Program-made: the position numbers and the translations under genes
From: Rubellimicrobium mesophilum DSM 19309
Lineage (GTDB): Bacteria > Pseudomonadota > Alphaproteobacteria > Rhodobacterales > Rhodobacteraceae
DNA length: 64,000 nucleotides
Direction: 5' to 3'
Assembly: GCF_000600335.2 (NCBI RefSeq)
Contig: NZ_KK088559.1
Location: 1-64,000 of the forward strand
Notes under the pieces: generated by a model
What the model was told of the DNA's origin: nothing
Database searches by the model: none
The model's input: the letters and a program-made list of their open reading frames with translations, nothing else
Part shown: positions 1-64,000 of the stretch, piece after piece
How positions within the stretch are numbered: position 1 is the first letter of the stretch
Layout of the letters: each line of letters starts with the position of its first letter

Positions 1-34
1 CCCCCCCCCCGCCCCGCCGCGCTTCCCTCCCCCC

Positions 35-937
35 ATGCCCTTCACCCTCCGCCAGCTCCGAACCTTCGTCGCCACCGCCGAAGCCGGATCCGTCAGCCAC
101 GCCGCCCAGGCGCTGTCGATCTCGCAGTCGGCGGTGTCCGAGGCGGTCCGCGACCTGGAGGCCGACCTGGGGGTGCGGCTCTTCGACCGGCACGCGCGGG
201 GGCTGTCGGTGACGCAGCGGGGGCACCAGTTCCTGCGCCACGCGCGGGAGATCCTGGCGCAGGTGCAGGCCTCGCGGCGGGTGATCGCGGGGGAGGAGCG
301 GGAGGCGCTGACGGGGACGCTGCAGCTCGGCGTCACGTCGCTGATGGCGGGCTACGTGATGAGCGACCTCCTCGCGCGGTTCCGGCGGGCGAACCCGGAG
401 GTGGCGGTCTCGGCCATCGAGGATTCGGGGGACTACCTGGAGCACCTGCTGATCGGGGGCGAGCTCGACGCCGCCGTGATGGTGACGGGGACGCTCAAGA
501 ACCGCGCGGCGCTGATGGTGGAGATCATCGAGGTCTCGCCCTTCCGGCTCTGGCTGCCGAGCGGGCACCGGCTCGCGGGCCAGGACGCCATCGCGCTGGG
601 GGACCTGGCGAGCGAGCCTCTCATCATGCTGATGGTGGACGAGATGGAGGAGGAGACGGGGAACCTGCTGTCGGCGCTGTCGCCCCGGCCCCGGGTGGCC
701 TTTCGGACGCGCAGCGTGGAGGCGGTGCGGAGCCTCGTCGCCACGGGCGCGGGCGTGGCGCTGCTGCCGGACCTCATCTATCGGCCCTGGTCGCTGGAAG
801 GCGACCGGATCGAGAGCCGGGACGTCTCGGGCGCGCTGCCGGTGGTGCAGGTGGGGATCGTCTGGCGGCGCGGCGCGCCGCTGAGCGCGGCGGCGCGGGA
901 GTTCATCGCGCTGAGCCAGGCGCAGAGGGGGCGGTGA
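35..937 (+). CDS. LysR-family transcriptional regulator
   Basis: A 300-residue DNA-binding regulator of normal LysR length. Residues 1-62 carry the winged helix-turn-helix (QLRTFVATAEAGSVSHAAQA, then SISQSAVSEAVRDLE), and residues 90-295 look like the periplasmic-binding-type effector domain typical of the family. The ATG at 35 gives the canonical N terminus. Only 34 bases of upstream sequence are in the window, so promoter and divergent partner are not visible. The effector is unknown. The next gene on the same strand starts 44 bases downstream but is unrelated in function. The target could be the polyamine cluster 1.7 kb away, but nothing in the sequence shows this. Confidence 0.93.
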   Translation: MPFTLRQLRTFVATAEAGSVSHAAQALSISQSAVSEAVRDLEADLGVRLFDRHARGLSVTQRGHQFLRHAREILAQVQASRRVIAGEEREALTGTLQLGVTSLMAGYVMSDLLARFRRANPEVAVSAIEDSGDYLEHLLIGGELDAAVMVTGTLKNRAALMVEIIEVSPFRLWLPSGHRLAGQDAIALGDLASEPLIMLMVDEMEEETGNLLSALSPRPRVAFRTRSVEAVRSLVATGAGVALLPDLIYRPWSLEGDRIESRDVSGALPVVQVGIVWRRGAPLSAAAREFIALSQAQRGR

Positions 938-981
938 CGCGGGGGCGGGCCGGCGCTATCTCTGGGGACAGGAGGACCCCG

Positions 982-1551
982 ATGAACGCACCCCGTCCGG
1001 CTCCGACCCGGCCCGCCACCTATCGGGACGTGCTCGACGCGCCTCCGAACATGGTGGCGGAGATCGTCCATGGCGCGCTGCACCTGCATCCCCGGCCGGC
1101 CTCGCGCCATGCGCTCGCGGCCAGCGGCTTGGGCGTGGAGATCGGGGCGCCGTTCCATCGGGGCCGGGGCGGGCCCGGGGGGTGGTGGATCATCCTCGAG
1201 CCCGAACTCCATCTCGGCGGGGACGTCCTCGTCCCCGACCTCGCCGGCTGGCGGCGCGAGCGCATGCCGGAGTATCCCGACGCGCCTTGGTTCGACCTCG
1301 CGCCCGACTGGGTGAGCGAGGTGCTGAGCCCTTCGACCCGGAAGATCGACCTGACGGACAAGCGCGAGGTCTATTCGCGCGAGGAGGTGAGGCATCTGTG
1401 GTTCGTCGATCCGCTGGCGCGGACGCTGGAGGCCTTTGCGCTCCGGGACGGGAGCTGGAGCCTGCTCGGGGCGTTGAGGGACGACGATCCCGTGCGGCTG
1501 CCGCCCTTCGAGGCGGTCGAGTTCCCGCTCGGGGCGCTCTGGCCGGATTGA
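982..1551 (+). CDS. Uma2-family (DUF820) putative endonuclease
   Basis: A 189-residue protein of the Uma2 family, a PD-(D/E)XK-like fold common in cyanobacteria and some proteobacteria, with no firmly established cellular role. The family signature is readable in order: TYRDVLDAPPNMVAEIVHGA near the N terminus, the conserved LHPRPASRH, then VPDLAGWRRERMP, WVSEVLSPSTRKIDLTDK and HLWFVDP near residue 150. The ATG at 982 follows an aggaggac ribosome-binding site. The frame is open further upstream, but that extension has no RBS and no family match. It lies just after the LysR gene on the same strand. Stand-alone copies like this are often mobile or orphan genes. Confidence 0.85.
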   Translation: MNAPRPAPTRPATYRDVLDAPPNMVAEIVHGALHLHPRPASRHALAASGLGVEIGAPFHRGRGGPGGWWIILEPELHLGGDVLVPDLAGWRRERMPEYPDAPWFDLAPDWVSEVLSPSTRKIDLTDKREVYSREEVRHLWFVDPLARTLEAFALRDGSWSLLGALRDDDPVRLPPFEAVEFPLGALWPD

Positions 1552-1586
1552 GGGTGGAGGCCATCCTTCGATGAGGCGGGATCGGG

Positions 1587-1673
1587 GCTAGGGCAGGCTT
1601 CGGCCCGCCACCGATTCCGGCGCAGGTTGCGGGCACGCCGGTCTGAACCTGGCGGGCTGAAGCCAGCCCCACG
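1587..1673. repeat. Degenerate copy of the TAGGG...CCCTA palindromic intergenic repeat
   Basis: Between the Uma2 gene and the J-domain gene the arms CTAGGGCAGGCTTCGGCCCG (from 1588) and GGCGGGCTGAAGCC (from 1651) form an imperfect inverted repeat. It resembles the better copies at 5981-6067, 33158-33256 and 53889-53961. It looks like a decayed member of the same family and may still act as a terminator-like structure. Confidence 0.45.
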
Positions 1674-1723
1674 AGATGCCACCGGGGAGCAACGGGATCG
1701 CAGGCGTGCCGAAGGCAGCCGCC

Positions 1724-2338
1724 CTACAGCCCCCTTGCCTCCCTGATCGCCGCGAAGGCGCGCTCGGCGCTCTGGAAGCGTCGCGTGGCGGCGTCGCGGT
1801 CGCGGGCGGGGACCCGGTCGGGGTGGAGGTGCTTGCGGTAGGCGTTCTGGAGCGCGTCGAGGAGGTCGTCGGGGATGTCGGGGAGGAGGTGCAGCTCGGC
1901 GTAGGCGGCGACGGTCTGGGAGGCGCCGGGGGCGAGGGCCTCGACCTGCTGGCGCAGGCGGGCGGCCTCCTCGACGGCCTGGAGGCGGCGCCAGCGCTCG
2001 TCGTCGAGCTGGCGGGAGAGGCGCGCGACCTCGTCCTCGGAGGTCCGCCCGGCGCGGGCGGCGGCGAGGTCCTGGCGCAGGCGCGCGGCGTCGGATTCGG
2101 CGCGGCGGGCGCGGGCGCGGCTCTCCTCCAGCTCGCGGGCCAGGCGCTCGGTCGGGCCGTCGGCGGGCATCTCGCGCAGGCGGGCCTGGACGGAGCCGAG
2201 GAGGAGGGAGGCGGCGGTGCCGGGGCGGGTCGAGAGCTCGCGCGCGATGGCGTCGAGCTGGGCGCGGTCCTGCCACCGGGCCTGCGCGAGGGCGCGCAGG
2301 TCGGCCACGGAGACCAGTCGGTGGGGTCGGTCGAACAT
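1724..2338 (-). CDS. Coiled-coil protein with C-terminal J domain
   Basis: A 204-residue protein. Residues 40-130 are rich in Glu, Arg, Ala and Leu (RARRAESDAARLRQDL, QLDDERWRRLQAVEEAARL), predicting a long coiled coil. The last 60 residues read as a J domain with the diagnostic HPD loop (AYRKHLHPDRVPARDRDAAT, then FQSAERAFAAI). J domains stimulate Hsp70 ATPase activity, so this is probably a specialised DnaJ-like co-chaperone; client and Hsp70 partner are unknown. The ATG at 2338 gives a sensible start. The frame is open further upstream, but into the promoter region of the oppositely oriented transport genes. It has no operon partner. Confidence 0.75.
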   Translation of the reverse strand: MFDRPHRLVSVADLRALAQARWQDRAQLDAIARELSTRPGTAASLLLGSVQARLREMPADGPTERLARELEESRARARRAESDAARLRQDLAAARAGRTSEDEVARLSRQLDDERWRRLQAVEEAARLRQQVEALAPGASQTVAAYAELHLLPDIPDDLLDALQNAYRKHLHPDRVPARDRDAATRRFQSAERAFAAIREARGL

Positions 2339-2603
2339 GGCGCCTCGCTCCCTGCCACGGGGAGTGGAGGGCAGGTCCCGGCCCCGCGCAAGTCCGCGCG
2401 ATCCGAAGTCCGGGGACGTGGCACGGAGGCCATGGCGCGGGGCGCGGCGGAGGACGAGGGGTGGCGACGGGAGGGCCGGAGGTATCGGCAAAACCGATAG
2501 CTCCTTTCTTGCGATTGAAATTGCGAAACGTCGAAGCGAGGCGCAGTCTGTCGGGCAACCGGCCACGCGGGGGAACCGCGCGGCGCTTTGCAGGGAGACG
2601 GCC

Positions 2604-3764
2604 ATGACGATTCTCGCGCGGGGGGCCTCGGCCCTCGCCCTTCTGGCGATGCTGGGGGCCACGGCGGCCCAGGCGCAGATGACCGAGGTGGGCGACGGGG
2701 AGGGCGCCGTCTCGATCGTCGCCTGGCCCGGCTACATCGAGCGCGGCGAGACCGATCCGGCCTACGACTGGGTGACGGGGTTCGAGCAGGCGACCGGCTG
2801 CATGGTCGACGTCAAGACGGCCAACACCTCGGACGAGATGGTGGCGCTGATGAACGAGGGGGGCTTCGACCTCGTGACGGCCTCGGGGGACGCGAGCTTG
2901 CGGCTGGTGGCGGGGCAGCGGGTGCAGGCGATCGACACCGACCTGATCCCGTCCTGGTCCAAGGTGGACGACCGGCTGAAGGACGCGCCCTGGCACACGG
3001 TGGACGGGGTGCACTACGGGGTGCCCTACCAGTGGGGGCCGAACGTGCTGATGTACCGGACGGACGTGTTCCCGGAGGCGCCGACCTCGTGGAACGTGGT
3101 CTTCGAGGAGCAGACGCTGTCCGACGGGCAGTCGAACAAGGGCCGCGTCCAGGCCTATGACGGGCCGATCTACATCGCGGACGCGGCGCAGTACCTGATG
3201 GCGCACAAGCCGGAGCTGGGGATCACCTCTCCGTACGAGCTGAACGAGGACCAGTACAAGGCGGCGCTGGACCTGCTGCGCGCGCAGCGGGAGCTGGTGG
3301 GCCGCTACTGGCACGACGCGATGATCCAGGTGGACGACGTGCAGAACGAGGGCGTGGTGGCGTCGTCGTCGTGGCCGTTCCAGGTGAACCTGCTCAAGGC
3401 GGACGGGGCGCCGGTGGCGAGCACGATCCCCGAGGAGGGGGCGACGGGCTGGGCCGACACGCTGATGATGGCGGCGGACGCGGAGCATCCGAACTGCGCC
3501 TACAGGTTCATGGAGCATTCGCTGAGCTCCAACCTGCAGAGCGACCTGTCGGTCTGGTTCGGCTCGGTGCCGGCGGTGCCGGCGGCGTGCTCGGACGGGT
3601 CGGGGCAGCAGACGCAGGAGGGCTGCGACGCGAACGGGTTCCAGGACTTCGACCGCATCCGGTTCTGGACGACGCCGACGGCGGACTGCTCGCAGGGCGA
3701 GGGCGCTTGCGTGCCGTATTACCGGTGGGTGTCGGATTACATCGGGGTGATCGGCGGGAGGTAG
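2604..3764 (+). CDS. Polyamine ABC transporter, periplasmic substrate-binding protein
   Basis: A 386-residue PotD/PotF-like binding protein that would capture putrescine or spermidine in the periplasm. It has a clear Sec signal peptide (ILARGASALALLAMLGATAA, cleavage after AQA near residue 24). The mature part begins with the family pattern VSIVAWPGYIERGETDPAYD and includes FEQATGCMV, GFDLVTASGDAS and GVPYQWGPNVLMYRTDVF. The ATG at 2604 follows a caggGAGac RBS. It is the first gene of the transporter operon; the ATPase follows after 139 bases containing a stable hairpin. Ligand is inferred from family and from the downstream polyamine catabolic genes. Confidence 0.92.
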   Translation: MTILARGASALALLAMLGATAAQAQMTEVGDGEGAVSIVAWPGYIERGETDPAYDWVTGFEQATGCMVDVKTANTSDEMVALMNEGGFDLVTASGDASLRLVAGQRVQAIDTDLIPSWSKVDDRLKDAPWHTVDGVHYGVPYQWGPNVLMYRTDVFPEAPTSWNVVFEEQTLSDGQSNKGRVQAYDGPIYIADAAQYLMAHKPELGITSPYELNEDQYKAALDLLRAQRELVGRYWHDAMIQVDDVQNEGVVASSSWPFQVNLLKADGAPVASTIPEEGATGWADTLMMAADAEHPNCAYRFMEHSLSSNLQSDLSVWFGSVPAVPAACSDGSGQQTQEGCDANGFQDFDRIRFWTTPTADCSQGEGACVPYYRWVSDYIGVIGGR

Positions 3765-3775
3765 GGGGAAACGTC

Positions 3776-3795
3776 GGGAGCCCTCGCGGGCTCCC
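3776..3795 (+). promoter_or_regulatory. Stem-loop between binding-protein and ATPase genes
   Basis: A perfect 8-bp stem (GGGAGCCC / GGGCTCCC) with a TCGC tetraloop lies 11 bases after the binding-protein stop. There is no following T run, so it is more likely an mRNA-stabilising or attenuating structure than a full terminator. Such hairpins commonly let the binding protein be made in excess over the membrane components. Confidence 0.55.
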
Positions 3796-3903
3796 GGAAC
3801 CGCTCAACCCGACGCGGGCCGTCTAGCGGGTCCATGTGACGCCGGGATGACACGCCGGGGAACAGGTGAGGACGGGCCGCGGGGCCCGCGCCGAGGGGAT
3901 CGG

Positions 3904-4917
3904 ATGACGGCTGCGGTCAGCTTCAGGGGCGTGTCGCGCCATTTCGGCACCGTGAAGGCGGTGGACGGGGTGGACCTCGACATCGCGGAGGGGGAGTTCT
4001 TCGCCATGCTGGGCCCCTCGGGGTCCGGCAAGACGACCTGCCTGCGGCTGATCGCGGGGTTCGAGACGCCGACGGCGGGCCGGATCGAGCTCTTCGGGGA
4101 GGACGTGTCGGGGCGGCCGCCCTACCGGCGGGCGGTGAACACGGTGTTCCAGGACTACGCGCTGTTCCCGCACCTGAACGTGCTCGACAACGTGGCCTAT
4201 GGGCTGATGATCGCGGGGGTCCCGAAGGCCGAGCGGCGGCGGCGGGCCGAGGAGGCGCTGTCGATGATGGCGCTGCCGGGATATGGGGGGCGCAAGCCCT
4301 CGGAGCTGTCGGGTGGGCAGCGGCAGCGGGTGGCGCTGGCGCGGGCGCTGGTGAACCGGCCCCGGGTCCTGCTGCTGGACGAGCCGCTGGGGGCGCTGGA
4401 CCTCAAGCTGCGGGAGCAGATGCAGGACGAGCTGAAGACCCTGCAACGGAAGGTCGGGATCACCTTCGTCTTCGTCACGCACGACCAGGGGGAGGCGCTG
4501 AGCATGGCCGACCGCGTGGCCGTGTTCAACGAGGGGCGCATCCAGCAGGTCGGCTCGCCGGAGGAGGTCTATGCCCGGCCCCGGACGCGCTTCGTCGCGG
4601 ACTTCGTGGGCGGGTCGAACGTGCTGCACCCGGGGGTGGCGGCGCTGTTCGGGGGCCGGCCGGCCTGGGCCTCGCTGAGGCCCGAGGCGCTGCGGCTCGG
4701 GCCGCCGGAGGGCGCGCGGATCACCGGGGTGGTGACGGCGGCGCGCTACCTGGGCGCGGCGACGCGGCTTGTCGTGGACCTGGGGGCCGGGGCCCCGCCG
4801 GACGGGCGGAGCGACGTCGCCGTGCTGGTGCCCGGCGGGCATCCGGTGCCGGCGCCGGGGACTCGGGTCGGGTTGGCCTGGGATGCGGAGGCCCTGCATC
4901 CGATGGCGACGGAATGA
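3904..4917 (+). CDS. Polyamine ABC transporter ATP-binding protein (PotA-like)
   Basis: A 337-residue ATPase powering the importer from the cytoplasmic side. All motifs are present: Walker A GPSGSGKT (about residues 39-46), Q-loop NTVFQDYALFPHLN, signature LSGGQRQRVALARAL, Walker B VLLLDEPLGALD and switch histidine VTHDQ. The C-terminal part (LRPEALRLG and beyond) is a TOBE-like regulatory domain. ATG 3904 gives MTAAVSFRGVSRHFG, the standard PotA beginning; an upstream in-frame ATG at 3847 would add 19 residues with no family match. It is followed 52 bases later by the first permease gene. Confidence 0.92.
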   Translation: MTAAVSFRGVSRHFGTVKAVDGVDLDIAEGEFFAMLGPSGSGKTTCLRLIAGFETPTAGRIELFGEDVSGRPPYRRAVNTVFQDYALFPHLNVLDNVAYGLMIAGVPKAERRRRAEEALSMMALPGYGGRKPSELSGGQRQRVALARALVNRPRVLLLDEPLGALDLKLREQMQDELKTLQRKVGITFVFVTHDQGEALSMADRVAVFNEGRIQQVGSPEEVYARPRTRFVADFVGGSNVLHPGVAALFGGRPAWASLRPEALRLGPPEGARITGVVTAARYLGAATRLVVDLGAGAPPDGRSDVAVLVPGGHPVPAPGTRVGLAWDAEALHPMATE

Positions 4918-4969
4918 CACCGGCGGATGCGCAGGGGGGCGGCCCGATCCCGTCCCCACGGAGGGGCGC

Positions 4970-5920
4970 ATGAGCGTCCTGGCGGACAGCGGCCCGCGCC
5001 CGGCGCGGGAGGGGGTCGGAGGGCGGCTCTCGGACCTCCTGTGGCGCAGGCCGGGGGTGCTGCTGGCGCTGCTGCTGGTGCCGCCGCTCCTGTGGCTCGG
5101 GGTCGTCTACCTGGGGTCGCTCTTCGCGCTGCTGCTGCAGTCGTTCTTCTCCATCGACGAGTTCTCGGGGGTGATCGACCGGACGCCGACGCTCAAGACC
5201 TATGGGGAGCTCCTGAGGCCCGCGAACCTCGACATCATCTGGCGGACGGTGCTGATGGCGGCGGCGGTGACGGTGGCCTCGGTCGCCGTGGCCTTTCCCA
5301 TCGCCTATTACGCGGCGCGGCACGCGCGGGGGCGGTGGAAGGCGCTGTTCTACCTGGGCGTCATGCTGCCGCTGTGGTCGAGCTACCTCGTCAAGGTCTA
5401 TGCCTGGAAGCTGATCCTCGCCAAGGAGGGGATCGTGGGATGGGGGTTCGACTCGCTGGGCCTCGGGCGGGTGCTGGAGGCGTTCCTGGCGGTGCCGGGG
5501 ATCGGGGGGAACTCGCTGTCGGTCTCGCCCACCGGGACGTTCATCGTCTTCGTCTACGTCTGGCTGCCCTTCATGATCCTGCCGATCCAGGCGGCGCTGG
5601 AGCGGGTGCCGGACTCGCTGGTCGAGGCCTCGGGGGACCTCGGCGCGACGCCGGGGCAGACGTTCCGGCACGTCATCTGGCCGCTGGCGCTGCCGGGGGT
5701 CGTGGCGGGGTCGATCTTCACGTTCTCGCTGACGCTGGGCGACTACATCATCCCGCAGATCATCGGGACCTCGGCGCGGTTCATCGGGCTCGCGGTGTAT
5801 CAATACCAGGGGACGGCGGGGAACGTGCCGCTGGCGGCGGCCTTCGCGGTGGTGCCCATCGTCATCATGGGGTCGTACCTGGCGGTGGCCAAGCGGCTGG
5901 GGGCGTTCGATGCGCTGTGA
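4970..5920 (+). CDS. Polyamine ABC transporter permease 1 (PotB-like)
   Basis: A 316-residue inner-membrane permease with about six hydrophobic helices (for example VLLALLLVPPLLWLGVVYLG near residue 26). The EAA loop that contacts the ATPase is clear: LVEASGDLGATPGQTFRHVI around residues 221-240. ATG 4970 follows cggaGGGGcgc and gives the usual short cytoplasmic N terminus. It pairs with the PotC-like permease at 6094; the two are separated by 173 bases holding palindromic repeats, which is unusual inside a transporter operon. Confidence 0.92.
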   Translation: MSVLADSGPRPAREGVGGRLSDLLWRRPGVLLALLLVPPLLWLGVVYLGSLFALLLQSFFSIDEFSGVIDRTPTLKTYGELLRPANLDIIWRTVLMAAAVTVASVAVAFPIAYYAARHARGRWKALFYLGVMLPLWSSYLVKVYAWKLILAKEGIVGWGFDSLGLGRVLEAFLAVPGIGGNSLSVSPTGTFIVFVYVWLPFMILPIQAALERVPDSLVEASGDLGATPGQTFRHVIWPLALPGVVAGSIFTFSLTLGDYIIPQIIGTSARFIGLAVYQYQGTAGNVPLAAAFAVVPIVIMGSYLAVAKRLGAFDAL

Positions 5921-5980
5921 GGCGGGCGGCGCGGTGGGGTGGAACCCCACCCTGCGGGGGGGTGGACGGAGCGGGTCGGC

Positions 5981-6067
5981 CGTAGGGCGGGGTTCAGCCC
6001 GCCACTCGACCACGGCGACCGGCGGAGTCGTGTCCGGCGGAGAATGGCGGGGTGAGCCCCACCCTAC
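5981..6067. repeat. Palindromic intergenic repeat inside the polyamine transporter operon
   Basis: The space between the two permease genes (5921-6093) is occupied by inverted repeats. The main pair is CGTAGGGCGGGGTTCAGCCC (from 5981) and its near complement ending CCCCACCCTACG at 6067, with three mismatches over 24 bases. A smaller hairpin GTGGGGT/ACCCCAC lies just upstream, around 5934-5953. It belongs to the same family as 33158-33256 and 53889-53961, and would form a strong structure in the polycistronic mRNA. Confidence 0.75.
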
Positions 6068-6093
6068 GGGCACCACGGCAAGGGAGGCCCGTC

Positions 6094-6900
6094 ATGCGCC
6101 CTGACCGCGCCCCGTGGTGGCTCAAGGCGATGGCGGGCGGGGGGCTGCTTTTCCTGCACCTGCCGATCCTGCTGATCTTCGTCTATGCGTTCAGCTCCGA
6201 GGCCAAGACCTTCGTCTGGCCGCCGCCGGGGTTCACGCTCCAGTGGTTCGGGCGGGCCTGGGCGAGGCCGGACATCTGGGAGGCGCTGTCGCTGTCCCTG
6301 CGGGTGGCGCTGATCGCGACGCTGGTGGCGCTGGTGCTGGGGACGCTCTGCGCCGCCGCCGTGGCACGGACGCGGTTCTTCGGGCGGGAGGCGGTGTCGC
6401 TGCTCGTCGTGCTGCCCATCGCGCTGCCGGGGATCATCACGGGCATCTCGCTCAGGAGCGCATTCAGCCTCGCGGACATCCCGTTCAGCTTCTGGACCAT
6501 CGTGCTGGGGCACGCGACCTTCTGCATCGTGGTCGTCTACAACAACGCGGTGGCGCGGTTCCGGCGGGTCTCGGGCAACCTGATCGAGGCCTCGATGGAC
6601 CTGGGCGCCACCTACGGCCAGACGCTGCGGCACGTCATCCTGCCGAACATCGCGACGGCGCTGCTGGCGGGCGGGATGCTGGCCTTCGCGCTGTCCTTCG
6701 ACGAGGTGATCGTGACCACCTTCACGGCGGGGCAGCAGGCGACCCTGCCGATCTGGATGCTGGAGGAGCTCGTGCGGCCGCGCGAGAGGCCGGTGACCAA
6801 CGTGGTCGCGATGGTCGTGGTCCTCGTGACGCTGCTGCCGATCCTCGGCGCCTATTACCTGACCCGCGGGACCGAGACGGTCGCGGGCAGCGGGAAATAA
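6094..6900 (+). CDS. Polyamine ABC transporter permease 2 (PotC-like)
   Basis: A 268-residue inner-membrane permease, the second half of the transport channel. The first helix [20 protein letters not shown] is followed by the family pattern [17 protein letters not shown]. The EAA loop is [20 protein letters not shown] near residues 163-182, and [12 protein letters not shown] near residue 200 is typical of PotC. ATG 6094 follows an aGGGAGG RBS. The aldehyde dehydrogenase gene starts 14 bases after its stop, so transport and catabolism are probably co-transcribed. Confidence 0.92.
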
Positions 6901-6914
6901 GGGAGGTTCCCCAG

Positions 6915-8351
6915 ATGACCGTGCAGTTCGATACCCGGATGCTGATCGGCAGCGCCTTCGAGGCGGGGACGGAGGGCGAGGAGAACATCCTCAACCCCCG
7001 CACCGGCGAGACGATCCTGAAGCTGCCCGAGGCCTCGCCTCCGCAGATCGACCGGGCCGTGGCGGCGGCGAGGAAGGCCTTCGAGTCGTGGAGCCGGACC
7101 ACGCCGGGGCAGCGGTCGAACCTGCTGCTGAAGATCGCCGACAGGATCGAGGCGGAGGGGGAGGAGTTCGCGCGGATCGAGGCGCTGAACACCGGCAAGC
7201 CCATCAACTCGATGCTGAACGACGAGATCCCGGCCATCGTGGACTGCTACCGCTTCTTCGCGGGGGCGGCGCGGAACATGCATGGGGCGGTGGCGGGGGA
7301 ATACCTCGCGGGGCACACGAGCATGATCCGGCGCGATCCGATCGGGGTCGTGGCCTCCATCGCGCCCTGGAACTATCCGCTGATGGTGATGGCCTGGAAG
7401 CTCGCGCCCGCGCTGGCCGGGGGGAACTGCGTGGTGATGAAGCCCTCGGAGCAGACGCCGCTGACGGCGCTGAAGATGGCGCGCATCCTCGCGGAGGTGC
7501 TGCCCGAGGGGGTCGTGAACATCGTCGTGGGGCAGGGAGGGAGCGTGGGGAACGCGCTCATCAACCATCCGGGCGTGGACATGGTCAGCATCACCGGGGA
7601 CGTGGCGACCGGGAAGAAGGTGCTTCAGGCGGCGTCGAAGACGGTGAAACGACGCATCTGGAGCTCGGGGGGCAAGGCGCCGGTCGTTGTGTTCGACGAC
7701 GCGGACCTGGAGCGGGTGGTCTCGGGCCTCCGGGCGTTCTCCTTCTACAACGCGGGGCAGGACTGCACGGCGGCCTGCCGGGTCTACGCGCAGGCGGGCA
7801 TCCATGACCGGCTCGTGGCGGAGCTGTCCTCGGCGGCGTCGTCGATCACCTTCGCGGATCAGGACGATTCCGTGAACGAGATGCCGCCGCTGATCTCCTT
7901 GCGGCAGCGGGACCGGGTGGCGAGCTTCGTCTCCCGCGCGGCGGAGCAGAAGCATATCGAGGTGGTGACGGGCGGCGAGATGCCGGAGGGGCCGGGGTTC
8001 TACTACAAGCCCACGGTGATCGCGGGCGCGAGGCAGGAGGACGAGATCGTCCAGCGGGAGGTGTTCGGGCCGGTGGTTTCGGTCACGCGGTTCGACGAGG
8101 CGGACCAGGCGGTGAGCTGGGCCAACGACACGGTCTATGGGCTGGCCTCATCCGTGTGGACGCGGGATGTCGGCCGCGCCATGGAGGTCTCGTCGCGGCT
8201 GCAATACGGCTGCACCTGGGTGAACACGCACTTCATGCTCGTGAACGAGATGCCGCATGGGGGGCTGAAGCAGTCGGGCTACGGCAAGGACCTGAGCGCC
8301 TACGCGCTGGAGGACTACACGGCGGTGCGGCACGTCATGGTCGCGCACTGA
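6915..8351 (+). CDS. patD: Gamma-aminobutyraldehyde dehydrogenase (PatD-like), catalytic Glu region altered
   Basis: A 478-residue NAD-dependent aldehyde dehydrogenase, expected to oxidise 4-aminobutyraldehyde to GABA in putrescine breakdown. Family motifs are strong: [34 protein letters not shown], and catalytic Cys284 in [15 protein letters not shown]. The region that should read KRTHLELGGKAP instead reads [12 protein letters not shown] at codons 246-254. The expected THLEL coding is present in the DNA one frame over (7653-7667). A missing base near 7652 and an extra G in the run 7667-7672 therefore cancel and erase the general-base Glu (codon 250). Probably a sequence error; if real, the enzyme should be impaired. 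RBS ggaGGttcc precedes ATG 6915. Confidence 0.88.
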
Positions 8352-8451
8352 GATTGACGGCTCGCTTCGGCGGGTGAAGAGTAACCCACGCCACAGGCCC
8401 GGAAAATTCCCGTCGGGGGTTGCCGGGCCGCCCCCATCGAAGCCCGGACCC

Positions 8452-9813
8452 ATGCCCGCCAACCTGACCCTCGACTCCCTCCGCGACCTCGTGGCGGAGG
8501 GGGAGATCGACACCGTGCTCACCTGCATCTGCGACATGCAGGGGCGACTCATGGGCAAGCGCTTCCACGCGCAGCACTTCCTCGATTCGGGGCACGAGGA
8601 GACGCATGGGTGCAACTACCTCCTCGCGCTCGACGTGGAGATGACGACGGTGCCGGGCTACAAGTCGGCGTCGTGGGAGAAGGGGTATGGGGACTTCGTC
8701 CACAAGCCGGACCTCTCCACGCTGCGGCGGGTGCCCTGGCTGCCGGGGACGGCGATGGTCATGGCGGACGTGCTCGACCACCACGGGGAGCCGGTGGCGC
8801 ACGCGCCGAGAAGCGTGCTCAAGCGGCAGGTGGATCGGGCGCGGGCGCTGGGCTTCGAGCCGATGATGGCGACGGAGTTGGAGTTCTACCTGTTCGAGGA
8901 GTCGTTCGAGACGCTGTGGGACCGGCGGTGGACCAAGCCCACGCCGGTCGTGCGCTACAACAACGACTATGGGCTCTTTGGGTCGACCAAGGAGGAGGCG
9001 GTGATGCGGCCGCTGCGGAACGGGCTCTTTGGCGCGGGCATCCCGGTCGAGAACACCAAGGGCGAGGCGGAGGCGGGGCAGGAGGAGATCAACATCCGGT
9101 ATTCGGACGCGCTCGACACCGCCGACATGCATTCCATCGTCAAGCAGGCGACCAAGGAGATCGCCCAAGGTGCGGGGCGCAGCGTGACCTTCATGGCGAA
9201 GTACGACACCAACCGGGCGGGGTCGTCGTCGCATATCCACCAGTCGCTGTGGAAGGGCGGGACGAATGCGTTCCGCGACGAGAACGGCGAGCATGGGATG
9301 AGCGCGACGATGCGGAGCTACCTCGCGGGGCTCCTCGCCCATGCGGGGGAGGTCACGTATTTCCTCGCGCCGTATGTGAACAGCTACAAGCGCTTCACGG
9401 TGGGGATGTTCGCGCCGACCAAGGCGGTCTGGTCGATGGACAACCGCACCGCCGGGTATCGCGTCTGCGGCGAGGGGACCAAGGGCGTGCGGGTCGAGTG
9501 CCGGGTGGGGGGCGCGGACCTGAACCCGTATCTGGCGCTCGCGGCGCAGCTCGCGGCGGGGCTCAAGGGGATCGAGCAGGGGCTGGAGCTGGAGCCCGAG
9601 ATGGCGGGGGACATGTACCACGCCGAGGGGGCGCGGAGCATCCCGACGAACCTGCGCGAGGCGGCCGAGGCGCTGACCGGATCGGCGATGCTGCGCGAGG
9701 CGATGGGCGACGACGTGGTGGACCACTACCATCGCGCCGCGACCTGGGAGATATCGGAGAGCGACCGCGTGGTGACCGACTGGGATCTCCAGCGCGGCTT
9801 CGAGCGGTTCTGA
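8452..9813 (+). CDS. Glutamine-synthetase-family ligase, probable gamma-glutamylpolyamine synthetase
   Basis: A 453-residue glutamine synthetase fold enzyme. Its place between polyamine importer and two aldehyde dehydrogenases, and its PuuA-like features, suggest ATP-dependent gamma-glutamylation of putrescine or a related amine rather than ammonia assimilation. Visible motifs: beta-grasp start DLVAEGEIDTVLTCICDMQG, ATELEFYLFE (metal ligands), NTKGEAEAGQEEINIRY, the HIHQSLW ligand loop near residue 260, APYVNSYKRF and GTKGVRVECRVGGADLNPYL. ATG 8452 matches the family start; an in-frame GTG at 8374 would add a low-complexity tail. The next gene starts 10 bases after its stop. Confidence 0.88.
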   Translation: MPANLTLDSLRDLVAEGEIDTVLTCICDMQGRLMGKRFHAQHFLDSGHEETHGCNYLLALDVEMTTVPGYKSASWEKGYGDFVHKPDLSTLRRVPWLPGTAMVMADVLDHHGEPVAHAPRSVLKRQVDRARALGFEPMMATELEFYLFEESFETLWDRRWTKPTPVVRYNNDYGLFGSTKEEAVMRPLRNGLFGAGIPVENTKGEAEAGQEEINIRYSDALDTADMHSIVKQATKEIAQGAGRSVTFMAKYDTNRAGSSSHIHQSLWKGGTNAFRDENGEHGMSATMRSYLAGLLAHAGEVTYFLAPYVNSYKRFTVGMFAPTKAVWSMDNRTAGYRVCGEGTKGVRVECRVGGADLNPYLALAAQLAAGLKGIEQGLELEPEMAGDMYHAEGARSIPTNLREAAEALTGSAMLREAMGDDVVDHYHRAATWEISESDRVVTDWDLQRGFERF

Positions 9814-9823
9814 GGGGATCGAC

Positions 9824-12261
<2,438 letters not shown>

Positions 12262-12287
12262 GGGCCCGGCGAGGCAAGGAACACGGA

Positions 12288-13433
12288 ATGAACATCACGG
12301 CGAACTGGTCCTATCCGACGCGCGTCCTCTTCGGGCCGGGGCGCATCAAGGAGTTGGCGGCGGCCTGCGCGGAGGCCGGGATCGCGCGGCCTCTCCTCGT
12401 GACCGACCGGGGCCTGCGGGACATGGGGATCACGAAGGCGGCGTTGGACCTGCTGGAGGAGGCGGGGCTCGGGCGGGCGGTCTTCGCGGACGTGGACCCG
12501 AACCCGACCGACCGGAACATGGAGGCAGGCGTAGCGGCCTTCCGCGAGGGGGGCAGCGACGGGGTCGGTGGCCTTCGGCGGGGCTCGGGGCTGGACCTCG
12601 GGAAGATGGTCGCCTTCATGAGCGCGCAGACGCGGCCCGTGTGGGACTTCGAGGACATCGGGGACTGGTGGACGCGGGCCAACAGCGACGGCATCGCGCC
12701 CATCGTCGCGGTGCCGACGACGGCGGGGACGGGGTCCGAGGTCGGGCGCGCGAGCGTCATCACCAACTCCGAGACCCATGTGAAGAAGATCATCTTCCAC
12801 CCGAAGGTGCTGCCGCGCGTGGTGATCGAGGACCCGGAGCTGACGGTCGGCCTGCCGCCCCACATCACCGCCGGGACGGGGATGGACGCCCTCGCGCATT
12901 GCCTGGAGGCCTATTGCTCGCCGTTCTTCCATCCCATGAGCCAGGGGATCGCGCTGGAGGGGATGCGGCTGGTGAACGACTACCTGCCGCGCGCCTACCG
13001 CGACGGGACGGACATCGAGGCGCGGGCGAACATGATGGCGGCGGCCTCGATGGGGGCGGTGGCGTTCCAGAAGGGGCTAGGGGCGGTGCATTCGCTCTCG
13101 CATCCGGTGGGGGCGATCTACGGGACGCATCACGGGACGACGAACGCGGTGGTGATGCCGGCGGTGCTGCGCTTCAATCGGCCAGCGGTCGAGGAGAGGC
13201 TGGCGCGGGCGGCGGCCTATCTGGGGATCGAGGGCGGCTTCGACGGGTTCTACGCGCGGGTCGTGGAGCTGAACCGGATGTTCGCGATCCCGCAGGGCCT
13301 CTCGGCGATGGGCGTGGAGCGGGGGCGCATCCCGGAGATGGCGGCGATGGCGCTGGTGGACCCCTCCACGGGGGGGAACCCGGTGGCTCTCACGCAGGAG
13401 AACACGGAGCGGCTCTACGAGGACGCGATGTGA
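12288..13433 (+). CDS. Iron-containing alcohol dehydrogenase, NAD-binding loop altered
   Basis: A 381-residue group III alcohol dehydrogenase. Metal-binding and family motifs are clear: VPTTAGTGSEVGRASVITN, GTGMDALAHCLEAYCSPFFH and GAVHSLSHPVGAIYGTHHGT. The cofactor loop normally written GVVAFGGGSGLDLGK reads GVGGLRRGSGLDLGK. An extra G near 12567 and a missing G near 12581 shift codons 94-98 out of frame and back again. That is most likely a sequence error, since the correct residues are encoded in the neighbouring frame. ATG 12288 follows a GGCaaGGA site, 26 bases after the aldo/keto reductase stop. It is the last gene of the cluster. Confidence 0.88.
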   Translation: MNITANWSYPTRVLFGPGRIKELAAACAEAGIARPLLVTDRGLRDMGITKAALDLLEEAGLGRAVFADVDPNPTDRNMEAGVAAFREGGSDGVGGLRRGSGLDLGKMVAFMSAQTRPVWDFEDIGDWWTRANSDGIAPIVAVPTTAGTGSEVGRASVITNSETHVKKIIFHPKVLPRVVIEDPELTVGLPPHITAGTGMDALAHCLEAYCSPFFHPMSQGIALEGMRLVNDYLPRAYRDGTDIEARANMMAAASMGAVAFQKGLGAVHSLSHPVGAIYGTHHGTTNAVVMPAVLRFNRPAVEERLARAAAYLGIEGGFDGFYARVVELNRMFAIPQGLSAMGVERGRIPEMAAMALVDPSTGGNPVALTQENTERLYEDAM

Positions 13434-13435
13434 GA

Positions 13436-13457
13436 AAGGGGGCCGCGAGGCCCCCTT
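13436..13457. terminator. Bidirectional terminator between convergent genes
   Basis: AAGGGGGCC and GGCCCCCTT form a perfect 9-bp stem with a GCGA tetraloop. It sits two bases after the alcohol dehydrogenase stop and just before the end of the convergent SH3 gene, so it can serve both strands. Confidence 0.75.
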
Positions 13458-13484
13458 CGCCGTTCGTGCAGAAGGATCGACCGC

Positions 13485-14183
13485 TCAGCGGACGATGTAG
13501 ACGATCTGGCGGTTCGAGCTGTCCACGATCACCGGCTGGCCGTTCACGTTGAGATAGGCGTAGCGGTCGCTGTCGGGGATCGGGCGCAGCTCCACCCCTT
13601 CGGGGATGCCGGCGCCGACGATCACCTCGCCGCCCATGGTCATCGCCGGGGCGGGGTTGGCGACGACATAGGTCACCTCGGGACTTTCGGGGGTGAGCGC
13701 GTCGCCCGCCACCGCGCCCAGCGCCGCGCCGGCGATCAGGGCCGCCGGGCCGCCGACCAGCGTCGCCGCCGCGACGGCGCCCGCCACCGCGCCGGCGCCC
13801 GCGCCCGCGTCGGCGGTCTCGGCCGAGGTCGTCTCGACGTTGTCCACGGTGACGACCGGGACCTGGAGCTGCTGGCGATTGGCGTAGATCACCACCGGCT
13901 CGGCCGGGGCCTGGGTCGCGTCGGCGGGGGCGGCGGTCAGGTAGTCGCCATAGGCCCAGCCCTGGGTGCCGTCATAGGTGACCTGGCACCAGTTGGCCGC
14001 GTCGAGGCAGCCGTCGACCGTCACCTCGCCCCCCGAGGGGATCACGCCGACGATCTGCTGGTCGCCGCCGGGGCCGGACCGGAGGTTGAGGTCGGTCGCG
14101 GTGGTCGCGGCCACCTGGGCCATCGCGGGCAGGGCGGTCATGAGGCCAGCCGTCGTCAGGGCGAGAAGGGATCGCTTGGTCAT
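13485..14183 (-). CDS. Secreted SH3-domain / DUF1236 protein
   Basis: A 232-residue exported protein. Residues 1-22 (MTKRSLLALTTAGLMTALPA) are a signal peptide. Residues 25-82 form a bacterial SH3 domain (ATDLNLRSGPGGDQQIVGVI, WCQVTYDGTQGWAYGDYL), usually a cell-wall or periplasmic binding module. A hydrophobic Ala/Gly segment around residues 130-165 (GAVAGAVAAATLVGGPAALI) follows. The C terminus (VELRPIPDSDRYAYLNVNGQ ... IVDSSNRQIVYIVR) is a DUF1236 domain. ATG 14183 is chosen because it starts the signal peptide. Role unknown; probably envelope-associated. Monocistronic, convergent with the polyamine cluster. Confidence 0.85.
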   Translation of the reverse strand: MTKRSLLALTTAGLMTALPAMAQVAATTATDLNLRSGPGGDQQIVGVIPSGGEVTVDGCLDAANWCQVTYDGTQGWAYGDYLTAAPADATQAPAEPVVIYANRQQLQVPVVTVDNVETTSAETADAGAGAGAVAGAVAAATLVGGPAALIAGAALGAVAGDALTPESPEVTYVVANPAPAMTMGGEVIVGAGIPEGVELRPIPDSDRYAYLNVNGQPVIVDSSNRQIVYIVR

Positions 14184-14402
14184 CGGGTTCTCCGTTGGAG
14201 TCGGCGGGCCTGCTCTGCCCGCCTTGCCCGGTCCAAACGCCTGCCGGCGCGGTTCGGTTCGGCCTGACGTGGGGATCGGACCAAGGTCCGGGGGGAGGAA
14301 ACCCGGGGACGGATGCCCGCCACGGGATGGAAAAAGGGCCGCCCGACGAGCGGGCGACCCCTGAGAGCCGGACGATGCGGGAGGGGCCCACACCGTCAGG
14401 CG

Positions 14403-15452
14403 TCAGCCCTTCTTGCCGCCGTTGCCTTCGTTTCCGGTACCGTTGCCGCCGCCATTGCCAGCGCCGTTCCCGTTGTTGCCGTTCCCGTTGCCGCCGGTGC
14501 CGTTGCCGTTGCCGCCACCGTTGCCTTCGTTTCCGGTCCCGTTCCCACCGCCATTGCCGTTTCCGTCACCGCTACCTTCGTTTCCGGTCCCATTCCCGCC
14601 GCCGTTCCCGTTGTTGCCGTTTCCGTTGCCGCCGGTGCCGTTCCCGTTATCGTCCTTGCCGGGCTCCTCGCCGCCGCAGTTGCCGCGGCTGCCCTGCCCG
14701 GAGGTGTCGCAGCCGCCGCCCTGGTTGCCGGACGTGTCCTCGTCGCCTGCATCCTCGTCGTTCCCGCCATCATCGGAGGCGCCGTCGTCGTCGCCCGTGG
14801 AGCCATCGTCGCCGCTGGCGTCGTCGCCGCCGGCCCCCTCGTCGACGTCGTCATCGTCGTCGGGCGCCCCGCCATCGGAGGCGCCGTCGTCGACGGCCCC
14901 ATCGCCACCGCCGTTGCCGTCACCGCCGGAGGGGCCTTCGTCCTTGCCGCCGCCCTCGTCGGTCGAGGGCTGATCATCGCCGGCGTCGTCCTCGCCGGGG
15001 TCCGGGACGGTGGCTCCGCCGTCGGTGCCGTCGTCGCCCTCGAAGTCGTCGTCGCCGTGGCCATGGTCGCGGTGCCGGTGGCGGCGGTGGGGATGGCGAC
15101 CCTTGCCCGGGGTGTCGTCGCCGTTGCCCACGTGGTCGGTCACCTCCTGGCCGTCGTCGCCGCCCCCATGGAACTGCGCGACCTGCTCCTCGCCGTCCGG
15201 GCCGTCGCAGCGGTAGGTGAACTGGTTCAGCTCGCCGTCCAGGGTCCCCTGGACGCGGGCGCGGCTCGGCGAAAGCCGGACGAAGATGTCCCTGTAGCCC
15301 TGCGTCTGGAGCTGCTGGACCCCCACCTGAGCCGTCGGGCAGCCCGCCAGGGCCGGCAGAGGCTCCGCCTCGGCAGGGGTCCTCAGGTCGGCCAGGGCGG
15401 CCCCGGCCGAGAGGCCGGTCCAAGCCGCCGTGGCTAGGATAATGCGCTTCAT
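14403..15452 (-). CDS. Secreted low-complexity His/Asp/Gly-Asn-rich protein
   Basis: A 349-residue exported protein with no recognised domain beyond its N-terminal 95 residues. Signal peptide MKRIILATAAWTGLSAGAAL is followed by a compact part with two cysteines (CPTAQVGVQQLQTQGYRDI, LNQFTYRCDGPDGEEQ). After this come a His/Arg cluster (RHPHRRHRHRDHGHG) and an acidic Asp/Gly/Ser stretch of about 120 residues. The last 90 residues are near-perfect Gly-Asn repeats (GNGNNGNGGGNGTGNEG) ending KKG. The composition suggests metal or calcium binding or an extended surface polymer. Repeat codons follow the same strand bias as the rest, so the frame is convincing. Confidence 0.8.
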   Translation of the reverse strand: MKRIILATAAWTGLSAGAALADLRTPAEAEPLPALAGCPTAQVGVQQLQTQGYRDIFVRLSPSRARVQGTLDGELNQFTYRCDGPDGEEQVAQFHGGGDDGQEVTDHVGNGDDTPGKGRHPHRRHRHRDHGHGDDDFEGDDGTDGGATVPDPGEDDAGDDQPSTDEGGGKDEGPSGGDGNGGGDGAVDDGASDGGAPDDDDDVDEGAGGDDASGDDGSTGDDDGASDDGGNDEDAGDEDTSGNQGGGCDTSGQGSRGNCGGEEPGKDDNGNGTGGNGNGNNGNGGGNGTGNEGSGDGNGNGGGNGTGNEGNGGGNGNGTGGNGNGNNGNGAGNGGGNGTGNEGNGGKKG

Positions 15453-17023
15453 GTGAATGCTTCCCTTTCTGGTCAGGGTCCCTCGGGACGGAGAGCGGGC
15501 GGCCGGACGCGGCCCTGCTGACCGGGTAGGAAGGAAGGCTGTCCGAACTGTGCTTGGCGTGCGACGGCGGTCTGGTGAAACTGCGGTCGAATTGCCTCAA
15601 TTCCGAGCAAACGGCGACCGCTGCCGCGACGCGGCCGACGACGCCTGAGGCGGCGGAACCATGGGCCGAGCGCCGACCAGCGTAAAACGCCGTCGGCGCA
15701 ACGGGTTGCGGGCCCGGGACGGTCCGGGGAGAGCGGAGCGGAATCCCGGGCCCTGCAACCTGCAGTTTAGCACCCGCCCAGCGTTCTGCAACCGAAAGAT
15801 GACGATTCCGAGGGTCCTGCGATTGAATCGTCCAGGTGGACAAACCTTTCAGGTTCGCGCAACGGCGTGCGGATGGCCCTCTTGGGGGCGGGCCCGGGCA
15901 CGGCTGGGGCGGTGGAGAGGGCGCGACGAGCGGCCGCGCGAGGCAAAGGGGGTCCTCGCGCGGCCTGACCAAGGCCGGACTTGGGACAGCGGGCCGTGGC
16001 TGCGATGATCCTAGCACGGGCATCGGCGGAGATGCGCTCGCGATTGCGCGAGCGGAGCAGGCGTGGCCCACCCCGGGCGAGCGCCGATCGGGGCAGGGGC
16101 GGGCCGGGCGCTCGGGCCCTGACCTTTCGCAGGCCGCGCGGACAGGATGGGACACGGCGGCTTCGGCGAGCCGCTGCGGAAGGTCCGCGCGGATGTGCCG
16201 GGGAAGGCCGCGAGCTCGGCTTCGGGTGCGAGAGGCAGCGGGCGGCGATCCTCCGGCCCCGGCCTGCCGGGTCTGCCCGCCGCGATGTCACGGCGAAGGG
16301 GGGCGCAAGGCGCAGCCCCCCGCACGCGGGTTGCGGCGCGTCCGGGGGGCTGGGTCGCTGGTCCGGCCGTGGAGGGGTCCGGAGGCTCCCACCCAGGGAG
16401 GTGGGCCGCGACAGGCCCAAGGGAATTTTACCACGGTTTCGATATGCGGCCGAGAGCACATCGCTCTCGCGTCACTGGATAAAAGTGCAGGGCCGCCAAG
16501 GGGATGCAATCGCTAGGCGTGAGGGTGGAGCCGAACGACCACCGGAGCGCGACCGAGCCCCATGCAGGTTTCCAAACGGAGGCGAGGCCTCTCATGCAGG
16601 CGGCAGCCTCGGGGGCGGGCATGGCGGCGTGATCTCCCTGCCGGAGCCGCAGGGCCCCTCGCGGATCGAGCCTGAGCAGCGTCGGCTTGGCCCGCCGGGG
16701 AAGCCGGACCCGACGTTCAGGCTCTGGATGCTCCTGGCCCGCGCGGGGTCGCGCCGTCCCGCCGCGAGGCCGCGCAGGCGCCGTGGCCGGACGATTCCGG
16801 CCGTCCCGCACCGGCGCGGGACCCCCGGATCGGCGGGGCCGCCGCGCCCTGAACGTCGGGGGCAGATCGGGCGTTGCAGGTCGATGGGGCGACGACATCT
16901 CGGGCAGCCGGCGCCGGGATGGGCCGAGAGGACCGGAGCCGGCGAGGGCGCCTCGCTATTGTCTCCATATCGTCGCCATTGACCGGATCCCTGCCCAACT
17001 CTTGTCAAGTTGAGAGGACAATC
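15453..17023. other. About 1.6 kb without a convincing gene
   Basis: Open frames exist on both strands, as expected at this G+C, but all give Arg/Gly/Pro-rich translations with no domain, no good RBS and no codon-position bias. The first about 250 bases must hold the promoter of the secreted protein at 15452 and its opposite-facing neighbours. I see no tRNA, no CRISPR and no mobile-element end. The stretch could be a decayed gene region or host an unrecognised RNA. Confidence 0.5.
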
Positions 17024-17105
17024 AGGAGTCAGCACTAGTCCTCCCGATTGGTGTTCTTCCTTCCTGACTCCCGAGGGCCGGATCGCGGTCCCTCGGGAGC
17101 TTTTT
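17023..17105 (+). promoter_or_regulatory. Terminator with competing upstream pairing (attenuator-like leader)
   Basis: CTCCCGAGGG (17068-17077) and CCCTCGGGAG (17090-17099) form a perfect 10-bp stem with a 12-base loop, followed by CTTTTTCC: a classic intrinsic terminator on the plus strand, 66 bases before the sulfotransferase start. Upstream, GGAGTCAG (17025-17032) is complementary to CTGACTCC (17064-17071), which overlaps the left arm of the terminator, so the two pairings exclude each other. That is the layout of an attenuator; alternatively it is the end of a short small RNA. Confidence 0.5.
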
Positions 17106-17171
17106 CCTTTGATGCGCGGACCCGTCTGACGCATCCTGGGGGCCAGAGGATTGCGAGCGAGAAGGCACGCG

Positions 17172-18032
17172 ATGCTGCTGACCGACAGGCTCGTCTACGT
17201 CCACATGCCGAAGACCGGCGGCACCTTCGTGACGTCGGTGCTCGAGCGACTGCACCAGCCCAGTCCCAACCGCCTGCAAGGTCTGTGGCACCGGGCCCGG
17301 CGCCACCTCGGGCGCCCCTGGGCCGAGGCACCAGGCAAGTACGGGCGCCTGCGGAACGTCGAGCCGAAGCATGGCACCTGCCACGACATCCCGGCCAGCC
17401 ACGCCGGCCTTCCGGTCCTCTCGTGCATGAGAGGGCCCTGGGAGTGGTATGTCTCGCAATACGAGTTCAGTTGGTGGAAGCGCATCGGCCAGTATGATCC
17501 GAACGACCCCTCGACCCCGGCCGGATGGGCCATCGAGCGGGCGCTTCCGGCCTTCGTGAAGGAGAGGCCGCATTTCCCCGACATCGGCTTCGCCGAGTTC
17601 GTGGAGCTCTGCGACCGAGCCGCCGACATCTACAACGGCGAGACGGGCACCGACTTCGGGCTCTTCACGCACGGCTTCGTCCGTTACTTCTACCGCGACC
17701 CCCCAGCCGTCCTGCGCAGGCTGTCCGACCGCTACCTTGCCTCGGCGGAGCACGCGGGCGACCGCTTCGACGTCACCTTCCTGAGCACCGAGCGCCTGAA
17801 TGCCGACCTGCAGCGGGCGCTCGTCCGTTTCGGCTATGAGCCGGACGATGTGGCCTTCGTGGGCCAGCTTGGGAAGATCCTGCCCATGGGCATCGGCCGG
17901 AGGGAGGACCAGCGCTGGGAACGCTACTATGACGAGGCCCTGAAGGCGTCCGTGAGGCAGAGGGACCGCTTCGTCTTTCGGATGTTCCCGGACTACGACG
18001 AGGCATCCGGCGCGATGGGCGCTTCCGCCTGA
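17172..18032 (+). CDS. Sulfotransferase-family protein
   Basis: A 286-residue cytoplasmic protein resembling bacterial sulfotransferases, which move sulfate from PAPS to carbohydrate or small-molecule acceptors. The N terminus has the 5'-phosphosulfate loop signature VYVHMPKTGGTFVTSVLE (residues 7-24). A second conserved block, LPVLSCMRGPWEWYVSQYEF near residue 80, fits the 3'-phosphate-binding region with its Arg and Tyr. ATG 17172 is chosen because it begins just before the first beta strand; the frame opens 21 bases earlier. Acceptor unknown. It stands alone behind the attenuator-like leader, with no glycan genes nearby. Confidence 0.75.
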   Translation: MLLTDRLVYVHMPKTGGTFVTSVLERLHQPSPNRLQGLWHRARRHLGRPWAEAPGKYGRLRNVEPKHGTCHDIPASHAGLPVLSCMRGPWEWYVSQYEFSWWKRIGQYDPNDPSTPAGWAIERALPAFVKERPHFPDIGFAEFVELCDRAADIYNGETGTDFGLFTHGFVRYFYRDPPAVLRRLSDRYLASAEHAGDRFDVTFLSTERLNADLQRALVRFGYEPDDVAFVGQLGKILPMGIGRREDQRWERYYDEALKASVRQRDRFVFRMFPDYDEASGAMGASA

Positions 18033-18489
18033 GGCCTTGCGAGCGGAGCCAGTGGCCGAGCGCTTGCCGGCCGCCGGCGCGGTCGGAAGGGCCTCTCCGA
18101 GCCCCGGGGCCGCGCGACCCAGCGGGACCTCGAAGGCGCGACGTCGGATGCGGCCGGTCCTGGCGTGGCGGTAGGGGGACCCAGGCGGCCGTCGCGCCCG
18201 GACGGACGTAGGCGGGCGTTTCCGTGGGGCCTGCGGGCCTGGGGCAACCGGCGCGCGCGAGAGTGGCTGCGCAGGTGCGGGGCCGCGCGGCTGGCGAACG
18301 CCGGCGCGACCGGGCGGGAGACTGCCGTTGTTCCCTTTGGGGCCCCAATGGAGGGCGACCTCGGCTCGAGAGGCCAGCCGATCGCGTTTCGCGGGGAGCA
18401 ACGTCGCAGGACCGCGGGCGTCGTCCGGTCTCCGCCCGAAGCTGGACGGGGAATGGCGGGCTCATGGCTCGGGGAGGTCCGAATGCCTG
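18033..18489. other. Gene-free stretch
   Basis: 457 bases between the sulfotransferase and tRNA-Glu. Open frames here are Arg- and Ala-rich shadows without RBS. No repeat family member, terminator with a T run or RNA gene is evident. Confidence 0.5.
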
Positions 18490-18564
18490 TGGCAGCCCGT
18501 AGGGGAGTCGAACCCCTCTTCCCAGGTTGAAAACCTGGTGTCCTAACCGATAGACGAACGGGCC
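18490..18564 (-). tRNA. tRNA-Glu (anticodon TTC)
   Basis: Read on the minus strand the gene begins GGCCCGTTCGTCTATCGG at 18564. It has a full cloverleaf: 7-bp acceptor (first pair G-U), D arm with GGTTAGGACA, anticodon stem CCAGG/CCTGG around the loop TTTTCAA (anticodon TTC), T arm AGGGG TTCGACT CCCCT, and an encoded CCA (18490-18492). About 75 nt. It lies between the gene-free stretch and recJ. Confidence 0.95.
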
Positions 18565-18633
18565 GCGGCAGGTGGGCGCTTCCTAGACAAAGCGCCGGGG
18601 GGGTGCAAGGGGGTCCGCGCGGATTTCCTTGCG

Positions 18634-20376
18634 TCAGCGGCGGGTCGCGGGGGCGGCGTCCTCGAGGAGGAGCTGGACCGAGCGGCGGCCCTGCCAGGTG
18701 TTGACCTCCAGCCTCCCGGCGACGTGGAAGCGGCCCGCGCCGGGGGCCAAGCGGCGCAGCGGTCCCTCGGCGGCGCCGAAGGCGATGGCGTCGAGGCGGC
18801 CGCCCATCCCGTCGGTGAGCGCGAGCTTGAGGTGGCCGGTGCCGACGATCCGCTGCATGGTCACCGCCATGTCCGAGAGGGCGAAGCGCGGCGGCGGCGC
18901 GGCGGCGCCGAAGGGCCCGGCGCGGTCGATGAGCTCCACGAGGCCGGGCTGCGCCGCCTTGGGCATCAGGAGCCCGTCGAGGGGGAGATCGCGGGGACCC
19001 GTGGCGCCGGCGCCCTGCTTGGCCAGAAGCTCGCCCAGGCGGTCCATGGCAGCTTCGAGCTTCGGGCGCTCCACGGTCAGGCCCGCCGCCATGCGGTGAC
19101 CGCCGCCGCGCAGGAGCAGCCCCTCGGCGGCGAGGCGCTGGATGGCGGCGCCGATGTCCACGCCGGGCACGGAGCGGGCGGAGCCCTTGCCGATCTCCCC
19201 CTCCAGCGCGATCACGACGGCGGGGCGGTGGGTGGCCTCCTTGAGGCGGGCGGCGACGATGCCGACGACGCCAGGATGCCAGCCCTCTCCGGCGGCCCAG
19301 GCGAGGGGGCCGTCGCCGCGGGATTCGGCTTGGGCCATCGCGGCGGCCTGGACGCCGGCCTCGATCTCGCGCCGCTCGCTGTTGTGGTGGTGGAGGCGCT
19401 CGGCCAGGGCCTGCGCCTCGGAAGGGTCGTCGGTGGACAGGAGGCGGGCGCCGAGGTCGGACTGGCCGATGCGGCCGCCGGCGTTGACGCGGGGGCCGAG
19501 GACGTAGCCGAGATGGTGGCAGGTGGGCGCGGAGTGGAGGCCCGCGATGTCGGAAAGGGCGGCGAGGCCGGGCCTTTCGCGCCGCGCCATGACGGCGAGG
19601 CCTTGCCGGACCAGGGCGCGGTTGACGCCGGTGAGGGGGGCCACGTCCGCGACGGTGGCGAGCGCCACGAGGTCGAGCATCGCCATGAGGTCGGGGCCGG
19701 GGCGGCCGAGGGCCTTGAGGCGGCGGTTGGCCTCGACGAGGAGGAGGAAGACGACCCCGGCGGCGCAGAGGTGGCCGAGGTCGCCGCTCTCGTCCTGCCG
19801 GTTGGGGTTCACGACGGCGACGCAGGCGGGCAGCGTCTCGCCGCCGAGGTGGTGGTCGAGGACGACGACGTCGGCGTTCTGCGCGGCGGCGATGGGGCCG
19901 TGGGAGAGGGTGCCGCAGTCGACGCAGAGGATGAGGTCGTGGGTGCTCGCGAGCCTCGCCATGGCGGGCTCGTTGGGGCCGTAGCCCTCCTCGATGCGGT
20001 CGGGGACGTAGAGCGTGGCCTTGAGGCCGAAGGTGCGCAGCCAGGTGAGGAGGAGCGCGGCCGAGGCGCCGCCGTCCACGTCGTAGTCGGCGAAGACGGC
20101 GACGCGCTCGCGGCGTTCGACGGCCTGGAGGAGGCGGTCGGCGGCGGTGCCCATGTCCCGCAGGCCGAGCGGGTCGGGGAGAAGGTCGCGGAGCTTGGGG
20201 TCGAGGAAGCCCGGGGCCTGCTCGATGCCGACGCCGCGCCGGACCAGGGTCAGGGCCACGGTCCGGTCGAGGCGGGCGTCGCGGGCCATGGCCTCGGCCA
20301 GCCGGTCCTCCTCGAGGCTGGGGCCGACCCAGCGGCGGCCGGTGAGCGAATCGGAGACGTCGAGGAAGGCGGACAT
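18634..20376 (-). CDS. recJ: Single-stranded-DNA-specific exonuclease RecJ
   Basis: A 580-residue 5'-3' single-strand DNA exonuclease for recombination and mismatch repair. DHH-family metal motifs are in order: motif I FADYDVDGGASAALL, LCVDCGT, VVLDHHLGGE and LVALATVADVAPL. The DHHA1 motif GGGHRMAAGLTVE lies in the C-terminal half, followed by an OB-type domain. Length matches proteobacterial RecJ. ATG 20376 begins MSAFLDVSDSLTGRRW; 12 further upstream codons are open but not conserved. It is downstream of glpX on the same strand, separated by 351 bases with an inverted pair of repeats. Confidence 0.95.
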   Translation of the reverse strand: MSAFLDVSDSLTGRRWVGPSLEEDRLAEAMARDARLDRTVALTLVRRGVGIEQAPGFLDPKLRDLLPDPLGLRDMGTAADRLLQAVERRERVAVFADYDVDGGASAALLLTWLRTFGLKATLYVPDRIEEGYGPNEPAMARLASTHDLILCVDCGTLSHGPIAAAQNADVVVLDHHLGGETLPACVAVVNPNRQDESGDLGHLCAAGVVFLLLVEANRRLKALGRPGPDLMAMLDLVALATVADVAPLTGVNRALVRQGLAVMARRERPGLAALSDIAGLHSAPTCHHLGYVLGPRVNAGGRIGQSDLGARLLSTDDPSEAQALAERLHHHNSERREIEAGVQAAAMAQAESRGDGPLAWAAGEGWHPGVVGIVAARLKEATHRPAVVIALEGEIGKGSARSVPGVDIGAAIQRLAAEGLLLRGGGHRMAAGLTVERPKLEAAMDRLGELLAKQGAGATGPRDLPLDGLLMPKAAQPGLVELIDRAGPFGAAAPPPRFALSDMAVTMQRIVGTGHLKLALTDGMGGRLDAIAFGAAEGPLRRLAPGAGRFHVAGRLEVNTWQGRRSVQLLLEDAAPATRR

Positions 20377-20470
20377 GGGGATGGTGTCGCCCGGGGTGGC
20401 GTTCGGTGGCAAGGGGTGGCGGATGGCGGGGCGAGGGTGCCGTGGGGCGAGGGGCGCGGCGGCCAGCGGC

Positions 20471-20713
20471 CGGGGGCTCTGCCCCCCGCCTCCCTTGGAG
20501 GCTCCCCCCGGGATATTTCGGGCTAGAGAAAGGCGGTAACCATTTGTTAACTCGAATCGGCTAGGTTGGTCCCACGGTACAGGCGGGGACGCCGATGACC
20601 GTGCTAGGGAAAGGTCGCCCCGGGGCTCATATGTCCTCCGGGGCGGCTGACCCTGTTGCTTTCTCTAGCCTCAAGTATCCCGGGGGAGCGCGAAGCGCGG
20701 GGGCAGCGCCCCC
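20471..20713. repeat. Inverted pair of dispersed CCCCCGGGATA...GGCTAGAGAAAG repeats
   Basis: The recJ-glpX gap (20377-20727) holds two copies of one element in opposite orientation. The plus-strand copy (20471-20531) reads CGGGGGCTCTGCCCCCCG, a short hairpin, then CCCCCCGGGATATTTCGGGC and TAGAGAAAG. The minus-strand copy (20659-20713) reads GGGGGCGCTGCCCCC, GCGCTTCGCGC, CTCCCCCGGGATACTTGAGG and CTAGAGAAAG. Each copy has two small hairpins and a conserved purine-rich tail. Similar elements are, to my knowledge, frequent between genes in Rhodobacterales. The roughly 125 bases between the copies contain no gene I can support. Confidence 0.7.
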
Positions 20714-20727
20714 ATCGCGGTTCGCCC

Positions 20728-21693
20728 TCACCGCACCGGGTTGGTGTAGCTCATCCGCCGGACGGAGCCGGTCTTGCTCCGCATGAGCACGGTCTCGACG
20801 GTGATCGACTGGGGCGTGCGCTTCACGCCGGGGAGGAGCGACCCGTCCGTCACGCCGGTCGCGGCGAAGATCACGTCGCCGGTGACCATGTCGTCGCGGG
20901 TGTAGACGCGGTCGTAGTTGGTGATGCCGGCCTTCTTGGCGCGGCCCCGCTCGTCGTCGTTGCGGAAGAGGAGCTTGCCGAAGATCTGCCCGCCCATGCA
21001 CTTGAGCGCGGCGGCGGCCAGCACCCCCTCGGGGGCGCCGCCCGAGCCCATGTACATGTCGATGCCGGTCTTCTCGGGCTCGGCGCAGTGCATGACGCCC
21101 GCGACGTCGCCGTCGGTGATGAGGCGCACCTTGGCCCCGGTGGCGCGGACCTCGGCGATCATGTCCTTGTGGCGCTCGCGGTCGAGGATGCAGACCGAGA
21201 TGTCGCGGGTGGAGACGCCCTTGGCCGAGGCCAGCGCCGAGACGCGCTCCGAGGGGCTCATCGACAGCGTCACGACGCCGCGCTTGAAGCCGGGGCCGAC
21301 GGCGAGCTTCTCCATGTAGACGTCGGGGGCGTGGAGGAGCGTGCCGCGCGGGGCCATCGCGACCACGGCGAGCGCGTTGGGCATGTCGCGGGCGGTGAGC
21401 GTCGTCCCCTCCAGCGGGTCGAGGGCGATGTCCACGGCAGGGCCCTGGCCCGAGCCCACCTCCTCGCCGATGAAGAGCATGGGCGCCTCGTCGCGCTCGC
21501 CCTCGCCGATCACCACCACGCCCGCGATGTCGAGGAGGTTGAGCTGGCGGCGCATCCCGTCCACGGCGGCCTGGTCGGCGGCCTTCTCGTCCCCCCGCCC
21601 GATGAAGTCGGCGCAGGCGATGGCCGCCGCCTCGGAAACCCGGGCCAGGCCCAGGGACAGCATGCGGTCGGAGAAGTCGGGGGTCGCGGCCAT
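20728..21693 (-). CDS. glpX: Class II fructose-1,6-bisphosphatase GlpX
   Basis: A 321-residue gluconeogenic and Calvin-cycle phosphatase (fructose 1,6-bisphosphate to fructose 6-phosphate). Class II motifs are visible: VVVIGEGERDEAPMLFIGEE (residues 59-78), the metal/substrate loop ALDPLEGTT, LITDGDVAGVM and MGSGGAPEGVLAAAALKCMG. Length is standard. ATG 21693 follows a ggAaGGA site. The neighbouring homoserine dehydrogenase gene on the same strand and recJ downstream reproduce the hom-glpX-recJ order known from Rhodobacterales, here with a small opposite-strand gene between hom and glpX. Confidence 0.95.
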   Translation of the reverse strand: MAATPDFSDRMLSLGLARVSEAAAIACADFIGRGDEKAADQAAVDGMRRQLNLLDIAGVVVIGEGERDEAPMLFIGEEVGSGQGPAVDIALDPLEGTTLTARDMPNALAVVAMAPRGTLLHAPDVYMEKLAVGPGFKRGVVTLSMSPSERVSALASAKGVSTRDISVCILDRERHKDMIAEVRATGAKVRLITDGDVAGVMHCAEPEKTGIDMYMGSGGAPEGVLAAAALKCMGGQIFGKLLFRNDDERGRAKKAGITNYDRVYTRDDMVTGDVIFAATGVTDGSLLPGVKRTPQSITVETVLMRSKTGSVRRMSYTNPVR

Positions 21694-22009
21694 GAGTGGG
21701 TCCTTCCGTGGGGTCGTACCAGGGGTAGCCCGGCCTCGCGGGGGCGTGAAGGGTTGGTGGCGCTAACAGTTCGCAGGGCGGGAGTCTTTGTCGGACCGGG
21801 AGGGGGCCTGGACCGGGGGCTTGAGGACCGGACGTCCTTTGGATAGGACAGCCGGGCCGAAAAACGTCCGGCCGGTCAGGTTATCCCGGCCCCCGCCCCG
21901 TGGCGGGAGTTAGTCGATCTTCGAACCCACGGCGAAACCCCGAGGAACGGGGGGCCGTGGAGTCCGTCGCCGGTCTCCCATGCGCTCGATCGCCGCAAGA
22001 GGAGACAGC
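21694..22009. other. Divergent intergenic region glpX / DUF2798 gene
   Basis: 316 bases that must contain the glpX promoter on one strand and that of the small membrane protein on the other. No open frame with an RBS and no long inverted repeat is evident. Confidence 0.4.
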
Positions 22010-22264
22010 ATGTCCAAGTCCATCGTCATCGTGGCGCAGGTTCTCATTTCCTGCATGATGGCCTTCCTGATGACCTTTATCTTCACCGCCGTGCCGATGG
22101 CCTTGGCGCCGGGCTGGGTCGGGGAATGGCTGCGCCGCTTCATCGTCGCCTGGCCGGTCGCCCTTGCCCTGTCGCTGGTCGTCGGACCCGTCGCGTTCCG
22201 CCTGGCCCCCCCCGTCGTGCGCGTCGCCACCCGGCTCGGGCGCGGGTCGGAGGGGTGGTCTTAG
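22010..22264 (+). CDS. DUF2798 small membrane protein
   Basis: An 84-residue protein with two transmembrane helices: residues 3-30 (VQ-type hydrophobic stretch ending FLMTFIFTAVP) and 47-66 (FIVAWPVALALSLVVGPVAF). The arrangement of the second helix after GWVGEWLRRFIVAWPVA is the DUF2798 signature. Function unknown; inner membrane. ATG 22010 follows a strong AGAGGAGA RBS. It is an opposite-strand gene wedged between hom and glpX, and its stop is 26 bases from the end of hom, so the two genes are convergent. Confidence 0.75.
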   Translation: MSKSIVIVAQVLISCMMAFLMTFIFTAVPMALAPGWVGEWLRRFIVAWPVALALSLVVGPVAFRLAPPVVRVATRLGRGSEGWS

Positions 22265-22290
22265 GACCCGCCGGCGATCCGGGCGGCCCG

Positions 22291-23577
22291 TCAGACCGCC
22301 TCGATCCGGATCGCGACGGGGCGGTCCACCATCACGCCGGTCTCCTCGAAGCCGCCCATGGCCTCGTCGAGGGCGGCGCGGGTGGTCTTGTGGGTGACGA
22401 TGAGGACGGGGGCGGTGGCGTCCTCGTGGCCGTACTGGCGCATCCGGTCGATGGAGATGCCGGCGTCGCCCAGGACGCGCGCGACCTTGGCCAGCGCGCC
22501 CGGCTTGTCGAGGAGGTGGAGCCGCAGGTAGTAGGGCGCGGGGACCGCCGCCTTCGCGGGGCGGGCCTGCCGGAGCGTGCTCGCGGGCTGGCCGAAGGTG
22601 GGGAGGCGGTTGCCCCGCGCGATGTCCACGAGGTCGGAGAGGACGGCGGAGGCGGTCGGGCCCGCGCCGGCGCCGGGGCCGCGCAGGACGATCTGGCCCA
22701 CGGCGTCGCCTTCCAGAACCACCATGTTGGTGCCGCCCTGGAGCTGGCCGAGCGCCGAGGTCGCGGGGACGAGGCAGGGCTGCATCCGCTGCTCCAGCCC
22801 GCGCCCGGTCATCTGCGCCACGCCCAGGAGCTTGATCCGGTAGCCCATGTCGCCCGCGCGGCGGACGTCCTCGATGGTGACGGCGGTGATGCCCTCGATC
22901 TCGACATGGTCGAAGTCCACCTGCGTCCCGAAGGCGATGGAGGACAGGAGCGAGAGCTTGTGCGCCGCGTCGATCCCGCCCACGTCGAGGTTCGGGTCGG
23001 CCTCGAGGTAGCCCAGCCGCGCGCATTCCTCGAAGAGCGCGTTGTAGCCCTGGCCCGTCTCCTCCATCCGGGTGAGGATGTAGTTGCAGGTGCCGTTCAT
23101 CACGCCCATGACGCGGGTCATCTCGTTCCCCGCGAGGCCTTCGGTCAGCGCCTTGATGACGGGGATGCCGCCCGCGACGGCGGCCTCGAAGCGGATCAGG
23201 CGGCCGGACTGCTCGGCCTCCAAGGCGAGGGCCTGTCCGTGATGGGCGAGGAGGGCCTTGTTGGCCGTGACCACGTCCTTGCCCGTGGCGATGGCGGCCT
23301 CGAGCGCGTCCTTGGGCGCGCCCTCGTGGCCGCCCATCACCTCCACGAGGACGTCGAGGTCGGGGCGCTTCGCCAGCGCGACGGGGTCGTCCTCCCAGGC
23401 ATAGGCGTCGAGGGGCACGCCCCGGTCCTTGGCGCGGTCGCGGGCGGAGACGGCGACGACCTCGATAGGGCGCCCGGAGCGGGCCGCGATCAGGTCGGGA
23501 TGGGTCGAAAGGATCCGCAGCACGCCCGCCCCCACGGTGCCGAGACCGGCGATGCCGATGCGGAGGGGAGCGGACAT
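22291..23577 (-). CDS. hom: Homoserine dehydrogenase
   Basis: A 428-residue NAD(P)-dependent enzyme reducing aspartate semialdehyde to homoserine, the branch point to threonine and methionine. The N terminus is a Rossmann nucleotide fold (RIGIAGLGTVGAGVLRIL). Conserved blocks VVTANKALLAHHG, FEAAVAGGIPVIKAL, GVMNGTCNYILTRM and LEADPNLDVGGIDAAHKLSL follow. The C-terminal 85 residues (YYLRLHLLDKPGALAKVARV) form an ACT domain, implying feedback control, probably by threonine. Length and start are canonical. Confidence 0.95.
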   Translation of the reverse strand: MSAPLRIGIAGLGTVGAGVLRILSTHPDLIAARSGRPIEVVAVSARDRAKDRGVPLDAYAWEDDPVALAKRPDLDVLVEVMGGHEGAPKDALEAAIATGKDVVTANKALLAHHGQALALEAEQSGRLIRFEAAVAGGIPVIKALTEGLAGNEMTRVMGVMNGTCNYILTRMEETGQGYNALFEECARLGYLEADPNLDVGGIDAAHKLSLLSSIAFGTQVDFDHVEIEGITAVTIEDVRRAGDMGYRIKLLGVAQMTGRGLEQRMQPCLVPATSALGQLQGGTNMVVLEGDAVGQIVLRGPGAGAGPTASAVLSDLVDIARGNRLPTFGQPASTLRQARPAKAAVPAPYYLRLHLLDKPGALAKVARVLGDAGISIDRMRQYGHEDATAPVLIVTHKTTRAALDEAMGGFEETGVMVDRPVAIRIEAV

Positions 23578-23631
23578 GGCGGAAACCTCGCGTAAACAGG
23601 GAGTCCCGGGGCTGTTAGCCTGTCCGCCCGG

Positions 23632-23979
23632 TCATGGCAACGAAGCGCCCGCGTCGAGCCTCGCCCGCTCCTCCTCGGTGAGCACGCCGTCCCGCAGGGC
23701 CTCGGCCCGCGCCCGGAGATCCGCGAGGCGTCGGGCGTCGTCGCCGGTCGCGGGGGCGGGGAGGGCGGCGGCCTGGGCCTGGAGCCTCTCGGCCTCGGCC
23801 GCGAGCCCGGGCGCGAAGGCGGGCTGGGCGGGCAGCGAATCGGCCTGGGCCAGGAGGTCCCCGAGCGGCAGGAGCGGCGGCGGCACGGCAGCGCGCTCGG
23901 ATTCGGGGATGCGGGCGTCGAGCGCGGGAAACTCCGCGCAGGCGGCGAGAAGGAGGAGGGGGAGGAAGGCGCGGCGCAT
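23632..23979 (-). CDS. Small lipoprotein-like hypothetical protein
   Basis: A 115-residue protein with a lipoprotein signal: MRRAFLPLLLLAACAEFP, lipobox LAAC with Cys14. The mature part is Ala/Leu/Glu-rich and probably helical (LAAEAERLQAQAAALPAP, RRLADLRARAEALRDGVL), suggesting a short coiled coil at the envelope. ATG 23979 is preferred because it starts the signal; the frame opens 39 bases earlier. It lies upstream of hom on the same strand and divergent from the glutamate-type dehydrogenase. No domain recognised; function unknown. Confidence 0.65.
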   Translation of the reverse strand: MRRAFLPLLLLAACAEFPALDARIPESERAAVPPPLLPLGDLLAQADSLPAQPAFAPGLAAEAERLQAQAAALPAPATGDDARRLADLRARAEALRDGVLTEEERARLDAGASLP

Positions 23980-24141
23980 GGGCGGGACCTTAGCCGCGCG
24001 GGGACCGGGCGGGAACACCCGCGCGGGCGCGGCTCCGTGACGCTGCGACCTTCAACGAATGTCAACCATTCGGCGCTATGTTCGGAGGCACGAAGCGATC
24101 AGGTGAGTCGCGGCCCGCGCGACCCCAAGGGGAGGACGACC

Positions 24142-25584
<1,443 letters not shown>

Positions 25585-25714
25585 GCGCGAAACAGTCAGT
25601 TCGCGGTTTCACCCCGGCAAGGTCGCAGATTCGCCCTTTTTCCATGGTTACCGCAGGAAGGAAGGATTGGCCGGCCCGCCCCCGCCGGCGGCGCCCCAGG
25701 GAGGAAGTCTTGCC

Positions 25715-26158
25715 TTGCGTGCTCCGCTCGTCCGCCTGACCCGCTTCGCCAGCCGCTTCGCCCGGGACGAGGGGGGCGCCGTCACGGTCGAGGCGGTGCT
25801 CTGGATCCCGTTCTTCTTCTTCGTGCTGATGCTCATCACCGACACGTCGATGGCGTTCTTCAGCAAGGCGCAGGCCTATCGCCTCATCGAGACCTACAAC
25901 CGGGGCTACGCGATCAACTCCTCGTGGAAGGCGACCGACACCGCGAGCGAGATCAAGAGGCAGTTCCGGGTCCAGTTCCCCAGGGCCAGCGACACCGACG
26001 TGACCGTGAGCTTCACCCCGAGCTCCGCGAACGGGACCGTCGCGACGAGCATCACCTACCCGGCCAAGGCGGTCGTCCTGTTCAACACGCTGAACGTGCT
26101 GGGCGGCTGGAAGATCACCGTCCAGGCCATGCAATACTTGGAAAGGCCAGTCTCGTGA
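25715..26158 (+). CDS. TadE-like pilus assembly protein
   Basis: A short TadE-family protein. After a basic lead (LTRFASRFARDEGGAVTVEA) comes a single membrane helix LWIPFFFFVLMLITDTSMAF; the GAVTVE..L box just before the helix is the TadE signature. The remainder is extracytoplasmic. TTG 25715 is preferred: GGAGG lies 10 bases upstream and the protein then begins like other TadE proteins. An alternative TTG at 25667 would add 16 Pro/Ala-rich residues. The gene overlaps the next one by GTGA, indicating translational coupling. Confidence 0.75.
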   Translation: MRAPLVRLTRFASRFARDEGGAVTVEAVLWIPFFFFVLMLITDTSMAFFSKAQAYRLIETYNRGYAINSSWKATDTASEIKRQFRVQFPRASDTDVTVSFTPSSANGTVATSITYPAKAVVLFNTLNVLGGWKITVQAMQYLERPVS

Positions 26159-27569
26159 GGGGCATCCTCCGCATCCTGGGGCGCTGGGCGAGGGGGTTCG
26201 CCCGCGACCAGGCGGGCTTCATCACCGTCCAGAACCTGTTCCTCACCGTGGCCTGCTGTGCGGTCGGGGCCGCCGGCCTGGACGTGACGGGCCTCTACCA
26301 GGCCCGGACGCAGCTCCAGGTCGCGGCCGACACCGCGGCCCACGCGGCGCTCTACAGCATGTACCAGGGCAAGACCGCCGAGCAGGCCAAGGACGCGGCG
26401 GTCGGCGTGGCGAACTACGCCACCGGCGGCGCCAACGCCACCGTCGGTCCTTACGGCACCGTGCTGGAACGGTCCGACATCGTCTTCGGCACCTGGAACA
26501 TGAACACCGCCACCTTCACGCGCCTTCCGGCCACGAGCACGGACATGCCCACGGCGGTGGCGGTCACGACCAACCGCGCGGGCGACAACCCGGTGGGGAG
26601 CTTCCTGTTCCGGATCGTGGGCATCACCCAGATGGACGTGAGCGCCCTGGCCATCTACAGCGTGACGGGCGACCCCTGCGCCACGATGCAGGGCCTGTTC
26701 GGCGTCCTTCAGGTCTCGGCGAACGGGAACAACAACTACTCCAACGGAATCTGCGTCCACTCGCAGGACGAGGTGGATCTGCAGGCCAACAACGACTTCA
26801 CCAAGGACTCCGTGGTCTCGGCCCCGAACAAGGCGGACATCACCTGCGGCAACGGTTGCGACAACTTCGAGCTGGTCAAGCGCAGCGAGAATCGCGACCT
26901 GGAGCCCTGGCTCTCGCCCATTCGGCCCGTCGCCAGCGAAACGCCGGAAATCCTGCTGGGGCAGGTCAGGACCGTGGTCGGGAGCGCGCGCCTCAATAGC
27001 TGGCTGACCACGACCGAGATTCAATCCTACCTCGGCGGATACGACATCACGCCCTCCAGCCTGGTGGCGGGACGGGCGACCTACATCGGTTGCACGTCCG
27101 GCGGAACCCTTCGCCTCGGGGCGGACAAGAAGGGTTCGACCGTCCTCGACACCTTCAGCAACGTCGTGCTGCTGACGAACTGCAAGATCGACATGAAGGG
27201 CGTGACCTTCAGCAATGCGGTCGTCTACACCACCAACACCTCCGGGGTGGACAAGCATCCGGCCGACGCGTCGGTGAGCATCGACAACGGCGCGGACGGC
27301 GTGACCCTGGGCACGGACACCACCTGCAGCGGCAATGGCTATGCCGCGATCCTGACCCGGGGGGCTTCCATGGCGCGGCCGGCGTCACGTTCCGGGGCGG
27401 CGAGCTGCGCGCGCTGAAGGTGGTCAAGACGGAGTCCCACTTCGACGGCAAGGGGGTGAGCATCATCGCCGGCGGGGAGATCAACCTGGCGAGCAACAGC
27501 AACCTCACGGCCTGTCCTCCTCCACCGGGTGCGCCGCCCACGGCCATGAACTACCTGCTCGTCCGCTGA
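26155..27569 (+). pseudogene. TadG-like pilus protein, frameshifted near the 3' end
   Basis: About 470 residues if reconstructed. It begins with GTG in a GTGA overlap with the TadE-like gene. Residues 14-60 hold the membrane anchor (FARDQAGFITVQNLFLTVAC, CCAVGAAGLDVTGLYQARTQ) and the TadG-like VAADTAAHAALYSM. The long extracytoplasmic part contains several Cys residues and Asn/Thr-rich strands. The frame read from the start ends at 27417 with an unrelated tail, while the adjacent frame continues FHGAAGVTFRGGELRAL to a stop at 27569. Adding one G to the run at 27358-27363 joins the two. Likely a homopolymer error rather than a dead gene. Confidence 0.75.
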
Positions 27570-27671
27570 GCCGGAGCGGCCGTTGTCTCGTCGCGCGCCC
27601 GGGTCCTCCGGCCCGGGCGCTTGCGTTCGGGGCCCGGGCGCGGCACGATCCGGCGAGGGGGGATGGGTCTC

Positions 27672-28925
27672 ATGCGCTATTCGGGCGTTCGCCTGATCCG
27701 GGAAGGGCTGACCGGCAACCGGGGCTGGACTCGTGCGTGGCGCGATCCGGTGCCGAGGGCCGAGTATGACGCCATCGTCATCGGAGGCGGCGGGCACGGG
27801 CTCTCCACCGCCTATTACCTCGCGAAGAACCATGGCATCGCCAACGTCGCGGTGCTGGAGAAGGGCTATCTCGGCGGCGGCAACGTCGGGCGCAACACCA
27901 CCATCGTGCGGGCCAACTACTTCCTGCCGGGGAATTCGGAGTTCTACTCGCATTCGCTCAAGCTCTGGGAGGGGCTGGAGCGGGAGCTGAACTACAACGT
28001 GATGCACTCGCAGCGGGGGCTCATCAACCTGTTCCACTCGGACGGGCAGAGGGACGCCTTCGTGCGGCGCGGCAACGCCATGGCGGCGCAGGGCGACGAC
28101 GCGGTGCTGCTGGACCGCGAGGGGGTGCGGGAGCATCTGCCGTATCTGGACTTCGAGCAGGCGCGGTTTCCCATATACGGCGGGCTGTATCATCCGAGGG
28201 GCGGAACGGCGCGGCACGACGCGGTGGCCTGGGGCTATGCCCGCGGGGCGGACCGGCGCGGGGTGGACCTGATCCAGAACTGCGAGGTCACGGGGATCGA
28301 CATCGAGAACGGCGTGGTCCGGGGCGTGCGGACCTCGCGGGGGGCGATCCGGGCGCGGAAGGTCGCCATCGTGGTCGCCGGGCGGTCCTCGCAGGTGGCC
28401 GCCATGGCCGGGATGCGGCTGCCGATCGAGAGCCATGTGCTCCAGGCCTTCGTGACCGAGGGGCTGAAGCCGGTGATCGACCATGTCGTGAGCTTCGGCA
28501 TGGGGCACTTCTACATCTCGCAGAGCGACAAGGGCGGGCTGGTCTTCGGCGGCGACCTCGACTTCTACGCGAGCTACGCAGGCAGAGGGAACCTGCCGAT
28601 GGTCGAGCACGTGATGGAAGCTGGCATGACGCTGATGCCGATGATCGGCCGGGCGCGGGTGCTGAGGTCCTGGGGCGGTATCATGGACATGAGCCCGGAT
28701 GGCTCGCCCATCATCGACAGGACCCATGTCGAGGGGCTCTTCCTCAACTGCGGGTGGAACTATGGGGGGTTCAAGGCGGTCCCGGCCTCGGGGTGGTGCC
28801 TCGCGCACCTGATGGCGACGGGGCAGCCGCACGAGGTGGCGAGCCGGTTCCGGCTGGATCGGTTCGCGACCGGGCGGGGACTGATGGACGAAGAAGGGAC
28901 GGGGGCGCAGCATTCGCTGCACTGA
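27672..28925 (+). CDS. soxB: Sarcosine oxidase subunit beta
   Basis: A 417-residue flavin subunit of heterotetrameric sarcosine oxidase, which oxidatively demethylates sarcosine to glycine. The FAD-binding motif IVIGGGGHGLSTAYYLAKNH begins near residue 37, followed by the characteristic EKGYLGGGNVGRNTTIVRAN. Near the C terminus DMSPDGSPIIDRTHVEGLFL and NCGWNYGGFKAVPASGWCLA are typical of SoxB. ATG 27672 gives the family start MRYSGVRLIREGL with the G-rich RBS about nine bases away; ATG 27663 is also possible. It is the first gene of the sox operon. Confidence 0.93.
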   Translation: MRYSGVRLIREGLTGNRGWTRAWRDPVPRAEYDAIVIGGGGHGLSTAYYLAKNHGIANVAVLEKGYLGGGNVGRNTTIVRANYFLPGNSEFYSHSLKLWEGLERELNYNVMHSQRGLINLFHSDGQRDAFVRRGNAMAAQGDDAVLLDREGVREHLPYLDFEQARFPIYGGLYHPRGGTARHDAVAWGYARGADRRGVDLIQNCEVTGIDIENGVVRGVRTSRGAIRARKVAIVVAGRSSQVAAMAGMRLPIESHVLQAFVTEGLKPVIDHVVSFGMGHFYISQSDKGGLVFGGDLDFYASYAGRGNLPMVEHVMEAGMTLMPMIGRARVLRSWGGIMDMSPDGSPIIDRTHVEGLFLNCGWNYGGFKAVPASGWCLAHLMATGQPHEVASRFRLDRFATGRGLMDEEGTGAQHSLH

Positions 28926-28935
28926 GGGGACCGCC

Positions 28936-29466
28936 ATGAACAAGACGCGAGAGCTAGAAATTCGCCCGATTGTGGAATATACTTCCTTGCAGTATGCCGG
29001 CGAATATACGCACAATCACAGCATTCTCGACGACCAAAACAACATGCAATATTGGCTGGATGTTATCGCCGACCTAAAGACGAGCAATGGCCTGTATATC
29101 TTTTACGATAGTTCCACCGCCCCTGTTTACGTGGGCATCGCACGCGGTCAGTTTATCTGGAAGCGCTGCAATCAATCTTACAACGAATTTAGGGCGAGGG
29201 GGCGGCAGATCCTGAAAGTAGACCACCCAACCACCGAGGGTGGGCGATACGTCAAGGATCGTCCTCGGCGCATCTACCGTGCGGACTTGGCTTTGAAGAA
29301 CATAGCAACGTACTTTTCTGCTTACGCTGTCAGCAAAGAACATATTGGTGGACTTGAGGCTTTTGCAATCCGAGCCTTTGGTGGCAACTTGATGAACGTC
29401 CGAATGGAGGGGCGTGGCGGGTTCGGACTTCCAACATTCCAGGCTGAAGAGGTCCCGGAAGAGTGA
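28936..29466 (+). CDS. GIY-YIG-like nuclease-domain protein inserted in the sox operon
   Basis: A 176-residue protein not normally part of sarcosine oxidase operons. Residues 50-70 read NGLYIFYDSSTAPVYVGIAR, matching the GIY...YIG core as GLY...YVG. Downstream lie a plausible catalytic Arg (FIWKRCNQ) and a late Glu/Asn pair in HIGGLEAFAIRAFGGNLMN. The DNA is visibly richer in A+T than everything around it and uses codons rare in the neighbours (ata, aat, ttt, aca), a sign of transfer. It starts 11 bases after soxB behind gaGGGGAccgcc, and its stop overlaps the soxD start as GTGA. Possibly a free-standing homing-type or mobile nuclease. Confidence 0.7.
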   Translation: MNKTRELEIRPIVEYTSLQYAGEYTHNHSILDDQNNMQYWLDVIADLKTSNGLYIFYDSSTAPVYVGIARGQFIWKRCNQSYNEFRARGRQILKVDHPTTEGGRYVKDRPRRIYRADLALKNIATYFSAYAVSKEHIGGLEAFAIRAFGGNLMNVRMEGRGGFGLPTFQAEEVPEE

Positions 29467-29722
29467 GAGTGACCTGCCCCTTCTGCGGCGAGAGGGATCG
29501 CCGGGAGTTCACCGTGCAGGGGGACGAGACGTCGCTGCACCGGCCCGAGCGGGATGCGGGGGCGGAGGCCTGGCACGACTACGTGCACCTGCGGGACAAC
29601 CCGGCGGGGCGGCTGCGGGAGATGTGGTATCACGATCCCTGCGGCGCGTGGCTCGTGGTGGAGCGGGATACGGTGACGCACGCCGTTCACGGGACGGCGC
29701 TCGCGCGGGGGTCTCGCGGTGA
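29463..29722 (+). CDS. soxD: Sarcosine oxidase subunit delta, one-base frameshift at the 3' end
   Basis: About 86 residues. SoxD is a small zinc-binding subunit; the N terminus VTCPFCGERDRREF supplies a CxxC and the pattern YVHLRDNPAGRLREMWYHDP, GAWLVVERDTVTHAVHGTAL is diagnostic. It starts with GTG inside a GTGA overlap with the GIY-YIG gene. As sequenced, the frame runs on to 30038 through soxA. With one more G in the run 29707-29711, it would end ...LARGVSR at TGA 29720-29722, recreating a GTGA overlap with soxA. I give that natural end. Confidence 0.8.
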
Positions 29723-32636
29723 GGGTCGGTGGCAAGGGGCTCACTCAGGGCGCGCGGTCGGTCGGGTTCACCTTCGACGGCGTGGACTATACCGGGGTCG
29801 AGGGGGACACGCTGGCCTCGGCCCTGATGGGGGAGGGGGTGCGGCTGGTGGCGCGCTCCTTCAAGTACCATCGGCCGAGGGGGGTGCTGAGCGCGGGCTC
29901 GGAGGAGCCGAACGCGCTGGTGACGGTCGAGGGCGTGCCCAACACGCGGGCGACCGTGCAGGAGGTCTGGGACGGGATGGCAGCGCGGAGCCAGAACGCG
30001 CGGCCCCGGCTCTCCTTCGACGTGCTGGGGGTGAATGACCTCCTGAGCCCGTTCCTGGGGGCGGGGTTCTACTACAAGACCTTCATGTGGCCGCGCGCCT
30101 TCTGGGAGCGGCTCTACGAGCCGGTGATCCGGCGGGCGGCGGGGCTCGGGGCGCTGACCGGCAAGGCGGACGACGCGCCGTTCGAGAAGGCCTGGGCCTT
30201 CTGCGACCTCCTGGTGATCGGGGCGGGCCCCACGGGGCTCATGGCGGCGCTGGTCGCGGGGCGCGCGGGGGCGGACGTGATCCTGGCCGACGAGGGGTCG
30301 CGGATGGGCGGGCGTGCGCTCGCCGAGACGGACCGGATCGGAGGGCAGGCGCCGCATCTCTGGGCCGAGGGGGTGCTGGAGGAGCTGCGCGAGATGCCGA
30401 ACGTGCGGCTGATGCCGCGCACGACCGTGACGGGGGCCTATGACGGCGGGACCTACGGAGCGGTCGAGCGGGTCGGGCTGCACCTCGCGCCGCGCGAGCA
30501 TCGGCCGCAGGAGTGCTTCTGGCGGATCGTGGCCACGCGGGCGGTGCTGGCGGCGGGGGCCATCGAGAGGCCGCTCGCCTTCCCGGACAACGACCGGCCG
30601 GGGGTGATGCTGGCGGGTTCGGTGCGGGCCTACCTGAACCGCTGGGGCGTGGTGCCGGGGCCGAGGATCGCGGTCTATGGCAACAACGACGACGCGCACC
30701 GGACGGCGCGGGACCTCGCCGCCGCCGGGCTGCAGGTCGCGGCGCTGATCGACACGCGGGAGGGGGTGACCCTGACGGGCGCGCCGTTCCCGGTGCTCTC
30801 GGGCGCGCGGGTGACGGGGACCAAGGGGCGGCTCGGGCTGCGGTCGGTCACGGTGGCGGGCCCGGATGGCCGGCGGGAGTTCGAGGTGGACGGGCTCGCG
30901 GTGTCGGGGGGCTGGTCGCCCTCGGTGCACCTGACCTGCCACATGGGCGGGCGGCCGGTCTGGGACGAGGGCGTGCAGGGCTTCGTCCCGCGCGAGGGGG
31001 CGGTGCCGGGGCTGGTCGCGGCGGGCGCGGCGGCGGGGCGGTTTTCGACGGCGGAGTGCCTGAGGGACGGGGCGAGCGCGGCGGGGGCGGCGCTGGCCGA
31101 CCTGGGGCTCGCGGTCCCGGAGGTGGAGATGCCGGACGCCGAGGGGGCCCGGGCCGCCGTGGGGGTCTATCCGGTGGGCGACGGCGCCAAGCAGTTCGTG
31201 GACTTCCAGAACGACGTGACGGTGAAGGACATCCGGCTGTCGGCGCAGGAGGGGTTCCAGAGCGTCGAGCACATGAAGCGCTACACGACGCTCGGCATGG
31301 CGACGGACCAGGGCAAGACGGCGAACGTGCCCGCCATCGCGGTGCTCTCGGAGACGCTGGGGAGCCCCATCGCCTCGACCGGGACGACGACCTTCCGTCC
31401 GCCCTTCGTGCCCGTGTCCATCGCGGCCTACGGCGCGGGCGGGCAGGGCGTGGGCTTCGCGCCGCAGCGGTTCACGACCTCGCACGAGGCGTCTGTCCAG
31501 CGCGGCGCGCCCATGGTCGAGGCGGGGCTCTGGTATCGGCCCTCCTACTTTCCCCGGCCGGGGGAACTCACCTGGCGGCAGAGCTGCGACCGCGAGGTGC
31601 TGATGGTGCGGAACGCGGTCGGCGTCTGCGACGTGAGCACGCTGGGCAAGATCGACATCCAGGGGCCGGACGCCGGCGCATTCCTTGATTTCCTGTATGC
31701 GAACACCTTCTCGACGCTGCCGGTGGGCAAGGTGCGTTACGGGCTCATGCTGCGCGAGGACGGGTTCGTGCTGGACGACGGCACGACCGCGCGGCTGGGC
31801 GAGAGCCATTACGTGATGACGACCACGACCGCCTTTGCCGGGGCGGCGATGCGGCATCTGGACTTCGTGGCGCAGGTGCTGCGGCCGGAGCTGGACGTGC
31901 AGGCGGTCTCGGTGACGGAGCAGTGGGCGCAGTTCTCGCTCGCCGGGCCGAGGTCGCGGGAGCTCTTGCAAGGGTTCGTGGACGCGGACCTGTCGGATGC
32001 CGCCTTGCCCTACATGGGGTGCCTGGAGGCGACCGTGATGGGGGTTCCGGGCGGGTGTTCCGCATCAGCTTCTCGGGCGAGCGGGCCTACGAGGTCGCGG
32101 TGCCGGCGCGGTACGGGGCGTCGCTGCATCGGCTCTTGGTGGCGCAGGCGGAGACGCTGGGCGGCGGTCCGTATGGGATGGAGGCGCTGAACGTCCTGCG
32201 GATCGAGAAGGGCTTCATCACCCACGCCGAGATCCACGGGCGGGTGACGGCCTTCGACATCGGGATGGACCGGATGGTGTCGAAGGCGAAGGACTGCCTG
32301 GGCTGGGCGTCCTCGTGGCGGCCGGGGCTCTTGGAGGAGGACCGGGAGCAGCTCGTGGGCCTGAGGCCGGTGGCGCGGACGGGGCAGCTCACGGCGGGGG
32401 CGCATCTCTACGGGCGCGACGACGCGGCCACGCGGGTGAACGGGCAGGGCTATGTCACCTCGGCCGGATGGTCGCCCACGCTGGACGGGCCGCTGGCGCT
32501 CGGGTTCCTGAAGAGGGGGCGGGCGCGGCACGGGGAGGTCGTGCGGCTCGTGGACGCGATGCGGTCGGTCGAGACTCTGTGCGAGGTCTGCGACCCGGTG
32601 TTCCTGGACCCCGAGGGAGGGCGGATGCGTGGCTAG
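29719..32636 (+). pseudogene. soxA: Sarcosine oxidase subunit alpha, frameshifted near codon 775
   Basis: About 970 residues when reconstructed, the normal size of SoxA. It binds NAD, FMN and tetrahydrofolate and releases the methyl carbon as 5,10-methylene-THF. N-terminal [2Fe-2S]-like fold GFTFDGVDYTGVEGDTLASA; NAD/FAD Rossmann CDLLVIGAGPTGLMAALVAG near residue 172; C-terminal aminomethyltransferase (GcvT-like) half beginning around residue 600. The first frame is lost at about 32050 after ATVMGVPGG, and the adjacent frame continues VFRISFSGERAYEVAVPARY to the stop at 32636. One extra G at 32049-32055 joins them as GVPGRVFRISF. Overlaps soxG by eight bases. Confidence 0.85.
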
Positions 32637-33162
32637 GCTCTTGGCGACGACGCCCTGCGCGGGGCTGGACCTGCCGATGACCATTGGCGGCGCGAGGCTG
32701 TCCGAGGTGGAGCTTGGGCCGGTGACCTCCATCGCGCCGTTCGCGGGGCGGGCGGAGGAGGTGGAGGCGAGGCTCGGGGCGGCGCTGCCGCCGCCAGGGC
32801 GGGTTGGCGCGGCGGACGGCGGGCGGCTGCTCTGGACCGGGCCGGGGCGGGCGTTGCTGGTCGGTTGCGCGGCGCCGGACCTCCGGGGTCTCGCCGCCGT
32901 GGTGGAGCAGGGGGACGGGATGGCGGGCGTCCTCTTGGAGGGCGCGGCAGCGCGGGAGGTGCTGGCGCGGCTGGTGCCGCTGGACCTGCGGGATCGCGCG
33001 TTCCCGGAGGGCGCGACGGCGCGGACGCTGCTGGTCCACATGGCGGTGACGCTGACGCGCGTGGGGGCGGAGAGCTTCGAGATCATCGCGATGCGGAGCA
33101 TGGCCGCGACGCTGGTGCGCGAGGTCGCGGAGGCGATGCGGCACGTCGCTGCGCGGGCGTAG
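32629..33162 (+). CDS. soxG: Sarcosine oxidase subunit gamma
   Basis: A 177-residue GcvT-like small subunit completing the tetrameric enzyme. Recognisable stretches are LSEVELGPVTSIAPFAG, RLLWTGPGRALLVG, RLVPLDLRDRAFPEGATART and LVHMAVTLTRVGAESFEIIA. The GTG start lies within the last codons of soxA, so the subunits are translationally coupled. The TAG stop (33160-33162) is part of the left arm of a palindromic repeat (33158-33256), meaning the repeat now supplies the end of the protein. Confidence 0.88.
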   Translation: MARLLATTPCAGLDLPMTIGGARLSEVELGPVTSIAPFAGRAEEVEARLGAALPPPGRVGAADGGRLLWTGPGRALLVGCAAPDLRGLAAVVEQGDGMAGVLLEGAAAREVLARLVPLDLRDRAFPEGATARTLLVHMAVTLTRVGAESFEIIAMRSMAATLVREVAEAMRHVAARA

Positions 33163-33256
33163 GGTGGGTGGTTCTCGGCGGCACGCGGAAGTTCACCCAC
33201 CAGCCACCGAGGATGGTGGGTGAACCTCGGCCTTGCCGAGAACCACCCACCCTACG
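33158..33256. repeat. Long nested palindromic repeat after the sox operon
   Basis: CGTAGGGTGGGTGGTTCTCG (from 33158) and its exact complement ending CCCACCCTACG at 33256 form a perfect 22-bp outer stem (33158-33179 / 33235-33256). An inner perfect 12-bp stem, GTTCACCCACCA (33191-33202) / TGGTGGGTGAAC (33214-33225), sits within. A half copy (GGACTGAAGCCCGCCCTACG, 33274-33293) follows. It probably terminates sox transcription and belongs to the family also at 5981, 53889 and 1587. Confidence 0.85.
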
Positions 33257-33315
33257 GGACCGACAGGTGGCGGACTGAAGCCCGCCCTACGGCGTGGTCC
33301 CCGGGGTGCCCCCGA

Positions 33316-36300
33316 TCACATCCCCGATCCGGCCGCCGTTCCGGCCAGCAGCGTCGCGTTGCCGCCCGCCGCGGTGGTGTCGATGCAGACGTGGCGCTCG
33401 TGCAGGACCTGCTCGGGCGTGGGGCGGCCGAGGATCAGGGAGAGGATCGCGCCGGGGCGGGCGGCGAGGGCCTGCTCATAAGCGCGCGCGGTCGCCTCGT
33501 CGCCCCACGAGACCGCGCCGCCGAGGGGGGCGAGCCAGTTGAGCGCCTCCGACGGAACGGTGCCGGTGACCTCCACCGCCGTGCCACCGGCGGCGCGAAC
33601 CGCCTCGGACTGGGCTTGGGCGGCCTCGGGACCGGGGCCGAGGCAGAGGATCGGGTCGCGGGATCGGAGCGAGAGGCGGTTCGACTCGCCGGTGGGGCCG
33701 GGCATCTGTTGGGGCTCGGCCGGGGAGGCGCCAAGGGCGGCTTCGGCGGCGAAGGTCAGGGCTCGGTCGAGGGCGCGGGTGTCGGCCTCGCGGTCCCAGG
33801 TGCCGGGGTGGGTCTCGCGGCGGAGGACTCCGAACCTCGGCAGGTAGTGGGGGCCGCCCGCCTTGGGGCCGGTGCCGGAGAGGCCTTCGCCGCCGAAGGG
33901 CTGGGAACCCACCACCGCGCCGATCTGGTTGCGGTTGATGTAGAGGTTGCCCGCCTTCACCCGGTCCACCACCTGCTGGACGCGGTCGTCGATGCGCGAG
34001 TGGAAGCCGAAGGTCAGGCCCATGCCGGTGGCGTTGATCGCGTCGAGCACCCGGTCCAGGTCGGCGGCCTTGTAGGTCGCGACGTGGAGGACGGGGCCGA
34101 AGACCTCGCGCTCGATGGCCTCGATGCCGGGGACGCGGATCACCGTAGGGGCGACGAAGGTGCCGCTGGTCGGGACGGGGACCTCGGCGATCACGCGGCC
34201 CTCGGCGCGGGCCTTCTGGACGTGGCTGAGGATGGTGTCGCGGGCCTGCGTGTCGATGACGGGGCCGAGGTCGGTCGAAAGGTCCCAGGGGTTGCCGGGG
34301 CGAAGCTCGGCCATGGCGCCCCTGAGCATCTCCAGCACCGGCTCGGCCACCTCCTCCTGCAGGTAGAGGCAGCGGAGCGCCGAGCAGCGCTGGCCGGCGG
34401 AGCGGAAGGCGCCGGTGACGATGTCGCGGACGGCCTGCTCGGGGAGGGCGGTGGAGTCGACGACCATGGCATTGATGCCGCCGGTCTCGGCGATCAGGGG
34501 GCGGCCAGGGACGGCGGCCATGGCCTGCCGGATGCGCTGGGCCGTCGCCGTCGAGCCGGTGAAGGCCACGCCGGAGAGGCGGGGGTCGCTGGTCAGGGCC
34601 GCGCCCGTTTCCGCGCCGCCGGGGAGGAGTTGCAGCGCCGTCCGGGGGACGCCGGCCTCGTGGAGCCACCGGACGGCGCGGGCGGCGATCAGCGGCGTCT
34701 GGGGGGCGGGTTTCGCCAGGACGGCGTTGCCCATGACGAGGGCCGCCGCGATCTGGCCGGTGAAGATGGCCAGCGGGAAGTTCCAGGGGCTGATGCAGGC
34801 CCAGAGGCCGTTGCCGGCTTCGGGCTGGGTGCGCTCGGCCTCGGCGGCGTAGTAGCGGAGGAAGTCCACGGCCTCGCGCAACTCGCCCACGGCGTCGGCC
34901 AGGGTCTTGCCGGCCTCGCGGGCGACGATGGCCAGGACCTCGCCCTCGTTGGCCTCGTAGAGGTCGGCGGCCTTGCGGAGGATGGCGGCGCGATCGGAAA
35001 GGGGAGCGTCCCAGGGGCGGGCCTGCTCGATGGCGCGGGCGACGGTGGCGGCGTCGGCCTCGGTGACCTGGCCGACCGGGGCGCCGGTGGCGGGCTCCGT
35101 AAGGGGGCGGGTCGGGCCGGTGCCCTCGCCTTCGGCGAGGATCGGGGCGGCGGTCCAGGTGGTGTCGCGGAAGGCACCGCGCTCGGCGTCGAGCATGGCG
35201 AGCGTCGGGCGGTCAGTGAGGTCGCGGCCCCGGGAGTTCTGGCGGGACGGCTGGAAGAGCTCGGGGCCGGTGGGGATCGCGCGGCGGGGCTGGGCCTCGA
35301 AGGGGTCGCGGACGACCTCCTCGGGGGGGACGGCCTCGTTGACGATCTGGTTCACGAAGGAGGAGTTGGCGCCGTTCTCAAGGAGCCGCCGAACGAGGTA
35401 GGCGAGGAGGTCGCGGTGCGCGCCGACGGGGGCGTAGATGCGCAGGCCCGTCCCTTCCGTCGCGCGGTTGAGGTCGTGGAGCGCCTCGCCCATGCCGTGA
35501 AGGCGCTGGAACTCGTAGGCTGTTGCGGGGAGTCCCATGGCCTTGGCCATGTGGAGGATGGCGGCGACGGTATGGGCGTTGTGGGTGGCGAACTGCGGGT
35601 AGATGCGGTCGGTGAGCGACAGGAGCTTGCGGGCGTTGGCGATGTAGCTCACGTCCGTCGAGGTCTTGGAGGTGAAGACCGGGAAGTCGCTCAGGCCCTC
35701 GACCTGTGCGCGTTTGATCTCGGCATCCCAATAGGCGCCCTTCACAAGGCGCAGCATGATGCGGCGGTCGAGCGTCTGGGCCAGCGCGTGCAGCCAGTCG
35801 ATGACCTGGCCGGCGCGGCGGCCGTAGGCCTGGACCACGACGCCGAAGCCGTCCCAGCCCTTGAGACCGGGGTCGCGGAGCACCGCCTCGATCACGTCGA
35901 GCGAGAGGGACAGGCGGTCGGCCTCCTCCGCGTCGATGTTGAGGCCCATGCCGGCGGCCTTGGCGAGGTGGCAGAGCGAGCCGAGGCGGGGAACCAACTC
36001 GGCCATGACGCGGTCGTGCTGCGCCTCCTCGTAGCGGGGGTGCAGGGCGGAGAGCTTGACGCTGATGCCGGGGTTCGCGGCGACCGATCCCCTGGTGCAG
36101 TCCTGCGCGATGGCGCTGATCGCTCGGGAGTAGCTGAGGTGGTAGGCGCGAGCGTCGGCCTCGGTCCGCGCGGCCTCGCCCAGCATGTCGTAGCTGTAGG
36201 TGACGCCCTTGTTCTCCTGCGTCTTGGCGCGGGCGCGGGCGGCGTCGATGGTCTCGCCCAGCACGAACTGGCGGCCCATCTCCTTCATGGCGCGACCGAC

Positions 36301-36798
36301 GGCGGCGCGGATCACGGGCTCTCCCAGGCGGCGGACGGCGCCGCGCAGGTGGCCGACGATGCCGGGAGGCGCGTCGTCAAGGACCTTGCCGGTCAGCATC
36401 AGGCCCCAGGTGGAGGCGTTGACGAGCGAGGAGGCGGAGCGGCCGAGGTGCCGGCCCCAGTCGGAGGGGGCGATCTTGTCCTCGATGAGGGCGTCGATGG
36501 TGGGGGCGTCGGGGACGCGGAGGAGCGCCTCGGCGAGGCACATGAGCGCCACGCCCTCGCCGGTCGAGAGGCCGTATTCGGCGAGGAAGACCTCCATCAG
36601 GCCGGGGCGGCTCTCGGCCCGGATGGCGCGGACGAGCTGGGCGGCCTGGGTGCCGATGGCGGCGCGGGCCTCGGGCGAAAGCTGGGCCTCCTCGCGCAGG
36701 CGGGCGAGCAGGGGGGCCTCGGGGGCGAGGGTGCCGGCGTCGATGGCGGCGCGGAGGGGGGCGAGGTCGGAGGCGGAGAGGAGGGCGTGGCGGGTCAT
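33316..36798 (-). CDS. putA: Bifunctional proline dehydrogenase / delta-1-pyrroline-5-carboxylate dehydrogenase PutA
   Basis: A 1160-residue enzyme converting proline to glutamate. The FAD-dependent proline dehydrogenase barrel spans about residues 120-440 (GMGLNIDAEEADRLSLSLDV, LRLVKGAYWDAEIKRAQVEG, YEFQRLHGMGEALHDLN). The aldehyde dehydrogenase part follows with CISPWNFPLAIFTGQIAAAL, general base Glu in PLIAETGGINAMVVDSTA and nucleophile Cys in FRSAGQRCSALRCLYLQEE. No ribbon-helix-helix DNA-binding domain is evident at the N terminus, so it is probably not self-regulating, consistent with the divergent Lrp-type regulator. ATG 36798 begins MTRHALLSASDLAPLR. The C-terminal 150 residues are a weakly conserved ALDH-like tail. 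Confidence 0.95.
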   Translation of the reverse strand: MTRHALLSASDLAPLRAAIDAGTLAPEAPLLARLREEAQLSPEARAAIGTQAAQLVRAIRAESRPGLMEVFLAEYGLSTGEGVALMCLAEALLRVPDAPTIDALIEDKIAPSDWGRHLGRSASSLVNASTWGLMLTGKVLDDAPPGIVGHLRGAVRRLGEPVIRAAVGRAMKEMGRQFVLGETIDAARARAKTQENKGVTYSYDMLGEAARTEADARAYHLSYSRAISAIAQDCTRGSVAANPGISVKLSALHPRYEEAQHDRVMAELVPRLGSLCHLAKAAGMGLNIDAEEADRLSLSLDVIEAVLRDPGLKGWDGFGVVVQAYGRRAGQVIDWLHALAQTLDRRIMLRLVKGAYWDAEIKRAQVEGLSDFPVFTSKTSTDVSYIANARKLLSLTDRIYPQFATHNAHTVAAILHMAKAMGLPATAYEFQRLHGMGEALHDLNRATEGTGLRIYAPVGAHRDLLAYLVRRLLENGANSSFVNQIVNEAVPPEEVVRDPFEAQPRRAIPTGPELFQPSRQNSRGRDLTDRPTLAMLDAERGAFRDTTWTAAPILAEGEGTGPTRPLTEPATGAPVGQVTEADAATVARAIEQARPWDAPLSDRAAILRKAADLYEANEGEVLAIVAREAGKTLADAVGELREAVDFLRYYAAEAERTQPEAGNGLWACISPWNFPLAIFTGQIAAALVMGNAVLAKPAPQTPLIAARAVRWLHEAGVPRTALQLLPGGAETGAALTSDPRLSGVAFTGSTATAQRIRQAMAAVPGRPLIAETGGINAMVVDSTALPEQAVRDIVTGAFRSAGQRCSALRCLYLQEEVAEPVLEMLRGAMAELRPGNPWDLSTDLGPVIDTQARDTILSHVQKARAEGRVIAEVPVPTSGTFVAPTVIRVPGIEAIEREVFGPVLHVATYKAADLDRVLDAINATGMGLTFGFHSRIDDRVQQVVDRVKAGNLYINRNQIGAVVGSQPFGGEGLSGTGPKAGGPHYLPRFGVLRRETHPGTWDREADTRALDRALTFAAEAALGASPAEPQQMPGPTGESNRLSLRSRDPILCLGPGPEAAQAQSEAVRAAGGTAVEVTGTVPSEALNWLAPLGGAVSWGDEATARAYEQALAARPGAILSLILGRPTPEQVLHERHVCIDTTAAGGNATLLAGTAAGSGM

Positions 36799-37005
36799 GG
36801 TCGGCGAATCCTGAGAGGGCTTGCGAATCAATATAAGGCATCCGAGGTGGGTGTTGCGCCCGAAGGGAGCACCGTTCGTTGGTCGATTTTCCTGTTAACC
36901 GGACCTAACGGATGGTTAACGTCCTGCCGGGCCGGAGGGCGTCGCGTCCCTGGCGCGGCGTGGGAGCGGCTTTGCGGGCCATGGTTCGGGAAAGGAAGGT
37001 CAACG
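36799..37005. promoter_or_regulatory. Divergent putA / lrp-type regulator promoter region
   Basis: 207 bases, noticeably A/T-rich in places for this genome. On the minus strand CTTATATTGATTCG (around 36822-36835) could supply the putA -10 region. On the plus side TGTTAACCGGACC and ATGGTTAACG (36892-36921) carry a repeated GTTAAC core that could be a regulator binding site. These are visual suggestions only. Confidence 0.4.
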
Positions 37006-37464
37006 GTGTCTGAACGTCCCGCGCTCGACGACTTCGACCGGCGCATCCTGGAGGCCGTGGGCCGCGACGGACGCATTTCGCTGCAGGACCTGGCGGCCCG
37101 CGTGGGGCTGTCCAAGTCGCCGGTGCAGGCGCGGCTCCGGCGGCTGGAGGCCAAGGGGGTGATCCGGGGCTACCGCGCGGTGCTCGACCCCGCCGCGATG
37201 GGGCGGGAGCACGTGGCCTTCGTGGAGGTGCGGCTCTCGGACACGCGGGAGAGGGCGCTGGCGGAGTTCAACGCGGCGGTGCGGGCGATCCCGGAGATCG
37301 AGGCCTGCCACATGATCGCGGGGAACTTCGACTACCTGCTGAAGGTCAGGACTAGCGGGATGCCGGAGTACCGGGCGATGCTGGCCGAGCACATCTCGAC
37401 GCTGCCGCACGTCGCGGCGACCTCGACCTACGTGGCGATGCAGACGGTCAAGGAGGAGGGGTGA
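37006..37464 (+). CDS. Lrp/AsnC-family regulator, probable putA activator
   Basis: A 152-residue Lrp/AsnC protein. Residues 5-60 form the helix-turn-helix (LDDFDRRILEAVGRDGRISL, DLAARVGLSKSPVQARLRRL). The C-terminal RAM/ligand domain carries HVAFVEVRLSDTRERALAEF and IEACHMIAGNFDYLLKVRTS. The GTG start follows gaAAGGAAGGt. It is divergent from putA, the arrangement of PutR, which activates putA in response to proline in alphaproteobacteria. That link is inferred from context and family. Confidence 0.88.
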   Translation: MSERPALDDFDRRILEAVGRDGRISLQDLAARVGLSKSPVQARLRRLEAKGVIRGYRAVLDPAAMGREHVAFVEVRLSDTRERALAEFNAAVRAIPEIEACHMIAGNFDYLLKVRTSGMPEYRAMLAEHISTLPHVAATSTYVAMQTVKEEG

Positions 37465-37506
37465 GGGTGGCGCCGGGCGCGGGGCTCGGCTAGGGTCGGC
37501 GCCGGC

Positions 37507-37590
37507 GCCCGCGTGGTGGAATGGTAGACACCAGCGACTTAAAATCGCTTGGCTTCGGCCGTGCGGGTTCGAGTCCCGCCGCGGGCACCA
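37507..37590 (+). tRNA. tRNA-Leu (anticodon TAA), island integration site
   Basis: 84 nt with encoded CCA. Acceptor GCCCGCG pairs with CGCGGGC; anticodon stem and loop AGCGACTTAAAATCGCT gives anticodon TAA. A long variable arm (TTGGCTTCGGCCG) typical of leucine tRNAs follows, then T arm TGCGGGTTCGAGTCCCGCC. Its 3' end (37573-37590) is duplicated near 45450, marking it as the target of the adjacent integrase. Confidence 0.95.
37573..37590 (+). other. attL (tRNA-Leu 3' end)
   Basis: GTCCCGCCGCGGGCACCA at the tRNA 3' end is repeated at 45450-45466 with one G missing from the GGG. Integration at a tRNA 3' end that preserves the tRNA is the normal behaviour of tyrosine integrases. Confidence 0.8.
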
Positions 37591-37704
37591 ACCATATGCT
37601 TGCCGACGTTCGCCGAAGATCGACAAAGCCCCTGAATCCATGTAGTTTTAGAGCCACTTCGTCCGTGGCTGTCCGGCTCTGTTCGCCTAAAGCCACTGCG
37701 GAGT

Positions 37705-37740
37705 GGGGGCCTTTTTGGGGGCCTTTTTGGGGGCCTTTCT
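37705..37740 (+). repeat. Three tandem 12-bp GGGGGCCTTTTT repeats near attL
   Basis: Two exact copies of GGGGGCCTTTTT are followed by GGGGGCCTTTCT; a further GGGGGCC lies at 37755-37761, just before the integrase start. Two similar units with the same 12-bp period occur at 45372-45395 near attR. The symmetrical placement suggests arm-type integrase binding sites. Confidence 0.6.
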
Positions 37741-37764
37741 GGCGGGCACGGTTTGGGGGCCGAC

Positions 37765-38980
37765 ATGGCGCTGACGGACGTGGCGGTGCGGAGCGCGAAG
37801 CCGCGCGACAAGGACTACAAGCTCGCGGACAGCGCGGGACTCTATCTCCTGGTCGCGCCCTCCGGGGGCAAGCTCTGGCGGCTCAAGTATCGGATGCACG
37901 GGGTCGAGCGGAAGCTGGCGCTGGGGCGCTATCCCGAGATGACCCTGAGCGAGGCACGCAAGGCTCGGGACGCGGCGCGTGAGGCTGCGAGCGGTGGCGA
38001 CGATCCCTCAGCCCTCAAGCGGCGCCAGCGCATCGCAGCGAGGATCGCGGTCGGGACCACTTTCGGCGACGTAGCGCAGGAATACATCGAGAAGGCCAAG
38101 CGCGAGGGGCGGGCGCCTGCGACCTTGACCAAGTTGCAGTGGGCGCGGGAATGGCTCCTGCCGATGATCGGGCACCGGCCGGTGGATCAGGTCGAGCCGC
38201 ACGAGTTGCTGGCCGTGCTCAAGCGCCTGGAGACCAAGGATCAGCTCGACGCGAAGCGAGTCCGTTCCTTCGCCAGCCGGGTCTTCCGTTACGCCGTGGC
38301 GACGGCGCGGGCCAAGAGCGATCCCGCCGCCCTGCTAGTGGGCGCCGTCGCGGCCCCCGCCCCAAGAACCTGTCTGCCATTCTGGAGCCGAAACGTGTGG
38401 GCGAGCTGCTGCGCGCCATCGACGCTTACACCGGTCAGCCGATCACCCGCTTTGCCCTCGCCCTCTCGCCGCATGTCTTCGTCCGGCCGGGCGAGCTACG
38501 ACAGGCCGAATGGGCGGAGTTCGACTTCGATGCGGCTGTCTGGCGCATCCCGGCCGCGCGCATGAAGAAGCGCCGCGAGCACGTTGTTCCCCTGTCCCGT
38601 CAGTCGCTCGCGATCCTCGGGCAAGCGCGGGCGCTGTCCGGCGGGGGGCGCTTAGTCTTTCCCGCGCTGGGCAAGCGCGACCGCTGCATGTCGGAGAACA
38701 CCGTCAACTTGGCGCTGCGGCGGATGGGCTTCGGTGCCAATGAAATGACGGCGCACGGCTTCCGCGCCATGGCGAGCACGCTTCTGAACGAGTCGGGCAA
38801 GTGGTCGCCCGACGCCATCGAGCGGGCACTGGCGCACAAGGACAGCGATCAAGTGCGCGCGGCCTACCACCGGGGGCGCACTGGAAGGAACGGGTCGCCA
38901 TGGCGCAGTGGTGGAGCGACCACCTCGACGCGCTGCGCGACGGAGCGACGGTGCTGCCCTTCCGAGCGGGAGAGCGCTGA
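37765..38980 (+). pseudogene. Tyrosine integrase (DUF4102 type) with two one-base frameshifts
   Basis: About 405 residues when reconstructed. It has an N-terminal arm-binding domain (MALTDVAVRSAKPRDKDYKL, ADSAGLYLLVAPSGGKLWRL) of prophage CP4-57 integrase type. The catalytic domain has Arg in VFVRPGELRQAEWAEFD, HGFRAMASTLLNES (H-x-x-R) and LAHKDSDQVRAAYHRG (His...Tyr). The first frame breaks near 38340-38365 in a C-rich run, before KNLSAILEPKRVGELLRAI. The second breaks at the GGGGG of 38873-38877, after which the adjacent frame reads AHWKERVAMAQWWSDHLDAL and ends at TGA 38978. Each needs one added base. It probably drives integration at the adjacent tRNA-Leu. Confidence 0.8.
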
Positions 38981-39040
38981 AACAGCGAGCAAGCCTCGCC
39001 GTCTTGAAGTAGGGCCAGTAGCGCGGCCATAACCGACCTC

Positions 39041-40051
39041 ATGGCTGAACAATGGATCGACGCGGCCACCGCGCTTCGGCTGGTCACAGACGTTACCCGT
39101 CCTTCCTCCCTCGCAAATGAGGTGCTATGTCGGCGCGCTTACGTCGGCCTGCTCCGGGCCAAAGCTCGCCTTCTGGTGATTGCGGGGCGCCAGCAGAGTA
39201 AGGACATTGACGTTGCTGCCGGCTTCTGGTGGGCCAAGGGACAGGCCGCTCTCGATCAGAATTGGGTTGCTGGCGACTTCGCGACTTGGATCGAAGGGCC
39301 GGCAGCGGCCCAATGGGAGATATTCGGTGTCACCTTCGCCCTGAGCGACGTGCTGGAGTTGCTGCCCGTTGAACAGCGCGCCGTAACGGCACGAGGACTA
39401 TCGGTTGCCGGAAACCCGGCGTGGATCACGGCCCGCGCTGCACGCGCCGTCGCGTTCAAAGCAGGAATAGGTCGCCAGCATCTTAATGGCGCCATCCTAG
39501 AGCAAGCACGGCTGGGCTTTGTTGCAGCCCGGGCCGTCCTTGCCCAGCGCTTCGATGGCGCAAGGGAAGGTAAGCCATCGTGGGAGGAGCGGGAGTGGGA
39601 CATCCCGAGCTCGTTCTGGCGACAGTTTCGGCATACCGCCATCGACACCCACGATTGGGAGCTTGGGCAGTTCGCGGGCATCGGGCCGGGGCCGAATGGG
39701 ACGTGCCGGATCAAGCTGAGCGGGGTGCACTTCCTGGCCGAGTCGCTCCAAGTGCTGTTGCCGCCAAGCAAAGCTGAACCAGCGATTATGACCGCCTCAG
39801 CCGAAGCCTCGCCCACATCGAAGAGCGGCGGGCGACCCGCGCAGCCTTGGTGGGACGACATGTGGTGCGACGTCTGGGGCCTCATCTAGGAGGGCAAGCT
39901 GATCCCTAAGACGCAGGCCGACGTCGAGAACGCCATGCACTCTTGGGCGCAGGAGCGCGGGCATAACCCGGCCGAGTCCACAGTCCGGCTCAAAGCGCGC
40001 AAGGCGTTCAAAGTCTACTCGGACGGGGTCGAAAACCCCCCGGCCACGTAG
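39041..40051 (+). pseudogene. Hypothetical island protein interrupted by an in-frame TAG
   Basis: ATG 39041 opens a 282-residue frame ending at TAG 39887-39889, but the same frame continues for 53 more codons to TAG 40049. The tail reads EGKLIPKTQADVENAMHSWA then ERGHNPAESTVRLKARKAF, which looks like the ordinary C terminus of hypothetical proteins carried next to such integrases. The amber lies where a residue (perhaps Tyr, DVWGLI-x-EGKL) would be expected. The first part contains WWAKGQAALDQNWVAGDFAT and PSSFWRQFRHTAIDTHDWEL; no domain with known function is recognised. Confidence 0.6.
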
Positions 40052-40154
40052 TTATCGACGCTTTCCGACCCTTATCGGCCGACCCTGCCGATCCGAGTCG
40101 CCATGCTCTCCTGCATCCGCTGGCATGCGCCGGCGTCAGCACAGGAGCAGGACC

Positions 40155-40322
40155 ATGGAACCCCTCGCGGTCTCGATCAACGACACTGCCAAGGCGCTCG
40201 GGCTCGGGCGCACCTCAATCTACGAGATGATCAAGGACGGGCGGCTCGACGCCTTCAAGCTCGGTCGCCGGACGCTGGTGCGGGTGGAGTCGATCCGCCG
40301 GCTGGTCGATGCCAAGGACTGA
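40155..40322 (+). CDS. Excisionase-family HTH protein
   Basis: A 55-residue MerR-like helix-turn-helix of the excisionase (HTH_17) family: SINDTAKALGLGRTSIYEMI then KLGRRTLVRVESIRRLVDA. Such proteins act as recombination directionality factors or small regulators. ATG 40155 follows caGGAGCAGGA. The next gene starts eight bases after its stop, so the two are likely co-expressed. It could serve either of the two integrases. Confidence 0.8.
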   Translation: MEPLAVSINDTAKALGLGRTSIYEMIKDGRLDAFKLGRRTLVRVESIRRLVDAKD

Positions 40323-40330
40323 GGCGCCTC

Positions 40331-40754
40331 ATGGCCGCGCGGCGCGTCAACCCCAACCTGATAAAGGTCAACCGCACCTATGCTGTGGCCGAACTGGCGG
40401 AGCGGCTGGAGGTGCACAAGAACACCGTGCGCCAGTGGCAGCGCGAGGGGGCTCCTGCCCATCGACACGGGCCGGCCGGTTCTTTTCCATGGCACCGCCG
40501 TCCGCGCGTTCATGAAGGCGCGGAACGCGGGCCGGAAGCGGCCCTGCGGCCCGGGGCAGTTCTACTGCTTCCGCTGCCGCGAGCCCCGCGCCCCGGCGGC
40601 GGGTATGGTGGACTATCTGGCCCTCAGCCCACGCGCCGGGAACCTGCGCGGGCTCTGCGGGAGCTGCGGCGCGCTCATGCACCGGCGGGCGCTCCTGGGC
40701 TCCATCGCCACCGTGATGCCCGGAGTGGCCGTCCAGATCGTGCAGGCCCCATAA
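40331..40754 (+). pseudogene. HTH plus zinc-ribbon protein, one-base frameshift
   Basis: About 140 residues when reconstructed. The N terminus MAARRVNPNLIKVNRTYAVA, LAERLEVHKNTVRQWQREG is a MerR/HTH-type DNA-binding motif. The frame is then lost in the GGGGG at 40449-40453; removing one G joins it to LLPIDTGRPVLFHGTAVRAF. The second half has a four-cysteine zinc ribbon, FYCFRCREP...LCGSCGALM. It is probably a regulator or accessory recombination factor of the island. It sits between the excisionase-like gene and the second integrase. Confidence 0.7.
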
Positions 40755-40813
40755 CGGCTAAAGGGGAGACCTAGCCCCTCCCTCATCTGTTACTTCACCC
40801 ACCGAGGCCGAGC

Positions 40814-41921
40814 ATGACCAAGACGAACGCCGCCAACGAGCGGATCAAGCGCGACTACTTCCGCTATCTGGCCGAGGCGAAGGGGCGCGACGAGGCCACC
40901 ATCGACGGCGTGGCGAAGGCGCTCGCCCGCTTCGAGGCGTCCAGCCGGGCGCGCGACTTCAAGCGCTTCCACCGCGAGGCGGCCGTGGCGTTCAAGCGCG
41001 AGCTGGCCGAGGCAGCCAATGCCCGCACCGGCGAGCGTCTCAGCAGGGCCACCGTGCACGCCACGCTTCGGCACCTGCGGGAGTTCTTCTTCTGGCTGGC
41101 CCGCGAGCCGGGCTTCAAGCAGCGCATCGCCTACGCCGACGCCGACTACTTCAACCTCTCGGACAAGGACGTGGCCGTGGCACGCGCCCGGCGCGAGAAG
41201 CGGGTGCCCACCTTGGATCAGGTCCGGCACGTCCTCGCGTCCATGCCCACCGCCACGGCGCTGGAGCGGCGCGACCGGGCGCTCATTGCCTTTGCCATAG
41301 TCACGGGCGCGCGGATCGGGGCGCTGGCCTCCTTCCGGCTCGGGCACGTCGATGTGGCGGGGGGCTTTGTCGAGCAGGACGCCCGCGAGGTGCAGACCAA
41401 GGCCGCCAAGACCTTCCGCACCTACTTCATGCCGGTGGACGAGGGCGCGCTGGGCATCGTGGGCGAGTGGGTGGGCGAGTTGGAGCGGGACCATCTCTGG
41501 GGACGGAGCGACGCACTGTTCCCAGCGACCGAGATGGGGCTCGACGCCGCCGGCGGCTTCGTGCCGGTGGGGCTGCTGCGGCAGGGCTGGGCCACGAGCG
41601 ACCCGGTGCGGGAGATATTCCGCAAAGCGTTCGAGGGCGCGGGACTGCCCTACTACAACCCCCCACTCCTTCCGTGACATGCTGGTGCGGCATGGCATGT
41701 CTCTCAGCCTAACACCCGAAGAGATGAAGGCTTGGTCACAGAACCTTGGGCACTCGGATGTGCTGACGACCTTCACCAGCTACGGACAGGTGCCCACCCA
41801 CCGACAGGGGGAGTTGATCCGGGGCCTGAAGCAATCAGGGACAGGAGCCGACAATGGGCAACCCAGTGAGATGGAATTGCTGGAGGCGCTGGTCGCACGA
41901 GTGAAATCGCGCGGAATCTAG
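40814..41921 (+). pseudogene. Second tyrosine recombinase, one-base frameshift near the active site
   Basis: About 369 residues when reconstructed. The N-terminal SAM-like domain holds RIKRDYFRYLAEAKGRDEAT and ATLRHLREFFFWLAREPGFK. Catalytic residues: Arg in IVTGARIGALASFRLGHVD, H-x-x-R in HSFRDMLVRHG, and His/Tyr in NLGHSDVLTTFTSYGQVPTH. The frame from ATG 40814 stops at 41677 after YYNPPLLP. Removing one C from the run near 41659-41664 gives YYNPHSFRDMLVRHG and runs to 41921. It immediately precedes the restriction-modification gene, and the pair may form a mobile module of its own. Confidence 0.75.
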
Positions 41922-41969
41922 TGGAAGCCCAACGAGCCCTCGCTAGAGTGCGGCAGAGACGAGGTGCCC

Positions 41970-44900
41970 ATGTTTGACGAGATCATCGCCGCTTACGGCA
42001 AGGACACGAAGGCAAAGCTGACGGCGGCAGCGATCAGCGGGGCTCCCGAAGACCAGCTCCGGGCACCTCTGGAAGGCTTGGTGAAGGGCCTCTCAGGGGT
42101 CCTGGGCATCGGCGCGGACAAGGTCACTCTAGTGGGTGAGACGACGCTCGCCAGTCTTGGCACCCGTCCCGACTACGCCGTGACCGTCCACGGCGCGCTG
42201 GTGGGCTTCATCGAGCTGAAGGCCCCCGGCAAGGGCGCCGACCCGCGCAAGTTCACGGACGCCCATGACAAGGCGCAATGGTCGCGGCTCAAGCTTCTCC
42301 CCAACGTCCTCTACACGGACGGCGAGAGCTTCAGCCTGTGGCAGGACGGTGCGCTCGTAGGTGGGATCGTCCGGCTGGAAGGCGACCTCGACGCGGCCGG
42401 CTCCAAGCTTGCCGCCCCGCCCTCGCTCCTTGATCGCTTCAAGGACTTCTTAGGCTGGTCGCCGATCCCGCCCAACTCGCCCAAGCAGCTTGCCGAGGTC
42501 GCCGCGCGGCTATGCCGCCTTCTCCGCGAGGAGGTGCTGGAAGAGCTGGATCATGGCGCGACGGCGTTCCTCGGCCTCAAGGAGGAGTGGCGGACGCTAC
42601 TCTTCCCACAGGCCACATCGGACGAGTTCGCCGACGGTTATGCCCAAGCGGTGACATTCGGCCTCCTCATGGCGCGGGCGCAGGGCGTGGCGCTGGACGG
42701 GAAGATCGACCAAGCCATCCATGGGCTCGGGACGGGAACGCTGATCGGCTCCGCGCTTCGGCTCCTCACGGACGACAACGAGACGCAGAAGGCCCTCGGG
42801 CCTGCCCTGAAGTCGCTCCTGAGGGTCCTGGGAGCGGTGGACTGGTCCAAGCTGTCCAAGGGCAAACCCGAGGCTTGGCTCTACTTCTACGAGGACTTCC
42901 TGGAGGTCTACGACAACCGACTCCGCAAGCAGACCGGGTCCTACTACACCCCGCCCGAAGTGGTGGAAGCTATGGTGCGCCTCACGGATGAAGCGCTGCG
43001 CGACCCGGCGCTCTTTGACCGACCGATGGGTCTCGCGTCCACGGACGTGACCATCGCCGACCCGGCCACGGGCACTGGCACATTCCTTCTGGGTCTCTTG
43101 GACCGGATCGCGGCAACCATCGTGGCGGACAAGGGCGAGGGCGCGCTGCCCGGGGCATTGGCGGACGTAGCCAAGCGCCTGATCGGCTTCGAGCTTCAGT
43201 TCGGTCCCTTCGCGGTGGCGCAACTCCGACTCCTGGCAGAGATGAAAGAGCTTCTGCACCAAGAGGATGGTGGACCGTCGTCTAGCCCCGGGGCCAAGCT
43301 TCCGGTGCCGCGCCTCTACATTACGGACACCTTGGGCAACCCCTACCTCGCCGAGACGCAATTCTCAGGGCTGGTGGCGCCTATCGGCAAGTCGCGCCAG
43401 GAGGCGAATGCCATCAAGCGGGACACGCCCATCACGGTGGTGATCGGTAATCCGCCCTACAAGGAGAAGGCGAAGGGCCGAGGTGGCTGGATCGAGGCAG
43501 GCGGCACCGGGGCCAAGAAGCCCATGGACCTCTGGACGCCACCGGCCGATTGGAGCTTGGGCGCCCACCTCAAGCACCTCAAGAACCTCTACGTCTACTT
43601 CTGGCGCTGGGCGACATGGAAGGTGTTTGCGCCTGACCTGAGCGAGACGACAGGGCGGCCTGACGAGGACCGGGGCGGTATCGTCTGCTATATCACCGTG
43701 GCAGGCTTCCTGAACGGCCCGGGCTTCGCCAAGATGCGGGCGGAGCTGAGGCGCGACTGCTCGGCCATTTGGGTCATCGACTGCTCGCCCGAGGGGCACC
43801 AGCCGGAGGTGTCGACACGCATATTCCAGGGCGTGCAGCACCCCGTCTGCATCGTGCTGGCCGCTCGCGCGCCGGGGAAGGACCGGGAGACCCCGGCGCG
43901 GCTGCGGGTCCGCTCGCTGCCCGAAGGAAAGCGGAAAGCGAAGTTCGAAGCCCTCGCGGGCATCGGCCTTGAAGATGACGGCTGGGCGGAGGGACCGTCA
44001 GACTGGCGCGCGCCTTTCTTGGCGGAGAGCAAAGGGGCCTGGGCGGAGTTCCCAGCGTTGGACAGCCTCTTTGCATGGGACGGCTCGGGCGTGATGCCGG
44101 GCCGCACCTGGGTTATCGCGCCCGACGAGGAGTCGCTCCGGGCGCGATGGAAGCGGCTGGTGCAGGAGAAAGACCCGGCCAAGAAGGAGGCGCTGTTCTA
44201 TCCCCACCAAGGCGGCGACAAGACGACCGACAAGCCAAGTAAGCACGGCCTGCACGGGCACGAGCATCGGGCCGAGCCCGTGGCGAGCGACAGCAAGGAC
44301 GTGATAAAGCCGATGCGCTACGCCTTCCGCTCCTTCGACCGGCAATGGATCATCCCAGACAACCGCCTCTTGAACCGACCGAACCCGGACCTCTGGAGCG
44401 GCTGGTCGAAGCGGCAGGTCTACATCACAGCGCCCGAGGACCGGACCCCAGAAAACGGGCCGGCGCTAACCCTCAGCGAACTGATCCCTGACCTTCATCA
44501 CTATCACGGCCGGGGGGGGCCGGGTCTTCCCACTCTGGCGCGACGCCGTCGCCGCGGTCCCGAACCTCAAGCCTGCGCTCCTCAGTCACCTTGCCTTTGC
44601 CTACGGTAAGCCCGTCGCACCCGAGGACCTGCTGGCCTACGTCGCTGCGCTCCTCGCCCATCCGGCCTTCACGGCGCGTTTCGCGGAAGACCTTCGCCGC
44701 CCCGGCCTGCGAGTGCCGCTGACGGCCAAGCCTGCGCTCTTTCTGAAAGCGGCCGCGCTTGGGCGCGAGGTGGTCTGGCTCCACACCTACGGTGAGCGCT
44801 TCGCCGATCCGGCGCAGGGCCGCCCCAAGACCTCGCCTCGAATGGCTCCGGGCACCGGCCCCTTCATCCCGGCTGAAGGCGTGATCCCCGACGCGCCCGA

Positions 44901-45333
44901 GCCGCTGCCCGAGGAGATGCGCTATGATGCGGCGACGCGGCGGCTTCATATCGGCAAGGGCTTCGTGGCGAACGTCCCGCCCGAGGTCGCAGGTTACGAG
45001 GTCTCGGGCCGCAACGTGCTGGAACGCTGGTTCAGCTACCGCCGCCGCGACCGCTCGCGCCCCGTGATCGGCGACCGCCGCCCGCCCTCACCGCTCGACA
45101 GCATCCAGCCCGACCACTGGCTTTCGGGCTACACCGACGACCTCTTCGACCTGCTGCACGTCCTCGGCCGGCTAGTGCTGCTGGAGCCCGCTCAAGCGGC
45201 GCTGCTGGAGGAGGTCTGTAAGGGGCCTATGCTCACAGCCGCCGCTCTGGACGGAGCCGGTGCCTTCAGCGCCGCGCCGGCTGGGGGTAAAGCCATGGCC
45301 TCGGATGCCGCCATCGGCGACCTGTTCGGCTAG
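41970..45333 (+). pseudogene. Fused nuclease / N6-adenine methyltransferase / ISP-type specificity protein, one-base frameshift
   Basis: About 1120 residues when reconstructed. The N-terminal PD-(D/E)XK-like nuclease has TRPDYAVTVHGALVGFIELK with APG after it. An alpha-helical linker follows, then the methyltransferase: motif I IADPATGTGTFLLGLLDRIA near residue 368 and motif IV VVIGNPPYKEK near residue 492. The C-terminal part is a Type ISP specificity-like domain (FPLWRDAVAAVPNLKPALLS, YEVSGRNVLERWFSYRRRDR, DHWLSGYTDDLFDLLHVLGR). No helicase motifs are visible, unlike LlaGI-class enzymes. The frame breaks in the G8 run at 44513-44520; removing one G joins HHYHGRGG to RVFPLWRD. Probably protects the island host from phage. 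Confidence 0.8.
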
Positions 45334-45371
45334 GGGCTTCTGCGCCCTCGCATGGGGTCACAAGAGTGTTC

Positions 45372-45395
45372 GGGGGCCTCTTTGGGGGCCTTCTA
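45372..45395 (+). repeat. Two 12-bp GGGGGCC repeats near attR
   Basis: GGGGGCCTCTTT and GGGGGCCTTCTA are adjacent 12-bp units, 55 bases before attR. They match the three units at 37705-37740 near attL in sequence, spacing and orientation. Confidence 0.55.
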
Positions 45396-45449
45396 CAGGC
45401 GAGATGAAAAGAAACTCTAGCTGATCAGCCGGTTAGAACGACGTTTTGG

Positions 45450-45466
45450 GTCCCGCCGCGGCACCA
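45450..45466 (+). other. attR (imperfect tRNA-Leu 3' end duplicate)
   Basis: GTCCCGCCGCGGCACCA is the tRNA-Leu 3' end with one G lost from GGG. It marks the right border of the island; the missing G fits the homopolymer problem seen elsewhere in the window. Confidence 0.75.
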
Positions 45467-45558
45467 GCTTGCGATCCGGGGTTCGCGGGAATCGCGGGAC
45501 CTTGGAGGGAAGGCGGTCCCTGCGGGTCGAGCGTCCTGTCCTCAGGCTGGGGCCGACC

Positions 45559-46107
45559 TCAGCCGATGAGCGTCAGGATGTCCTCGCAGACCTCCTCGGG
45601 CGACCGTCGGCCGGTGTGGATGGTCGTCGTGGCCAGGCGCGCGTTCGAGGGGCTCGTCAGGAACCCGCGGTTGAGCTCGGCGACCTCCTCGCGGCCGTCG
45701 GGCGGGACGCGTTCGGACAGGATGCCCAGCGACTCCTCGAGGTCGGGCGAGGGCAGGAGCAGGATCACGTGCGGCACGGGAGCGAGCGCGGCTTGGACGC
45801 GGGCGAACAGGGCCTCGTCGTCCTGCACCGAATGGCCGGCGCCGAAGTCGATGATGCTGTCGGGGAAGTCGGCCAGGGCCCCCTCGACGGCGTAGGTCTC
45901 GAAGGGCTTCCAGTAGGCATAGCGCGCCAGCGGCCCGTCCTCGCGCTCGCGCCGCTTCTGCTCGGCAAAGTCGAAGCCGATCCGGAAGTAGTAGTACCAC
46001 CTCACGGCATCGAGCGGGATCTGACGTCGGCCCATCCGCTCCGCCAGAAGCCCGGCCACGCTGGACTTGCCGGCCGCAATGGGTCCGATGAGCACGATCT
46101 GCGCCAT
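45559..46107 (-). CDS. P-loop kinase-like protein (shikimate kinase / AAA type)
   Basis: A 182-residue cytoplasmic P-loop protein: VLIGPIAAGKSSVAGLLAER contains Walker A GPIAAGKSS at residues 8-16. The stretch VPHVILLLPSPDLEESLGIL resembles the Walker B and lid region of small-molecule kinases. The substrate is not evident; small kinases of this shape act on sugars, nucleosides or shikimate. ATG 46107 gives the P-loop right at the N terminus. It is the first chromosomal gene after the island, in the same direction as the LacI-type gene upstream of it. Confidence 0.75.
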   Translation of the reverse strand: MAQIVLIGPIAAGKSSVAGLLAERMGRRQIPLDAVRWYYYFRIGFDFAEQKRREREDGPLARYAYWKPFETYAVEGALADFPDSIIDFGAGHSVQDDEALFARVQAALAPVPHVILLLPSPDLEESLGILSERVPPDGREEVAELNRGFLTSPSNARLATTTIHTGRRSPEEVCEDILTLIG

Positions 46108-46233
46108 CCACGCCTCCTCCGGGTCGAGTGACGGCAGGATGCCGGACCGGGGCGGCTCCGTCGAGCGCTGCGATTCGGGTCGGGCGAGGGTTGCGCCCGG
46201 CGCCAGGCCTGCCGGCGCAGGGGCCCCGCCCGA

Positions 46234-47286
46234 TCAGGAGGGGGCGGGCCCCGTGCTCGCGCGCAGGACCAGGTCGAGCGGCAGGACCTCGCGGCCCTCC
46301 GGCATGGCGTCGTCGAGGATGGCGGCCACCGAGCGCTCGGCGATGCGCCTGTAGGGCTGCTCCATGGTCGTGAGCGGCGGGGTGGAGGAGGCCGCCTCCG
46401 GCACGCCGTCGAAGCCCACGACCGAGACGTCCTGCGGCACCCGCAGCCCCTGGCCCTCAAGCCAGGCCATGGCGGCCAGCGCCAGCCGGTCCGCCATGGC
46501 GAGGATGGCCGTCGGCGCGGTCGCCCGGTCGGCGAAGAGGAGGGCCAGGGCCTCTCCGACGTTGCCGCCGTTCCGTCCGATGGCGTGGACGGGCACCTCG
46601 GCCTCGGGGATGCCGGCCTCGGCCAGCGCGGCCCAGTAGCCGCGCGCGCGCTCCAGGACGTTCATGGACCGGGTGGCTTGGACCTCCCGGGGCGTCACCC
46701 GGCCCGGGCCGTCGCCCAGCGCGAAACCGAGGACGGCGAATCGCCGATGCCCGAGCTCCAGCAGATGCCGGGCCGCCGCTTGGGCGCCGCCGAAGTCGTC
46801 GATGCAGACGGCCGGCACGTCCGTGTCCCTGGTGTCCAGCGAGAGGGAGACGAAGGGCAGCCCCCGGCGCTGCGTCATCTCGACGAGGAACTTGCGTCCG
46901 CTGCCGCTGAGCAGGAAGCCGTCCACGAGCGCGCTTTCGATGTTCCAGCCCGTCGGATGCTCCTCCGTCACGGAGACGAGCGCGAGGCCGGCCCCCCGGG
47001 CGTCGCAGACCTCGGCGACCTCGGTCAGGATCCGTCGCGCCCATGGGTCGCGGAACAGGTAGTCGAGCGGCTGGTCGGCGGCGAAGCCGATGGCGTTGAC
47101 CTTGCCCGAGCGCAGCAGCCGCCCGGCGGGGCTGGGCCCCGCGTAGCCCAGGGCGCGCGCCGCCTCGCGCACGCGCTCGCGCACCTCGTCGCGCACGAGC
47201 TCGGGCCGGTTGAAGACGTTCGAGGCGGTGCCGTGGGACACCCCCGCCGCCTCTGCCACATCCTTGAGCCTGATCGTCTTGGTCAT
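46234..47286 (-). CDS. LacI-family transcriptional regulator
   Basis: A 350-residue LacI/GalR repressor. The N-terminal HTH is TIRLKDVAEAAGVSHGTASN and VFNRPELVRDEVRERV, the hinge helix ARALGYAGPSPAGRLL. The ligand domain of periplasmic-binding type spans residues 65-340 (NAIGFAADQPLDYLFRDPWA; VSVVGFDGVPEAASSTPPLT). ATG 47286 starts MTKTIRLKDVAEAAG; the frame opens 63 bases earlier inside the operator region and is less likely. Two copies of a LacI-type palindrome lie just upstream, so autorepression and control of the divergent gene are likely. Effector unknown, probably a sugar. Confidence 0.92.
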   Translation of the reverse strand: MTKTIRLKDVAEAAGVSHGTASNVFNRPELVRDEVRERVREAARALGYAGPSPAGRLLRSGKVNAIGFAADQPLDYLFRDPWARRILTEVAEVCDARGAGLALVSVTEEHPTGWNIESALVDGFLLSGSGRKFLVEMTQRRGLPFVSLSLDTRDTDVPAVCIDDFGGAQAAARHLLELGHRRFAVLGFALGDGPGRVTPREVQATRSMNVLERARGYWAALAEAGIPEAEVPVHAIGRNGGNVGEALALLFADRATAPTAILAMADRLALAAMAWLEGQGLRVPQDVSVVGFDGVPEAASSTPPLTTMEQPYRRIAERSVAAILDDAMPEGREVLPLDLVLRASTGPAPS

Positions 47287-47335
47287 CTCTCGCGCGTCCC
47301 GCCGCTGCCTGGCCCAGCGGGAGCCAGCCCACCGT

Positions 47336-47395
47336 TTGAACCGATTCAAAAAAAGTCTTGACGAGATGGTAGCACCTGAGGTTGAATCGGTTCAA
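47336..47395. promoter_or_regulatory. Paired LacI-type operators in a divergent promoter
   Basis: TTGAACCGATTCAA (47336-47349) and TTGAATCGGTTCAA (47382-47395) are the same 14-bp near-palindrome, centre to centre 46 bp apart. On the plus strand TTGACG (47358-47363) and TTGAAT (47382-47387) are 18 bp apart and could be -35/-10. On the minus strand TTGAAC lies 18 bp before TACCAT. Both promoters would be covered by bound repressor. Confidence 0.75.
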
Positions 47396-47447
47396 GTAGT
47401 GAGAACCTTACACGTCGTCGCATTCGCTTTGCTTGTTGGAGGCCGTT

Positions 47448-47870
47448 TTGGCTCAGCTAGGTGTCGTTGTTTCCCCGTCCCCTTGGGCCCAGGCCTATGT
47501 CGGCCTGCCCTACATCCTCGGCGTCGGCGAGTGCGCCCACAGGGCGGCCCTGGTCTGGCGCCAGGAGTTCGGCTTCGAGATCGAGCCTCCGCCGGCCCAT
47601 GGCGACATGAGCGTCGCGCAGCGGCACATCGAGGCCGAGCTGGCCAAGCCCGAGTGGGTCCGGGTGCGCCGGCCCCTGGAAGGGGACGGGGTGGTGATGT
47701 GGAAGGGCGACCGCGTCTGCCACGTGGGCGTCTGGGTGGCGCCCGGCCACGTGCTCCACTGCACGCGCAAGGACGGCATGGTGCTGACGCCCGAGGAGGA
47801 CCTGCCCAGCCAGGGGTTCCGGGTGTTCGGCTACTTCCGCCGGCAGGAGCAGCAGCCCATGGCCGCCTGA
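47448..47870 (+). CDS. NlpC/P60-type cysteine peptidase-like protein
   Basis: A 140-residue small protein resembling phage-type NlpC/P60 peptidoglycan hydrolases: WAQAYVGLPYILGVGECAHR supplies the candidate Cys, DGVVMWKGDRVCHVGVWVAP the His, and GHVLHCTRKDG the late polar residue. The usual DC motif reads EC here, so activity is uncertain. No signal peptide is visible. TTG 47448 follows TTGGAGG at good spacing; TTG 47433 is an alternative. It is divergent from the LacI gene and shares its operators, so it is the obvious regulated target. Confidence 0.65.
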   Translation: MAQLGVVVSPSPWAQAYVGLPYILGVGECAHRAALVWRQEFGFEIEPPPAHGDMSVAQRHIEAELAKPEWVRVRRPLEGDGVVMWKGDRVCHVGVWVAPGHVLHCTRKDGMVLTPEEDLPSQGFRVFGYFRRQEQQPMAA

Positions 47871-47991
47871 GGGGCGGGTCGGGCTGGCGCATGGGCCGGA
47901 GACCGAAGCCGCCGCGCGGCGTCGGCCCTGGGCGGGTCGCCTGAACCGGCCCGCCGCCTGACGCGTTGCGATGGCGCGGAGGCCAGGAAGC

Positions 47992-48555
47992 ATGGACGAG
48001 CGCAAGGTCGAGACCGCCGCCGTGGCGGTCCGGGAGACGGCGGAGCAGACGCAGACCGCGGCGGAGAACGCCGCCAGCGCCGCCCAGCACGCGAGCGCGG
48101 CCGCGCGCCAGACGACGCAGGCCGCCAGCCGGACCTCCGCGGCGGCCGAGACCTCGGCCGTGGCCGCCCAGACCACGGCGCGGGCGGCCGTCATCACCAA
48201 GGACAGCGCCGAGCGGCGCACCGAGCTGGCCGGGGACCGCACGGTCTTCGCCGCCGAGCGCACCTATGCGGCCTGGGTGCGGACGGGCCTGGTGGGCCTT
48301 GCCGGGGGCATCGGCGCACGGGCGCTCCTCGACGGGCTGGTGCCGGACTGGATGGCGCTGGCCCAGGCCTCGGTGCTCATGCTGTTCGCCATCTTCTGCT
48401 TCATCGCGGGGGTCTGGCGGCAGCTCTTCAAGGTCGAGCCGGAGGCGCCCGACATCGACCGGCTGCCGGGCTGGCTGCTGATCGGCGTCAACCTGTTCCT
48501 GGCCCTGGTCGCCGCGACGGCCCTTCTCGGCATCTGGGCGGGCGGCCCGGCCTGA
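47992..48555 (+). CDS. DUF202-like membrane protein with Ala-rich N-terminal coiled coil
   Basis: A 187-residue protein. Residues 1-85 are an alanine/threonine-rich helix (VRETAEQTQTAAENAASAAQ, SRTSAAAETSAVAAQTTARA) likely to form a coiled coil. The signature LAGDRTVFAAERTYAAWVRT (about residues 79-98) is that of DUF202 proteins. It is followed by three hydrophobic segments (GLVGLAGGIGARALL, ASVLMLFAIFCFIAGVWRQL, LLIGVNLFLALVAATALLGI). Inner membrane; function unknown. ATG 47992 has GGAGG nearby; ATG 47971 is possible. Confidence 0.75.
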   Translation: MDERKVETAAVAVRETAEQTQTAAENAASAAQHASAAARQTTQAASRTSAAAETSAVAAQTTARAAVITKDSAERRTELAGDRTVFAAERTYAAWVRTGLVGLAGGIGARALLDGLVPDWMALAQASVLMLFAIFCFIAGVWRQLFKVEPEAPDIDRLPGWLLIGVNLFLALVAATALLGIWAGGPA

Positions 48556-48770
48556 GATGGCCGACGGCCTCGCCGGTCGGGAAGGGGATTCCTCTCGGCG
48601 GGCGGCCCCAGCGGTGCCCCCTTGCCGCGAGCGTGGCGGACCCGAGCCAACTCGCGGTAGCGGAAGGAGGCGGGCGACCGGACGAGGGCCGGGAGCCCCG
48701 GGTGGACGACGCCGGGGATGGCCGGGCTCGGGGTGAGGGGCTCAGGTGAGGCGGGCCGCCCGGGGAGGGC

Positions 48771-49064
48771 TCACGAGCACCTCGGTCCCGCGGCCGTGTC
48801 GGTCCTCGCCCCAGGCGCCCGCAGGACCACGGCCGCCCGGCCCAGCCACACGCGAGCCACCGGCGTTCCGTCCGAGTCGCTGGGGCTGGGGTCGAACAGC
48901 CGCTCGCGGAGGGCGTCGTAGTCCCGCATGGCCTCGCCGAAGGCCAGCTCCGCCTCCGCGAGGTCCTTGGCGTCCGTCGCCCGCGCCTCCTCGAGGCGAA
49001 GGCCCGCCTCGTCCAAGTGGGCCAGCGCGTCGCCGTGGTCGCTCGGGTCCGTGGGCTCGGTCAT
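48771..49064 (-). CDS. Small acidic hypothetical protein
   Basis: A 97-residue protein, acidic and helical (ALAHLDEAGLRLEEARATDA, LAEAELAFGEAMRDYDALRE), with a more basic tail. No domain recognised. GGAGGAGC precedes two nearby ATG codons at 49070 and 49064; the second has better spacing. Codon-position bias fits a real gene, but the length makes this moderate only. Confidence 0.45.
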   Translation of the reverse strand: MTEPTDPSDHGDALAHLDEAGLRLEEARATDAKDLAEAELAFGEAMRDYDALRERLFDPSPSDSDGTPVARVWLGRAAVVLRAPGARTDTAAGPRCS

Positions 49065-49418
49065 GGTCATGCTCCTCCAGCGCGCACTGTTTCGGCAACT
49101 CGCTCACGGGTGTGATGGTTGCAGGCCCGGAACGGCGGGCGGGTCGCGCCGCCGAGCCACCACCGGCGGCAGCCCCCCGCCCCGTCCGGGAGCCTGCACA
49201 AGTCCGCAGGGGGGCCGGGCCATCCGAGGCTCCCGGAGGGCGGGCGCTCGGGGCGAACCCGCCCGGGCTGCGCAGGGTCGGCGAGCCGGTTCCGGCCGGC
49301 CCCCGATCCGCCTGCGAGGTGCGCTGCCGCATGGCGCCCCGCCGGGGACGCGGCGGCACTCCCGATCACCCCGTGGGTTCGACGACTCGCCGGGTCCGGG
49401 CCATCGCGCGACGCGGCC
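49065..49418. other. Gene-free stretch
   Basis: About 350 bases between the small acidic protein gene and the GYD gene. Open frames here are Pro/Arg/Gly-rich shadows. No RNA gene, repeat-family copy or clear terminator is visible. Confidence 0.4.
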
Positions 49419-49754
49419 CTACCGCAGTCCTGGCGACTTGAACGCGGTGGCGACCCGGCCGGCGTTCTCGAAGATGGCCTTGGCCTCGGGGGCGGTGAAC
49501 GCCGCGCAGGTCTTGATGTCGGAGGTCCCCCCGCCCGCGAGGGATGCGGCGGCGGCGGCCATCATCACGTCATGGCTCGGCGCCTCGGCGATGATGAGCC
49601 AGTCGTGCTCGCCGGTCGTCATGAACCAGTGAAGCAATCGGCCCCCAAGGGATTCGAAGAGCTCGGCCACGGGCCCGAAGCGATCCTCGGGGTTGCTGGT
49701 CATCCCCTGCACGGCGTCCTTGGTCCAGCAGCCTTGAGCGATGAAGGTCGGCAT
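49419..49754 (-). CDS. GYD-domain protein
   Basis: A 111-residue alpha/beta protein of the GYD family (ferredoxin-like fold): MPTFIAQGCWTKDAVQGMTS, then EDRFGPVAELFESLGGRLLH, FMTTGEHDWLIIAEAPSHDV and SLAGGGTSDIKTCAAFTAPE. Function unknown. ATG 49754 is taken because the domain starts at that Met; the long upstream frame is Arg/Pro-rich and not conserved. Monocistronic as far as visible. Confidence 0.8.
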   Translation of the reverse strand: MPTFIAQGCWTKDAVQGMTSNPEDRFGPVAELFESLGGRLLHWFMTTGEHDWLIIAEAPSHDVMMAAAAASLAGGGTSDIKTCAAFTAPEAKAIFENAGRVATAFKSPGLR

Positions 49755-49989
49755 CACTTGGTCCTCCCACACGACACACGTCCATGAACCTACCACATCC
49801 GGCCCGTCCCGGAAGGGCGGAGCCCGCCGTGGGGAAGGAAGCGGGCGACGGCGATCCGTGCGGGCCGGGAGCGGCACGGGTTCCGGGGGGCGCGCGCCGG
49901 TGCGCCGGCATCGGCTCCGCCCGGGAGGCCGGCTCCCCGGAAGGCCGACCCGGGCCTCGGCTCCTCCGCACGCGCGCCGGGCGCGCCGG

Positions 49990-50835
49990 TCAGTGCGCCA
50001 TGACGAGGGGCAGCGGCACCTCGGCCAGCATGTCCCGCGTGGTCCCGCCCAGGAGCATCTCGCGCAGCCGGGAATGCCCGTAGGCGCCGAGCACCAGCGC
50101 CTCGCAGCCGCGCTGGGCGGCGAAGTGGGCCAGGATGTCCGCCTTCCGCCGCTCGGTCCGGGCCAGCTCCGAGACCTCCGCCCGGATCCCGTGGCGGGAG
50201 AGCCAGAGCGAGAGCGCCTCCTCGGGCCCGGCCTGGTCGGGACCGTGGCCGCGCGGGCCGACGATGGCGATGTCCACCCGATCCGCCTGGCGCAGGAAGG
50301 GCATCGCGAACCGGGCGGCGCGAAGGGCCTCGTCGCTGCGGTTCCACGCGAGGCAGAGCCGGCGGAACGGGCGGCGCCAGTCGATGCCCTCCCGGTCCGG
50401 CACGACCAGCACGGGTCCGGCCGTGCCGAAGAGGAGGGCCTCTCCGATCAGCGGGGCCAGGTCGCCGCCCCCGGGTCCGTAGGGGCGGGCGGTGACGGCG
50501 AGGTCGCTGCAGCGCGCCGCCCTCGCGACCTCGGCGGACAGGTTGGGGCTGGCCACCGTCAGGCGCCGGACCCGGGTCCGCAGCGTCGGGGGCAGCGCGC
50601 GCTGCGCCCACTGCCCGAGAGCCATGGCGCGCTCGTGCGCGGCCGAGTAGTCGCTGTCCCGGACGAGCGCGGCGGCCCCCTCGATGGACATGGCGGCCAT
50701 CGGCACGACCTCGACGCCCAGGCAGATCACGTCGAGATGCGCGTCCTCCCGCAGCGCGATCGCCACCGCGGCCTCCAGGGCGGGCGCGTCGGTGGCCTCG
50801 CTGCTCACGACGACGCTCAGGGACGTCAGGGTCAT
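49990..50835 (-). CDS. Universal stress protein, UspA family (tandem domains)
   Basis: A 281-residue protein with two Usp-like halves. The first begins MTLTSLSVVVSSEATDAPAL; the second ends in the nucleotide-loop pattern GCEALVLGAYGHSRLREMLL then GGTTRDMLAEVPLPLVMAH, close to the G-x2-G-x9-G-S/T consensus. Tandem Usp proteins are cytoplasmic and induced under stress or starvation. Start ATG 50835 follows a GGAGG site. The flanking genes are unrelated. Confidence 0.88.
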   Translation of the reverse strand: MTLTSLSVVVSSEATDAPALEAAVAIALREDAHLDVICLGVEVVPMAAMSIEGAAALVRDSDYSAAHERAMALGQWAQRALPPTLRTRVRRLTVASPNLSAEVARAARCSDLAVTARPYGPGGGDLAPLIGEALLFGTAGPVLVVPDREGIDWRRPFRRLCLAWNRSDEALRAARFAMPFLRQADRVDIAIVGPRGHGPDQAGPEEALSLWLSRHGIRAEVSELARTERRKADILAHFAAQRGCEALVLGAYGHSRLREMLLGGTTRDMLAEVPLPLVMAH

Positions 50836-51055
50836 GGGGGCCTCCTTGCCTGAAGCCGCTCCGCCCCGCCTCCCACACCAACGCCACCTCGCACCCGCGC
50901 AGGCCCTCGGCCTCTCGGAAGGTAGGCCGCCGGACGTCGGGGGCCATCCGGCCGCCGAGCCGCGCCCGCGTGGCGACGCCGTCCTCGCCGGGCGCCGGCC
51001 CGACCGCCCGGTGCGCCGACCCCGGGCTCGTCCCGGGTCGGTGATCCGGCCTCCC

Positions 51056-51847
51056 TTACCCCTCGATCCGCGGGCCCATGATGGCCAGGGCCTGCTGGTA
51101 GACGCTGGCGGCGTTCCACTGGCCGAGGACGGCGAAGTTGGGCTCGCCCTGCTGGTAGCCGGCGCCGGGCTGCCAGCCCTTCTGCCGGAGGAAGTTGGCC
51201 GTCGAGGCCATGGCGTCGGCGAGGTCGGTCAGGTCCACGACCCCGTCGCCGTTCCCGTCCTGGCCGTATTGCAGGATGTTGCCGGGCAGGAACTGGGTGT
51301 GGCCCAGCTCTCCGTGCATGGCGCCCACCGAGTTGGGCGAGATGGAGCCACGGTCCACGAGCGCCAGCGCGGCGAGGGCATGGGGCTGGAAGAAGTCGGG
51401 GCGGCGGCAGTCGTAGGCCAGCGTGGTGATGGCCGAGAGGACGTTGGCGTCGCCCATGAAGTTGCCGAAGCCCGTCTCCATGCCGTGGATGGCGATCAGG
51501 ATGCCGGCGGGGACGCCGTAGGCGGCCTCGAGCGAATCGTAGAAGGGGCGGTTGTTCTCGTACATCCGGCGGCCCTGGGAGACGATGGTGTCGGCGCCGC
51601 GGATGCGCATGAACTCGTCGAGAGGGTAGCGGAAGCTGTGCTGGTTGCGGTCGGCCGAGATCGTGCGGGTGGCGTAGGAGGTGCCGGCGAGGGCGTCGAG
51701 GCCCCGGCTCCCCACGCCGTTGGCGGCGGCGAGCTGGGCGAACTCCTGCTTCCAGGCCTCGAAGCCCGAGGCGTCGTTGCCGCAGGTCAGGGCCTGGGCG
51801 GCGGCGGGGAGGGCGAGGGCGGCGAGGAGAGCGAGAGGGCGAAGCAA
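51056..51847 (-). CDS. Lytic murein transglycosylase (MltB-like)
   Basis: A 263-residue periplasmic enzyme cleaving peptidoglycan to 1,6-anhydromuropeptides. Signal peptide LRPLALLAALALPAAAQALT. Catalytic Glu in PAGILIAIHGMETGFGNFMG near residue 121. Further MltB-type motifs are SVGAMHGELGHTQFLPGNIL, GDGVVDLTDLADAMASTANF and LRQKGWQPGAGYQQ. The start is TTG 51847, well placed after AAGGAGG. Divergent from the HtrA-like protease, so two envelope-maintenance genes share a promoter region. Confidence 0.9.
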   Translation of the reverse strand: MLRPLALLAALALPAAAQALTCGNDASGFEAWKQEFAQLAAANGVGSRGLDALAGTSYATRTISADRNQHSFRYPLDEFMRIRGADTIVSQGRRMYENNRPFYDSLEAAYGVPAGILIAIHGMETGFGNFMGDANVLSAITTLAYDCRRPDFFQPHALAALALVDRGSISPNSVGAMHGELGHTQFLPGNILQYGQDGNGDGVVDLTDLADAMASTANFLRQKGWQPGAGYQQGEPNFAVLGQWNAASVYQQALAIMGPRIEG

Positions 51848-51899
51848 AGGGGAACCTCCTTGTGGCGGCGGGGGATGCGGCTAGGTTGCAGCCCGGAAC

Positions 51900-53105
51900 A
51901 TGGCGCGGGTCAAGTCACCTTCCAGGGAAGCTGACGGCGCGTCGCCGGGATTGGGGGTCGGGGTGATCCGGGGCTTGCTGGTGGGCGCGATCCTCGCGCT
52001 GGTGCTGGGACTTGGGATCGGGCTGGGGATCGGGGCCTCGGGATGGTTGCCGGAATGGCTGCCGGTCGCGCGGCAGGAGTCCGCGCCGCCCGTGGCGCCG
52101 GTGCCTCCGGCCGAGCTCGTCGTGGCGCCGGAAGGGTCGGAGGAGCGGGCCAACATCGACCTGTTCCAGAGGGCGCGCGACAGCGTGGTCGCCATCTCGA
52201 CCTCGGCCGCGCGGAGGGGGCTGTTCGGCGCGGCGACGACGGAGGTGCCGCTGGGGACGGGCTCGGGCTGGGTCTGGGACGGGGAGGGGCACATCCTGAC
52301 GAACGCCCACGTGATCCAGGGCGCGAGCTCGGCCTCGGTGCAGCTCGCCGACGGGCGGGCCTTCGACGCGCGGCTCGTGGGGGCGGACACGGTGCACGAC
52401 CTCGCGGTGCTGCAGATCGAGGGGGAGGACCTGCCCGCGCCGCTGAGCCTCGCGCCGCCCGAGCCGCCGCAGGTGGGGACCAAGGTGCTGGCGATCGGCA
52501 ATCCCTTCGGCCTCGACTGGACGCTGACGACGGGCATCGTCTCGGCGCTGGAGCGGGAGCTGCCGGGCGACCAGGCGGGGGCGATCCGGCGGGGGCTGAT
52601 CCAGACGGACGCGGCGATCAACCCGGGGAACTCGGGCGGGCCGCTGCTCAACTCGGCGGGGCAGGTGATCGGGGTCAACACGGCGATCTACTCGCCGTCG
52701 GGGGGCAGCGCGGGGATCGGCTTCGCGATCCCGGCGGCGACGGTCGGCCGGGTGGTGCCGGAGCTGATTCGGACGGGGCACTACAGCCCGCCGACGCTGG
52801 GACTCCTCTTCGACGCGCGGATCAACTCGGCGGTGAACCGGCAGGGGCTGGACGGCGTGCTGGTGCTGGACGTTCCCAGGGGATCGGAGGCCGAGACGGC
52901 GGGCGTCGAGGCCGCGCAGTTCACCCGCGACGGGCGGATCGTGCCGGGGAGCGTCATCACCGCCGTCGAGGGGGAGCCGGTGGCGACGCTGGACGACCTC
53001 CTCGCCGACATCGACGCGCGCCAGCCGGGCGAGGAGGTCGCGGTGACCTTCGAGACCGGGGGCAAGGAGACGACCGTGGAGATGGCTCTCGTGGCCGGGG
53101 AGTAG
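51900..53105 (+). CDS. Membrane-anchored HtrA/DegP-type serine protease
   Basis: A 401-residue protease. One N-terminal membrane helix (residues 22-46, IRGLLVGAILALVLGLGIGL) anchors it, with the protease in the periplasm, DegS-like. Catalytic triad: His in GHILTNAHVIQGASS, Asp in VHDLAVLQIEGEDL, Ser in INPGNSGGPLLNSAGQVIGV. A single C-terminal PDZ domain follows (LDVPRGSEAETAGVEAAQFT, RIVPGSVITAVEGEPVATLD). Role: envelope quality control or stress signalling. ATG 51900 begins 52 bases from the divergent MltB start. Confidence 0.9.
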   Translation: MARVKSPSREADGASPGLGVGVIRGLLVGAILALVLGLGIGLGIGASGWLPEWLPVARQESAPPVAPVPPAELVVAPEGSEERANIDLFQRARDSVVAISTSAARRGLFGAATTEVPLGTGSGWVWDGEGHILTNAHVIQGASSASVQLADGRAFDARLVGADTVHDLAVLQIEGEDLPAPLSLAPPEPPQVGTKVLAIGNPFGLDWTLTTGIVSALERELPGDQAGAIRRGLIQTDAAINPGNSGGPLLNSAGQVIGVNTAIYSPSGGSAGIGFAIPAATVGRVVPELIRTGHYSPPTLGLLFDARINSAVNRQGLDGVLVLDVPRGSEAETAGVEAAQFTRDGRIVPGSVITAVEGEPVATLDDLLADIDARQPGEEVAVTFETGGKETTVEMALVAGE

Positions 53106-53129
53106 GCGTGGGCCTTCGGAGCGTGGCGG

Positions 53130-53870
53130 ATGCCTGACTACCTTCTCCTGGCGGGCGCGGCCTTCGGCGCGGGCGTCCTCAACACCGTGGCGGGCGGGGG
53201 GACCTTCCTGACCTTCCCGGCGCTGGTCCATGCGGGGCTTCCGGTGGTGGCCGCCAACGCCACGAGCACGGTGGCGGTGTTCCCGGGCTACCTGTCCGGG
53301 GCGCTCGGCTTCCGGCGGGAGATCGCGCGCATGGAGCGGAGGGCCTTGCTGCGCACCGCGCTCGCCTCGGCGGCGGGGGGGCTGATCGGCTCGCTCCTGC
53401 TCCTCGTCACCTCGAACGAGGCCTTCGCGGCGGTGGTGCCCTTCCTCCTCGCGATGGCGACGCTGATCTTCGCCTTCGGGGACCGGGTGCAGGCCTGGGC
53501 GCGGCGGCACCGGCCGGGGCTGGTGCAGGGGCCCTTGGGCACGGTGCTGGTCTCCGTCTACGGGGGCTACTTCAACGGCGGGCTGGGGATCGTGCTGCTG
53601 GCGCTGTTCTCGCTCCAGGGGATGCGGGACCTCGACGCCATGAACGGGCTGAAGATGGGGCTGTCGTTCCTGCTCTCCGTGGTCTCGGTGGCGACCTTCG
53701 CGGTGGCGGGGCTGGTGGCCTGGCCGGAGGCGGCGGTGATGATGGTGGCGTCCACGGCGGGAGGCTACCTCGGCGCGCCGCTCGCCCGCGCGCTGCCGAG
53801 GGGGGTGGTGCGCGGGGTGGTGATCGCGGTGGGGGTGGTGATGAGCGCGGTGTTCTTCTGGCGGCTGTAG
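53130..53870 (+). CDS. Sulfite exporter TauE/SafE-family permease
   Basis: A 246-residue inner-membrane protein with about eight hydrophobic helices. The family hallmark is AGVLNTVAGGGTFLTFPALV near the N terminus (residues 9-28), repeated in weaker form in the second half (VYGGYFNGGLGIVLLALFSL). Proteins of this type export sulfite, sulfoacetate or similar organosulfur anions; substrate unknown here. The start lies 24 bases after the protease stop, so co-transcription is likely. A palindromic repeat follows 19 bases after its stop. Confidence 0.88.
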   Translation: MPDYLLLAGAAFGAGVLNTVAGGGTFLTFPALVHAGLPVVAANATSTVAVFPGYLSGALGFRREIARMERRALLRTALASAAGGLIGSLLLLVTSNEAFAAVVPFLLAMATLIFAFGDRVQAWARRHRPGLVQGPLGTVLVSVYGGYFNGGLGIVLLALFSLQGMRDLDAMNGLKMGLSFLLSVVSVATFAVAGLVAWPEAAVMMVASTAGGYLGAPLARALPRGVVRGVVIAVGVVMSAVFFWRL

Positions 53871-53888
53871 GCCGCCGGGCCGGATCGG

Positions 53889-53961
53889 CGTAGGGTGCGC
53901 TTCAGCGCACCACGTTGCGCGAGCCGCACTCCTGGCATGGTGCGCTGAAGCGCACCCTACG
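53889..53961. repeat. Perfect 24-bp palindromic intergenic repeat
   Basis: Arms 53889-53912 (starting CGTAGGGTGCGCTTCAGCGC) and 53938-53961 are exact reverse complements over 24 bases, with a 25-base loop. It sits between convergent genes and should terminate both. Its right arm supplies the TAG stop of the minus-strand gene at 53957. Same family as 33158-33256 and 5981-6067. Confidence 0.88.
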
Positions 53962-54562
53962 GGGATTTGTCTGGCTTTCCCCACTGGAAGGGACGCTCGC
54001 CCTTGGACGCCGCCTCGACGATGGCGGCGACCTTGGCGGCGCGGGTCTCAGGGCGCCTGGCGTTCAGCAGCAGTTCGAGGACGCCGCGCTTCACCGACCT
54101 CGGATAGGCGTCCCAGGCCGCGCGGGCGCCCGCCCCGCCGAGGGCGCTCGCGAGGTCGGGCGGGACCTCCAGCGCCTCGACGGCGTCGAGCGCGGTCCAG
54201 GTGCCGTCCGCCTTGGCGCGGTCGATGACGGCGCGGCCCATGGGGGTCATCAGGCCCTCGGATTCGAGGCGCTCGACCAGGGACTTGTTGAAGCGGCTCC
54301 AGTTGGAGCCCGGCTTGCGCGGGCTGATCCAGAGCATCGAGCGCCGCTCGTCCTTCCCGCGCGTGAGGCTGTCCACCCAGCCATGGGCGAGACATTCCAT
54401 CACGACCTCCTCCCCGGAGACGTAACGCTCGCCCTCGGACTTCTTGTGGGTGACGAGCCAGATTCCGGCGGGGCGGGCGTGGTTCGCGGAGAGCCAGGCG
54501 CGCAGCCCGGCGCGGGAGAGGACCTCCACCTCTTCGGCGTCGTCGAGCGGTCGCTTGGCCAT
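53957..54562 (-). CDS. YdeI/OmdA-family protein
   Basis: A 201-residue protein of the YdeI (bacteriocin-protection, OmdA) family: LSANHARPAGIWLVTHKKSE, CLAHGWVDSLTRGKDERRSM, LWISPRKPGSNWSRFNKSLV and the C-terminal YPRSVKRGVLELLLNARRPE with TRAAKVAAIVEAAS. Precise function is not established. ATG 54562 gives the family start. The last five bases of the gene, including the stop codon, lie inside a palindromic repeat, suggesting the original C terminus was replaced or trimmed when the element arrived. Confidence 0.85.
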   Translation of the reverse strand: MAKRPLDDAEEVEVLSRAGLRAWLSANHARPAGIWLVTHKKSEGERYVSGEEVVMECLAHGWVDSLTRGKDERRSMLWISPRKPGSNWSRFNKSLVERLESEGLMTPMGRAVIDRAKADGTWTALDAVEALEVPPDLASALGGAGARAAWDAYPRSVKRGVLELLLNARRPETRAAKVAAIVEAASKGERPFQWGKPDKSP

Positions 54563-54665
54563 CCTGTCCCTCTGGCCCGCAGGCTAGGACGAGGCGCCGC
54601 AGGGGTCCAGCCTTGTCCCGGGGGCGCCCCGGGGGTATCCCCTGGCGCGTTTCAGGAGACCTGCC

Positions 54666-56459
54666 ATGGCCCGAGCCCCCCGGAAATCCGACGAGGACCG
54701 CCCGACCTCCAAGCGCGTCGGCGCGCTGGTCGCGCTCTGGCCCTTCCTGCGGCCCTACGGGGGCATGATGCTGCTGGCGCTGCTGGCGCTGGCGCTGACG
54801 GCCTCGGTGTCGCTGGTGCTGCCCATCGCGGTCAGGCGGGTGGTGGACAACTTCGGGATCGCCGAGGCGCAGCTCCTCGACAAGTACTTCGGCGCGGCGA
54901 TGGGGATCGTGGCGCTGCTCGCCGTTGGGACCGCGATGCGCTACTACCTCGTGACCCGGCTGGGGGAGCGGGTGGTCGCGGACATCCGCACCGCCGTCTT
55001 CGACCGCATGATCGGCATGAGCCCCGCCATCTACGAGCGGCTGATGACCGGCGAGGTGCTGTCCCGCATCACCACGGACACGACGCTGATCCTGTCCGTC
55101 ATCGGGTCGTCGGTGTCGGTGGCGCTGCGGAACGTGCTGATCCTGATCGGGGGGATGGCGCTTCTGCTCTGGACCTCGGCCAAGCTCACGGGGCTCGTGC
55201 TGCTGCTGGTGCCGGTCATCATCGTGCCGATCGTTCTGCTCGGGCGGAGGCTGCGGGGCCTGTCGCGCGAGAACCAGGACTGGATCGCGGCCTCCTCGGG
55301 CGCGGCATCGGAGTCGCTGCTGTCCGCGCAGACGGTGCAGGCCTTCACCGCCGAGGGGCCGACCCGCCTGCGCTTCCGCGACCTGACGGAGAAGAGCTTC
55401 CTGTCGGCCAAGTCCCGCATCGGCGTGCGCGCGGTGATGACGGCCATCGTGATCTTCCTGATCTTCGCGGGCGTGGTGGGCGTCCTCTGGATCGGGGCGC
55501 GCGACGTGGAGTCGGGCGCGATGACGGTAGGCGCGCTGGTGCAGTTCGTGATCTACGCGATCATGGTGGCGGGCGCGGTGGGGGCGCTGACCGAGATCTG
55601 GGGCGAGGTGCAACGCGCCGCCGGGGCGACCGAGCGTCTGGCCGAGCTGCTGTCGCTCGCGGACACGGTGCAGGACCCCTCGCGCCCCGTGCCGGTGCCG
55701 AGCCTGCGGACGAGCGACCTGCGCTTCGAGGGCGTGACGTTCCACTACCCGACCCGGCCCGACCGGAGCGCGCTGAACGGCGTCTCGCTGACCGTGCGGC
55801 CGGGCGAGACGGTAGCGCTGGTGGGGCCGTCGGGGAGCGGTAAGACGACCGTGATCCAGCTCCTCCTGCGGTTCTGGGACCCGCAGGCGGGCCGGGTCAC
55901 GGCGGGGGGCGTGGACCTGCGGGACGTGAGCCGCGCCGACCTGCGGGCGCAGATGGCCATCGTGGCGCAGGACGCGGTGATCTTCGCCGACACGGCGCGG
56001 GCCAACATCCGCTTCGGGCGGCCCGACGCCACGGATGCGGAGGTCGAGGCCGCCGCCCGCGCCGCCGCCGCGCACGACTTCCTGAGCGCCCTGCCGGAGG
56101 GCTACGACACCTATGTGGGCGAGCGGGGGGTGATGCTCTCGGGCGGGCAGAAGCAGCGCATCGCCATCGCGCGGGCGATCCTGCGGGACGCGCCGGTGCT
56201 GCTCCTCGACGAGGCGACCTCGGCGCTGGACGCGGAGAGCGAGCGCGCGGTGCAGCAGGCGGTGGAGCGGCTCGCGCAGACGCGGACCACGATCATCGTG
56301 GCGCACCGGCTCGCCACCGTGAAGCGGGCCGACCGGATCGTGGTGCTGGACGAGGGGCGCGTCGTGGCCGAGGGGACGCACGACGAGCTCGTGGCGCAGG
56401 GCGGGCTCTATGCCCGGCTGGCGCGGCTGCAGTTCACCGAAGGGCTCGCGGCGGAATAG
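54666..56459 (+). CDS. MsbA-like ABC exporter (fused membrane and ATPase domains)
   Basis: A 597-residue half-transporter. Six transmembrane helices occupy residues 20-320 (MMLLALLALALTASVSLVLP, VMTAIVIFLIFAGVVGVLWI). The ATPase has Walker A LVGPSGSGKTTVIQLLLRF near residue 385, Q-loop AIVAQDAVIFADTARANIRF, signature MLSGGQKQRIAIARAIL, Walker B VLLLDEATSALDAESERAVQ and switch VAHRLATVKRADRI. It works as a homodimer and probably exports lipid, lipopolysaccharide core or drug-like compounds. The acyl-CoA synthetase gene follows 88 bases later on the same strand. Confidence 0.92.
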   Translation: MARAPRKSDEDRPTSKRVGALVALWPFLRPYGGMMLLALLALALTASVSLVLPIAVRRVVDNFGIAEAQLLDKYFGAAMGIVALLAVGTAMRYYLVTRLGERVVADIRTAVFDRMIGMSPAIYERLMTGEVLSRITTDTTLILSVIGSSVSVALRNVLILIGGMALLLWTSAKLTGLVLLLVPVIIVPIVLLGRRLRGLSRENQDWIAASSGAASESLLSAQTVQAFTAEGPTRLRFRDLTEKSFLSAKSRIGVRAVMTAIVIFLIFAGVVGVLWIGARDVESGAMTVGALVQFVIYAIMVAGAVGALTEIWGEVQRAAGATERLAELLSLADTVQDPSRPVPVPSLRTSDLRFEGVTFHYPTRPDRSALNGVSLTVRPGETVALVGPSGSGKTTVIQLLLRFWDPQAGRVTAGGVDLRDVSRADLRAQMAIVAQDAVIFADTARANIRFGRPDATDAEVEAAARAAAAHDFLSALPEGYDTYVGERGVMLSGGQKQRIAIARAILRDAPVLLLDEATSALDAESERAVQQAVERLAQTRTTIIVAHRLATVKRADRIVVLDEGRVVAEGTHDELVAQGGLYARLARLQFTEGLAAE

Positions 56460-56547
56460 CTTCGGGCCGGGCTTGCGCGGCCCGGTTCGCCCTCCCATTG
56501 TCGGACCAAGAGGGGTCGCAGAGGCCCGCGACAGGGGGGAGACGGGC

Positions 56548-58440
56548 ATGGCCTTTGCCGGGCTCGCGGACAGCGCCGCCATCGAGGCGGAGGGCCCGTG
56601 GGAGGCGCGCGACCTCCCCCGCACGACCTGGGGCGTCCTGAGCCGCACCGCGAGCCGCGTCCCCGACCGCCCGGCGCTGACCTTCCAGCTCCTCTCCGAC
56701 CCGAAGGCCCATGCCGAGACGCTGAGCTGGCGCGAGCTTCAGGCGCGCGTGGCGCAGGCGGCGAACCTGTTCCGCTCCCTGGGCGTGGGGGAGGGGGACA
56801 CGGTCGCCTACCTCCTGCCCAACTGCACCGAGGTCGCGCTAGCCTATCTCGGCGGGCAGGTGGCCGGGATCGTGAACCCGATCAACCCGCTCCTCGATGC
56901 CGAGCAGATCGCGGGCATCCTGCGCGAGACCAAGGCCAAGGTCCTCGTGACGCTGAAGGCCTTCCCCAAGACCGACGTGCCGCAGAAGGCAGCGCAGGCG
57001 GTGGCTCTCGCGCCCAACGTCGAGACCGTGCTGGAGGTGGACCTGCGGCGGCACCTGACGGGGGTGAAGAAGCTCCTCGTGCCGCTGCTGCGCCCGAAGA
57101 ACCCCGTGACGCACAAGGCCCGGGTGCTCGACTTCCACCGCGAGGCGATGCGGCAGCCGAGGGAACTGCGGTTCCCGGACAGCGCGGGGGACCGCGTCGC
57201 GGCCTACTTCCACACTGGCGGGACGACGGGGCTGCCCAAGCTTGCGCGGCATCGCTACCGGGGGCTGATCTACAACGGCTGGGTGGCGCACCGGCTGCTG
57301 TTCACCGAACAGGACACGATGATCGTGCCGCTGCCGATGTTCCACGTCTTCGCGGCGGTGGTCTGCATGGGGGCGAGCGTCGCCTCGGGCGCCCATGTCG
57401 TGCTGCCGACGCCGCAGGGCTACCGGGGCGAGGGGGTCTTCGACAACTTCTGGAAGCTGATCGAGCGCTGGCGCGTGACCTTCGTCATCACCGTGCCGAC
57501 CGCCATCTCGGCGCTGATGCAAAGGCCGGTGGACGCCGACATCTCCTCGCTCAAGCTTGCCTTCTCGGGGTCCGCGCCCCTGCCGGTGGAGCTCTTCAAC
57601 CGCTTCGAGGCGGCGGCGGGCCTCACGGTGATCGAGGGCTACGGCCTGACCGAGGCGACCTGCCTCGTGTCGGTCAACCCGCCGCAGGGGGAGCGGAAGG
57701 TGGGCTCCATCGGCGTGCCCTTCCCCTACACCCGCGTCCGCATCATCGACCCCCACACGCAGATGGACTGCCTCGAGGACGAGGTAGGGGAGATCTGCGT
57801 GTCGTCGCCCGGCGTCTGGGGCGGGAACGTCTACACCGAGGGGGCGAAGAACGCCGAGATCTTCTATCCCGGCGAGGACGACGCGCCGGAATGGCTGCGG
57901 ACCGGGGACCTCGGGCGGCGGGACCATGACGGCTATCTCTGGATCACCGGGCGGGCCAAGGACATCATCATCCGGGGCGGGCACAACATCGACCCCGCGC
58001 AGATCGAGGACGCGCTCTGCGGCCATCCGGCGGTCGCCATGGCCGGGGCCATCGGCCAGCCCGACGCCCATGCGGGCGAGGTGCCCTGCGTCTACGTCGA
58101 GTTGGTGAAGGACGCGACCGCCACCGAGGCGGAGCTCTTGGAGCACGCCCGCGCCCACGTCCGCGAGAGGGCGGCGCAGCCCAAGCACCTCGAGGTGCTC
58201 GACGAGCTGCCCAAGACCGCCGTGGGCAAGATCTTCAAGCCGGACCTTCGGAAGCGCGCCATCAAGCGGGTCTACGACCGGGCGCTCACTGACGCGGGCC
58301 TGCCGGCCGAGGTGGCGGAGGTGGTCGAGGACCGCAAGCTCGGCCTCGTGGCGCGGCTGCGGCCCATGGGCGAGGTGACGGACGAGGCGGTGGACCGGGC
58401 GCTCGGCCCCTTCACGCGGCCCTGGACCTGGGTGGAGTAG
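56548..58440 (+). CDS. Acyl-CoA synthetase (AMP-dependent ligase)
   Basis: A 630-residue member of the ANL adenylating superfamily that activates a carboxylic acid, probably a fatty acid, to acyl-CoA. Motifs: P-loop AAYFHTGGTTGLPKLARH (residues about 220-237), VIEGYGLTEATCLVSVNPPQ, LRTGDLGRRDHDGYLWITGR with AKDIIIRGGHNIDPAQIEDA, and the catalytic lysine in PKTAVGKIFKPDLRK. ATG 56548 follows GGGGGGAGacgg and is preferred over the open frame extending back into the exporter gene. Confidence 0.9.
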   Translation: MAFAGLADSAAIEAEGPWEARDLPRTTWGVLSRTASRVPDRPALTFQLLSDPKAHAETLSWRELQARVAQAANLFRSLGVGEGDTVAYLLPNCTEVALAYLGGQVAGIVNPINPLLDAEQIAGILRETKAKVLVTLKAFPKTDVPQKAAQAVALAPNVETVLEVDLRRHLTGVKKLLVPLLRPKNPVTHKARVLDFHREAMRQPRELRFPDSAGDRVAAYFHTGGTTGLPKLARHRYRGLIYNGWVAHRLLFTEQDTMIVPLPMFHVFAAVVCMGASVASGAHVVLPTPQGYRGEGVFDNFWKLIERWRVTFVITVPTAISALMQRPVDADISSLKLAFSGSAPLPVELFNRFEAAAGLTVIEGYGLTEATCLVSVNPPQGERKVGSIGVPFPYTRVRIIDPHTQMDCLEDEVGEICVSSPGVWGGNVYTEGAKNAEIFYPGEDDAPEWLRTGDLGRRDHDGYLWITGRAKDIIIRGGHNIDPAQIEDALCGHPAVAMAGAIGQPDAHAGEVPCVYVELVKDATATEAELLEHARAHVRERAAQPKHLEVLDELPKTAVGKIFKPDLRKRAIKRVYDRALTDAGLPAEVAEVVEDRKLGLVARLRPMGEVTDEAVDRALGPFTRPWTWVE

Positions 58441-58561
58441 CGTGCCCTCGGAGGGTTTCGTCGGGAGGATGGGGCTGGGGCGCTTCCTGCGGCACGGAGC
58501 GCGGGCGGACGCCGCCATGCCCATCGGGGCGCCGCCCGCGAACGTGGCGCCGCCGGGACCC

Positions 58562-59527
58562 ATGATGGCGGCCTATCGGCGGGACGGGAGCGCGCTGGCG
58601 CGGCTGGAGCCGGAGGAGCCGTTGCGCGCGGCCGTCTGGGTGGACCTCTACCGCCCCGACGAAGCGTTGTCGGCGCGCGTGAAGGCGGAGCTGGGCGTGG
58701 AGGTCCCGACGCTCGAGGACATGGAGGAGATCGAGGTCTCGAACCGGCTCTACCGCGAGGAGGGGCTGGAGGTGATGACGGCGATCCTGCCCGGCGCCCT
58801 GCCGAACGGCGCGCAGGATTCGGGACCGGTGACGTTCCTGCTCGGCCCCGAGCGGCTCGTGACCGTGCGGCACCACGCGCCCCGGCCCTTCGAGACCTAT
58901 CCGCAGCGCGCGGACCGCTCCTCCACGGGCTGCGGCTCGACCGACCGGCTGTTCCTGGGGCTGATCGAGGAGATCGTGGCGCGGCTCGCGGACCACGTCG
59001 AGGCGTCGGACCGGGCGCTCGACGCGCTGGCGGCGCGCATCTACGCGGGGACGGAGCAGTCGCTGACGCAAGCCGAGCTGGAGCAGGCGCTGAAGGCCAC
59101 GGGGCGGCAGGGCGAGGTGCTGGCGCGGGTGCGGCTGGGCCTCCTGACCCTGGAGCGGATGCTGTCGGTCTTCGGGCTCTGGTCCGACGCGCGGGGCGAG
59201 GGGAAGGCGCTGCGGCCGCACCTCAAGTCCACGATGCGAGACCTGCAGGCGCTGGAGGAGCACGCCGACTTCCTGTCGGGACGGGTGGGCCTCGCCACTG
59301 ACACGACGCTGGGAATGGTGAACCTGTCGCAGAACCAGACGGTGCGCATCCTCTCGGTGGTGGCGACGCTGTTCCTGCCGCCGACGCTGATCGGCACGAT
59401 CTACGGCATGAACTTCCACTTCATGCCGGAGCTGGACGAGGTCTGGGGCTATCCCATCGCACTGGTCGCCATGCTGATCTCGGCGCTGGCGAGCTGGGCC
59501 TACTTCAAGTGGAGGGGTTGGCTGTAA
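58562..59527 (+). CDS. CorA-family magnesium transporter
   Basis: A 321-residue divalent-cation channel. The large N-terminal cytoplasmic domain (LEPEEPLRAAVWVDLYRPDE) leads to a long helix and two C-terminal transmembrane helices, LSVVATLFLPPTLIGTIYGM and YPIALVAMLISALASWAYFK. The loop between them carries the CorA signature YGMNFHFMPE (Gly-Met-Asn filter). ATG 58562 (MMAAYRRDGSALARLEPEEP) gives normal family length; the frame is open back to a GTG at 58442, which would add 40 non-conserved residues. Confidence 0.9.
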   Translation: MMAAYRRDGSALARLEPEEPLRAAVWVDLYRPDEALSARVKAELGVEVPTLEDMEEIEVSNRLYREEGLEVMTAILPGALPNGAQDSGPVTFLLGPERLVTVRHHAPRPFETYPQRADRSSTGCGSTDRLFLGLIEEIVARLADHVEASDRALDALAARIYAGTEQSLTQAELEQALKATGRQGEVLARVRLGLLTLERMLSVFGLWSDARGEGKALRPHLKSTMRDLQALEEHADFLSGRVGLATDTTLGMVNLSQNQTVRILSVVATLFLPPTLIGTIYGMNFHFMPELDEVWGYPIALVAMLISALASWAYFKWRGWL

Positions 59528-59717
59528 GGGGCGGCGTCCCATCGGGCTGGATCGGCGCGATCGGATCGGGCGCGGTGCTCGCCGCGCTTTTCCTCCCGCC
59601 ATCAACGCTTCCTTAACCTTTCGCTGCCATGGTGGTCCCGTCCCTGGGTCGCCGCCCGGCGGGGTAGGGGAAGTTGCGTCCTCCGCCCGGTCGGTCCCTT
59701 GGCGGATGAAGTCCCGC

Positions 59718-60890
59718 TCAGTCCTTGTACGGGTCCACGTCGCCGGGGCCCGCCATGACCACGCCGAAGGGGTGGAGGACGTGCTCGATCTCCACCGTGC
59801 CCGCGTGCTCCGATAGGACCTCGGGCAGGCGGCGGTAGGCCTGCGGCGCCTCGTCGAGGTCGCCGCCGACGAGCGCGACGCCCTTCCGGGCGAGCCAGGC
59901 GCGCATCTCGTCCCCGTCCACGCGCGGCGGACGGATCACGCGGCCCGTGCGGCGGTCCACCTTGCCCCGCGCGTCCGAGCGGGACATGACCCGGCCCGCG
60001 CCATGGACGGTCGAGTAGAGGGCGCGGACGCTGCCGGGCGATTCGACGCCGCGCAGGATCACCGCGTCGTCGCCCATGGAGCCGCCGACGAAGCCGCGCT
60101 GGCCGGGGAAGGCGGGTGTCGCGCCCTTGCGGACGACCCAGAGGTCGCGGCCGCCGTGGCGTTCCCTCCAGCAGAAGTTGTGGTGGTTGTGGACCTCGTC
60201 CGTGACCGCCCCGCCGATGATCCGCCGGACGCGCTCCACCACCCAGTCGCGGCCCGCGTAGGCGTAGAGGCCGCCGAGATCCACGCCGGCCATGTAGCCC
60301 TGCCCGGCGGCGCTGGAGGCCGGGAGGAGGGCGGGCGGCGCGAGCATGTTGCCGCTGGCCTTGGCCGCCGCGAGGTACTTGGTCGTGATCTTGTGGCCGA
60401 GCCCCCGCGAGCCGAAGTGGACGCCGATCCAGACGAAGCCCTCGTCGTCGTGGAAGAGGTCCACGTAGTGGTTCCCCCCGCCCACGGTGCCAAGCTGATC
60501 GCGGGCCAGCTTCCTGAGGTCGGTCACTCCGGCGGCTTTCCAGAGGTCGGACTCGAACAGCGGGTCGTCCACCTTCTCCTTGTTGGCGCGGCCCATCCCG
60601 AAGCTGATCGTCCGCGCCACGTCCCGCAGGATCGTGTCCGCCCGCGCCTCGATGTCCTCGAACCGGGTATCGAGCCGCACCGCCTTGTTCCCGCAGGCGA
60701 TGTCGTAGCCCACGCCGCTGATCGAGATGTGCTCCTCGTAGCCCACCACGCCGCCGATCGGGTGGTTGTAGCCCAGGTGCCCGTCCGCGCAGAGCACCCC
60801 CGCCGCCGCCGAGCCCGTGGCGAGGCAGGTCTCCATCTGCGCGAGCGTGTTCTCGTTGTGCCGTCCGAATATGGCGAGCGGAGCGGACAT
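59718..60890 (-). CDS. rtcB: RtcB-family RNA ligase
   Basis: A 390-residue RNA ligase joining 2',3'-cyclic-phosphate or 3'-phosphate ends to 5'-hydroxyl ends, using GTP and Mn2+. Metal and catalytic motifs: GVVGYEEHISISGVGYDIAC with Cys, LGTVGGGNHYVDLF, VHFGSRGLGHKITTKYL, DEVHNHHNFCW, and the guanylylated His in ALYSTVHGAGRVMSRSDA. The protein is a little shorter than E. coli RtcB but complete. ATG 60890 begins MSAPLAIFGRHNENTLAQ. No archease, RtcA or RtcR gene lies next to it in this window. Confidence 0.92.
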   Translation of the reverse strand: MSAPLAIFGRHNENTLAQMETCLATGSAAAGVLCADGHLGYNHPIGGVVGYEEHISISGVGYDIACGNKAVRLDTRFEDIEARADTILRDVARTISFGMGRANKEKVDDPLFESDLWKAAGVTDLRKLARDQLGTVGGGNHYVDLFHDDEGFVWIGVHFGSRGLGHKITTKYLAAAKASGNMLAPPALLPASSAAGQGYMAGVDLGGLYAYAGRDWVVERVRRIIGGAVTDEVHNHHNFCWRERHGGRDLWVVRKGATPAFPGQRGFVGGSMGDDAVILRGVESPGSVRALYSTVHGAGRVMSRSDARGKVDRRTGRVIRPPRVDGDEMRAWLARKGVALVGGDLDEAPQAYRRLPEVLSEHAGTVEIEHVLHPFGVVMAGPGDVDPYKD

Positions 60891-61064
60891 GTAGCCTCCG
60901 TGGGTCGGGAGCGGAAGGTAGGGGCGGTGCGCCTCGCGTCATGGGGGACGCGCCCCGAGATGACCCGGGCACCTCCACAATTCCGCCATGCCGGTCCCCC
61001 CTCCATGGCGTGGCGCCCCGCGACCAGGCGCCGGAATGCGATCCAGGGCGGAGAGAGGCAGGAG

Positions 61065-62311
61065 ATGGGCGAGACCGGAGCTACTATGGGCGCCGTCTTT
61101 CGCCTGAAGGCGTCGACCGTCGGTGTGCTGATCGGAATCCTTTCGGTCGGGGTCATCGGCCTGGCGATACAATACGAGGCCAAGTATCTCGCGGGCTCCT
61201 CGCCCACCCTGGCGGAGTTCGACATCTTCCGCTTGGTCGGGCGGCTGGCCTGGGAGGGTCGGGTCGCCGAGGCCTATTCCTTCGAGGTCTTCCACGCCAT
61301 GCAGAAGGCGCTGGGGGACGGCCTGACCTCGATGCCCTGGACCTATCCGCCGCCCTTCGACCTCGTGGCGGCGGCGCTGGCGCTGGCGCCGGTCGGGCTG
61401 GCCTATCTGGGCTTCGTCGGATCGACGCTGGCGGTCTTCCTTCTCGTCCTGAGGCGCCTGGCGGGCCCGGCTTTCTCGGCGGTTCTCGTCTGCCTCCTGC
61501 CGGTCCTGGCGCTCAACCTTCTCGTGGGCCAGAACGGCTGCCTGACCGGCGCGCTGGTCGGCCTCTTCGCGCTGCTGGCGCTGGAGGGGAAGCACCGCGC
61601 TGGGGTGCCTCTCGGGCTCATGGTGGTCAAGCCGCATTTGGCGCTGGGGCTCGGGGCGCATCTGCTCCTTGCCCGGCGCTGGGGCTGGCTCGGGGCGGCG
61701 GCGGCGGCCGCGGCGGGAATGATGGCACTCTCGACCCTGGCCTTTGGGCCGGGGATATGGACGGCCTTCCTCATGGGCCTGCGCGAATCCGGGCAGCTCC
61801 TCGCGTCGGGGGCATATACGATGCATCGCATGACCTCGGTCTACGCGGGGCTGCGCAGCTTCGGAGTCGGCGCCGAGCTGGCGCTGGGCATCCATGCCGG
61901 CGTGGCGCTGGCTGTTCTGGCCATGGCGCAGGCGGCGCACATACGGGGCTGGCGGGCGGAGAGGGTGCTCGCCGTCGCCCTCCTCGCCACGCTGCTGGGA
62001 AGCCCCTACAACTACGACTACGACCTGCCGATCCTGGGCGTGGCCCTGGCGCTGGTCTTCCGTGGTCCCCTTGAGGTCTCATCGAGGCGTCTCGTGGGCG
62101 TCATCGTGCTGCTCGTCCTCTTCACGGGGGCCTATCCGCTGGCGATCAGCGAGATGTCGGAGGATGGGCTCCTTCGAACCTGGCTGACTCGGGACGGGCA
62201 TATCCTGGCGCTGGCGCCCTTCTCCTTCCTGGTCCTTGCGGCCCTCCTCGTGGGCATGATGTGGCGGGAGGAGCGCGCGAGCGCGGCGGGGGCGGCTCCG
62301 CCCGGCCCTGA
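61065..62311 (+). CDS. GT87/DUF2029-type membrane glycosyltransferase, probable frameshift at the end
   Basis: About 415 residues with roughly ten hydrophobic helices. The family pattern is near the N terminus: AEFDIFRLVGRLAWEGRVAE, AYSFEVFHAMQ, then MPWTYPPPFDLVAAALALAP. Later LLVGQNGCLTGALVGLFALL, GLMVVKPHLALGLGAHLLLA and LLGSPYNYDYDLPILGVALA fit GT87 (polyprenyl-phosphate-linked sugar transferases). ATG 61065 follows agGCAGGAG. As sequenced, this frame has no stop and stays open to the window end. Adding one G to the run near 62288-62292 gives a stop at 62309-62311, which I take as the natural end. Confidence 0.75.
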
Positions 62312-62439
62312 CCTGACGGCCCCTGGCCCGAGGATGGGCCCAGCCGCGCCCCATTCGGGCCACGATCCCTGGCCAGACTGTTTCCGAGGGGCGCCGGCCG
62401 AAGGAACGCGCCTCGGACGAGAGTCAGGACGGTGGGCGC

Positions 62440-63864
62440 ATGAACGACAGGGTTCTCGTGATCGATCTGGACGGCACGCTGGTCCGGACGGACATGCTCT
62501 TCGAGACCTTCTGGTCGGCGCTGGGCCGAAGCTGGACCGCGCCGGTGCTCGCGCTGCGCAGCCTGCTCGTCTCGGGCCGCTCGGCGCTCAAGGCGGCGCT
62601 GAGCAAGGCCGGCCCGGTCGAGGTCGCCTCGCTGCCCTACAACGACGAGGTGCTGGACTACATCCGGGACTGGCGCGCGCGGGGTGGGCGGACGGCGCTG
62701 GTCACCGCCTCGCACCAGGATCTCGCCGATCAGGTAGCCGAGCATCTGGGCATCTTCGACGAGGTGCACGGCTCGGACGACGCCTCGAACCTCAAGGGGG
62801 AGCGGAAGGCCACGTTCCTCGAGTCGCGCTTCGGGCCGGGGCGCTTCGACTACATGGGCGACGCGCCCGCCGATCTGCCGGTCTGGGAGAAGGCCCACAA
62901 GGCGGTCGCCGTGGGAGCGCCGCGCTCGGTCCGGACCCGCCTCGCCGGACTCGGGCGGGAGGTGGAGCACCTTCGCGCGGGGACGCCGGCGCTGAAGGGC
63001 TATCTCCGCGCGCTGCGGCCGCACCAGTGGCTCAAGAACCTGCTCGTGGTGCTCCCGCTGCTGGCCTCGCACCGGGTCACGCCGGAGCTCCTCGGGGCGG
63101 CGCTGCTGGCCTTCGTGGCCTTCAGCCTGGTGGCGTCGAGCGTCTACGTGCTGAACGACCTCCTGGACCTGCAGGCGGACCGGGCGCATCCCAGGAAGCG
63201 CAACCGGCCCTTCGCCTCGGGTGCGGTGCCCATCGCGCACGGGACGGCGATGGCGCCGGTGCTGATGCTGATGGGCTTCCTCGCGGCGGTGCCGCTGGGG
63301 GGCAAGTTCGTCCTCTGCCTGTCGGCCTACTGGCTCGCCACCACGGCCTATTCGCTGATGCTGAAGCGGATCGCGGTGCTCGACATCGTGGTCCTCGCCG
63401 GGCTCTACACGCTGCGGATCGTGGCGGGGGCGCTGGCGACGGGCATCCCGCTGTCGGTCTGGCTCCTCGCCTTCTCGGTGTTCTTCTTCTTCGCGCTGGC
63501 GGCCGTGAAGCGTCAGGCCGAGCTTGCCGGGCAGGCGGGCGACGCCGGGACCGGCCTGCGCGGGCGCGGCTATCGGGTTGGCGACCTGCAGCTCGTGTCG
63601 AACATGGCGACCTCCTCGGGCTACGTCTCGGTCCTCGTGCTCGCACTCTACGTGAACTCGCCGGCGGTGCTGGGGCTCTACTCGAGCCCGGCGCTCCTCT
63701 GGGGCATCTGCCTCGTGCTGCTGTTCTGGCTGAGCCGGGTGATGATGCTGACCCACCGGGGCGAGATGCACGACGATCCCGTGGTCTTCGCCGCGACGGA
63801 TCGGGTGAGCCAGCTCTGCATCCTGCTCTGCGCCGCGCTGGGCTTTGGCGCGGTCCTGGTCTGA
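62440..63864 (+). CDS. HAD-phosphatase / UbiA-prenyltransferase fusion
   Basis: A 474-residue two-domain protein. Residues 1-190 are a HAD phosphatase (RVLVIDLDGTLVRTDMLFET, ALVTASHQDLADQV, FDYMGDAPADLPVWEKAHK). Residues 190-474 are a UbiA-type integral membrane transferase with the metal-diphosphate motif VYVLNDLLDLQADRAHPRKR and the second Asp-rich site near LQLVSNMATSSGY. Such fusions resemble decaprenylphosphoryl-5-phosphoribose synthase plus its phosphatase, making a polyprenyl-phosphoribose donor. Product inferred. The next gene starts two bases after its stop. Confidence 0.88.
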   Translation: MNDRVLVIDLDGTLVRTDMLFETFWSALGRSWTAPVLALRSLLVSGRSALKAALSKAGPVEVASLPYNDEVLDYIRDWRARGGRTALVTASHQDLADQVAEHLGIFDEVHGSDDASNLKGERKATFLESRFGPGRFDYMGDAPADLPVWEKAHKAVAVGAPRSVRTRLAGLGREVEHLRAGTPALKGYLRALRPHQWLKNLLVVLPLLASHRVTPELLGAALLAFVAFSLVASSVYVLNDLLDLQADRAHPRKRNRPFASGAVPIAHGTAMAPVLMLMGFLAAVPLGGKFVLCLSAYWLATTAYSLMLKRIAVLDIVVLAGLYTLRIVAGALATGIPLSVWLLAFSVFFFFALAAVKRQAELAGQAGDAGTGLRGRGYRVGDLQLVSNMATSSGYVSVLVLALYVNSPAVLGLYSSPALLWGICLVLLFWLSRVMMLTHRGEMHDDPVVFAATDRVSQLCILLCAALGFGAVLV

Positions 63865-63866
63865 CG

Positions 63867-64000
63867 ATGCTGCGCCTCGTCGCCAGCTACGCGGGCTTCG
63901 CGCTGCTCGCCACGGCCGTGAATCTCGGGACGCAGCGTGTCCTCTTGGGCGACTCGGCATCGCCACTGCGCTTCTTGGTCGCGCTGGTGGCGGGGACGCT
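63867..64000 (+). CDS. GtrA-like membrane protein, truncated by the window end
   Basis: Only the first 44 codons are present: MLRLVASYAGFALLATAVNL then GTQRVLLG, and a second hydrophobic stretch LRFLVALVAGT. This is the start of a GtrA-type small multi-helix protein, typically a flippase for polyprenyl-linked sugars. Its two-base spacing from the HAD-UbiA gene indicates one operon. Identity is moderate because the rest is missing. Confidence 0.6.
   Translation, partial: MLRLVASYAGFALLATAVNLGTQRVLLGDSASPLRFLVALVAGT

Follow-up and report, generated by a model that had tools for sequence, protein, structure and literature searches.

A predicted GIY-YIG nuclease gene between soxB and soxD of Rubellimicrobium mesophilum, a candidate for intronless homing in a bacterial operon

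The stretch of DNA analysed here, called the window, comprises 64,000 nucleotides of contig NZ_KK088559.1 of Rubellimicrobium mesophilum DSM 19309 and contains the genes of a sarcosine oxidase (Table 1). Direct reading and translation revealed an ORF of 176 codons, from ATG to TGA, between soxB and soxD. The stop codon of soxB (28923-28925) is followed by GGGGACCGCC and then by the ATG of the ORF, which leaves 10 bases between the two genes. This stretch 3' of soxB precedes soxD in the empty junctions of congeners and precedes the ORF in the window, which agrees with the claim of an earlier note on this DNA that the ORF takes the position of the ribosome-binding site after soxB. The position of the ORF and its GTGA overlap with soxD, both described in that note, were confirmed.

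Table 1 Features of the sox locus in the window.
Feature	Position	Strand	Basis
soxB, sarcosine oxidase subunit beta	27672..28925	+	TIGR01373 E 6e-199
End of soxB stop and G-rich Shine-Dalgarno-like stretch	28924..28935	+	direct reading; empty congener junctions
Free-standing ORF, 176 aa, predicted GIY-YIG fold	28936..29466	+	translation, AlphaFold2 model, fold comparison, alignments
GTGA, shared by the end of the ORF and the start of soxD	29463..29466	+	direct reading
soxD, sarcosine oxidase subunit delta	29463..29722	+	TIGR01374 E 4.4e-26, below model cut-off
soxA, sarcosine oxidase subunit alpha	29719..32636	+	TIGR01372 E 1e-301, below cut-off
soxG-like ORF, 177 aa	32629..33162	+	ORF list; named by position only

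The start of soxB was set by likeness to soxB of Cereibacter; the longest ORF starts at 27621. The end of soxD was placed by analogy with Cereibacter, in which the soxD stop overlaps the soxA start, and the frame as sequenced stays open to 30038. soxA has one frame break near 32050, with two tblastn pieces in different frames. The missing soxD stop at the place where Cereibacter has it (about 29706-29711) and the frame change in soxA (about 32047-32055) both lie in or beside runs of G. They may be sequencing errors or a real decay of the operon 3' of the insert.

The composition of the ORF is foreign, as the earlier note had stated. Its GC content is 51.2% and its GC3 59%, compared to a GC3 of 91% in soxB and 94% in soxA of the window, and both values are the lowest among 43 ORFs of the window, a set of non-overlapping frames of at least 150 aa that was picked mechanically and may include some that are not genes. 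No second copy was found in the genome of R. mesophilum, which is 91.6% complete; the next match (on contig C105, E 0.65) was disregarded. The ORF may have its own promoter. Two sigma-70-like sites were found between 28800 and 29600, at 28955-28983 on the forward and at 29030-29003 on the reverse strand, both within the ORF; shuffled sequences gave 0.3 sites on average (s.d. 0.6), and the scan is not counted as evidence.

Which protein does the ORF encode? The earlier note had called it GIY-YIG-like. Pfam gave no match for the protein up to E 10, NCBIfam reached E 0.1 at best, and the GIY-YIG family PF01541 was matched by two homologues below its cut-off, the relative from R. arenae at E 0.036; thus, no curated model of Pfam or NCBIfam matched above its cut-off for this fold. 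PHROG 24961, of unknown function, matches residues 39-87 (E 5.8e-6), and PADLOC gave a weak match to UzuA (E 0.0059), which was absent in three other homologues tested. An AlphaFold2 model built with five sequences had a mean pLDDT of 67.7, with 83-87 for residues 41-80. At the top of its VIA list of structural matches were GIY-YIG nucleases: UvrC (1yd6, Z 8.3 over 92 residues), Eco29kI (6.0 over 105) and I-TevI (5.4 over 79). These three, UvrC with its GIY-YIG domain, occupy rows 1-6 and 8-10 (Z 8.3-5.4), and rows 7, 11-13 and 15-16, among them 2lwf (Z 6.7), PD-T4-3 (4.7) and Hpy188I (3.1), are proteins that we take to be GIY-YIG as well. Since a Z of 7-8 is common for unrelated models and UvrC alone exceeds 8, the weight for the fold rests on the agreement of this list with the sequence motif. 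Foldseek also ranked UvrC first to fourth, with a best E of just 0.023. A profile of six homologues (A2) found four stretches of the GIY..YVGKA type in the phylum (E about 1e-3), and among the sequences of the PDB only matches at E 0.31 and 0.95, the latter being UvrC. Structure prediction, which the earlier note had named as a check, yielded the fold whose absence would have spoken against its claim. The results support an insert at the soxB-soxD junction that is foreign in composition and encodes a protein with a predicted GIY-YIG fold.

The active site of the GIY-YIG superfamily is made up of two tyrosines, a glutamate, an asparagine and an arginine in the helix that follows YIG. Y54, Y65, E141 and N154 are invariant in the alignment of all six homologues; matched by motif and spacing, without superposition, they are putative active-site residues. 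R77 is assigned less surely: it is invariant in the three proteins encoded at sox junctions (the sox-type proteins), is replaced by Glu in the three other homologues and lies, by our reckoning, two residues further from the YIG tyrosine than the catalytic arginine of I-TevI. Within the sox clade, identity is 0.68-0.80 at codon position 2 and 0.30-0.34 at codon position 3. Judged by this pattern, the protein is under amino-acid selection in the clade.

Homologues at the same soxB-soxD junction are encoded in two other genera. The one from Cereibacter changlensis JA139 (G122, loci L007 and L011) has 173 aa, 49% identity and a GC3 of 51%, and the one from the genome G428, which belongs to another genus, has 166 aa and a GC3 of 0.57. 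In each of the three sox-type ORFs, PHROG 24961 covers 42-49 residues around GIY..YVG (E 6e-6 to 1e-5). More distant are a copy in R. arenae SYSU D00782 (G002, loci L003 and L008), with 36-38% identity and outside the sox operon of this organism, a protein of 249 aa from Acidovorax radicis N35 (L014, also an IMG/VR viral contig) and one of 248 aa from a Pseudomonadota MAG (L012). The latter two carry about 70-90 additional N-terminal residues that are HTH-like, with weak matches to PHROG 4441 (E 0.0025) and to MerR (PF00376, E 0.001, below cut-off). In the tree, the three sox-type proteins are separated from the R. arenae, Acidovorax and MAG copies with a support of 99; the grouping of Cereibacter with G428 has a support of 52. 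The HTH-like N terminus may have been lost in the sox-type proteins or gained in their relatives.

Distant copies lie in or near mobile DNA. In R. arenae, the copy lies between DDE transposase genes and 4.4 kb from a gene for a terminase large subunit (PF20441, PHROG 9). Close to the homologue on the Acidovorax prophage contig are an excisionase-like ORF and genes for a DNA methyltransferase and for a replication initiator; another ORF of this contig was read by eye as an integrase.

The ORF is rare. The protein itself found 2 of 61 relatives and, in the family, 4 of 394 genomes (window included in both), two of the latter judged to be chance matches: G340 (E 1.4e-4) and G365 (E 2.3e-4) were dropped, as six-frame translation lacked the GIY..YVG motif and tblastn at E <= 1 remained empty. 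In the order, profile A1 gave matches in 3 of 390 genomes, that of the window among them; the alternative set out in the earlier note, an ORF present throughout the order with host-like codon use, did not come true. With profile A2, one of three genomes in the genus of G428 and the single genome in that of C. changlensis were found (the window belongs to neither set), and a further draw from the family gave 2 of 335, a draw that seems to overlap with the others and in which G000 is not listed. Across the phylum (349 genomes), A2 gave, besides the window, the four weak UvrC-like matches only; by eye these are GIY-YIG domains of UvrC or exonuclease type, and they were not counted as members. The sets overlap, and their counts cannot be added. 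NCBI places Rubellimicrobium and Cereibacter in Roseobacteraceae and Paracoccaceae, which are counted here as one family (f1). A tblastn search with the ORF protein found nothing in 50,697 phage and 72,556 plasmid records, nor did one with the Acidovorax homologue in the phage records. Initial scans of genome contigs and viral contigs with the ORF protein alone gave no match, and in three scans of viral contigs with alignments the Acidovorax prophage contig was the sole match.

How is the junction occupied in relatives that lack the ORF? This comparison, which the earlier note had proposed, covered 116 soxB-soxD junctions, made up of 55 and 60 loci and that of G428, which was included since it was known to be filled; the choice is biased to operons with Cereibacter-like soxD, so that the counts are not frequencies in the family, and eight of the junctions have a soxB with less than 75% identity to that of Cereibacter and are perhaps paralogues. 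The junction is filled with the GIY-YIG ORF in the window, C. changlensis and G428, hence in three genera. It is empty in five of the seven congeners of the window (G001, G002, G004, G006 and G007), with gaps of 9-58 nt, and in G351, a congener of G428, with 9 nt. The best locus of the congener G005 has a soxB just 69% identical to that of Cereibacter and perhaps is a paralogous operon; G003 has only a weak match to soxD and no locus. Thus, a stand-alone ORF was found at a fixed site, sporadically and with an empty site in relatives, as expected of a free-standing homing endonuclease. The 3' end of the insert varies: GTGA in the window, TGATG with an overlap of 1 nt in Cereibacter and a gap of 2 nt in G428 (TAGCCGTG).

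The gap between soxB and soxD ranges from 8 to 568 nt. It is at most 30 nt in 45 of the 116 junctions, 31-60 nt in 16, 61-250 nt in 35 and more than 250 nt in 20, which does not agree with the statement of the earlier note that soxBDAG is normally gapless. The 20 inserts longer than 250 nt fall into seven groups without mutual tblastx similarity: a small-protein group (DIRPGCYERVYS..) with ten members, the GIY-YIG group with three, a second small-protein group with three, and four singles. The ten-member insert (L029, L074, L089, L104, L108, L115, L123, L128, L131 and L136) has 494-549 nt and mostly an ORF of about 160-170 aa with the motif DIRPGCYERVYSD.HLR.HP.QVV and, by eye, a signal-like start; two of its proteins were tested and gave no Pfam family above cut-off. 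Among the singles, a PNPOx-like ORF was recognised (PF01243, E 4.6e-9), whose operon is perhaps paralogous. Another single, at the junction of L052 (G373), is an A/T-rich ORF of 123 aa with a GC content of 0.44 that had no match in Pfam, PHROG or PADLOC. A conserved repeat-like element, GCCTCCGGCGGGGATATTT (up to four substitutions) or CCGAGGGGCRGCGCCCCT (up to three), is present in 18 of the 116 gaps; this element (GCCTCCGGCGGGGATATTT ... CCGAGGGGCAGCGCCCCT) occurs in L021, L022, L053, L056, L064, L067, L071, L092 and others. From the variety of gaps and inserts, the soxB-soxD junction is a slot that tolerates insertions. The view of the earlier note that seamless insertion is unusual does not hold, as the junction houses many different inserts in this group of bacteria. 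The coupled ends, moreover, differ between genomes.

The genes on either side follow their hosts. Where the site is filled, soxB and soxD are like their counterparts in congeners as far as the border of the insert: over the final 60 nt of soxB, the window has an identity of 0.92 with the congeners G002 and G004 and of 0.63-0.70 with the other filled hosts, and G428 has 0.88 with G351. The ORF therefore did not pass from genus to genus along with the sox operon. When the window is compared with the other filled hosts, these 60 nt are less alike than most of upstream soxB, so the end of soxB is not an outstandingly conserved target. Co-conversion tracts in soxB and soxD of the filled sites were sought and none were seen.

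The silent sites allow a comparison of the history of the ORF with that of its flanks. At fourfold sites, the ORFs of Cereibacter and G428 are identical in 11 of 43 cases, 0.26, which equals the random expectation of 0.26; for the same two genomes the observed and random values are 0.69 vs 0.47 in soxB, 0.62 vs 0.46 in soxD and 0.61 vs 0.45 in soxA. With the excess seen in the flanks, about 20-24 identical sites would be expected (P 0.002-0.003 with the rates of soxD and soxA, 4e-5 with that of soxB). Random silent sites in the ORF next to non-random flanks argue for separate arrivals, and the sequences are pointing to this for Cereibacter and G428, with the caveat that sox genes, being codon-biased, may change more slowly at silent sites and so give the same picture. 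The two pairs with the window do not show it: the excess over random is 0.16 in the ORF compared to 0.29, -0.01 and 0.08 in soxB, soxD and soxA for the window and Cereibacter, and 0.01 compared to 0.16, 0.09 and 0.15 for the window and G428.

The displaced copy in R. arenae bears a possible trace of soxB. The 38 nt that precede it match the end of soxB (29 of 38 with the window) and read MDEEEAGSQNLLQ in the frame of soxB, and the distance from this tail to the ATG equals that of the window within one base. Aligned with the soxB end of the window, the tail scores 40 and the next separate place in the 15-kb locus 27 (854 stretches); none of 20,000 mononucleotide shuffles reached 40, their maximum being 32. 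The soxB ends of three other Rubellimicrobium genomes gave 36-40, a score reached by one of the 854 stretches in each case. With the soxB end of G428 the tail was again best (30, next 27), and with that of Cereibacter it was second (32 vs 34 elsewhere in the locus). A relic of soxD to the right of the copy was not significant, as 15 to 423 of the 854 stretches scored as high over eight soxD starts. The soxB-like tail suggests that this fourth copy in the family f1 is probably also tied to the end of soxB, though its place in the tree is with the distant relatives.

Taken together, we propose that the ORF encodes a phage-derived, free-standing GIY-YIG nuclease that acts as an intronless homing endonuclease and has its home at the 3' end of soxB, the soxB-soxD junction; we assign this reading a probability of roughly 45%. 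The protein would nick or cut the uninterrupted soxB-soxD DNA in a related cell that had received a donor copy, and repair would then copy the ORF into the cut site. Lying between the soxB stop and the soxD start, the ORF would use the stretch that leads into soxD where the site is empty, and soxD would find a ribosome-binding site in the tail of the ORF; it is therefore probably translated with the operon at little cost to the host. No DNA-binding domain beyond the core was recognised in the protein, and as it lacks the HTH-like N terminus, the choice of target would reside in the N-terminal 45 residues or in an elaborated core, which would resemble the GIY-YIG restriction enzymes.

The earlier note had left the choice between a free-standing homing endonuclease and a protein co-opted into the operon. 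The former is the better of the two, because copies recur at the junction and the displaced copy has a soxB-like tail; cleavage and homing are what we infer from it. No observation spoke for co-option into sarcosine metabolism. Homing is favoured by the finding that all four copies of the family seem tied to the end of soxB, and it is weakened in that no trace of co-conversion was seen, the junction has many other occupants and the copies are few. Given six other groups of inserts at the same junction, the recurrence could reflect the site rather than the nuclease. It is tempting to speculate, if somewhat more tentatively, on chromosomal intronless homing in a wider sense, in which a GIY-YIG nuclease of phage origin, devoid of the HTH-like N terminus seen in its relatives, homes repeatedly into the 3' end of soxB across genera, the downstream gene being tightly linked each time, and the junction is a docking slot with several occupants.

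What else could have brought the ORF to this place? A permissive slot, at which a phage-derived nuclease, as remnant or passenger of a mobile element, landed several times without site-directed homing, is the main rival and a possibility to be taken seriously, if a doubtful one. It would account for the 71 of 116 junctions with a gap of more than 30 nt and the seven mutually dissimilar groups among the 20 long inserts, and it fits the distant relatives in or near mobile DNA, such as the Acidovorax prophage contig and the terminase and transposases of R. arenae. A passenger, however, would be expected at other places too, and all four copies in f1 are tied to the soxB end, though four is a small number; nor does selection on the protein speak for a mere passenger. 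Vertical inheritance, with a single ancient insertion before the three genera parted that was then lost nearly everywhere or kept as a co-opted gene of the operon, we regard as unlikely. The same junction is used in all three genera, the flanks are vertical, the protein is under selection, the topology of the ORF tree (Cereibacter with G428, support 52) is compatible with descent, and two of the three ORF pairs have no clear excess of silent divergence over the flanks. But most lineages must then have lost the ORF (3 of 390 genomes of the order retain it), G351, G676 (also a member of the genus of G428) and five congeners of the window with this junction do not have it, the GC3 of 0.51-0.59 in the sox-type ORFs has not moved toward the 0.89-0.94 of soxB and soxA in the window and Cereibacter, and the silent sites of the Cereibacter and G428 ORFs are more diverged than their flanks.

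A nuclease of restriction or defence that is expressed with the sox genes and acts on invading DNA, not on its own insertion site, is in our view quite improbable. The alignment of Eco29kI across residues 1-164 of the model (Z about 6) and the weak UzuA match (E 0.0059) would agree with such a role, as would the gene for the DNA methyltransferase two ORFs upstream of the Acidovorax homologue (L014:4249-5307, PHROG 363, E 4e-87) and, in R. arenae, the restriction-endonuclease-like gene at a distance of about 1 kb from the displaced copy (L008:5261-6274; PF22558, E 2.4e-41; PDDEXK_13, E 2.6e-22). In the window, Cereibacter and G428, however, sox genes adjoin the ORF and no methyltransferase, as would be the mark of a type II GIY-YIG restriction-modification system; the UzuA match did not extend to the other homologues tested, and both the recurrent site and the soxB-like tail would be left unexplained. 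Homing at the soxB end stays the reading that we prefer.

Phages provide the best-known free-standing homing nucleases, encoded between conserved genes. A cellular case that recurs at a single junction in a metabolic operon, with near relatives that have the site empty and a displaced copy that carries its old border, would make intronless homing testable in bacterial chromosomes. In addition, the seven mutually dissimilar groups of inserts between soxB and soxD are a natural system to study how operons accept new genes. Among the titles and openings of abstracts listed for the open-licence literature, none reports a GIY-YIG gene in a sarcosine oxidase operon; PMC5906684 mentions both terms and, in its excerpted part, treats another subject.

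The ORF represents an unnamed family of the known GIY-YIG superfamily in an unusual place. With the GIY-YIG domain at the N terminus of UvrC it shares its best structural match (Z 8.3) and a weak match of sequence profiles. UvrC itself acts in repair and has about 600 aa, whereas the ORF encodes such a domain on its own, extended at the N terminus and interrupted by an insertion. Like the type II enzymes Eco29kI and Hpy188I, it is a small GIY-YIG nuclease by prediction, and Eco29kI aligns over 105-108 residues; unlike them, it has no methyltransferase gene beside it, and neither enzyme was found when the sequences of the PDB were searched with A2. PHROG 24961 is a phage profile of 234 positions, and its likeness to the sox-type ORFs is limited to the motif region. 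The closest parallel for the arrangement is offered by the Seg proteins of phage T4, which according to excerpts of two accounts are encoded by intergenic, free-standing GIY-YIG genes, take part in intronless homing and cleave mostly in neighbouring genes (PMC2988022; PMC1564403); the free-standing enzymes of T4 cleave at distances of hundreds to thousands of bases, and co-conversion tracts result (PMC2988022, in excerpt). As in T4, a stand-alone gene for a protein with predicted GIY-YIG fold lies in the gap between conserved genes, in the same direction and sporadically among relatives; unlike T4, its place is a catabolic operon of bacteria, no separate DNA-binding domain was recognised in the protein of about 176 aa, no trace of co-conversion is seen, and homing is deduced. 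Free-standing GIY-YIG ORFs of bacteria were already reported in 2006, and the bacterial members of the homing cluster were mostly in or near prophages or transposons, as far as the excerpt of that paper goes (PMC1564403); the excerpt describes none that, like the ORF of the window, lies in a metabolic operon or recurs at one junction.
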